31,521 nucleotides of DNA, taken from a virus. Below the pieces are notes generated by a model, which searched no databases, was not told the DNA's origin, and was given only the letters and a program-made list of their open reading frames with translations. Where the stretch lies: the IMG/VR virus record IMGVR_UViG_3300037245_001484, positions 1-31,521 of that record; one strand, given 5' to 3'. This document shows positions 1 through 31,521 of this stretch, piece after piece. Made by a program: the position numbers and the translations under genes. Position 1 is the stretch's first letter; every line of letters starts with the position of its first letter.

Positions 1-455
1 TCAATAAAGAATTCGGTTTCTACAACCTGAATATGCACACGGAAGAATACACGTTCATCGAAAATACATCAGCACCACATCACATTGAAATACGTATGAG
101 TGAAATAAATGAAGATTATGATTTCACGAAGGTTAATGGAAACTTTGTCAGATTGTTTATCGACTGTGCTATTGAATATTCAGATATGAATGACACAATC
201 AGGTCAATCAATGAAAATCAACCACTTGAACCGTGTGATATCGAATACCAACATAAAATAAATTTCGGTGATGTTGAGGTGTCAGATATACAAACATTGG
301 AAACTGGTGATTTTTCAAAATCAACATATGTGACTGACTATATAAACAAGATTGATGATTCTGCGTTATCGGAGTTTAATATTGATAGAACCATATTGAA
401 AACAAGAGCAATTGAATTTTTCAATAAAGCAGAACAGAAACTGAGGATGAAATAA
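1..455 (+). CDS. 47: Recombination nuclease subunit gp47 (Mre11/SbcD family), C-terminal part
   Basis: This is the tail of a gene that begins before the window; the frame is open from base 3. The residues visible match the C-terminal portion of T4 gp47: a FxFxNxxxY-like stretch with TFIEN, followed near the end by VEV..IQTL and a YVTDYIN segment that parallels VEVQSLQTL...EYINAI in T4. The metallophosphatase catalytic motifs lie upstream and cannot be seen. In T4, gp47 is the nuclease partner of gp46; the complex resects DNA ends for recombination-dependent replication. The TAA stop overlaps the ATG of gp46 (TAATG), so the two subunits are translationally coupled, as expected for stoichiometric partners. 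Confidence 0.85.
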   Translation, partial: NKEFGFYNLNMHTEEYTFIENTSAPHHIEIRMSEINEDYDFTKVNGNFVRLFIDCAIEYSDMNDTIRSINENQPLEPCDIEYQHKINFGDVEVSDIQTLETGDFSKSTYVTDYINKIDDSALSEFNIDRTILKTRAIEFFNKAEQKLRMK

Positions 456-2467
456 TGGATTTAATATTTGGTAAAATGCATATGGAGAACTTCCTATCGT
501 TTGATGATGAATGGTTTGATTTCTCAGCACATGACGGTTTAAGTATGATCCGTGGTCAAAATAATGATATCCCAGAATCTAGGAACGGTGCTGGTAAAAG
601 TAATATCATCAACGCTTTCATGTTTGCATTATTCGGTAAGACGTTGGATGATATTGTGAATAAACGTATCCCAAACCGTTTTTTATCAGCTGATCGTGAC
701 ACTAGGGTGACATTAGATTTCATCGCAGATGGTATCCCATATAGAATAACAACTGGCCTTAAGAAAAAAAGTTGTGCATCATTTTGTAAATTAGAGCAAC
801 TTGACCTACCGGAAGATGAACAGGATATTTCGGAATCAAGTCAAAAATTAACCAGACGGTATGTTGAAGATGAGGTTATAAAATGTAAGTTTGACATATT
901 CCTTAGAACTAATGTGTTGACATCAGATCAAGCGTATAACTTTTTCAAACTTGAGAAGAAAGACAAACGTGATTTCATCGAACAGGTATTCGACTTAGCT
1001 GTATTTGGTGTTATGTACGGTATGGTTCACCGTGAATGTCTGGACGTTAATAACGAATTTGGTAAAATTGAACGTGAATATGCGGTAATCGAAAATACAT
1101 TAATCGAAACTAAGCGTAATCATGATGGTTACATCGACGGGAAGAAGGACGAATTAGCGGTAATGATCAACCAACTAAAAGCTAAAAAGGTTGAATACAC
1201 CAAACTAAAGGACTCCATCCCAGCTGAATTTGATAACTTCGATGGTAAGTATGCGGAACTATTGAGTCGTAAGTCTGATGTAAACGATAAATTGAATGAA
1301 GTCAAGACAAAACGCCATGATGTTCAAACTGCTATAAACAAGAAAAAACAGGACATCGAATCAGTTAATAGAGAAATTGCACATGTCAAGGATGATGTAC
1401 GTTCGATTAAGTCGTCTATAACGAACCTAGAGTCTTCAATTCAGAATAAACGTGATCACATATCCAAATATGAAGAACTTTATGAAAACCTATGTGGTGA
1501 TTGTAAACCTTTATTCGATGGTAAGTTCTCCATCAGTGATGCACGTGAGTCGATCAAAATGATTACAGATGTTTCAATTACTGAACATAAACAGGAAATT
1601 GAAGGACATAAAACAACCATAGTGGGTTGTAATGAGAAAAACAACCTCCATAACGATGTGATCACCAAACATCATGAACGTATTGAAAAAATTGATACGA
1701 TGATTGGTAAGATCAATAATGCACTGGTTAAGATCAAGAAGTCTGAACAAAGATTCAAAGAACTTGAAAATGACCGGAAAGCTATTGAGAACGATAAGCG
1801 TAAACTTGATACAATCAAAACACGGATGATCAACGACAAGGAAGCCGCTACGAAGATCAAAGCGGAAATAGACACAGGGTTAACACCGTTTCAGGATATG
1901 GTCAATAAACAGACTGAATCATTCAATACAATTAAAACTAAGATGAGTGAAGTCAAGAATGAACTTACATATCTTAGACTGATTGAGACCATCGTATCAG
2001 ATGAAAATGTCCGTAAGATGGTTATCACTGATCTGGTTCACCTATTGAATAGTCAAATTGCAACATACCTAAACAGGGTTGGTGCTAAATTTAACTGTGT
2101 ATTTGATGAAGATCTAGCGTATGTATTCCACACAGAGTCCGGTGATACTGATTATGCAAACTTTTCATCAGGTGAGAAGATGAGATTATCAATCGCTGTT
2201 TCATTTGCATTTCGTGACTTTGTTGCAAGCCGTTCGGGTATAACTTCAAATATACTAATGCTTGATGAGTATATGGATAGTAACCTATGTAGTAAAGCTA
2301 TTAAAGAACTGATGAACATCTTAACAGAGTTTAACATTAAAAACAAGCAGGATATTTTCATTGTTTCCCATAGACCGGAATTAACTGAAAATTTATTTAA
2401 CCGAGTAATTACCGTGGAGAAAACAGATGGTGTCTCTAAAATCAATATTCAACAAGTGGAGGAATAA
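455..2467 (+). CDS. 46: Recombination nuclease ATPase subunit gp46 (Rad50/SbcC family)
   Basis: A 670-residue SMC-type ATPase. Walker A (NGAGKS) is at residues 44-49, the ABC signature (SSGEK) near 571-575, Walker B (ILMLDE) at 600-605 and the switch histidine (IVSHRPE) near 639. Between the two ATPase halves lie long Lys/Glu-rich coiled coils interrupted by a zinc-hook CGDC at about 347-350, where two Rad50-like monomers dimerise through zinc. It is slightly longer than T4 gp46 (about 560 residues), the extra length being in the coiled coils. It should act with gp47 in the host cytoplasm to process DNA ends for recombination. The start at 455 overlaps the gp47 stop; every ATPase motif is intact. 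Confidence 0.95.
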   Translation: MDLIFGKMHMENFLSFDDEWFDFSAHDGLSMIRGQNNDIPESRNGAGKSNIINAFMFALFGKTLDDIVNKRIPNRFLSADRDTRVTLDFIADGIPYRITTGLKKKSCASFCKLEQLDLPEDEQDISESSQKLTRRYVEDEVIKCKFDIFLRTNVLTSDQAYNFFKLEKKDKRDFIEQVFDLAVFGVMYGMVHRECLDVNNEFGKIEREYAVIENTLIETKRNHDGYIDGKKDELAVMINQLKAKKVEYTKLKDSIPAEFDNFDGKYAELLSRKSDVNDKLNEVKTKRHDVQTAINKKKQDIESVNREIAHVKDDVRSIKSSITNLESSIQNKRDHISKYEELYENLCGDCKPLFDGKFSISDARESIKMITDVSITEHKQEIEGHKTTIVGCNEKNNLHNDVITKHHERIEKIDTMIGKINNALVKIKKSEQRFKELENDRKAIENDKRKLDTIKTRMINDKEAATKIKAEIDTGLTPFQDMVNKQTESFNTIKTKMSEVKNELTYLRLIETIVSDENVRKMVITDLVHLLNSQIATYLNRVGAKFNCVFDEDLAYVFHTESGDTDYANFSSGEKMRLSIAVSFAFRDFVASRSGITSNILMLDEYMDSNLCSKAIKELMNILTEFNIKNKQDIFIVSHRPELTENLFNRVITVEKTDGVSKINIQQVEE

Positions 2468-2471
2468 GAAA

Positions 2472-2981
2472 ATGGCTAAGAAGAGAAAGTTCAGAGTAAG
2501 ACACGTTGGCACATCAACACCAATGGAAGAAATAGCGTATGGTGAATCATTCGAACAACTACAGCAGATTTATGCAATGACTGATGATAATGTTGAGTTG
2601 ATTGAGGAGTTGCCGTATGAAGAACCAGTGGTTGAACCTAAAAAAACCGTACATGTTGCTGATGTACTGATGGATAATATGGTAGCTGATCAAAAGATTG
2701 CACCAATTCCTGATGATGTCTTGGATAGTATGATTGACAATACTAAGGTTAAATATTTCGAAGTCGGTGGTCAAAAACTGATGATGAAAGGTGATGTACT
2801 GTTCGAAAAGGTTTGGACTGATGTCACTGATATGTCTGAGTATCGTATCATGTCAACTAAGACTGATAAACTGGTAACGAATGAAAATAAACAGATTCAG
2901 GTGTTAGATTGGAGACCCGTAGAGGATTCAACTGATGATACCGATAATGGTACCCAAGTAGAAGAAGTGGAGCAAGATTAA
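2472..2981 (+). CDS. Hypothetical acidic phage protein
   Basis: A 169-residue protein starting at the ATG at 2472, preceded by a good Shine-Dalgarno (GGAGG, about 2458-2462); a longer frame from 2427 would run inside gp46 without its own ribosome site. The N-terminus is short and basic (MAKKRKFRVRH); the rest is strongly acidic, with many Asp/Glu residues at both the centre and the C-terminus. No signal peptide or membrane segment is visible and I do not recognise the family. It follows gp46 closely, so it is probably in the same transcript. Function unknown. Confidence 0.75.
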   Translation: MAKKRKFRVRHVGTSTPMEEIAYGESFEQLQQIYAMTDDNVELIEELPYEEPVVEPKKTVHVADVLMDNMVADQKIAPIPDDVLDSMIDNTKVKYFEVGGQKLMMKGDVLFEKVWTDVTDMSEYRIMSTKTDKLVTNENKQIQVLDWRPVEDSTDDTDNGTQVEEVEQD

Positions 2982-2982
2982 T

Positions 2983-3192
2983 ATGAATGGTTTTGATAAT
3001 GACACAAGTGAAGAGTTTGATCACAATCTGATATCCAATGTTAAAAAGGATATACAGTTGGTTATCGAAGAAATTGAAGCCAACATACAATCCGATGTTC
3101 CACCAAAATATGAAGAGTTGAATATTGAGTTCTTTGAAAATGTTTATAATTCTTTGAATGAGATTCGTTGTTGGTGGGAATCGGGTGGATAG
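2983..3192 (+). CDS. Small hypothetical protein
   Basis: A 69-residue acidic protein whose ATG lies one base after the preceding stop; the end of the upstream gene (GGAGCAAG) supplies a ribosome site. It has a predicted helical, Glu/Ile-rich middle and a Trp-Trp pair near the C-terminus. It overlaps the start of the next gene by 8 bases, indicating translational coupling. No family recognised. Confidence 0.6.
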   Translation: MNGFDNDTSEEFDHNLISNVKKDIQLVIEEIEANIQSDVPPKYEELNIEFFENVYNSLNEIRCWWESGG

Positions 3193-3856
3193 TCGTCCGA
3201 ATATAAAAATTGTGTCATGTACCCGTGGTATTAAGACTGACACAGTATTATACCAATCATTATTACACAGCACTTATGGTGACTGTGTGATTTGGTATGA
3301 GCATAATGATAAGCCGTTAACGGTGTGTTATAATGAGGTCATTGATTCATATCGAAAGGAAACTGATCAACCTATCATCGTATTTGTGCATGACGATGTT
3401 TGGTTGGATGATATAAACTTCCCTGAGAAACTTAAAACATATTCAAACCGATATGACATCATGGGTGTTGCGGGTGCAACCAAGGTGAATATGAACAATG
3501 AGGTCATAGCTTGGCATTTGATTAATGGTGATTGTAAATATGGGTCAGTAATGCATCGGAGTAATGGTGTATATTTTATGTCTGATTTTTCAGCTGGTAA
3601 AAAAACACCGAAACAGGTGTTGACAATTGATGGGTTATTTATGGCTATGACACCATCAGCATATAATGATATCAAGTTCGATTATCAATTTATGTGGGAT
3701 TTCTATGATCTCGATTTATGTATAGAAGCTTATAATCATAAACTGAATGTGGGGGTCATTCCAATCCAAGTAACTCATGAGTCTTGTGGTGAAGGTGTGA
3801 ATTCGTATAAATACAAAGAAGCACAGAAACTATTCACCCATAAATGGTCAACCTAA
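3185..3856 (+). CDS. Glycosyltransferase-like protein (GT-A fold, StrF-type domain)
   Basis: About 223 residues if started at the GTG at 3185, whose ribosome site (GGTGGG, 3173-3178) is correctly spaced; a frame from 3158 would add nine residues of unlikely composition. The protein begins NIKIVSCTRG, has a metal-binding-like HDDVWLDD segment, a VAGAT block, and a late block with DGLFMAM and WDFYDLDLCIEA, all typical of the small GT-A glycosyltransferases that share the StrF-type domain. It would transfer a sugar from a nucleotide sugar; the acceptor is unknown. It sits directly before the tail-fibre gene, so modification of a virion protein or of host surface glycan are the likeliest roles. 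That link is inference. Confidence 0.65.
   Translation: MDSRPNIKIVSCTRGIKTDTVLYQSLLHSTYGDCVIWYEHNDKPLTVCYNEVIDSYRKETDQPIIVFVHDDVWLDDINFPEKLKTYSNRYDIMGVAGATKVNMNNEVIAWHLINGDCKYGSVMHRSNGVYFMSDFSAGKKTPKQVLTIDGLFMAMTPSAYNDIKFDYQFMWDFYDLDLCIEAYNHKLNVGVIPIQVTHESCGEGVNSYKYKEAQKLFTHKWST
3806..3813 (+). promoter_or_regulatory. T4-type late promoter TATAAATA before the tail-fibre gene
   Basis: A perfect TATAAATA octamer inside the 3' end of the glycosyltransferase gene. Transcription would start about 3819, leaving a leader of about 60 nt before the tail-fibre ATG at 3878. Confidence 0.6.
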
Positions 3857-3877
3857 CCGACAATTTAAAGGACACAT

Positions 3878-6538
3878 ATGATTTACGACCCAGATAAACA
3901 AACACTCGTTCAAGATACCGACTCTTATATAACTGATCAGTTGATTCATTTCACTAATCAAGCTAACACATATACTGGTAACTTTCAACTTTCAGGTGAC
4001 CCAACTGTTATTGCTCTAAGTGGTGCAATCGATGAAAATACATCTGATATCGTAACCCTATCGGGTGATGTTACTCAAAATAGTATATACATAACATCAC
4101 TTTCTGGCGATGTCGATCAAAACACAACCAATATCACAACCCTTTCAGGTGAGGTATCATCATTTTCTGGTGCTATTGATCAAAACACAACAGATATATC
4201 AACACTTTCTGGTGAGGTATCATCATTTTCTGGTGCTATTGATCAAAACACAACAGATATATCAACACTTTCTGGTGCTATTGATGTAAATATCACAGAT
4301 ATATCAGCACTTTCGGGTGAGGTATCATCATTTTCTGGTGCTATTGATCAAAACACAACAGATATATCAACACTTTCTGGTGCAATTGATATAAATATCA
4401 CAGATATATCAGCACTTTCGGGTGATGTTGATCAGAATACTACAGATATAGCAACACTTTCTGGTGAAAGTGGTGCTCCAGCATACGCTATTGAAAGTGT
4501 AGGCGGTGCAATGATCGGTGGTGACAAAACTGGTAATGCCCGTGGTTCAGGTTCATTAGATATACAAACAAGCCGAACTGCGGTAACACAGGTTGCATAT
4601 GCGGTCAACTCAACAACAGTTGGATCAGAAAATACTGCGCTAGGACTTTACTCGTCTGCATTTGGTTCTGGTAACACTGCAAGCGGTTATAAATCTTTAG
4701 CAGTTGGTTTTAGTAATACCGCAAGCTACGATGAATCTGTAGCAGTTGGTTATGATACCGTGGCAGGTGCTCTTGATAGTTCCGCTTTCGGTGCAAAATC
4801 CAATGCGGGTGGTATTGAGTCTACGGCAATTGGATATAACGCCAAAGCAGATGACACTGGTACCATAGCTATTGGTTCAGGTGCTCAATCAAAAGTGAGT
4901 TATGGTTGTGCGATTGGTAAAGGTTCATATACAAATGGTGCTGGTGCGCTGGCGCTTGGGCAAAGTGTTCTTTCGATAGGCACTGGTGCGATTGCCATCG
5001 GTAAAGCAATCACCAACTCAACAGTAAACTCACTGGACATTGGTCCTGCAAACACTGAGAAGGTTCAGATTAGTTCAGCGGGTGTAAACTTCGTTACTGG
5101 TGGTGCAAACGGATTCAAAGTAAATGGTGTTGATGTTGGTGGTACTGATGTAAACGCATTGGACCCAGTTGTTGTCGGTAATGGTAATACTGCTGGTTCA
5201 ACTGGTTCAAGTTTTGGTCGAAGTAATTCAGCATCTGGTAATAGATCCACATCTGTTGGTCGTTCCAATACAGCGAATGGATATGGAGCAGTAGCAGTTG
5301 GTTATAATTGTACATCAAATGTCAATGCGGCTTCAACGTTTGGTCGTAATTTGACTAACACGATTACCGATTCGACTGAAGTTGGATCACTGAACACTGA
5401 AAAATTAAGTATTTCTGCATCTGGTGTAAACTTTGTTACGGCTGGTGTAAACGGATTCTCCGTAAATGGAACACCTGTAGGTGGAGGTGGAACACCACCT
5501 TACGCTATGGAACAGATTCCAGTTAGTTTAGCAATGATTGCTGGTAATAAAACTGGTAATACACGAGGTGATAAAGCCTTAGATGTTCAATCTGCTAGAA
5601 GTGGAGTAACTAAAGTTGCAAGCGGTTATAAATCAACAGCAGTAGGTTATAACAATATAGCAAATTCAAATTATACTACAGCGGTAGGTTACTCTAACAC
5701 TGCAACAGCTGACGGTAGTGTTGCTATGGGTTGGAAAAACACTGCATCAAATTCATACACAACAGCAATGGGTTATGGAAACTTCGCATTAGGAAATACA
5801 TCAGTTGCAGTTGGTTACGCTAACACTGCATCAGGTCCACAGACCACTGCGGTGGGTTATTTAAACGACATTGATGGTACAACTAATTCAGCTTTTGGTA
5901 ATAACAATACTATGAATTTTGGATCTACCGAAAGTTTAGCGGCTGGTTATGATAATACAGTTAATGCTGGTGTAACTAGTGGTGGTAGTGCGGTTGGTGT
6001 CGGTAATACTATTAGTGATCCTAAATCAACAGCAGTAGGTTACGGTAATACATGTACTGGGTCATTTTCCAATGCTGTTGGTTACGTTAATAGTGCTGGT
6101 GGAGAAAACAGTTCTGCTATAGGTCATTTCAACTTTTCGGGTGGTGCGACTTCAAGTGCTGTCGGTAGTAATAATAGCTCCAGTGGTTTAGATGCATCTG
6201 CTCATGGTAGAAGTTGTGTTGCCAGTGTAGAAAAAGCATCAGCATTCGGTTTTAACTGTAACGCAACTGGAATACGCTCAAATGCATTCGGTTCTAATGT
6301 ACTTAACTCAACCGCTGGTTCGGTTGAAATTGGTGTTGGTGCAACGGCTGATACATCTAATAAGATTGCACTTAAAGGTGATGGACATGTTGTATTACCT
6401 GCCCCACCAACAGTTGCCCCAACAGACATAACTGCAAGTCAGTTCTCGTTCTTCTATGATGGAACGGACTTGAAGGTTTCCGTACATGATGGTGTATCGA
6501 TTAAGACTGCAACGGTTAATAATGGTGCATTCGCATAA
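3878..6538 (+). CDS. Tail fibre / trimeric adhesin-like protein with YadA-head repeats
   Basis: An 886-residue protein with an AAAGGA ribosome site before the ATG. Residues about 45-205 are tandem SGAIDQNTTDIS..LSG coiled-coil-like repeats; residues about 205-800 are runs of the AVGYxNTASG motif, the left-handed beta-roll of YadA-type trimeric autotransporter heads; a distinct C-terminal cap of about 70 residues follows. Two blocks are duplicated: one beginning PxYA..GGxKTGNxRG (near 206 and 545) and one ending NTEKxxISxxGVNFVT (near 385 and 500). No signal peptide. The composition (Gly, Ser, Thr, Asn, Ala; no Cys except a few) suits an extended trimeric fibre that binds host receptors. It has its own late promoter just upstream. 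I infer a tail fibre; a head fibre is possible. Confidence 0.8.
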   Translation: MIYDPDKQTLVQDTDSYITDQLIHFTNQANTYTGNFQLSGDPTVIALSGAIDENTSDIVTLSGDVTQNSIYITSLSGDVDQNTTNITTLSGEVSSFSGAIDQNTTDISTLSGEVSSFSGAIDQNTTDISTLSGAIDVNITDISALSGEVSSFSGAIDQNTTDISTLSGAIDINITDISALSGDVDQNTTDIATLSGESGAPAYAIESVGGAMIGGDKTGNARGSGSLDIQTSRTAVTQVAYAVNSTTVGSENTALGLYSSAFGSGNTASGYKSLAVGFSNTASYDESVAVGYDTVAGALDSSAFGAKSNAGGIESTAIGYNAKADDTGTIAIGSGAQSKVSYGCAIGKGSYTNGAGALALGQSVLSIGTGAIAIGKAITNSTVNSLDIGPANTEKVQISSAGVNFVTGGANGFKVNGVDVGGTDVNALDPVVVGNGNTAGSTGSSFGRSNSASGNRSTSVGRSNTANGYGAVAVGYNCTSNVNAASTFGRNLTNTITDSTEVGSLNTEKLSISASGVNFVTAGVNGFSVNGTPVGGGGTPPYAMEQIPVSLAMIAGNKTGNTRGDKALDVQSARSGVTKVASGYKSTAVGYNNIANSNYTTAVGYSNTATADGSVAMGWKNTASNSYTTAMGYGNFALGNTSVAVGYANTASGPQTTAVGYLNDIDGTTNSAFGNNNTMNFGSTESLAAGYDNTVNAGVTSGGSAVGVGNTISDPKSTAVGYGNTCTGSFSNAVGYVNSAGGENSSAIGHFNFSGGATSSAVGSNNSSSGLDASAHGRSCVASVEKASAFGFNCNATGIRSNAFGSNVLNSTAGSVEIGVGATADTSNKIALKGDGHVVLPAPPTVAPTDITASQFSFFYDGTDLKVSVHDGVSIKTATVNNGAFA
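4100..4465 (+). repeat. Tandem repeats of about 63 and 45 bp inside the fibre gene
   Basis: Near-identical DNA units encode LSGEVSSFSGAIDQNTTDIST (with shorter versions lacking EVSSF). At least three copies of the long unit lie between about 4140 and 4380 and are almost identical at DNA level, which implies recent expansion and a site for length variation by slippage or recombination. Confidence 0.85.
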
Positions 6539-6539
6539 G

Positions 6540-6563
6540 TAATCATATAAATAGATTTGATTA
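6540..6563 (+). promoter_or_regulatory. Late promoter TATAAATA flanked by a 6-bp inverted repeat
   Basis: TATAAATA is at 6546-6553. It is bracketed by TAATCA (6540-6545) and TGATTA (6558-6563), which are perfect inverted copies. Transcription would begin about 6559, so a transcript from this promoter lacks the left arm whereas read-through from the fibre gene carries both arms. Confidence 0.7.
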
Positions 6564-6635
6564 TTAGACCTAAATGTGTATAATTATATATCGAGTGTAG
6601 ATACATTGAGATAAACAACAAAGGAAATATATAAA

Positions 6636-7031
6636 ATGAGTAAACAGATAGTAGTAGACGGGTTGAACATTGAAGTTGTTCAAACAATCACCGGAATTAC
6701 ATTAACAAATGCACGTCAGGTTGAAAGAACCGAAGACGGTATGGAATTTGGCGTTCAAGTAACACTGATGAGTGGTGATGCTCCATTAGGTAATAGAAAA
6801 GTTCGACAGGCTATTCAGGCTACCACATCACTAACGTGGGTTGAACTAAACGCTGGTGCTCAAGCATCATTAGCAAAGGATTTTGATGACCTAACAGTTA
6901 TTGAAGCCCAAAACGTCCAAGGTCAGGTATTAGCGACTAAAATGATCGGTGCAATCAATTCAGTTGATGCAGGTATTTCAATTGCTGATGTTTCAGCATT
7001 GGTCGTTACCATCGTTACAGCACTTGCATAA
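6636..7031 (+). CDS. Small late protein, probably structural
   Basis: A 131-residue protein with a ribosome site (AAAGGA, about 6621-6626) before its ATG. It is rich in Val, Ile, Thr and Ala, has no Cys, His or membrane-type stretch, and ends with an alternating hydrophobic run (ISIADVSALVVTIVTALA) that could be a beta or amphipathic segment. It forms a monocistronic late unit: late promoter at 6546 and rho-independent terminator at 7040. Isolation of such a unit right after a fibre gene suggests a protein made in high amounts, such as a decoration, fibre-accessory or tail component. No family recognised. Confidence 0.75.
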   Translation: MSKQIVVDGLNIEVVQTITGITLTNARQVERTEDGMEFGVQVTLMSGDAPLGNRKVRQAIQATTSLTWVELNAGAQASLAKDFDDLTVIEAQNVQGQVLATKMIGAINSVDAGISIADVSALVVTIVTALA

Positions 7032-7039
7032 GTCTAATG

Positions 7040-7066
7040 GGGGTTGGTGTCAACCCCTTATTTTTT
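7040..7066 (+). terminator. Rho-independent terminator
   Basis: Stem GGGGTTG (7040-7046), loop GTGT, CAACCCC (7051-7057), followed by TTATTTTTT. It closes the unit of the small late protein. Confidence 0.9.
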
Positions 7067-7093
7067 AATATACAAAGTTAAAGTGGGTAGTCA

Positions 7094-7888
7094 ATGAGTA
7101 AAAAGTTTTTATTTAACAGTAGTATGCCTAGATCAGGTTCTGAACTCTTACAAGTAATCCTGCATCAAAACCCAGAAATTTATGGATCACCAACAAGTCC
7201 ACTATTGGGATTTTGTGAAGGTATCAAAAATCATATGGAGATGCCTGAAGTCAAGAGTCAACCAACTGAGTTGATGAGACAAGCAATGCTTCATTCATGT
7301 AGAGGTGCAATGGATGGTTTCTATGATCCGATTACGGATAAACCAACCGTTTGTGATAAATCACGTGGATGGATGATTGTACATGAGTGGTTAACTAATA
7401 TATTGGGTGAAACACCGAAGATGATTTGTATGGTTCGTGATCTCCGTGAAGTAATGGTGAGTCAGGAACTTGTATGGAGAGAAAATCAACATCTCCCGAT
7501 TGGTGGTCATTTGATGGTCGAACAGCGTGTTCAGGAATGGTTAACCGACTCACATATATCTATAGCACTACAGAGACTTTACGATGCAGAGGTTCGGGGA
7601 AACTTGGATAATATCCATTGTGTTAGGTTCGAAGATCTAACTTTAGATCCTGAAGGTACCATGAAAGGTATTTATGAATATCTAGGTATGACTAATTTCG
7701 AACATGACTTCAATAATGTAGTAAAGGAAGTTGAAGAGGATCACGAAGTTCATGGAGTGTTTGGTGATCATACAGTTAAACCTGTAGTTCGATCAACACC
7801 GAGTAGATACAGTGAAATTCTTGGTAGAGTGGTATCTGAAAACATTGTAACCAACAATTCATGGTTCTATAATAAATTTTACCAGTAG
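7094..7888 (+). CDS. Sulfotransferase family protein
   Basis: A 264-residue protein with the hallmarks of PAPS-dependent sulfotransferases: an N-terminal strand and phosphosulfate-binding loop (SSMPRSGSELL, residues 9-19), then a 3'-phosphate-binding segment MVRDLREVMVSQ around 113-124, and a later RFEDLT strand followed by LGM. It should transfer sulfate from PAPS to a hydroxyl or amine on a sugar, protein or small molecule in the cytoplasm; the acceptor cannot be told. Length is normal for the small bacterial/viral subgroup. It stands alone after a terminator, without a late octamer just upstream, so it may have an unrecognised promoter or rely on terminator read-through. Close to fibre and glycosyltransferase genes, so virion or host-glycan modification is plausible. 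Confidence 0.8.
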   Translation: MSKKFLFNSSMPRSGSELLQVILHQNPEIYGSPTSPLLGFCEGIKNHMEMPEVKSQPTELMRQAMLHSCRGAMDGFYDPITDKPTVCDKSRGWMIVHEWLTNILGETPKMICMVRDLREVMVSQELVWRENQHLPIGGHLMVEQRVQEWLTDSHISIALQRLYDAEVRGNLDNIHCVRFEDLTLDPEGTMKGIYEYLGMTNFEHDFNNVVKEVEEDHEVHGVFGDHTVKPVVRSTPSRYSEILGRVVSENIVTNNSWFYNKFYQ

Positions 7889-7899
7889 TGTTTCGGTAT

Positions 7900-7958
7900 G
7901 GTTCTCAACCGATTGGTATAAATATAGATAGATAAGCGGGGTTGAGAACCCAAGAGGT
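7900..7958 (+). promoter_or_regulatory. Late promoter inside an 11-bp-stem hairpin next to a ribosome site
   Basis: GGTTCTCAACC (7900-7910) and GGTTGAGAACC (7940-7950) are perfect inverted repeats. The late promoter TATAAATA (7917-7924) lies in the loop and its start point would be near 7930. The ribosome site AAGAGGT (7952-7958) directly abuts the right arm. Read-through mRNA can form the hairpin; mRNA started at the late promoter cannot. Confidence 0.8.
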
Positions 7959-7964
7959 AATATA

Positions 7965-8237
7965 ATGTCACAAGATTTCGGAAATATATTAAGCGCATAC
8001 TCTGGTATGACAAGATCAAAGACGGGTAGAGTTGAAGAAGCTCAACCTAAAATTGAACATCCTACATTCAATGAAACCAAGGATGAGATTGTTGATATTA
8101 TGAATGCTATTCGTTCGGTGAATGGTCAACCAGCCATAACCGAGGAAAGTGTTAATGAGAATAATGCTGAACGTTCGAAAAAACTTGAAGAAAAATCTAA
8201 AAGAATGATTGACATTTACGCTAATTCGATTAAATAA
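7965..8237 (+). CDS. Small late hypothetical protein
   Basis: A 90-residue charged, Gln/Asn/Glu-rich protein without Cys, with a helical C-terminal half (KKLEEKSKRMIDIYANSI). Its expression appears to be held for the late phase by the hairpin-embedded promoter just upstream. It ends base to base against the oppositely oriented gp4-like gene. No family recognised; a late role, perhaps in the virion, is inferred only from the promoter. Confidence 0.7.
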   Translation: MSQDFGNILSAYSGMTRSKTGRVEEAQPKIEHPTFNETKDEIVDIMNAIRSVNGQPAITEESVNENNAERSKKLEEKSKRMIDIYANSIK

Positions 8238-8738
8238 TTAACGTAGTTCATCTTCTGTCAATATTATAAACCGATATCCACGTTTCTTAGCAATAACCCT
8301 TGCTGTTTTCCATTTAGCCTGATTACGTCTCCATGTATCTTCGTCTAGTTTACGGTTACGTGGATTTTTACGTTTGGTGAACTTCGGTGGTGTTGATGAA
8401 GTTTCCTTCTTTGATTTAACCTCTATCCAAACTTTATTGATGCCATTCTTTGTTTTGATATCGGCAATCAGGTCAATGTAATACTTCCGCTTCCTACCAT
8501 ACCCACCTTCTCTATTCTTTTTTGTTGGATCAATATAGGGTATAGCTACAGTTTCATAAGACCATTTCAATACGTGTGGAGATTTATCCATGAACGTCAT
8601 TGCCATAAATTCAAGTTTAGATTTGAATTTTGGATTATCTGAACCCGTGTATTTTGATTCATTTAATGGGTTGAATGTTCCACAAAGAGAATTGTATTTA
8701 CCATTACTACTCTTCTTCATATGTTGTTGAAACCTCAC
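8238..8738 (-). CDS. 4: Head completion nuclease, T4 gp4 (gp50) family
   Basis: A 166-residue protein resembling T4 gp4, which trims or seals DNA at the portal before tail joining. It begins with the family's NPLNESKY block, then KSKLEFMAM (Glu43), VLKWSYETVAIPY, a YYIDL strand (Asp89) and WIEVKSK (Glu106, Lys108); together these form the D/E...D...ExK site of TnsA-like/PD-(D/E)XK nucleases. The C-terminal third is basic. The GTG start overlaps the TGA of the upstream gene (GTGA), indicating coupling; an ATG at 8720 is an alternative that would remove six residues. Loss of this protein in T4 gives heads unable to join tails. Confidence 0.8.
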   Translation of the reverse strand: MRFQQHMKKSSNGKYNSLCGTFNPLNESKYTGSDNPKFKSKLEFMAMTFMDKSPHVLKWSYETVAIPYIDPTKKNREGGYGRKRKYYIDLIADIKTKNGINKVWIEVKSKKETSSTPPKFTKRKNPRNRKLDEDTWRRNQAKWKTARVIAKKRGYRFIILTEDELR

Positions 8739-9106
8739 CCTTCAACTAACTCCAAAGTATAGGTCAGGATTACTAACAGTCTACCTTTGATGGAATCGGG
8801 TACGTCATTATCATTACGGGCAATCGTTGATATATTGACTATGATATCAATAACATCAGCGGATAATTCAAAATTTGGATCATTGACATCAACCAACACA
8901 TCCAATTCAGCTAGGAGTGATGACATCAGATCATCTTTATTGAAATATGGTAGGTAGTCGTCTTCGATTAATGTTATGATGAACTGTAACCGTTCAACGT
9001 CAGTTCCAAGCTGTATGTAAACATCCTTATCGTGATCAGTCAGGATAGCTAGGAATGCATTCTCTAGTTCATCAACATTTATATTATCTACATCAACAAT
9101 TGGCAT
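8735..9106 (-). CDS. Hypothetical acidic protein
   Basis: A 123-residue, very acidic, Leu/Ile/Val-rich and probably all-helical protein; no Cys. A strong AAGGAG precedes the ATG. It is coupled to the gp4-like gene downstream by a GTGA overlap, so it is likely a late protein of head or tail assembly, though no family is recognised. Confidence 0.7.
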   Translation of the reverse strand: MPIVDVDNINVDELENAFLAILTDHDKDVYIQLGTDVERLQFIITLIEDDYLPYFNKDDLMSSLLAELDVLVDVNDPNFELSADVIDIIVNISTIARNDNDVPDSIKGRLLVILTYTLELVEG

Positions 9107-9114
9107 ATGACTCC

Positions 9115-9462
9115 TTAAATTACTCTATCGAAATACATCTCAGCTATTTTATCAGCACTGGAATGTTTCGAATATGATTCAAATTCATCATCCTGAATGG
9201 TTACAACGAATGGTTTATCTTGTTTACCATCCCAAGTAGCTTGAAACACATAAGCGACTTCATCAAGTAGTGGGGTTGAAATAACCTCCACTTCTATACC
9301 ACCACGTTCATCTTTACTATATGAACCAGTAGATGAGATCGACGGTTTAAGTTGTTTCATAATTTTCTTAGCTTCAGATGAATCCCCAGCTTCGTTGATC
9401 TTTGTATATGCTTCACGTAGTGAAATTGTGTCATCATTGTTATTTCTTTCTTGATTGTTCAT
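9115..9462 (-). CDS. Hypothetical late protein
   Basis: I place the start at the ATG at 9462 (115 residues), because AAAGGA is correctly spaced in front of it and because the late promoter at 9487-9494 would start transcription about 9481. A longer frame from 9486 would leave no leader. The N-terminus is Asn-rich (MNNQERNNNDD); the body is mixed alpha/beta with one FQATWDGK segment. No membrane segment. Function unknown. Confidence 0.65.
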   Translation of the reverse strand: MNNQERNNNDDTISLREAYTKINEAGDSSEAKKIMKQLKPSISSTGSYSKDERGGIEVEVISTPLLDEVAYVFQATWDGKQDKPFVVTIQDDEFESYSKHSSADKIAEMYFDRVI

Positions 9463-9486
9463 AATATAATCCTTTAGTTGTATCAA

Positions 9487-9494
9487 TATTTATA
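9487..9494 (-). promoter_or_regulatory. Late promoter TATAAATA (minus strand)
   Basis: TATTTATA on the plus strand reads TATAAATA on the minus strand. The predicted start at about 9481 gives a 19-nt leader to the ATG at 9462. Confidence 0.75.
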
Positions 9495-9498
9495 CAGT

Positions 9499-9750
9499 TT
9501 AGTCTGAACCTTTCTTGCGGTTAGTGCTTCGTGCTACAACCCGTTGGTTCGATTTATCATTACTTCCACCTTTGGAAAGTGGCTTAATGTGATCAACTTC
9601 TTTACCATCACCCTTCTTACAGCATGAATTCCTTCGTGCATTATTCCTCAATGCTCGATTCTTCTTCTGTTCAGGTTTACTATGGTAGTCATCGTACTCT
9701 TTTTTGTAATCACGACCAGCTTTTTCATAAATATCGATAAGTTTTTGCAT
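9499..9750 (-). CDS. HNH endonuclease-type small protein
   Basis: An 83-residue basic protein. The HNH core is visible as VDHIKPLSKGG (Asp53-His54) with Asn residues at 64, 68 and 77; a Cys-Cys pair precedes it. Start chosen at the ATG at 9750 with AAGG five bases upstream; a GTG two codons earlier is possible. It lacks any extra DNA-binding domain, unlike intron-encoded homing enzymes. The late promoter at 9773 gives a 17-nt leader, so it is expressed late, perhaps in packaging or DNA processing. It could also be a free-standing mobile HNH gene. Confidence 0.75.
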   Translation of the reverse strand: MQKLIDIYEKAGRDYKKEYDDYHSKPEQKKNRALRNNARRNSCCKKGDGKEVDHIKPLSKGGSNDKSNQRVVARSTNRKKGSD

Positions 9751-9771
9751 AAACACCTTAAATTGTTTATA

Positions 9772-10746
9772 TTATTTATACATTTTCGATAACTGCATCT
9801 TGATCATTACACCATGGGTGATAAGTTTTTCAAGTTCTTTAGGTCGGGAAAATACATTATCAACACCATGTTTCAGTGCATAGTCGTTGATATCCTCACC
9901 ATCAACCATGTTGGATGGGTACATTAAGAATTGGTCACGTGGTGATTTAGTAGCATATTTCACCATTGATTTACGTCCCTCACCATCATTATCATAGAAT
10001 TGTACAATAGTATGGTGTGGATAACGCTCTTTCAGGATCATACGCTGATATTTGGTCATAACACGTCCACCAACGCACACACCGTTGTGGATGAACTTAC
10101 TGTCGAAGAAACCTTCACAAGCGATTATATAGGGGAATGCGAGGTCGATACCATCCATTCCACCAACTGGTTTAAATGTATCTGATGGAAACACGTATTT
10201 AAGACCGTCACCGGACATATTACGAGTCTGATAATAAATCATCTGATCATTACTGTTTAACCATGGGATAACTAGACCACCATGCTCAGTGTCATACATG
10301 AATCTATAATCTGATGATAGGTAAGGTGCGTCAAAAATTAATCGTTTGTTTAGATAGTCGATGATCCGTTGTGGGATATCATAGGTCCATGTATCCAATG
10401 GTTCGATTATCTGGATTCGTTCCGATACAGATAGTTCACGTTTAACCGCTTTAGAATTAGAATACTTACCATTATATTTAAGTTTGAAGAATTCTTGTAG
10501 GAGGTCATCATGGTCATCACCTGAAATTTGAGCTAATAATTCAAAACCAGTAGCTGATTTTTCACAGTTCCAACACCAATAAGATGCAGAGTCAATATGA
10601 TATTCACCCCGCATTTTAGATTTATTCTTTTTGGAATCTCCACAAAACGGACATCTGAATATTATTTTATTCTTCTGTTTCTTATTTCGGGCTAGGTATG
10701 GTGTTATACGGTCATATAACCAATCAATTTGTTCTAGGTCGTCCAT
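9772..10746 (-). CDS. 61: DNA primase, T4 gp61 / DnaG type
   Basis: A 324-residue primase that makes RNA primers on the lagging strand with the gp41-like helicase encoded at 21199. The N-terminal zinc ribbon has Cys32-Cys35 (CPFCGD) and Cys58-Cys61 (CWNC) with His50 between. A Toprim domain follows: EGFFDS at 211-216 with the catalytic Glu, and DNDGEG at 252-257. Length agrees with T4 gp61 (342 residues). The ATG lies directly after the preceding stop, with AGGT upstream. All zinc and Toprim residues are present, so it should be active. Confidence 0.9.
   Translation of the reverse strand: MDDLEQIDWLYDRITPYLARNKKQKNKIIFRCPFCGDSKKNKSKMRGEYHIDSASYWCWNCEKSATGFELLAQISGDDHDDLLQEFFKLKYNGKYSNSKAVKRELSVSERIQIIEPLDTWTYDIPQRIIDYLNKRLIFDAPYLSSDYRFMYDTEHGGLVIPWLNSNDQMIYYQTRNMSGDGLKYVFPSDTFKPVGGMDGIDLAFPYIIACEGFFDSKFIHNGVCVGGRVMTKYQRMILKERYPHHTIVQFYDNDGEGRKSMVKYATKSPRDQFLMYPSNMVDGEDINDYALKHGVDNVFSRPKELEKLITHGVMIKMQLSKMYK
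9773..9780 (-). promoter_or_regulatory. Late promoter TATAAATA (minus strand) before the HNH gene
   Basis: The octamer overlaps the stop codon of the primase gene, so it lies in the only non-coding space available. Predicted start about 9767. Confidence 0.75.
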
Positions 10747-10748
10747 TA

Positions 10749-11240
10749 TTACCTGTTAGCTAATTTTCTCTTCTTTCCAGATGAGATATTCTTTATATTG
10801 TATTTGGTTTGCCAACCACCAATAAGCTGAAGGTTCTCTTTTCGGAATGATATAAAGTCGATCACCTCAAAATTTGGTGGATCTAGATTGACCATCCGGT
10901 AGTTACCCTCAATTACATCAAACACTAATATCAGGTTTCTGGTACGATACCAAGACTTTTTTCTTTTTATTTTAGGTTTCTTCAATGGCTTACCTAATGA
11001 TATAGCCAATGCTTGACCGTAAAAGAAATTTGAAGTCATGATCATGTTGCGGGTTTTCTTGTAACCACCTTCTTTGGTGATCCTACGTTTGAAACGAACT
11101 TCAACTAGGTTGTGTTCAAAGAAATGTTTGGCACCAGTCCAATTATTACGGATAGAAGGGACTTCATCTTGTCGTTCAGATAAAGTCTTACCAGTTCTAT
11201 CGTATATCCGTTTTCTTAAACTACCTATTATTGAACCCAT
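10749..11240 (-). CDS. Hypothetical basic protein
   Basis: A 163-residue, strongly basic protein (Lys/Arg-rich, notably KRRITKEGGYKK and KKPKIKRKKSW). A beta-rich middle (NLILVFDVIEGNYRMVNLD) faintly recalls small SH3-barrel phage proteins, but I would not name a family. It lies between primase and two further genes on the same strand with gaps of 2 bases, so it is probably co-expressed with replication genes and may bind nucleic acid; that is inference from charge and place. Confidence 0.65.
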   Translation of the reverse strand: MGSIIGSLRKRIYDRTGKTLSERQDEVPSIRNNWTGAKHFFEHNLVEVRFKRRITKEGGYKKTRNMIMTSNFFYGQALAISLGKPLKKPKIKRKKSWYRTRNLILVFDVIEGNYRMVNLDPPNFEVIDFISFRKENLQLIGGWQTKYNIKNISSGKKRKLANR

Positions 11241-11242
11241 TG

Positions 11243-11515
11243 TTATTCACCGTCATACATATCAGATAATGATTTCATTGATTTGAATATGTCCTTATGG
11301 TCATTAACCACACCTTCTGATGCTGGAACCAATATTAGATCATCCATGATATCACATAGACCAAGTTCTTCATCAACTTTTAATTCATTATATAATGATA
11401 TATAATCAGTAAACTGGGGTTGGTTCTCAAATCCGACAAAGTGATATACTGGTGAGCTTGATTCAGTCATTACATTATCACGACTAACTGCGATTATACC
11501 ATACTTAATATCCAT
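11243..11515 (-). CDS. Small hypothetical protein
   Basis: A 90-residue acidic protein. Its ATG overlaps the stop of the upstream clamp-like gene (TAATG), showing coupling. It begins with an alternating hydrophobic strand (MDIKYGIIAVS). A late-promoter octamer lies about 56 bases upstream inside the clamp gene. No family recognised. Confidence 0.65.
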   Translation of the reverse strand: MDIKYGIIAVSRDNVMTESSSPVYHFVGFENQPQFTDYISLYNELKVDEELGLCDIMDDLILVPASEGVVNDHKDIFKSMKSLSDMYDGE

Positions 11516-12303
11516 TAACTTTTCCTCAATGAGTTGTAAACCTTCAATTTGATGAATGTTCCGTTCTTGTTATTTATATCTAATTCACTAATCAGGATAT
11601 TCTTCGATGTTAGTTGAATCACAATATCCTCATCAGTCTTAAACATATTGAATGCATTTAGACGATTAAAATCAAGAATGATATCACGTTCTTCTTTCAA
11701 TTTATTCATGGTGATGTCACCCAATGGTAACGTCAATGAACTGTTTAACTCATTCATACGGTTATTCAACTCAGTGTAAATCTTGTTGTTGTGCATATCT
11801 TCACCACCCCATACTAAATAACATCTAGCTGATTCCAGATCCTCAAAGATGAATTTGTTGGTGCATATGTCTTTAATGATCTTGCTATTGGTCTTGAATT
11901 CAAACACAGGTTCAAATACAGCATCAATTGCACTATCAAGTGAGTTCTGGATTGCACGTTCTTTAACCGTGATGATCTTCGTTTTAACGTCTTTCGATTT
12001 GAAATACATGAACGGATGTTCAAAGTAACATGTTAAACCATCCATATTTTTACATTGCTTATTGATCAACTTTAGTGTTTTAATCAACATGGTCAAATCC
12101 TTAACGTTCATCTCACATGGTTCAGATGACTCAACACAGTTGGATGCAATGTGGAAACGTGCGAATATATTACGGGTTAGAATAGTCATACCGGACTGGT
12201 CAACGGTGATCTTAATACTCTCAACAGTCTTATTCAATGCTATTACAATTTCTTCGAAAACCTTCAAGTCATTAATCTTAATATCAGTTTTTTGCTTTTT
12301 CAT
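11515..12303 (-). CDS. Probable DNA polymerase sliding clamp (PCNA fold)
   Basis: 262 residues from the ATG at 12303, chosen because AAAGGA is six bases upstream; an ATG two codons earlier abuts the ribosome site. The sequence repeats the clamp pattern of strand-turn-strand: FEEIVIALNKTVESIKITV then MTILTRN..ARFHI, and a second half beginning FEPVFEFKTNSKIIKDI. Length fits T4 gp45 (228) and other phage clamps. It would ring DNA to tether the polymerase and, in T4-like phages, also activate late transcription, which would fit the many late promoters here. No short motif is decisive, so this is a fold-pattern call; position beside the primase supports it. Confidence 0.55.
   Translation of the reverse strand: MKKQKTDIKINDLKVFEEIVIALNKTVESIKITVDQSGMTILTRNIFARFHIASNCVESSEPCEMNVKDLTMLIKTLKLINKQCKNMDGLTCYFEHPFMYFKSKDVKTKIITVKERAIQNSLDSAIDAVFEPVFEFKTNSKIIKDICTNKFIFEDLESARCYLVWGGEDMHNNKIYTELNNRMNELNSSLTLPLGDITMNKLKEERDIILDFNRLNAFNMFKTDEDIVIQLTSKNILISELDINNKNGTFIKLKVYNSLRKS
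11571..11578 (-). promoter_or_regulatory. Possible late promoter inside the clamp-like gene (minus strand)
   Basis: A perfect TATAAATA on the minus strand, encoding part of Asp-Ile-Asn. It could start late transcripts of the genes at 11515 and below, but being in coding sequence it may be chance. Confidence 0.35.
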
Positions 12304-12373
12304 ATTCATCCTTTGGTTTTAAAACGTATAATGTTTGTAGGTTAGTATACCCAAAAGAACATAGGAGTTAAAC
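12304..12373. promoter_or_regulatory. Divergent intergenic region
   Basis: About 70 bases between the clamp-like gene (minus) and the guaC-like gene (plus). It contains TATAAT (12327-12332) and AGTATACCC (12343-12351). Neither direction shows a convincing -35 box, so these are probably early or middle phage promoters that depend on phage factors. AGGAG at 12364 serves the plus-strand gene. Confidence 0.4.
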
Positions 12374-13465
12374 ATGAAATTTTTAAAAGAAGTTGAAGCG
12401 ATCAGTTATGATGACATTGCATTACGTCCATCATATTCCGATTTAAACAGTCGAAATGACGCTGATGTTGCGGTATATCCATACACAAACCCTATTATAA
12501 ATTCACCTATGATCCATACAAGTTCAGTCAATATGATCAAATTCTGTATGGAACACAAGATGTTAACCACGGTCCATCGTTACTTTAAGTCGGGTGAACA
12601 CCAACATAGACACGTATTTGAAGCGGTTGGTACTGATTGTGTTGACGTGTTCTTTTCAGTTGGTAAGGATCGTAAGTGGATAAACACACTCATCGATCAC
12701 GGTGTTTATAAATTCTGTTGTGATTTCGCACATGGTAATTCAAAGGTATGTGTCGATACGGTTAAATACATACGTGAGAAATGTTCAGATGCCGTCATTA
12801 TAGCAGGTAACGTTGCGTCAGCTGATGGGTATACCCGTTTAATGGAAGCTGGTTCAGATATGATTCGGGTTGGTATTGCTGGTGGTTCAATCTGTTCAAC
12901 TGCTAAATCAACTGCGATTGGTATCCCAAATGTGACAAGTATTATTGAATGTGCTAAAGCAAAACAAAGATGTGGTGGTCAAATCATTGCGGATGGTGGT
13001 ATCAAATCATCCAGTGACATCATTAAAGCAATTGCTGTTGGTGCTGATATGGTAATGTGTGGTAAAATGTTAGCATCAACCTCATTAGCTGAAGGTCCGT
13101 TTTATATGGATGAAATTGAATTGGAATATAGAAACGGTACTGAAGTTACGACAGATTGTTTTATCGATCCACTTACGTTTAAACCAGTTATCCCTGAATT
13201 TGTTGAATATTTCGGTATGGCTAGTACTAAAGCCCGTGAATATAATGGAACACATATGACTAATGTATCAATTGAAGGTGTATCCGGTCTGGTTGAATAT
13301 ACGGGTAGGACATCGGATATTATAAATAGTATTGAAAATAACCTTAGATCCGGTATGGCATATTGCGGGTCACGAACATGGTTAGAATTTAAACGCAAAG
13401 TCGGTGTCCAGAAAATGTCTATGTCTGGAATTATTGAAAAGGATACCCACTTACATAGAGGTTGA
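12374..13465 (+). CDS. guaC: IMP dehydrogenase / GMP reductase family enzyme
   Basis: A 363-residue TIM-barrel enzyme without CBS domains, the length of GMP reductase. Visible motifs: GNVAS (145-149), the active-site loop GGSICST with catalytic Cys174, ADGGIKS (206-212) for phosphate binding, a MVMCGKMLA strand, YFGMAST and the C-terminal EGVSGLVEYTGR flap. GMP reductase converts GMP to IMP with NADPH; IMPDH runs IMP to XMP with NAD. The lack of CBS domains favours GuaC, but a minimal IMPDH cannot be excluded. AGGAG precedes the start. It would rebalance purine pools during phage DNA synthesis. Confidence 0.85.
   Translation: MKFLKEVEAISYDDIALRPSYSDLNSRNDADVAVYPYTNPIINSPMIHTSSVNMIKFCMEHKMLTTVHRYFKSGEHQHRHVFEAVGTDCVDVFFSVGKDRKWINTLIDHGVYKFCCDFAHGNSKVCVDTVKYIREKCSDAVIIAGNVASADGYTRLMEAGSDMIRVGIAGGSICSTAKSTAIGIPNVTSIIECAKAKQRCGGQIIADGGIKSSSDIIKAIAVGADMVMCGKMLASTSLAEGPFYMDEIELEYRNGTEVTTDCFIDPLTFKPVIPEFVEYFGMASTKAREYNGTHMTNVSIEGVSGLVEYTGRTSDIINSIENNLRSGMAYCGSRTWLEFKRKVGVQKMSMSGIIEKDTHLHRG
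13321..13328 (+). promoter_or_regulatory. Possible late promoter for the ParB-like and tail genes
   Basis: TATAAATA inside the guaC-like gene. The predicted start is about 133 bases before the ATG at 13467, and the gp15-like gene further on needs late expression. Its coding location leaves chance open. Confidence 0.4.
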
Positions 13466-13466
13466 T

Positions 13467-14189
13467 ATGATTGGATTTAGGACTTGGATAAGAGAAGGTG
13501 TTAACACGGGTGGTCAAGAATCAGGTAAGCTTGAATTATCAAGTACGACAATCGAACAAGCTCGTGAAAAGGCTGAGTTGATTATACCAGAACTTGATAA
13601 ATCTATTCCAAACTTTGACAAGAACTTTAAGAACGTTAAAAGTAAAGCAAAGGTTGGTAAGACCAAAAGAAAAGACATGCCAGTGGTGACAAGTCGTGAT
13701 GTCCGTCAGTTCCAACAGAGATTGGTTGATGGTCACATTGATGTTACTGACCCATACGCTGATGAGACGAACCCTAAGAATCCTTTTCCACAGGGTCTCA
13801 GTAAGGATAAAGCTGATGCATGGTTGAAAGCTGGTCTGAATGATGGTGATAAGAATGATGATAAAATTAAAGTGGTTGAAAAATATGCCACTGTTGGTGA
13901 TCTTAAACCAATCCAGAAACAGATATATGTCGATAAGTCAATTAAAATGGCACACAATGACATGAAAGGTATCACCGTTGATTCAACGAAGAAGTTTCTT
14001 CAAGGGAAGACATTCTATATCGTATCCAATGATGGTTACATCCTTGATGGACATCACAGGTGGTTAACGGCAATGCTGATTGATCCAACAATGAAGGTCA
14101 ACACGATGTCAATTGATATGCCTATTAAGGAACTGCTACCGATGATGACTGCATATAGTGACGCAATAGGCAACAAGAGGAATAAATAA
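13467..14189 (+). CDS. ParB/sulfiredoxin-like domain protein
   Basis: 240 residues from the ATG at 13467, one base after the preceding stop, with GAGG upstream. The C-terminal third has the ParB/Srx signature: TFYIVSNDGYILDGHHRW, with Asp194-Gly195-His196-His197-Arg198-Trp199, the nucleotide-binding/phosphate motif of that fold. The N-terminal half is charged, with no recognised domain. Such domains occur in CTP-binding ParB proteins, nucleases and ATP-using enzymes; no HTH DNA-binding domain is visible here, so partitioning is unlikely. The stop overlaps the ATG of the gp15-like gene, suggesting a late or virion-linked role. Confidence 0.7.
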   Translation: MIGFRTWIREGVNTGGQESGKLELSSTTIEQAREKAELIIPELDKSIPNFDKNFKNVKSKAKVGKTKRKDMPVVTSRDVRQFQQRLVDGHIDVTDPYADETNPKNPFPQGLSKDKADAWLKAGLNDGDKNDDKIKVVEKYATVGDLKPIQKQIYVDKSIKMAHNDMKGITVDSTKKFLQGKTFYIVSNDGYILDGHHRWLTAMLIDPTMKVNTMSIDMPIKELLPMMTAYSDAIGNKRNK

Positions 14190-14959
14190 TGCAAATCGAA
14201 TCATTTAATAATGAATTATACACCAGTACCATACAGTTTGTTGATATATTTAACCATATCGCATTCACTGGTAGAAATAGTAAGACCACAAAGGTTGGTG
14301 TTGTTCTTGGTAATAGATCACGTATATTTAAAGATCTAGAAAATCCAAACAAGGCACCAATCGTATATCCGTTGATTGCGGTTCAACGAACAGCTTTATC
14401 CCGTGATACCACTCGTGTGAATGATATAAACGAAAACATGAAAGCTATGACTGGTTCAATTGATTATGATAACATGCAGGGTAATCCAGTCAATATTACA
14501 TTTCAGGTGACCATATTTTCAAAAAGACAGAGTGAGATTGAACGTATCATTGGAAATTTCATCCCATTCTTTCAACCGGATGTTTATGTCAGAGTACCAC
14601 ATCCTAAGTTAGCTGATAAGAAAATGAATCTACAAGTCGTTTGGGATGGGGAAGTTGACGAGGAGTGGCCTTTCGAACTTGGACCAGAACAACCAGACAC
14701 TAACATAGCAACCCTAACTTTTATATTAAAAACATCTTTATTTGCGGGTACAAGTGAGTATAATGGAATAGGTAATCCAATTGAGTCGATTCATTTCACG
14801 TTGACTGAATCATTATCCGGTGAATCAATTTATCCGAATAATTATGTTGGTGGGTTCTATGAAGTACCATTCACAGTTGATTTATGTGATTATTATGATG
14901 ATGTCAGGGATGGGACGATACCAGATCCAGCAGTGGATGAGTTTATAGTTACAGAGTAA
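14189..14959 (+). CDS. 15: Tail completion / sheath stabiliser, T4 gp15-like
   Basis: A 256-residue protein with the pattern of T4 gp15 (272 residues), which caps the tail tube and sheath and joins it to the head. Shared features are an N-terminal YTSTIQFVDIFNHI helix followed by the R/K-rich strand, a YPLIAVQ strand, and NPVNITFQVTIFSKRQSEIERIIGNFIPFFQPD, matching PIKMIYELSIFTRY..IVEQILPYFQP. The C-terminus is acidic. The ATG overlaps the previous stop by one base. This implies a contractile tail. Confidence 0.7.
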   Translation: MQIESFNNELYTSTIQFVDIFNHIAFTGRNSKTTKVGVVLGNRSRIFKDLENPNKAPIVYPLIAVQRTALSRDTTRVNDINENMKAMTGSIDYDNMQGNPVNITFQVTIFSKRQSEIERIIGNFIPFFQPDVYVRVPHPKLADKKMNLQVVWDGEVDEEWPFELGPEQPDTNIATLTFILKTSLFAGTSEYNGIGNPIESIHFTLTESLSGESIYPNNYVGGFYEVPFTVDLCDYYDDVRDGTIPDPAVDEFIVTE

Positions 14960-14971
14960 TGGAGTTAAGTT

Positions 14972-15091
14972 ATGGCAACAGGTAGACAGATAGACAGAGC
15001 TATAAAGGCCAGAAGAAAAAAGAAAAACAAAAGTATAGTTGAACACGAACGATGGAAACGTGAGCACGAGAAGAAAAACAAACGGGTATAA
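14972..15091 (+). CDS. Small basic protein
   Basis: A 39-residue, highly Lys/Arg-rich peptide (MATGRQIDRAIKARRKKKNK...) with GGAG about ten bases before the ATG. It lies between two good genes, one RBS-length gap on either side. Probably binds nucleic acid or is a capsid internal peptide; function unknown. Confidence 0.5.
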   Translation: MATGRQIDRAIKARRKKKNKSIVEHERWKREHEKKNKRV

Positions 15092-15094
15092 GTT

Positions 15095-15289
15095 ATGGTA
15101 ATGGCGATAAATGAATGGTGTGTTGAATGTGATCGTGAAACTATGCATCACAATTCTAAATGTGTCAAATGTATTGAAGCAAAACGAAGGTTAAATCGTG
15201 CGGTATGGATTGCGCTAACGAATGAAGAGAAGATTGAACGTCTATTAAAACGTATCGAACAACTTGAACGTAGTCCAATGAAATATTAG
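15095..15289 (+). CDS. Small zinc-ribbon-like protein
   Basis: A 64-residue protein with two CxxC pairs (CVEC, CVKC about 14 residues apart) that could bind one zinc, followed by a basic helix (EEKIERLLKRIEQLERS). The start could be 15095 or the ATG at 15101. Resembles many phage zinc-finger-type proteins; DNA or RNA binding is inferred only. Confidence 0.6.
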   Translation: MVMAINEWCVECDRETMHHNSKCVKCIEAKRRLNRAVWIALTNEEKIERLLKRIEQLERSPMKY

Positions 15290-15299
15290 AGGGATGTTT

Positions 15300-15791
15300 A
15301 TGAAAAAAATTAATGTGAATGAAAATAGGGGTGCGAAAGTTTTTAAGGCACCAACTGAATATAGTGGATTTGATAAGTACATCTTCCTAGCTGGTTCCAT
15401 TGAGATGGGTAAGGCAATTGATTGGCAGACTGAGATATCAAATAAAATTTCCCACCTGAATGTTGGAATCCTGAATCCACGTAGAGATGATTGGGATTCA
15501 TCATGGGAACAGACGATTGAGAATGATCAGTTCCGCACACAGGTACAGTGGGAACTCGCTGGTTTGGAACGTGCTAACATCATCGTGGTGGTATTCGATC
15601 CGAAAACAAAGAGTCCAATCACACTGATGGAACTTGGTCTACATGCAAAAGATCAGAATGTAATCGTGGTTTGTCCAGAAGGTTTCTGGAGAAAAGGTAA
15701 TGTTGATGTTGTTTGTCAGAAATATGGTATCACACAAGTTGACACCATTGACGAATGTGTACCGTTGATTGAATCAATTCTTAATGTATGA
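15300..15791 (+). CDS. Nucleoside 2-deoxyribosyltransferase-like protein
   Basis: 163 residues from the ATG at 15300, since GAGGG is well spaced for it and sits on top of the ATG at 15294. The fold signature is FLAGS (29-33), LNPRRDDWD (59-66), WELAGLERANIIVVVFDP and SPITLMELGLHA (105-116, with a Glu that is catalytic in this family), then VVVCPEGFWRKGNV. Such enzymes swap bases on deoxynucleosides or hydrolyse deoxynucleoside monophosphates. With the guaC-like enzyme it points to control of nucleotide pools, or to salvage of a modified base. The ATGA overlap couples it to the next gene. Confidence 0.8.
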   Translation: MKKINVNENRGAKVFKAPTEYSGFDKYIFLAGSIEMGKAIDWQTEISNKISHLNVGILNPRRDDWDSSWEQTIENDQFRTQVQWELAGLERANIIVVVFDPKTKSPITLMELGLHAKDQNVIVVCPEGFWRKGNVDVVCQKYGITQVDTIDECVPLIESILNV

Positions 15792-16312
15792 CATATATAA
15801 GTATTGTCTGTAGAAAGTTTGGGTCAATTGTCATCAGTAAAATTTCAGCTGATGATGATTATACCTCGGTGGATTACTACACCTTCAACAATAAAACAAA
15901 AAACGCAACCAGATTCATACGAGAATTACGTGCGATGATTGATCCATATGAAACCGAAATCGTTGTGATAAACTTCGATGAGTTTTCCGGTATGGACTAC
16001 ATGAATCAAATATATGGTTCATTACATACACTGAAACTGTTTGGTACTGTTAATAAGGTCACCTATATATCTGACCCAACGAAAATGTTTAGACGGGTGT
16101 TCAGGTATGTTGGTGCAGGTAAAGGTCGAAAAATGACCCGTGATGGTGTGGCTGATATGCTACTTGGAAGCTGTTCATGTAAGTTCTATACAAAATTAGT
16201 TGAGATAAACATTGCAAATAAATCAAAACAACTGTATAATCTACATAGGATGGGTTTAGTTTCAGTATATTACATGTTGATTAAAAATAAACTTCAAGGT
16301 AAAAATGGATAG
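15788..16312 (+). CDS. Hypothetical protein, possible RuvC-like fold
   Basis: A 174-residue protein. The N-terminus (YISIVCRKFGSIVISKI) and the EIVVINFDEFSG strand resemble the two opening beta-hairpins of RuvC/RNase H folds, but the canonical Asp at strand 1 is missing, so catalysis as such is doubtful. It has an RxFRYVGAGKGRK basic stretch that could bind DNA. It overlaps the previous gene by four bases and the next by eight. It lies one small gene before uvsX, so a recombination role is possible; this is a weak guess. Confidence 0.6.
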   Translation: MTYISIVCRKFGSIVISKISADDDYTSVDYYTFNNKTKNATRFIRELRAMIDPYETEIVVINFDEFSGMDYMNQIYGSLHTLKLFGTVNKVTYISDPTKMFRRVFRYVGAGKGRKMTRDGVADMLLGSCSCKFYTKLVEINIANKSKQLYNLHRMGLVSVYYMLIKNKLQGKNG

Positions 16313-16481
16313 TTTAGTAAATTATATTGGTACTGGTTCAACAATAACTGATGTTGATGCTAAATGTTTAGCAAAAATTTCACGTCGAATGTATGGCAAT
16401 GGCTTTTACACTAATGCTATATACATAGATTCGTTTCTGGAAAATTCAAGGAGAGTAGAAGATGGCGAAAAAGAAAACTAG
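16305..16481 (+). CDS. Small hypothetical protein overlapping uvsX start
   Basis: A 58-residue protein whose ATG at 16305 lies in the end of the preceding gene, with AAGG nine bases upstream; it ends 20 bases into uvsX. Such nesting suggests a translational ladder. Sequence begins MDSLVNYIGTG; no family recognised. Confidence 0.55.
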   Translation: MDSLVNYIGTGSTITDVDAKCLAKISRRMYGNGFYTNAIYIDSFLENSRRVEDGEKEN

Positions 16482-17577
16482 TATTGAATCAATGATGGGT
16501 GAGATCCGTAAAAAAACGGGGTCTATATCATATGACGTAAGTCCTTATGGTGATGTAACAGGTTATATTGATACAGGTTGTTTATCATTGAACGCTAGAG
16601 TAAGTGGGAGTATCAGGGGTGGTTTACCTGAAGGTCGTATTATTACGATAACTGGTGAATCGGCATCAGGTAAAAGTTTGATTGCGGCTATGACAGTTGC
16701 AAACGCATTGAATAAACATAATTATGATCGTGTTTTTTACCTAGACTCTGAAGGTGGTGGTTTAAAAGATTTTCTCGTTTCGACGGGTGCTCCAATGGAT
16801 ATGATCGAACATATGTTGGTTGACTCAGTTGAGAATGCAACGGTTACATTAATTTTCATCTATGAGAAAATACAGGAACAACTAGCAATCAACCCAGATT
16901 TGAAATTCTTGGTTATACTTGATTCGTTCGGTGCGTTAGTATCTAAGAAGATGCTTAAAGATGCAATGGAGAAGGGTGACCAAAAGGGTGACATGGGTCT
17001 AACTGCAAAACTTAAGAATGCAATGATGAAATCTATGATGATTCCAGTATTGAGAACCAATGCATCACTAGTGGTGTTGAATCACATATATGATGATCCA
17101 GCGGCTAAATATCCTTCAAAAATTAAGAATATGTCCGGTGGTAAGGGTATTGTATTTGCATCACATGTAATTATTCAGACAGCAAAGAAACTTGTTGATG
17201 ATGAAACCAATAAAGATGCACATTTCAATGGTAACACCATGAGTTTCTTCACCACTAAAAATCGTCTGGTTAAACCATTCCACCAAACGGAAATGTTTAT
17301 CGATTTCGATACTGGGATTGAGAAATACGAAGGTCTTGTTGATGATGCTAAAAAGTTCGGATACATAACCCAAGCTGGTGCATGGTATAAAGTACCATCA
17401 TATTCAGGTGATAAGAGTTTACGTATGTCACAAATTTTAGAAGATGATGCATTATGGGATTCATTCTTGGATGATCTTGATAAGGATATCAATAACTCAA
17501 TGAGATACGGTTCAAAAACCGAAATGGATGAAGCAGAAAAACAAGAACTGGAGATGTTAGGTGATGACGATGATTAG
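16462..17577 (+). CDS. uvsX: UvsX recombinase (RecA family)
   Basis: A 371-residue strand-exchange protein, close to T4 UvsX (391). Walker A GESASGKS is at 65-72, the aromatic-rich YLDSEGG loop near 93-99, Walker B FLVILDS at 149-155, and ASLVVLNH at 201-208 carries the RecA-family sensor region. The C-terminus is acidic (ends GDDDD), as in UvsX where it modulates DNA binding. It pairs homologous DNA in recombination-dependent replication together with the gp46/gp47 nuclease and the gp32-like protein in this window. AGGAGA is eight bases before the ATG. Confidence 0.95.
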   Translation: MAKKKTSIESMMGEIRKKTGSISYDVSPYGDVTGYIDTGCLSLNARVSGSIRGGLPEGRIITITGESASGKSLIAAMTVANALNKHNYDRVFYLDSEGGGLKDFLVSTGAPMDMIEHMLVDSVENATVTLIFIYEKIQEQLAINPDLKFLVILDSFGALVSKKMLKDAMEKGDQKGDMGLTAKLKNAMMKSMMIPVLRTNASLVVLNHIYDDPAAKYPSKIKNMSGGKGIVFASHVIIQTAKKLVDDETNKDAHFNGNTMSFFTTKNRLVKPFHQTEMFIDFDTGIEKYEGLVDDAKKFGYITQAGAWYKVPSYSGDKSLRMSQILEDDALWDSFLDDLDKDINNSMRYGSKTEMDEAEKQELEMLGDDDD

Positions 17578-17779
17578 TAATAAGACAGTAACGATGTGTA
17601 TGCATGACGCTAGTACACCAATAGTACATAAGTCCGTAACCAATACATACACAAAGGGTGGTCTTTACTGTGTGATGGTGTATGAACTTGGTGATATTAA
17701 AGTATTCAAATACCCAGTGGGTAACATATTTAGAATAATTGAAGAAGACATATTAAACGAAAAGGAATTGACAGCATGA
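17570..17779 (+). CDS. Small hypothetical protein between uvsX and groES
   Basis: About 69 residues if started at the ATG at 17570, which follows AGG at 17559-17561; in-frame GTG/ATG starts at 17561 and 17564 also exist. It overlaps the uvsX stop and ends 4 bases into groES (ATGA). A beta-rich sequence with one CVMVYELGDIKVFKYP strand pair; unknown function. Confidence 0.55.
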   Translation: MISNKTVTMCMHDASTPIVHKSVTNTYTKGGLYCVMVYELGDIKVFKYPVGNIFRIIEEDILNEKELTA

Positions 17780-18042
17780 AAGTGAATGTTATTGGTAAGA
17801 AGGTATTGGTTAAAGAAGTAACCGAGAAAACAAACATGGTTGGTGGTTTGATCATCCCAGATTCAGCGAATAATACTCCACGTGAATGTGTGATTGAAGC
17901 TGTTGGGTGTGGTGTAACCGATGAGTTGATTTGTACTGGTTGTACGATATTAATACCCAAAGGTGCTGGTGTTGATGTTAAAATTGAAACAAATGACTTC
18001 ATCATTGTGTATGAAGAAGATATAATAGCTGTAGTAAATTAA
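17776..18042 (+). CDS. groES: Co-chaperonin GroES (Cpn10)
   Basis: An 88-residue GroES-like protein (usual length about 97). It has the N-terminal strand KVLVKEV, a mobile loop of the form EKTNMVGGLIIPDSA that should clasp the GroEL rim, PRECVIEAVGCG and the C-terminal YEEDIIAVV. It caps the GroEL ring during folding. T4 has an unrelated-looking gp31 in this role and uses host GroEL; here groES is followed after 19 bases by its own groEL. AAGG lies eleven bases before the ATG. Confidence 0.9.
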   Translation: MKVNVIGKKVLVKEVTEKTNMVGGLIIPDSANNTPRECVIEAVGCGVTDELICTGCTILIPKGAGVDVKIETNDFIIVYEEDIIAVVN

Positions 18043-18058
18043 ACTAAAGGTGAAATAA

Positions 18059-19681
<1,623 letters not shown>

Positions 19682-19695
19682 TTTAATCACGACAT

Positions 19696-19732
19696 TTATC
19701 CCGACACAATGTCGGGATAACTGTCGGGATAA
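19696..19732 (+). promoter_or_regulatory. Inverted repeat with two alternative right arms after groEL
   Basis: TTATCCCGACA (19696-19706) pairs perfectly with TGTCGGGATAA at 19710-19720, and an identical second copy at 19722-19732 could also pair. No T-tract follows, so it is not a typical terminator. It may be an mRNA stabiliser or switch between groEL and the small gene at 19747. Confidence 0.55.
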
Positions 19733-19746
19733 TGGAGTTTAATCTT

Positions 19747-19911
19747 ATGAAGAACATACCAAGTAATATTCGTTATTACTGGAGAGAATTATCCTCCCGA
19801 ATCTGGTTAAAATATTTTGTGTTCAAATGGCGTTTCATGCCCTATTGTAAAATGAGAAGAAATCAAAGAACAATAGAGCGATTGGAACGTGAATTAGGAT
19901 TAGGAGATTAA
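19747..19911 (+). CDS. Small basic protein
   Basis: A 54-residue protein with GGAG nine bases before the ATG. It is rich in Arg, Trp, Tyr and Phe (YYWRELSSRIWLKYFVFKWRF), which could lie on a membrane surface or bind RNA. Unknown. Confidence 0.5.
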   Translation: MKNIPSNIRYYWRELSSRIWLKYFVFKWRFMPYCKMRRNQRTIERLERELGLGD

Positions 19912-19913
19912 AG

Positions 19914-20339
19914 ATGAATAACCCGTTTTGTAATTGTGAGGAATCACATGATGATTCCAAGTGGGCATGTGCCGACCCAAAAATGATCATTGAAGCTATA
20001 GAAGATGCCCAAAAGGAAATGAATTATAGCAACTATCATAATGATAAATTTGATAAGGCTATTGAGTGTGTTAAATGTTGTGCATCAGAAACAGACACAC
20101 CAAATAAGTTTATAGGGTTACCAAATATCAGTACATGGGTATCGGTTAGACATGAACTACCTGAAGACTTTGAACGAGTTATAACATTGAATAATGTCAC
20201 TGGTGATATGAAGGTTAGTTCTATTCAGAATAGTAACATAACTACGCCCGATCACACAATAATTCCAATGAAAACGTGGTCTGATGATGTTATAAATTGT
20301 CAAGTCACACATTGGATACCATTACCGGAGATTGATTAA
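19914..20339 (+). CDS. DUF551-type hypothetical protein
   Basis: A 141-residue protein with AGGAG upstream. Its C-terminal half has the DUF551 pattern: a WVSVRHELPEDFERVIT start, then a variable strand, then VTHWIPLPE at the end. This domain is frequent in phage accessory genes but has no known biochemical role. The N-terminal half contains several Cys (CNCEE, CVKCC) that might bind a metal. Confidence 0.7.
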   Translation: MNNPFCNCEESHDDSKWACADPKMIIEAIEDAQKEMNYSNYHNDKFDKAIECVKCCASETDTPNKFIGLPNISTWVSVRHELPEDFERVITLNNVTGDMKVSSIQNSNITTPDHTIIPMKTWSDDVINCQVTHWIPLPEID

Positions 20340-20340
20340 T

Positions 20341-20646
20341 ATGCAAACACTTAAATTAGATGACGAATTGATGGAATGGGTTTGGGCTGGTGAAAAGAAT
20401 GGTACATCAAGATTAGGTAAACGTGAAATAGAGCTTGATGATCTATTATTAACAGCAACAAACGGAACAGTTGGAGATATTGTAGTTACGGTTAAGAGTG
20501 TAACATACACAAAACTAAAAGATATACCAATGTCTATTATAAACTCTGAGGGTTATAAGTCATTGGAAGAACTTACAACAACATTACTTAAATTCTATCC
20601 AGATATTAAAGGTGATGATTTATTTACAATAATTGAATGGTACTAG
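20341..20646 (+). CDS. ASCH-domain protein, YqfB-like
   Basis: 101 residues from the ATG at 20341, one base after the preceding stop, GGAG upstream. It resembles small ASCH proteins such as E. coli YqfB (103 residues): an opening WAGEKNGTSRLG block, a DDLLLT strand, then the closing SLEELTTTLLKFYPDI..DDLFTIIEW, matching the TLTELKKVIADIYP..FYVIEF pattern. YqfB removes acetyl from N4-acetylcytidine; other ASCH proteins bind RNA. It could thus edit a modified cytidine or control translation. The link is by pattern only. Confidence 0.65.
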   Translation: MQTLKLDDELMEWVWAGEKNGTSRLGKREIELDDLLLTATNGTVGDIVVTVKSVTYTKLKDIPMSIINSEGYKSLEELTTTLLKFYPDIKGDDLFTIIEWY

Positions 20647-20655
20647 GAGAAAATT

Positions 20656-21111
20656 ATGAAAGAAGATCTTAAAAACGTGAAAGAATTTTATACAGGTGAT
20701 CTATATAAATCATTAATCAAAAAGGCTGAGAAGTCTAAATATAATGGATTCAATATCCCAACATTAAGTAAACCGGAACTGTTAGCGGTGGTTGGTGATT
20801 TGATCGATGTGTTATCATTAGCTGAAGAGGGTTATGATAATATTCGGGATCACAATGATGAACTCGTTGCTGAGAACCATGAACTAAATCTGGATATTGG
20901 TGGTTTAAATAAACTAATTACTGAACATCATGACGAAACTGATAATGTTGGTGTTGGTACTGTTGGTAGTATTGACGGTGAATCGATTAATGAAACACCT
21001 GCACTGAAAGCTGATGTTGGTAGACCGATTGATGAACATATAACCCAGATAAGTGTTGAAACAATCAATACTGGTCCTATGAACTCACATCAATATAACG
21101 ATTGGAATTAA
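20656..21111 (+). CDS. Hypothetical protein with coiled-coil segment
   Basis: A 151-residue acidic protein with AGGAG (20646-20650) before the ATG. Residues about 30-75 are helical (PELLAVVGDLIDVLSLAEEG...NDELVAENHELN) and may form a coiled coil; the C-terminal half is Gly/Thr/Asn-rich and probably unstructured. No family recognised. Confidence 0.65.
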   Translation: MKEDLKNVKEFYTGDLYKSLIKKAEKSKYNGFNIPTLSKPELLAVVGDLIDVLSLAEEGYDNIRDHNDELVAENHELNLDIGGLNKLITEHHDETDNVGVGTVGSIDGESINETPALKADVGRPIDEHITQISVETINTGPMNSHQYNDWN

Positions 21112-21117
21112 TTGTAA

Positions 21118-21145
21118 AAGGTGATTCACTTTTGGTGGGTCACCT
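21118..21145 (+). terminator. Hairpin after the coiled-coil gene, weak terminator
   Basis: AAGGTGA pairs with TCACCT around a loop of about 15 nt. There is no T-run, so it may stabilise or attenuate rather than terminate. A 55-base non-coding leader follows before the helicase gene. Confidence 0.35.
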
Positions 21146-21198
21146 AATATAATCATTAGTAGTTGTAGTTTTACGATTGTTAAATTTTAAGGATATTG

Positions 21199-22602
21199 AT
21201 GGAAATTGAATGCATGATTAGTGATGAGTTGGTTGAGAAGCTGATTCTAAAGAAGGTTCTCAGTGATAAGGCGTATATGGTGTTGTTCGCTGAGATGTAT
21301 GACAAGCGATGGTTCGAAGATGAATATATTCAGAAGGTTGTCGGTTTAGGTATACAGTATTATAAGAAGTATGACAAACTTGCAAAGGTTGACACACTTA
21401 AACATCTAATCGAAAAGTACTCACATCGTGATGAAACGATTGATGTATCTGAAGTGATGTCCACCATAAACGAGTCCGTGAACCTCAATCCAGAACTTGA
21501 TGATAAGTGTATTGAAGATAACATCATCAACTACATTAAATCACGTGGATCATTCTTTGCTATATCCGATAACATCAAATCAATTGAAGTAGACAGGGAT
21601 ACGTCAAAATGTATTGACAGACTTGAACAATTTAATTCACTGATCCTGAATGAAGATCTTGGTTTGAATTACCGGAAAGATCAAGACAAACACTGGGACA
21701 CAATCCTCAATCCTGAATCGAAATTATCGTTCGGTATCGAATCAATGGATAAAGTTACCAATGGTGGTATGTTAGCTGATGGTCGTTGTCTAGTTGTATT
21801 CTTAGCACAAGCTGGTCTAGGTAAATCACTAACACTTAGTAATATTGCTCGTTATAATGCGATGAATGATAAGAAGGTTGTAATCATAACCTTGGAATTA
21901 TCACAAGACGTATATGCGAAAAGAATTGATGCACATATATCCGGTTGTAATATTGATGAGTTAATTGGTCAACAGAAACGGGCTAGGTCTGAGATTGATA
22001 AATTCAATGACGATCACCCAGATCACGAAATCATTATCAAGGAATATCCACCAAACTCGGTTTCATGTTCAGCAATTGACGTATACCTTGAGCGTTTGAA
22101 AACTTCGGGTATTGTAGCTGACCTAATTTTGATTGATTATCTGAACCTACTGGTTCCACGGGGAAAACAAACTGAATCGTCATATACTGACATTGGTAAT
22201 GTTTCACGTGAGATGAGGGCATTAACCTATAAATGGAATGCTCCAATCTGTACAGCAACCCAAGCAAATACACAGGGTTACAATTCAGAAGATATCGGTA
22301 TGGAAAATATCAGTGAATCAAGGGGTATTGCACACACTGCTGACTTTATTATGGCATTGTACCAAACTGATGAAGACCGTGAAGCGGGTGTGATCAAAGG
22401 TGCAGTGTTGAAAAATCGTCTCGGTGGTTATATTGGTAAACGAATTCCGTTGAAGTTAGATCCATTCAGCCTTAGATTAACCGATACAACAGATGTTATT
22501 GATGATGACGAGGTTGATTCACTTCTTGATGATGATAAACCGTATGATGGGGATGATGACGAACCTATAATTGATGTTGAAATGGATGTTCATAATATGT
22601 AG
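21199..22602 (+). CDS. 41: Replicative DNA helicase, T4 gp41 / DnaB type
   Basis: 467 residues from the ATG at 21199 (AAGGAT upstream). Walker A QAGLGKS at 204-210, a LELSQD segment near 232, Walker B DLILIDY around 308-314, a SREMRALTYKW..P sensor region and the KNRLGG beta-arm near the C-terminus form the DnaB-type RecA core; the N-terminal about 150 residues are helical. Length matches T4 gp41 (475). It unwinds the lagging-strand template and works with the primase at 9772. The extreme C-terminus is acidic (DDDDEVDS...DGDDDE). All motor motifs are intact. Confidence 0.93.
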   Translation: MEIECMISDELVEKLILKKVLSDKAYMVLFAEMYDKRWFEDEYIQKVVGLGIQYYKKYDKLAKVDTLKHLIEKYSHRDETIDVSEVMSTINESVNLNPELDDKCIEDNIINYIKSRGSFFAISDNIKSIEVDRDTSKCIDRLEQFNSLILNEDLGLNYRKDQDKHWDTILNPESKLSFGIESMDKVTNGGMLADGRCLVVFLAQAGLGKSLTLSNIARYNAMNDKKVVIITLELSQDVYAKRIDAHISGCNIDELIGQQKRARSEIDKFNDDHPDHEIIIKEYPPNSVSCSAIDVYLERLKTSGIVADLILIDYLNLLVPRGKQTESSYTDIGNVSREMRALTYKWNAPICTATQANTQGYNSEDIGMENISESRGIAHTADFIMALYQTDEDREAGVIKGAVLKNRLGGYIGKRIPLKLDPFSLRLTDTTDVIDDDEVDSLLDDDKPYDGDDDEPIIDVEMDVHNM

Positions 22603-22608
22603 TCTATG

Positions 22609-22617
22609 TGGTATAAT
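22609..22617 (+). promoter_or_regulatory. Extended -10 promoter before the gp33-position gene
   Basis: TGGTATAAT (extended -10) with no good -35 box; predicted start near 22624. Likely an early or middle promoter of the 33-59-32 cluster. Confidence 0.45.
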
Positions 22618-22638
22618 AGTCTATACAGGAGAAAGTTT

Positions 22639-22947
22639 ATGAGCACCACCAATAATATTATTATCAACCTTGATGTAGATATCGAGAATCACTTAACTGA
22701 TGACGAACTTGAACGATACTTAAAATGGTATTTCCCAGAGTTGAAAACCAATTGCGATATCATAAAGAAGTTAAAGGTTATGTTATTCGATGCTGAGTTT
22801 ATCGACATAATGTTATACGATCTTGATTTAAAATACTATGATCTGATTGTTATCATATGTAGATTGTATCCAAGTGTCATTACACCAGCAATAATTAGAA
22901 ATATAAAAAACGCATATAATGAATTCGAACTATTAGGTGTTGAATAG
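22639..22947 (+). CDS. Small protein in the place of T4 gp33 (late co-activator)
   Basis: 102 residues from the ATG at 22639, with AGGAGA at 22627-22632. The sequence is helical and acidic and ends NEFELLGVE. In T4, gp33 (112 residues) precedes gp59 and gp32, and its C-terminal hydrophobic/acidic tail binds the sliding clamp to activate late promoters. Order, size and a hydrophobic C-terminal peptide all fit, but there is no clear sequence similarity. The call rests on synteny. Confidence 0.45.
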   Translation: MSTTNNIIINLDVDIENHLTDDELERYLKWYFPELKTNCDIIKKLKVMLFDAEFIDIMLYDLDLKYYDLIVIICRLYPSVITPAIIRNIKNAYNEFELLGVE

Positions 22948-22949
22948 AA

Positions 22950-23612
22950 ATGAAAAAAGTTACCGTAGATGATGTTATTGGGATGTACTATTTCCAGTAT
23001 TTTAGAGTGGTGAAGTCTAGATTCATATCTAAAGATGGTAAGCATTATAAGAAAGCTAAGAGTGACCCAGTTCAATTGTTAGCATTCACTAAAGCAACCC
23101 AATTCATTAATGACCATAAGGTTGATTACACGGATTATATAAGTGATACATTCGAACACTATAATAAGTTCCTGAACCCGAAAGTTTTAATCAATCTTGC
23201 GAATATCAGTCGATACAAACAGGTTTTGGAAGAACGTACAGATGCGAAAAATACAACCAAGATATATAACCACATATTAAAATCAATCCGATTCGTTGCA
23301 CTGCAATGTAAGATGATGGATATGACAACAACCAATGAGTTCATTCGATACTGCATCAAAGAGGATCTATTGGCTAAATATCTCATGTCTGGTAAATTGT
23401 CCAAATATTACTTATCAATGTTCAGTAATATTGATAAATTGTCTAGAATGTTGAATGAAGATTCGATGAATGAGGTACAGCGTGTAGTGGTTAAACACCG
23501 TGAAGCTATAAACATTGAAGCAAGAAATGCAATAAAAAGGTTTAACGGGAACGACAAAGTGAGTATAATTGCGTTAACGAATGATAACATTACCAATTAT
23601 ATCAATAAATGA
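22950..23612 (+). CDS. 59: Helicase loader, T4 gp59-like
   Basis: A 220-residue basic, nearly all-helical protein, T4 gp59 being 217. Shared pattern: an opening DDVIGMYYFQYFRVVK helix, a KHYKKAKSDPVQ segment, a LANISRYKQVLEERT helix equivalent to YIGRLKQIKFKFEED, and a C-terminal SMFSNIDKLSRML helix like LLDSFLNII. It lies directly before gp32, as in T4. gp59 loads the gp41 helicase onto gp32-coated forks. It follows the previous gene by two bases. Similarity is moderate, so position is part of the evidence. Confidence 0.65.
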   Translation: MKKVTVDDVIGMYYFQYFRVVKSRFISKDGKHYKKAKSDPVQLLAFTKATQFINDHKVDYTDYISDTFEHYNKFLNPKVLINLANISRYKQVLEERTDAKNTTKIYNHILKSIRFVALQCKMMDMTTTNEFIRYCIKEDLLAKYLMSGKLSKYYLSMFSNIDKLSRMLNEDSMNEVQRVVVKHREAINIEARNAIKRFNGNDKVSIIALTNDNITNYINK

Positions 23613-23633
23613 TTAGACTAATAGGAGAAGTAC

Positions 23634-24881
23634 ATGTGTGAACTAATAAATGAAATGCCAAAGAAGGTTAAGAAGCGTAGCGGTAAAAAAACCCGTGAGA
23701 TTCTTAATATGATCAAAATTGAAGAGACGTTGGATTCCAAGAAACCATACCGTTTCAGAATGCTGTTCTTCAAGAACCCTGAAATTAATGAACGGGAAGA
23801 ACCATACGTGGTTAAATATACCCATGATAAATCCGGTATCGCTGATGATGGTAAACGTACCTACGATTTCGTGAATTGTCCTAGAACCCCATATGTATAT
23901 TGGGAATCAAACCCTTTCGAAACGTGTCCAATGTGTGCAACTGCTGGTCGTCACTTTGATACATATAAGGATAGTGGTTACAAGGATAAATCAGCACAAC
24001 GTGAATTTGACAAAAATAAAGCTAAACGTTTAGTGATGATTCCGGTATTCATTGTACAAGATCCTAATCACCCAGAGAACAACAACAAGTTTGGTGTGTT
24101 GAAGATCCGTGAATCTGATTTCAGTTACATGAAGGATGAAGCTACAGGTGAGTGGACTACAGTTGATCCATACGAGGTTCTTGAAAAGGAAATTGATGCC
24201 AGTGTGAAAGGTGGAACATTCCCATTCAACACCAACGGGGTTGATCTACTTATGACCGTTAAGAAGGTTAGTGTATCTGAAAATGTTGCTAAACCGTTCT
24301 CATATGATAAGATTAACAAGATTAAGCTTAGTAAAAAATCATATGAAGTTGATGCGATTAACTCTGATGGACCATTCACCAAGTTCAGTAAGATCTTTGA
24401 TGAAGAGTGTTATACAGGTGTTACCAAAGAAGAACTGGTTTCATTCTATGATAAACACATTGGTGTTACCTATGATGTACCCGACGAAGACTTGGATGGT
24501 TTGGAAGATGAAACACCAGAACCTAAGAAGAAAGCCAAACCTGCCGAAAAGAAAAAAGAACCAGCTAAGAAAAAAGAACCAGCTAAGAAAAAGGTTGAAG
24601 TAAAAGCGGAAGAAGTTGAGGATGAAATCCCTATGGATTTTGATGATGACATTGATGGATTGGATGATTTGGTTGATTTGGATGATAGTGTCGAAGCTGA
24701 TACTACTGAAAAAGCCGATGAGATTGACATCGATGACCTTGATGAGATCGATACCGATGAGATGATCGATAACGCTGTTGCGGATAACAAAGCTGAAGTA
24801 GAGGAGAAAGTGGAGAGTGGTGGTGACATGGACGAGCTTGATGATCTAGATGACTTCATGGATAGTCTAGACGACCTGTAA
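23634..24881 (+). CDS. 32: Single-stranded DNA-binding protein gp32
   Basis: A 415-residue homologue of T4 gp32 (301). The zinc site is His64, Cys82, Cys98 and Cys101 (ETCPMC), matching T4 His64-Cys77-Cys87-Cys90. The OB core includes KRLVMIPVFIVQDPNHPENNNKFG, like NILVVKDPAAPENEGK in T4. The C-terminus is long: a Lys/Pro/Glu repeat region around 300-330 (PAKKKEPAKKK), then an acidic tail. Such a tail contacts partner proteins (gp59, UvsX, polymerase). TAGGAG is eight bases before the ATG. It coats ssDNA in replication and recombination. Confidence 0.95.
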   Translation: MCELINEMPKKVKKRSGKKTREILNMIKIEETLDSKKPYRFRMLFFKNPEINEREEPYVVKYTHDKSGIADDGKRTYDFVNCPRTPYVYWESNPFETCPMCATAGRHFDTYKDSGYKDKSAQREFDKNKAKRLVMIPVFIVQDPNHPENNNKFGVLKIRESDFSYMKDEATGEWTTVDPYEVLEKEIDASVKGGTFPFNTNGVDLLMTVKKVSVSENVAKPFSYDKINKIKLSKKSYEVDAINSDGPFTKFSKIFDEECYTGVTKEELVSFYDKHIGVTYDVPDEDLDGLEDETPEPKKKAKPAEKKKEPAKKKEPAKKKVEVKAEEVEDEIPMDFDDDIDGLDDLVDLDDSVEADTTEKADEIDIDDLDEIDTDEMIDNAVADNKAEVEEKVESGGDMDELDDLDDFMDSLDDL

Positions 24882-24928
24882 CCATTAATACGCTAATCTG
24901 GGTATATCAACCTTATATGTGTCTAATA

Positions 24929-24956
24929 TTGACAAATTAAGATAAACTGTTATATT
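24929..24956 (+). promoter_or_regulatory. Sigma70-like promoter after gp32
   Basis: TTGACA (24929-24934), 16-base spacer, TATATT (24951-24956). A perfect 10-bp palindrome GGGTATACCC lies just downstream at 24973-24982, perhaps an operator. Confidence 0.6.
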
Positions 24957-25006
24957 GATAAACAATTAACGGGGTATACCCATGGTTAACGTGTGGTGAG
25001 TGTACG

Positions 25007-25014
25007 TATAAATA
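25007..25014 (+). promoter_or_regulatory. Late promoter TATAAATA next to a start codon
   Basis: Predicted start about 25020, which would leave only about four bases before the ATG at 25024, so the mRNA would be nearly leaderless. Confidence 0.6.
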
Positions 25015-25023
25015 AAATTGATT

Positions 25024-25176
25024 ATGAGTTACAATAGACGACAGGAAGACAAGAAAAGACGTGACACCAAACGCAAGAAGGGTGTATCACATGATAATAA
25101 TAAGACCAACAATCATGATTTATCTGATATCTACGATGATGACGGTTATAACAAACGACATAAACGTTATAAATAG
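25024..25176 (+). CDS. Small basic protein, possibly from a leaderless late mRNA
   Basis: A 50-residue peptide (MSYNRRQEDKKRRDTKRKKG...KRYK) rich in Lys, Arg and Asp. No Shine-Dalgarno is present. Its last codons (TAT AAA TAG) form the next late promoter. Whether it is translated is uncertain; composition suggests nucleic-acid binding. Confidence 0.4.
   Translation: MSYNRRQEDKKRRDTKRKKGVSHDNNKTNNHDLSDIYDDDGYNKRHKRYK
25168..25175 (+). promoter_or_regulatory. Late promoter TATAAATA before 25197
   Basis: Predicted start about 25181, 16 bases before the ATG, with TAAGGAG in the leader. Confidence 0.8.
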
Positions 25177-25196
25177 ACGTAGATAAGGAGAATAAT

Positions 25197-25769
25197 ATGA
25201 AACCGATTAAATTGAACGAAGGTGCAAAGGGTTGGACGGTCCTACATACGTATAAGGGTCGTAAAGTTGTTGGTACCAAACATTTTTATGAACGCATTGG
25301 TGAACGGAACCAGATTGATGAGAAAGCCGTTAATACGATTTTCGAACGAGCAATGGATAGCTTAGTCAAAAAGAAACGTGGTAAAGAGAAAACTGGTGAA
25401 TATCTAGTATACTCCAAAGAATTTAAACAGGGTATCGTCATTGATTTCAGAGATCATAGTCTTGATGGGTTCGAAGATGGGAATAACAACATCGTAGCGG
25501 TGACGTTCCTCCCAAGAACTAAATCAAAACCAGCTGATAACAAAACAACACGACTGGTTGTTGAATCATGTGATACCGAATATTATAGTCATGAAGTAGC
25601 TGGATACGTTTATGATGTGTTCAACGTGAATGAAGAGAATATATTTGAGAACATTGATCCAGATAAAGTAGCAATCATACGGAAAGATTTTGGAACTGGT
25701 GAATGTGTAGCGATTTTCAACGAAGGTAAGTTGTGGAACTTGAATATCAGTGTTGTAGAAATTGATTAA
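25197..25769 (+). CDS. Hypothetical late protein
   Basis: A 190-residue protein with TAAGGAG seven bases before the ATG. Mixed alpha/beta; a basic segment KKKRGKEKTGEYLVY near residue 60, and IVAVTFLPRTKSKPAD. No Cys-zinc motif and no membrane segment. Late expression follows from the promoter at 25168. No family recognised. Confidence 0.7.
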   Translation: MKPIKLNEGAKGWTVLHTYKGRKVVGTKHFYERIGERNQIDEKAVNTIFERAMDSLVKKKRGKEKTGEYLVYSKEFKQGIVIDFRDHSLDGFEDGNNNIVAVTFLPRTKSKPADNKTTRLVVESCDTEYYSHEVAGYVYDVFNVNEENIFENIDPDKVAIIRKDFGTGECVAIFNEGKLWNLNISVVEID

Positions 25770-25777
25770 GTAGAATT

Positions 25778-26140
25778 ATGAATGCAAATGACATATTGAA
25801 TGCGTTGTCCAATAACAAAGAGGTTATGGGGTGCTCAAGACCATCAGAACAAGTTGATGGTGATGAACCTAGACGTGAATTAACATTATTCGGTCCTGAT
25901 ACATTAATAACCGCATTGGAAGAACTTCTTTTCAATTATGGTACATCAGGTGAATGTTGTGATGTATGTGGTGTGTTCGTTAGAGGTTATGAGCATGAAT
26001 TCTGTTGTCATGGGTATGAATGTGGGTGTATGGGTTTACCACTGCATCCGTGTACATGCTCACAAAAATGTGCTGATAACTGGAATCCACCATTAGCTAA
26101 AGAGTCATCTCCAACTGAAACGGGAGACATACCATTTTAA
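25778..26140 (+). CDS. Cysteine-rich, probable zinc-binding protein
   Basis: A 120-residue protein with only a weak ribosome site. Residues about 58-100 carry a dense set of Cys and His (CCDVC, HEFCCHGYECGC, HPCTCSQKC), enough for one or more zinc sites in a ring or treble-clef arrangement. The N-terminal half is an acidic helix. The gene ends in the first copy of a 28-bp direct repeat. Function unknown. Confidence 0.6.
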   Translation: MNANDILNALSNNKEVMGCSRPSEQVDGDEPRRELTLFGPDTLITALEELLFNYGTSGECCDVCGVFVRGYEHEFCCHGYECGCMGLPLHPCTCSQKCADNWNPPLAKESSPTETGDIPF

Positions 26141-26161
26141 AATAAGTTAAGTTTTTAGTTG
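26134..26161 (+). repeat. 28-bp direct repeat, copy 1
   Basis: Identical to 26380-26407. It contains the TAA stop of the upstream gene and an AT-rich run ending GTTTTTAGTTG. The two copies enclose the small gene at 26171. Confidence 0.9.
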
Positions 26162-26170
26162 GGGGTTGTT

Positions 26171-26386
26171 ATGGATGATGATACACGTATAAGGTTAAGT
26201 GATAGAGCACAACGAGATTTAGATGAACAATTCCAGCTTGAATTTGAAGCAATGGACATACTTGATTTGGTTGTAGCTGAATGGGAAAGTACTCCGGTGA
26301 GTGTTGCTTGCTTTGATCTTCAAATGGTTAAACGTGCTAAATACATCACAAAACGTATAAAATACCTGAAAAATGGTGGATTTTAA
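26171..26386 (+). CDS. Small hypothetical protein within direct repeats
   Basis: 71 residues from the ATG at 26171, with GGGGG as ribosome site. Helical, acidic N-terminus and basic C-terminus (KRAKYITKRIKYLKNGG). Its stop codon lies in the second copy of the 28-bp repeat. It could be a gain/loss cassette. Function unknown. Confidence 0.6.
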   Translation: MDDDTRIRLSDRAQRDLDEQFQLEFEAMDILDLVVAEWESTPVSVACFDLQMVKRAKYITKRIKYLKNGGF

Positions 26387-26407
26387 AATAAGTTAAGTTT
26401 TTAGTTG
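26380..26407 (+). repeat. 28-bp direct repeat, copy 2
   Basis: Identical to 26134-26161. A late promoter follows seven bases downstream. Confidence 0.9.
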
Positions 26408-26413
26408 ATTTTG

Positions 26414-26421
26414 TATAAATA
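26414..26421 (+). promoter_or_regulatory. Late promoter TATAAATA before 26463
   Basis: Predicted start about 26427; AAAGGA in the leader. Confidence 0.75.
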
Positions 26422-26462
26422 AAACAGTATATTAGTTCATAAGTTAAATAAAGGAAACGCAA

Positions 26463-26621
26463 ATGGAACAAGGTAAAGTGTCAAATTGGAAACCCCGTAC
26501 TAACACTGGTAAGACCAACTTCAATAAAATGAAGGGTACTGGTGAATCTTGGACGAAACTTCGTTCAGAAGTCTGGGGTGCCAGTTACGTTTGTAAAGAA
26601 AAATGGACTGATGTTAAATAG
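26463..26621 (+). CDS. Small basic late protein
   Basis: 52 residues (MEQGKVSNWKPRTNTGKTNF...) with AAAGGA upstream and a late promoter. Basic, Trp- and Thr-rich, probably unstructured; perhaps an internal head peptide. Unknown. Confidence 0.6.
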   Translation: MEQGKVSNWKPRTNTGKTNFNKMKGTGESWTKLRSEVWGASYVCKEKWTDVK

Positions 26622-26634
26622 TTCGAAATAATGG

Positions 26635-26663
26635 TTGACTTCCACTACCGAGTTGAGTATAGT
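26635..26663 (+). promoter_or_regulatory. Strong sigma70 promoter of the large RNA unit
   Basis: TTGACT (26635-26640), exact 17-base spacer, TATAGT (26658-26663). Predicted start about 26670. Unlike the late promoters it should use unmodified host RNA polymerase. Confidence 0.85.
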
Positions 26664-26690
26664 AATACATAACGATTGAGTAATCAATCA

Positions 26691-26706
26691 ATGTTCTTTT
26701 AAAATT
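26691..26706 (+). promoter_or_regulatory. boxA-like antitermination element
   Basis: TGTTCTTTTAAAATT, close to rRNA-leader boxA (core TGCTCTTTAACA in E. coli; GTTCTTTAAAAA forms in other gammaproteobacteria), about 20 bases after the predicted transcription start. Confidence 0.6.
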
Positions 26707-27158
26707 AAATAATTTGGGACGTATGGGTTCCAATGCCTTCGGGTAAGATAAACTGCGGTAACGTAGTGAAACAGGGTAGCTTTCTTACAAGTCCTGCCAC
26801 ATTTTAGTTGTGGACATCTATACAAGCCAAGTTTCTGATTACCTTCACACTTGTGGAGGATTGATGGAAGTTTGTGTTGAATAACCACTGGTCTTACGAT
26901 GGGTGGGTCTAACGTGTGGTGACGAGAAACAACATCCAAACAAACGACATTGAAGAAACAAAGGGTAGATATACGGTTAGAGTTTGTTGTGAACGAAAGC
27001 TGTGTGTCAAACTGAGTGGTGAGGGAACCAATTAGGTATTCCTGAATCGTGAAAGTTGATTCAAGTAACTCGACAGGGTGAAAGGGTATGTCTCGTATTG
27101 TATTTTTACCTTGGAAACTTGGTGAAAGCAGTTGCTGACTGCACGAGGTGGTAAGTTG

Positions 27159-27233
27159 CAAATTATAGCTCAATTGGTAGAGCAGTTGATTAATATTCAA
27201 TTGGTTGGTGGTTCAAATCCATCTCAAAAGCAA
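27159..27233 (+). ncRNA. tRNA-like core inside the large RNA
   Basis: A canonical D-arm (GCTC..GAGC, with AATTGGTA loop), an anticodon-like arm (GTTGA-TTAATAT-TCAAT, triplet AAT) and a canonical T-arm (GGTGG-TTCAAAT-CCATC) are all in place. The acceptor stem is not: only three of seven pairs form and there is no CCA. Instead TTGC (27156-27159) can pair with GCAA (27230-27233). It is therefore a structural module or decayed tRNA, not a working tRNA. Confidence 0.65.
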
Positions 27234-27536
27234 AAGACGGTCAGCACGGTTGAACGAAAGTGACCTAACACCACTCAATGTGAGGTGGGTGATTGATTCC
27301 CTGCAAGGATGATGTCTATTTGTTAGCAACCATTCATAATATCTTAGCGGATATGAACAGCCCGTAAGGGTTGGTGACGTGAAACGCTAGTAGAGTAGTT
27401 TAACTGGATAGTGGTAAAGCAACCACTTTAAAAAATGCGGTCATGATGTTGACCAGTTCGCCCTTAGTGGGAATTGGTGGATAGTTGATTAACGGGTTCC
27501 CGCAAGGAGTTCGGTACGGTCTAAACGAAACATTAT

Positions 27537-27575
27537 GTTGTCGGGAATAGTCTCATCCCTTCGACCAACTTTTTG
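27537..27575 (+). terminator. Rho-independent terminator of the large RNA
   Basis: GTTG-TCG-GGA (27537-27546) pairs with TCC..CGA..CAAC (27556-27569) with small bulges, followed by TTTTT. Confidence 0.75.
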
Positions 27576-27578
27576 AAG

Positions 27579-27586
27579 TATAAATA
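27579..27586 (+). promoter_or_regulatory. Late promoter TATAAATA before 27605
   Basis: Directly after the terminator; predicted start about 27592, GAGGA in the 13-base leader. Confidence 0.8.
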
Positions 27587-27604
27587 GTTTAAACGAGGAT
27601 CACT

Positions 27605-27883
27605 ATGAAATCATTAAACAGTTTAACGGAAGCTAAGAAACATAAACTCCCACAGGAGCATCGATTGGATAACGTAATGGATATCCTTATCAACTCAATG
27701 GAACATTATGAACTGGGTGACTTTGTTGATGCACTGAAACAACATATCGGATTAACCGATAAGAAGCTTGCTAAACAGATTTTCGATGAATATTGGAATG
27801 TTGATGCTAAAGCACGTGGTAGTTGGGATATAAAAGAATGGGAAAAATGGTTATCCAAATATATAGACCGGATTCCAAAATAA
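27605..27883 (+). CDS. Small late hypothetical protein
   Basis: A 92-residue, mostly helical protein with GAGGA before the ATG. The N-terminus (MKSLNSLTEAKKHKLPQEHR) resembles the short leader seen on many T4-like prohead-core or processed late proteins, a loose analogy. A central LTDKKLAKQIFDEYW helix. Its own late promoter, set between RNA units. Unknown function. Confidence 0.7.
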   Translation: MKSLNSLTEAKKHKLPQEHRLDNVMDILINSMEHYELGDFVDALKQHIGLTDKKLAKQIFDEYWNVDAKARGSWDIKEWEKWLSKYIDRIPK

Positions 27884-27901
27884 CCAAATAATTTTGAATT
27901 G

Positions 27902-27909
27902 TATAAATA
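27902..27909 (+). promoter_or_regulatory. Late promoter TATAAATA before 27942
   Basis: Predicted start about 27915; TAGGAA in the leader. Confidence 0.7.
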
Positions 27910-27941
27910 GAATTAACGAGAAACAATTTTTAGGAAATATA

Positions 27942-28052
27942 ATGGACGTAAAATGTAAACATCTTATAGCGGGAACATGGACACTGGATAGTAATCCGTT
28001 GCGCCCGTCAGTCCAATTTGCCAATTATATTGGTATGGAGAGAGGGTTTTGA
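27942..28052 (+). CDS. Small late peptide
   Basis: 36 residues (MDVKCKHLIAGTWTLDSNPL...) from an ATG with AGGAA upstream, enclosed by a late promoter and a terminator. Short, but the promoter, leader and terminator make expression likely. Unknown function. Confidence 0.45.
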   Translation: MDVKCKHLIAGTWTLDSNPLRPSVQFANYIGMERGF

Positions 28053-28083
28053 TCACCTAAGCATATAGCTTAAACTTTTTACG

Positions 28084-28116
28084 AAGGTGGTCTACTAAAG
28101 TGGATCACCTTTTTTG
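28084..28116 (+). terminator. Rho-independent terminator before the tRNA cluster
   Basis: AAGGTG (28084-28089) pairs with CACCTT (28106-28111), then a T-run. GATCACC at 28051-28057 could compete for the same left arm, so an alternative fold exists. Confidence 0.75.
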
Positions 28117-28131
28117 TTAGAAAATATAATT

Positions 28132-28206
28132 GCTCTTTTAGTTCAATGGATAGAATATCGGATTACGAATCCGATGATAGGAGTTCGAATCTCTTAAAGA
28201 GCACCA
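28132..28206 (+). tRNA. tRNA-Arg (ACG)
   Basis: Acceptor GCTCTTT/AAAGAGC, anticodon arm TCGGA-TTACGAA-TCCGA, T-loop TTCGAAT, encoded CCA. First tRNA of the cluster. Confidence 0.95.
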
Positions 28207-28209
28207 ATT

Positions 28210-28224
28210 TGATCTTTGAAAAAT
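28210..28224 (+). promoter_or_regulatory. boxA-like element between tRNAs
   Basis: TGATCTTTGAAAAAT, nearly identical to the element at 28846; both resemble rRNA boxA. It lies between tRNA-Arg and tRNA-Val. Confidence 0.55.
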
Positions 28225-28245
28225 AGAATACAGAACGATAGAAAC

Positions 28246-28320
28246 GCTGGGTTAGTTCAGTGGTAGAACGTCTGGTTTACATCCAGAATGTCGGGGGTTC
28301 GACTCCCTCACCTAGCACCA
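28246..28320 (+). tRNA. tRNA-Val (TAC)
   Basis: Acceptor GCTGGGT/ACCTAGC, anticodon arm TCTGG-TTTACAT-CCAGA, T-loop TTCGACT, encoded CCA. Confidence 0.95.
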
Positions 28321-28326
28321 TTTTTT

Positions 28327-28417
28327 GGAAGTTGATGCATGATGGTACGTGTCGCTCATTGCTAATGAGAAGGAGTCCTTGACGGGTCTTGGGGTTCGAT
28401 TCCTCCTGCTTCCTCCA
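28327..28417 (+). tRNA. tRNA-Ser (GCT)
   Basis: 91 nt with a long variable arm. Acceptor GGAAGTT/TGCTTCC with one mismatch at its base, anticodon loop TTGCTAA, T-loop TTCGATT, encoded CCA. Confidence 0.88.
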
Positions 28418-28421
28418 TTTT

Positions 28422-28495
28422 GGGGTTATAGTATAACGGGATTATATCTGATTTGCACTCAGATGATTGGGGTTCGATTCCCCATAGCTCCACCA
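28422..28495 (+). tRNA. tRNA-Ala (TGC)
   Basis: Acceptor GGGGTTA/TAGCTCC with G-U pairs, anticodon arm TCTGA-TTTGCAC-TCAGA, T-loop TTCGATT, encoded CCA. Confidence 0.92.
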
Positions 28496-28514
28496 ATTTA
28501 ATATAAAGGAAATT

Positions 28515-28655
28515 ATGAAAAAAATAATAGACACCGTTGAAATTATAGTAGAAGGTGAAAAAATTATTCTAGAAAGCACATCATTGTTCTTTGCGAAAAA
28601 AGAATCAAGTATAGATCTAAATGCTCGTGAATTAATACAACCTTTGAGTTGTTAA
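28515..28655 (+). CDS. Small protein within the tRNA cluster
   Basis: 46 residues (MKKIIDTVEIIVEGEKIILE...) with AAAGGA five bases before the ATG. Strand-rich N-terminus, Lys/Glu-rich. It is the only protein gene I can support between the tRNA genes. Unknown function. Confidence 0.55.
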   Translation: MKKIIDTVEIIVEGEKIILESTSLFFAKKESSIDLNARELIQPLSC

Positions 28656-28677
28656 ATAATTTAAATGAAATAACAGG

Positions 28678-28706
28678 TTGACTTACTGAAACAAGTCAGG
28701 TATAAC
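28678..28706 (+). promoter_or_regulatory. Sigma70 promoter P1 of the second RNA unit
   Basis: TTGACT (28678-28683), 17-base spacer, TATAAC (28701-28706). Same -35 box and spacing as the promoter at 26635. Confidence 0.8.
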
Positions 28707-28789
28707 ATAGGAACACTTAAGAACGGAAACGCCTCTGATACACGCATACTGAGTCCTGAATTGAGTGAGAAAGAAAATGAAACAAATGA

Positions 28790-28818
28790 TTGACAATGAT
28801 TAACAATTCAGATACATT
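28790..28818 (+). promoter_or_regulatory. Sigma70-like promoter P2 of the second RNA unit
   Basis: TTGACA (28790-28795), 17-base spacer, TACATT (28813-28818). It forms a tandem pair with P1 as in rRNA operons. Confidence 0.55.
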
Positions 28819-28845
28819 GACAACATAACGAATGAGAAATTGTTC

Positions 28846-28860
28846 TGATCTTTGAAAATT
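28846..28860 (+). promoter_or_regulatory. boxA-like element of the second RNA unit
   Basis: TGATCTTTGAAAATT about 20 bases beyond the predicted P2 start; almost the same as 28210-28224. Confidence 0.6.
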
Positions 28861-29064
28861 GAATATAGATAAATTGGTTTAGCCGAAAACCATAATAAAC
28901 TGAAAACTCGCTGAGTACGTTTTTTGATTAGTAGGCTAACATTTTATCAATGTGGACCACATAGGAATGTTGGTCGTATATTGACGGTTTGATTCAATCG
29001 TCACATATTAACATATAGAGTTGAGGAAACCTTTTGTTGATCTGATGAATCACAAATAATTTTA
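28861..29064 (+). ncRNA. Structured untranslated leader upstream of tRNA-Pro
   Basis: No ORF. Stems include TGGTTT/AAACCA (28875-28892), CTAACATT/AATGTTGG (28936-28973) enclosing the perfect palindrome ATGTGG-A-CCACAT (28950-28962), and GACGGTT/AATCGTC (28983-29002). It may be processed leader RNA or a separate stable RNA. Confidence 0.4.
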
Positions 29065-29142
29065 CGGAATATAGTTTCAATCTGGTAGAACGCTCGGTTT
29101 GGGTCCGAGAGGTTGGGGGTTCGAATCCCTCTATTCCGACCA
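29065..29142 (+). tRNA. tRNA-Pro (TGG)
   Basis: Acceptor CGGAATA/TATTCCG (first pair C-G, usual for tRNA-Pro), anticodon arm CTCGG-TTTGGGT-CCGAG, T-loop TTCGAAT, encoded CCA. Confidence 0.95.
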
Positions 29143-29312
29143 ATTTGATGAATAAGTTGTATGGCGCACTTAGTGTAATCTGAAACGATTCCTATTCGTT
29201 TATCAACCACTAGATCATCTATTTGTAAGAGCGGTTGGCACTTACATCTTATTTAAAGTCCATCCACCAATTTAAATGAGGCTACGGGGAAACATTAAAC
29301 TTCCGTTTACCA
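29143..29312 (+). other. Gap with tRNA-like fragments
   Basis: Contains an anticodon-arm-like hairpin AACGA-TTCCTAT-TCGTT (29184-29200; triplet CCT, U33 present), a hairpin TGTAAG/CTTACA (29224-29246), and two places (29273-29276 and 29309-29312) where ACCA is followed by ATTT, the 3'-end/spacer signature of the real tRNAs here. No T-arm is seen. Decayed or rearranged tRNA genes are the simplest reading. Confidence 0.35.
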
Positions 29313-29317
29313 ATTTT

Positions 29318-29418
29318 GGTTATCGCTTCAATTATCATACCGTAACGGTTCCTGTGATTGATGTCTCACAGAAAACGAAACGAAGAGGTGAGATGCTTCT
29401 GAACGTTTATTGATAACC
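29318..29418 (+). ncRNA. Cloverleaf-like stable RNA candidate A
   Basis: A 7-bp closing stem GGTTATC/GATAACC encloses three hairpins: ACCG/CGGT, CTGTGA/TCACAG and GAAG/CTTC. It has neither a T-loop consensus nor CCA. A second hairpin, GTATCCC-AGAG-GGGGTAC, and a T-arm-like GTTGG/CCAAC follow before tRNA-Lys. Confidence 0.4.
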
Positions 29419-29501
29419 GTTAGTCAGTCGAATAACGAATTCGGTATCCCAGAGGGGGTACAAATGTTGGTGTGACTCCAACCTGATGAAACACTTTTAA
29501 T

Positions 29502-29578
29502 GGGTATGTAGCTCAATTGGTTAGAGCATCTGACTTTTAATCAGAGGGTTGTGGGTTCAAGTCCCTCCATACTCACCA
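29502..29578 (+). tRNA. tRNA-Lys (TTT)
   Basis: Acceptor GGGTATG/CATACTC, D-arm GCTC/GAGC, anticodon arm TCTGA-CTTTTAA-TCAGA, T-loop TTCAAGT, encoded CCA. Confidence 0.95.
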
Positions 29579-29584
29579 TTTATT

Positions 29585-29659
29585 GCACTGTTGACAGAGT
29601 GGCTTATGTGTTGGATTGCAAATCCAAATACAGGTGTTCGATTCACCTACAGTGCTCCA
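29585..29659 (+). tRNA. tRNA-Cys (GCA)
   Basis: Acceptor GCACTGT/ACAGTGC, anticodon arm TTGGA-TTGCAAA-TCCAA, T-loop TTCGATT, encoded CCA with discriminator T. Confidence 0.93.
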
Positions 29660-29666
29660 TTTTATT

Positions 29667-29754
29667 GGAAGGTTGACAGAGCGGTAATGTTCCTGATTTG
29701 AACTCAGGTGGAGGTTCATAGCCTACGGGGGTTCGATCCCCTCACCTTCTTCCA
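29667..29754 (+). tRNA. tRNA-Ser (TGA)
   Basis: 88 nt with a long variable arm. Acceptor GGAAGGT/ACCTTCT, anticodon arm CCTGA-TTTGAAC-TCAGG, T-loop TTCGATC, encoded CCA. Confidence 0.93.
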
Positions 29755-29901
29755 TTTTGTCGTCAGCAGATTTATAGTGAAACTGATAGCCTTGTGCAGA
29801 AAACTACTATTGAATTATTCTCTCAGATGGTACGAGTGTATCATTGATTACAGCAGACATTACGGAGTTTCACTGTCACCACAGAAACTCCACATTTTAA
29901 T
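29755..29901 (+). ncRNA. Structured gap with mutually exclusive stems
   Basis: AGTTTCACT (29866-29874) can pair with AGTGAAACT (29776-29784), nine perfect pairs across about 80 nt, or its flank GGAGTTTC (29864-29871) can pair with GAAACTCC (29884-29891). The folds exclude each other. No ORF or tRNA. Confidence 0.4.
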
Positions 29902-29986
29902 GGACATATATTCCAATAGGGGGTTGGTGCGGATTGTAAATCCGATGTTTATAGCTCCGGTGGTTCGACTCCATCTGTGTCCACCA
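29902..29986 (+). tRNA. tRNA-Tyr (GTA)
   Basis: 85 nt, class II. Acceptor GGACATA/TGTGTCC, anticodon arm GCGGA-TTGTAAA-TCCGA with the first pair weak, T-arm GGTGG-TTCGACT-CCATC, encoded CCA. Confidence 0.88.
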
Positions 29987-29993
29987 TTTTATT

Positions 29994-30068
29994 TCACATG
30001 TAGCTCAATGGTAGAGTAGCGCACTGTTAATGCGTAGGTTGTTGGTTCGAATCCAACCTTGTGAGCCA
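29994..30068 (+). tRNA. tRNA-Asn (GTT)
   Basis: Acceptor TCACATG/CTTGTGA with one mismatch, D-arm GCTC/GAGT, anticodon arm GCGCA-CTGTTAA-TGCGT, T-loop TTCGAAT, encoded CCA. Confidence 0.9.
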
Positions 30069-30077
30069 TTTTTATTT

Positions 30078-30154
30078 GGACCCTTAGTTCAGTTGGTCAG
30101 AACGCCTCGCTCATAACGAGAATGTCATCGGTTCAAGTCCGGTAGGGTCCACCA
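30078..30154 (+). tRNA. tRNA with CAT anticodon (Met elongator or Ile2)
   Basis: Acceptor GGACCCT/AGGGTCC, anticodon loop CTCATAA, T-loop TTCAAGT, encoded CCA. The paired first base excludes initiator tRNA. Whether C34 is changed to lysidine, making it tRNA-Ile, cannot be read from this sequence. Confidence 0.92.
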
Positions 30155-30158
30155 ATTT

Positions 30159-30250
30159 AAAGTTATGAATATACTGGGTATCCACTAACAGACAGTTCCT
30201 ATAGATCGATTATAGATAGACTGAATCCCCTTAAGTTGTGGCATAACTTT
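30159..30250 (+). ncRNA. Cloverleaf-like stable RNA candidate B
   Basis: A 9-bp closing stem AAAGTTATG/CATAACTTT around hairpins TGG-GTAT-CCA, a two-part arm with CAGT/ACTG and CTATA-GATCGAT-TATAG, and a weak CC/GG arm. No T-loop consensus and no CCA. Confidence 0.45.
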
Positions 30251-30255
30251 ACATT

Positions 30256-30496
30256 TTGAAATCAACAATATCTAAGGCGATGTTGCATACAGACCAGTGA
30301 CTATTAAATACCAAATCTTACGGTGAAAATCTTAATTAACTGTGATGTGTTTATGGAGCTACATGAAGTCCGTCCAGAGTGTACAGATACGGTGACATGG
30401 AGAGTAGGAATAATTGGCCTATAATTAACACAAGTGCGGTACACTAATGATTGTGTTAAAGCGGTAATCTGTGATAATGGCAATAGTTGATTTCAA
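30256..30496 (+). ncRNA. Large closed RNA domain
   Basis: An 11-bp perfect closing stem TTGAAATCAAC/GTTGATTTCAA encloses about 220 nt with no ORF, including TTAACACAA/TTGTGTTAA (30425-30459) around a GTG/CAC hairpin. Confidence 0.5.
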
Positions 30497-30505
30497 TTCA
30501 ATGTC

Positions 30506-30542
30506 TGTGGTTTGTAGGATAACCACAATATAAAACACCTAC
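30506..30542 (+). ncRNA. H-type pseudoknot
   Basis: Hairpin TGTGGTT/AACCACA (30506-30527); its loop holds GTAGG (30514-30518), which pairs with CCTAC (30538-30542). Confidence 0.5.
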
Positions 30543-30562
30543 CTCAATTAATTTAACACAAT

Positions 30563-30640
30563 ATGGGTGTTGGGTGCTGGTTACCCATAGTAGTAAGGTG
30601 GGTTCGATTCCCACCAACCATTGGGTTCGATTCCCCTTGA
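30563..30640 (+). other. Tandem orphan T-arms (tRNA-like, degenerate)
   Basis: GGTGGG-TTCGATT-CCCACC (30597-30615) followed by AACCA that pairs with TGGTT (30578-30582), making an acceptor/T-arm minihelix without D- or anticodon arm; then a second TGGG-TTCGATT-CCCC (30622-30636). ATGGGT/ACCCAT (30563-30588) overlaps. Partial duplication of a tRNA end is likely. Confidence 0.45.
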
Positions 30641-30665
30641 TGTGGTCTGAAACTACTTTCGATTT

Positions 30666-30769
30666 ATGAACAGTCTATTTTGACTGAAGTATAATAAAAA
30701 CATACGGTGTCGGTTAACAGATACATCCCTGTGTTTGTTTATTTGTAAAATTCTTCGGGTACTGTTCAT
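30666..30769 (+). ncRNA. Structured RNA domain before tRNA-Glu
   Basis: ATGAACAG (30666-30673) pairs with CTGTTCAT (30762-30769), with an alternative local hairpin CAGTC/GACTG. No ORF. Confidence 0.35.
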
Positions 30770-30781
30770 GATTAATTTATT

Positions 30782-30856
30782 ATCGCATTCGTCTAACGGT
30801 TAGGACACTAGGTTTTCATCCTAGTAATAGGAGTTCGATTCTCCTATGCGATACCA
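30782..30856 (+). tRNA. tRNA-Glu (TTC)
   Basis: Acceptor ATCGCAT/ATGCGAT, D-arm GTCT/GGAC, anticodon arm CTAGG-TTTTCAT-CCTAG, T-loop TTCGATT, encoded CCA. Confidence 0.95.
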
Positions 30857-30861
30857 ATTTT

Positions 30862-31000
30862 GTAGGTTGACCGTAGTGGGTTAAATCTACCTAAACTGAA
30901 TGTGGTGTATAGGAGCACACCACCCCTCAGTATCCATACTTCACTGGTGTGGTGAAATGGGGAGGGAGAGCGGGGTCAGGTCTCGTACTAGGTTTTGATT
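30862..31000 (+). ncRNA. Structured RNA between tRNA-Glu and a tRNA-like element
   Basis: No ORF. Hairpins: GTAG/CTAC around TTGACC/GGTTAA (30862-30890), CTGA/TCAG around GTGGTGT/ACACCAC, TTCAC/GTGAA with a seven-base loop, and GAGA/TCTC. Confidence 0.4.
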
Positions 31001-31004
31001 AATT

Positions 31005-31184
31005 TTGTGGTAGTGTAACGGAATCCCATAGACGAATTGAGATATCTTTTCGGTTAGCGGATCAAAGTATTATAATCTGGGTGCTTTAAGTAGCAGTCCA
31101 AACCAACTAGTTGTGGTTATAATATCGAGCAACACGTGTGACGGAGACTCACTTATTATCGGTTCAAATCCGATCCACAATCCA
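31005..31184 (+). other. Degenerate or split tRNA-like element
   Basis: The 3' end is tRNA-like: T-arm ATCGG-TTCAAAT-CCGAT, CCACAA, T, CCA. TTGTGG, its acceptor partner, occurs twice, at 31005 and 31111. From 31111 the length (74 nt) suits a tRNA, but there is no normal D-arm and the anticodon-like arm GTGA-CGGAGAC-TCAC lacks U33. From 31005 it could be a tRNA split by about 100 nt. Not a normal functional tRNA as read. Confidence 0.45.
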
Positions 31185-31190
31185 ATTTTC

Positions 31191-31274
31191 GCTCGTGTGG
31201 TGAAACGGTAAACACAGCAGACTTAAAATCTGCCGACTTCGGTCTTGTGGGTTCGACTCCCACCATGAGCACCA
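31191..31274 (+). tRNA. tRNA-Leu (TAA)
   Basis: 84 nt, class II. Acceptor GCTCGTG/CATGAGC, anticodon arm GCAGA-CTTAAAA-TCTGC, T-arm GTGGG-TTCGACT-CCCAC, encoded CCA. Confidence 0.95.
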
Positions 31275-31287
31275 ATTTTAGAATCTC

Positions 31288-31358
31288 ATCGTTGTCAATC
31301 AACCCCTTTCTTGGTGGTCGAGGCAAGAGCAGACGTGCAATTGGAGTAATCCAGCGAT
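31288..31358 (+). ncRNA. Cloverleaf-like stable RNA candidate C
   Basis: 71 nt between the two tRNA-Leu genes. Closing stem ATCGTTG/CAGCGAT, hairpins CTTG/CAAG, GCA-GACG-TGC and GGA-GTAA-TCC. No T-loop consensus. Confidence 0.35.
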
Positions 31359-31370
31359 AGAACAATTTCC

Positions 31371-31454
31371 GCTCGTGTGGTGAAATGGTAAACGCGCTAG
31401 TTTTAGAAACTAGTACTGAAAGGTTTGTGGGTTCGACTCCCACCATGAGCACCA
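31371..31454 (+). tRNA. tRNA-Leu (TAG)
   Basis: 84 nt, class II. Same acceptor and T-arm as the preceding tRNA-Leu, anticodon arm CTAGT-TTTAGAA-ACTAG. The near-identical ends suggest the two arose by duplication. Confidence 0.95.
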
Positions 31455-31460
31455 ATTTAT

Positions 31461-31521
31461 GGGGATGACATGGTATCGACTGTCATTGAAAGGTAATAAC
31501 TACAAGTAGTGGATGAGCTTC
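31461..31521 (+). ncRNA. ssrA: tmRNA (SsrA), 5' end, cut by the window edge
   Basis: The sequence opens GGGGATGACATGGTATCGAC, matching the tmRNA 5' signature (GGGGCTGATTCTGGATTCGAC in E. coli) in the acceptor strand and the D-loop-like TGG..TCGAC. It begins seven bases after tRNA-Leu, where no protein gene starts. The tag reading frame and the 3' end lie beyond the window. tmRNA rescues stalled ribosomes and tags proteins for degradation. The 3' end should be about CATCCCC-type acceptor plus ACCA. Confidence 0.8.

Follow-up and report, generated by a model that had tools for sequence, protein, structure and literature searches.

An uncultured, divergent T4-like phage has, within its tRNA array, a 627-nt gap between the tRNA-Met and tRNA-Glu genes. 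This gap is probably a row of four or five RNA cassettes, each an autonomous structured unit; they are designated U1 to U5 and would be processed like tRNAs into small stable RNAs acting in trans. The units are closed by terminal stems of their own; U2, U3 and U4 are under selection, and U2 shows covariation. In a related phage U3 is displaced to another place and U5 is replaced by a different sequence, a terminal stem being present in both versions. Transcription, processing and a role in trans, for example as regulators or as protein- or nuclease-binding RNAs, are what the sequence of U1 to U5 would predict.

The DNA analysed is a 31.5-kb virus fragment from IMG/VR (31,521 nt, hereafter the window), with a T4-like gene set comprising UvsX, a DnaB-like helicase, an SbcC-like subunit, a tail sheath stabiliser, GroEL and a gp32-like protein. 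No close isolate of this phage was found in the phage records searched. The array starts at position 28132 and contains at least 13 tRNAs recognised by ARAGORN and a tRNA-Tyr-like gene. The region singled out by the earlier note was correctly placed, the natural limits of the gap being 30155 and 30781. The gap carries no open reading frame of 60 or more amino acids and, apart from a match of a T-arm to a fragment of the tmRNA model, no Rfam family matches it even at E 10. It had been claimed that perfect closing stems of 9, 11 and 8 bp are present and that such long stems are improbable by chance. Indeed, a script found exact stems of 10, 11 and 9 bp, and perfect stems of 9 bp or more (span below 300) number five, against a mean of 0.73 and a maximum of 4 in 60 dinucleotide shuffles; for stems of at least 11 bp, the figures are 2 observed and 0.07 in shuffles. 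The folding energy of the whole gap is ordinary (z -1.65; +1.0 for the gap of the relative), so that it is helices, conservation and covariation, rather than stability, that provide the evidence. One further 11-bp match (30450-30460/30552-30562) competes with stem B of U2; the relative does not preserve it, and it is probably a coincidence. A blastn match of 30403-30430 to a Lak phage (E 0.1) was attributed to chance, since the stretch matched in that phage overlaps a 474-aa frame and has no tRNA in its vicinity.

A related array was found in IMG/VR on contig IMGVR_UViG_3300037245_002170 (L003/L004), and all cross-phage comparisons below are between two sequences, the window and this relative. 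Proteins of the two phages are 81-94% identical, and fourfold-degenerate sites 70.1% identical (432 sites). The relative's Met-Glu gap measures 490 nt, and its alignment with that of the window divides the latter into modules (Table 1). Phage tRNA arrays are usually taken as suppliers of tRNAs; here U3 (97%, p 3e-5 against the fourfold sites) and U4 (91%, p 6e-8) exceed in conservation both the fourfold sites and the flanking tRNA genes (tRNA-Asn 67%, tRNA-Met 86%, tRNA-Glu 79%), and U2 (79%, p 0.002) lies modestly above the fourfold sites. Thus, the loss of conservation and of stems in close relatives, on which the earlier note had let its reading depend, is not seen for U2, U3 and U4; the comparison does not extend to U1, which has no homologue in the relative's contig, or to U5, which cannot be aligned. 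When IMG/VR was searched more widely, using four proteins (gp32-like, DnaB-like, 190-aa and 52-aa) as well as U2 and U3 motifs, this one array and a contig ending at GOLLD were the only relatives to emerge; GTDB genomes, queried with the gp32-like protein and a U2 motif, added none. Two contigs matching a gapped U2 pattern (L025, L026) do so inside open reading frames without tRNAs, that is, by chance. The tRNA-Asn gene (29994-30068, compared with L003 13668-13742) is no better conserved than the fourfold sites, which suggests replacement of this tRNA gene.

Table 1. Features of the Met-Glu gap and of the surrounding array (window coordinates; L004, relative)
Feature	Position	Strand	Remarks
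Divergent GOLLD RNA, embedded tRNA-like body	26650..27560	+	RF02032, 94.7 bits (below the gathering score of 150), E 3.5e-25
Further non-tRNA modules of the array	29147-29312, 29317-29495, 29759-29893, 30861-31184, 31279-31362		
tRNA-Met(CAT)	30078..30154	+	Left border of gap; ARAGORN; Rfam 65.6 bits
U1	30158..30253	+	~96 nt; 10-bp closing stem 30158-30167/30242-30251
U2	30256..30496	+	241 nt; 11-bp closing stem 30256-30266/30486-30496
U2 P2	30267-30272/30279-30284		Inner hairpin
U2 P3	30289-30293/30468-30472		Inner hairpin
U2 P7	30405-30408/30418-30421		Inner hairpin
U2 pseudoknot stem A	30378-30384/30439-30445		
U2 pseudoknot stem B	30425-30433/30451-30459		9 bp
U3, small H-type pseudoknot	30503..30545	+	S1 30506-30512/30521-30527; S2 30514-30518/30538-30542
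U4, two-T-arm module	30551..30664	+	91% identity to relative
U4 possible acceptor	30563-30569/30615-30621		
U4 anticodon-like arm	30571-30587		7-nt loop
U4 T-arm 1	30598-30614		GTGGG-TTCGATT-CCCAC; Rfam tmRNA model positions 347-363, E 3e-4
U4 T-arm 2	~30623-30635		GGG-TTCGATT-CCC
U5	30664..30771	+	~108 nt; 9-11 bp closing stem 30664-30674/30761-30771
tRNA-Glu(TTC)	30782..30856	+	Right border of gap; ARAGORN, Rfam
tmRNA 5' end	31461-31521		Cut by contig end; closes array in window
9-bp terminal stem before CCA	L004 3218-3362		Relative
7-bp terminal stem and T-arm before CCA	L004 3953-4061		Relative
9-bp terminal stem before CCA	L004 5854-5999		Relative

U2 is the largest unit, and its terminal stem is rarely equalled in shuffled sequence (p <0.0025). 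Stems A and B interleave to form an inner pseudoknot that the earlier note had not singled out. The counterpart in the relative (L003 13831-14069) keeps 39 of the 42 helix pairs paired, and all five double changes are compensatory; when the same number of changes is placed at random, 31 pairs and 0.55 compensated doubles are expected, and none of 20,000 runs did as well. These figures come from two sequences only, and the helices were picked with both in view. Stem B was scored after a one-base, structure-aware shift of the alignment, the MAFFT alignment making this stem broken.

The H-type pseudoknot reported previously is present at 30506-30542. U3, as this 41-nt pseudoknot is designated, consists of a 7-bp first stem (UGUGGUU/AACCACA), a 5-bp second stem (GUAGG/CCUAC) and an A-rich third loop. 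The relative possesses a second copy of U3 (contig 18383-18429, 96% over 47 nt, the unit being followed by CCAATTT), which occupies another array position about 2 kb downstream and is absent between Met and Glu. Small H-type pseudoknot RNAs include the preQ1-I riboswitch, the type III antitoxin RNAs and the T4 gene 32 leader. U3 resembles them in its 7-bp and 5-bp stems and A-rich last loop, but it has no Rfam match and no partner gene adjoins it. At least two of the units, U2 and U3, are new RNA folds.

The two T-arms of U4, described earlier as orphans, are real and conserved, both TTCGATT loops being unchanged in the relative, where the first T-stem has one A.C mismatch. The first, however, may not be an orphan. 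Together with a possible acceptor and an anticodon-like arm, it could form a tRNA-like body devoid of a D-arm. In the window this acceptor is AUGGGUG/CAACCAU and contains one mismatch; it reads AAGGGUG/CAACCUU in the relative, which amounts to one compensatory change. Since acceptor-stem searches of this kind often succeed by chance, this body is only suggestive. Neither ARAGORN nor the Rfam tRNA model calls a full cloverleaf at U4, and there is no D-arm. Nor does the gap contain a tmRNA, with its tRNA-like domain and tag reading frame, as only the T-arm matches that model; the phage's actual tmRNA is located outside the gap, and the relative carries a whole tmRNA gene with the tag ADTLAIAA. 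The first T-arm and its left flank resemble the neighbouring tRNA-Glu (76% over 25 nt), a hint that U4 originated from a tRNA. This likeness, and the fast turnover of tRNA genes in the array exemplified by tRNA-Asn, would also be expected if the gap held functionless decaying tRNA genes and spacer with T-arms as relics. We regard such decay as highly improbable as an account of the gap, because U3 and U4 are conserved beyond fourfold sites and tRNAs and because the changes in U2 are compensatory. It is strongly disfavoured for U2 to U4, and may apply to U1, or to U5 with its sequence lost.

U1 has a terminal stem with a shuffle p of 0.003, and its 3' end, UUUACA, is followed by UUUU. In U5, the perfect core of the terminal stem (30666-30674/30761-30769) is 9 bp long and is lengthened to 11 bp by two flanking pairs, one on either side, of which one is G-U; the terminal-stem p is 0.005, and the module folds with a z of -2.2. 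The corresponding sequence of the relative has been replaced (49% identity), so that RNAalifold is meaningless here. It is nevertheless closed next to CCA-ATTT: the terminal stems are ATGAACAGT/ACTGTTCAT in the window and ATAGGT/ACCTAT in the relative, the latter not being significant by itself (p 0.155).

The earlier note had not decided between a single large RNA and a series of small RNAs. The comparison argues for a chain: the relative retains U2 and U4 here, but U1 is missing and U3 is elsewhere in its array, each having been cut out along module borders. A single ornate RNA of the ROOL or GOLLD type, about 600 nt long, folding and perhaps assembling as a unit, would account for the length and place of the gap, its long closing stems and its pseudoknots, and a GOLLD RNA does lie 3 kb upstream. 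ROOL and GOLLD are often found near phage tRNA islands (PMC12286853). A large RNA is nonetheless very unlikely here, given that the relative's gap lacks U1 and U3 and has another U5, that no helix encloses the whole stretch, and that there is no ROOL or other Rfam match at E 10. The ROOL search suggested in the earlier note was unproductive: RF03087 matches neither in the gap (E 10) nor in the window (full model), control genomes being also silent and the sensitivity therefore unproven. The gap shares with ROOL a size of about 600 nt, a location in a phage tRNA array and pseudoknots, but it shows modular gain and loss instead of a single conserved RNA of about 570 nt. Similarly, GOLLD is a large phage RNA beside tRNAs in the same transcript neighbourhood, but in this phage it constitutes a separate locus: the sole match of RF02032 is at 27090-27559, outside the gap. 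The relative's counterpart scores 98 bits and is 89% identical. The tRNA-like body inside GOLLD lacks a normal acceptor stem.

We propose that the chain of cassettes U1 to U5 would be co-transcribed with the tRNAs and excised by tRNA nucleases at AU-rich junctions of the CCA-AUUU type, that the excised cassettes would act in trans as small stable RNAs, with RNAC and RNAD of T4 as the functional model, and that entire cassettes may enter the array, drop out of it or change place in it. The tRNAs and most other array modules have CCA or ACA at the 3' end, with ATTT or TTTT next to it; non-tRNA modules of both arrays end in this way, as tRNAs do, and in several of those from the relative CCA is immediately preceded by a terminal stem (Table 1). 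These shared ends and stems would support separate products. The CCA-AUUU ending is clear for U3 and U5 in the relative and weak in the window, where the junctions are ACA-UUUU after U1, UCAAUUAAUUU after U3 and AUUAAUUU after U5, and where U2 has no ending of the CCA/ACA type. An alternative is that the structures are cis-acting signals for processing, stability or antitermination of a tRNA operon transcript many kilobases long, with no separate products. Strong stems and pseudoknots can act in cis, U3 is mobile as a cassette, and a boxA-like GATCTTTGAAAA leader occurs at two other places of the array. Yet in U2 and U4 purifying selection extends to the loops and to the long internal structure, which exceeds the needs of a processing signal, as does the 241-nt length of U2, and we consider a purely cis-acting function unlikely.

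The closest known parallel to separate cassettes is in T4 itself, whose tRNA cluster encodes two non-tRNA stable RNAs, RNAC (species 1, 139 nt), which carries a T-arm close to the 3' end, and RNAD (species 2, 119 nt), which ends in CACCA. Neither reaches the gathering score of any Rfam family. The literature gives the roles of both as unknown (PMC3014915, PMC9697503), and they are classed as late RNAs validated by northern blot (PMC9697503). In the Met-Glu gap, too, structured RNA other than tRNA lies between tRNA genes of a phage, but with four or five modules in one gap and many more in the array, with a larger U2 that has an inner pseudoknot, and with modules that shift between array positions. 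No tRNA-cluster RNA homologous to the gap turned up when 50,697 phage records were searched by blastn, and U1 to U5 may be grouped with RNAC and RNAD for their architecture and their setting rather than for any homology. The RNAC/RNAD puzzle thereby becomes testable by comparison, with defined modules for expression and knock-out.

Of the other non-tRNA modules of the window's array, three are 93-97% identical to the relative, 30861-31184 is 86% and 29317-29495 only 74% identical. One could imagine, as a rather doubtful extension, that the whole array is a general RNA cassette array which holds, besides GOLLD, tRNAs and tmRNA, more than ten unrelated structured RNAs; these would have borrowed tRNA ends (a terminal stem, often a T-arm, and CCA) for processing and would move as cassettes, possibly serving as decoys or inhibitors of tRNA-targeting host defence. 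Phage tRNAs are able to defeat such defences (PMC10264068, PMC11555353), and by analogy a decoy role for the array RNAs is possible.

Several other elements were observed in the two arrays. An expanded tRNA-like gene of 145 nt in the relative (L004 5854-6002, contig 20864-21008; Rfam tRNA 34.5 bits) has an acceptor, a T-arm and a CAT anticodon arm flanked on both sides by long insertions. A T-arm near a CCA-type end, without a recognisable anticodon arm with U33, is found at L004 3949-4065, 3421-3615 and 3619-3695 and at 31014-31184 of the window. The two copies of the GATCTTTGAAAA leader, which resembles rRNA boxA antitermination sites, lie at 28205-28245 and 28849-28885, one of them shortly after a promoter-like TTGACA-17-TACATT (28790-28818). 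Between tRNA-Ala and the inner leader of the array, a 46-codon open reading frame with a plausible ribosome-binding site (28515-28655) is present in the window and absent at the corresponding place in the relative.
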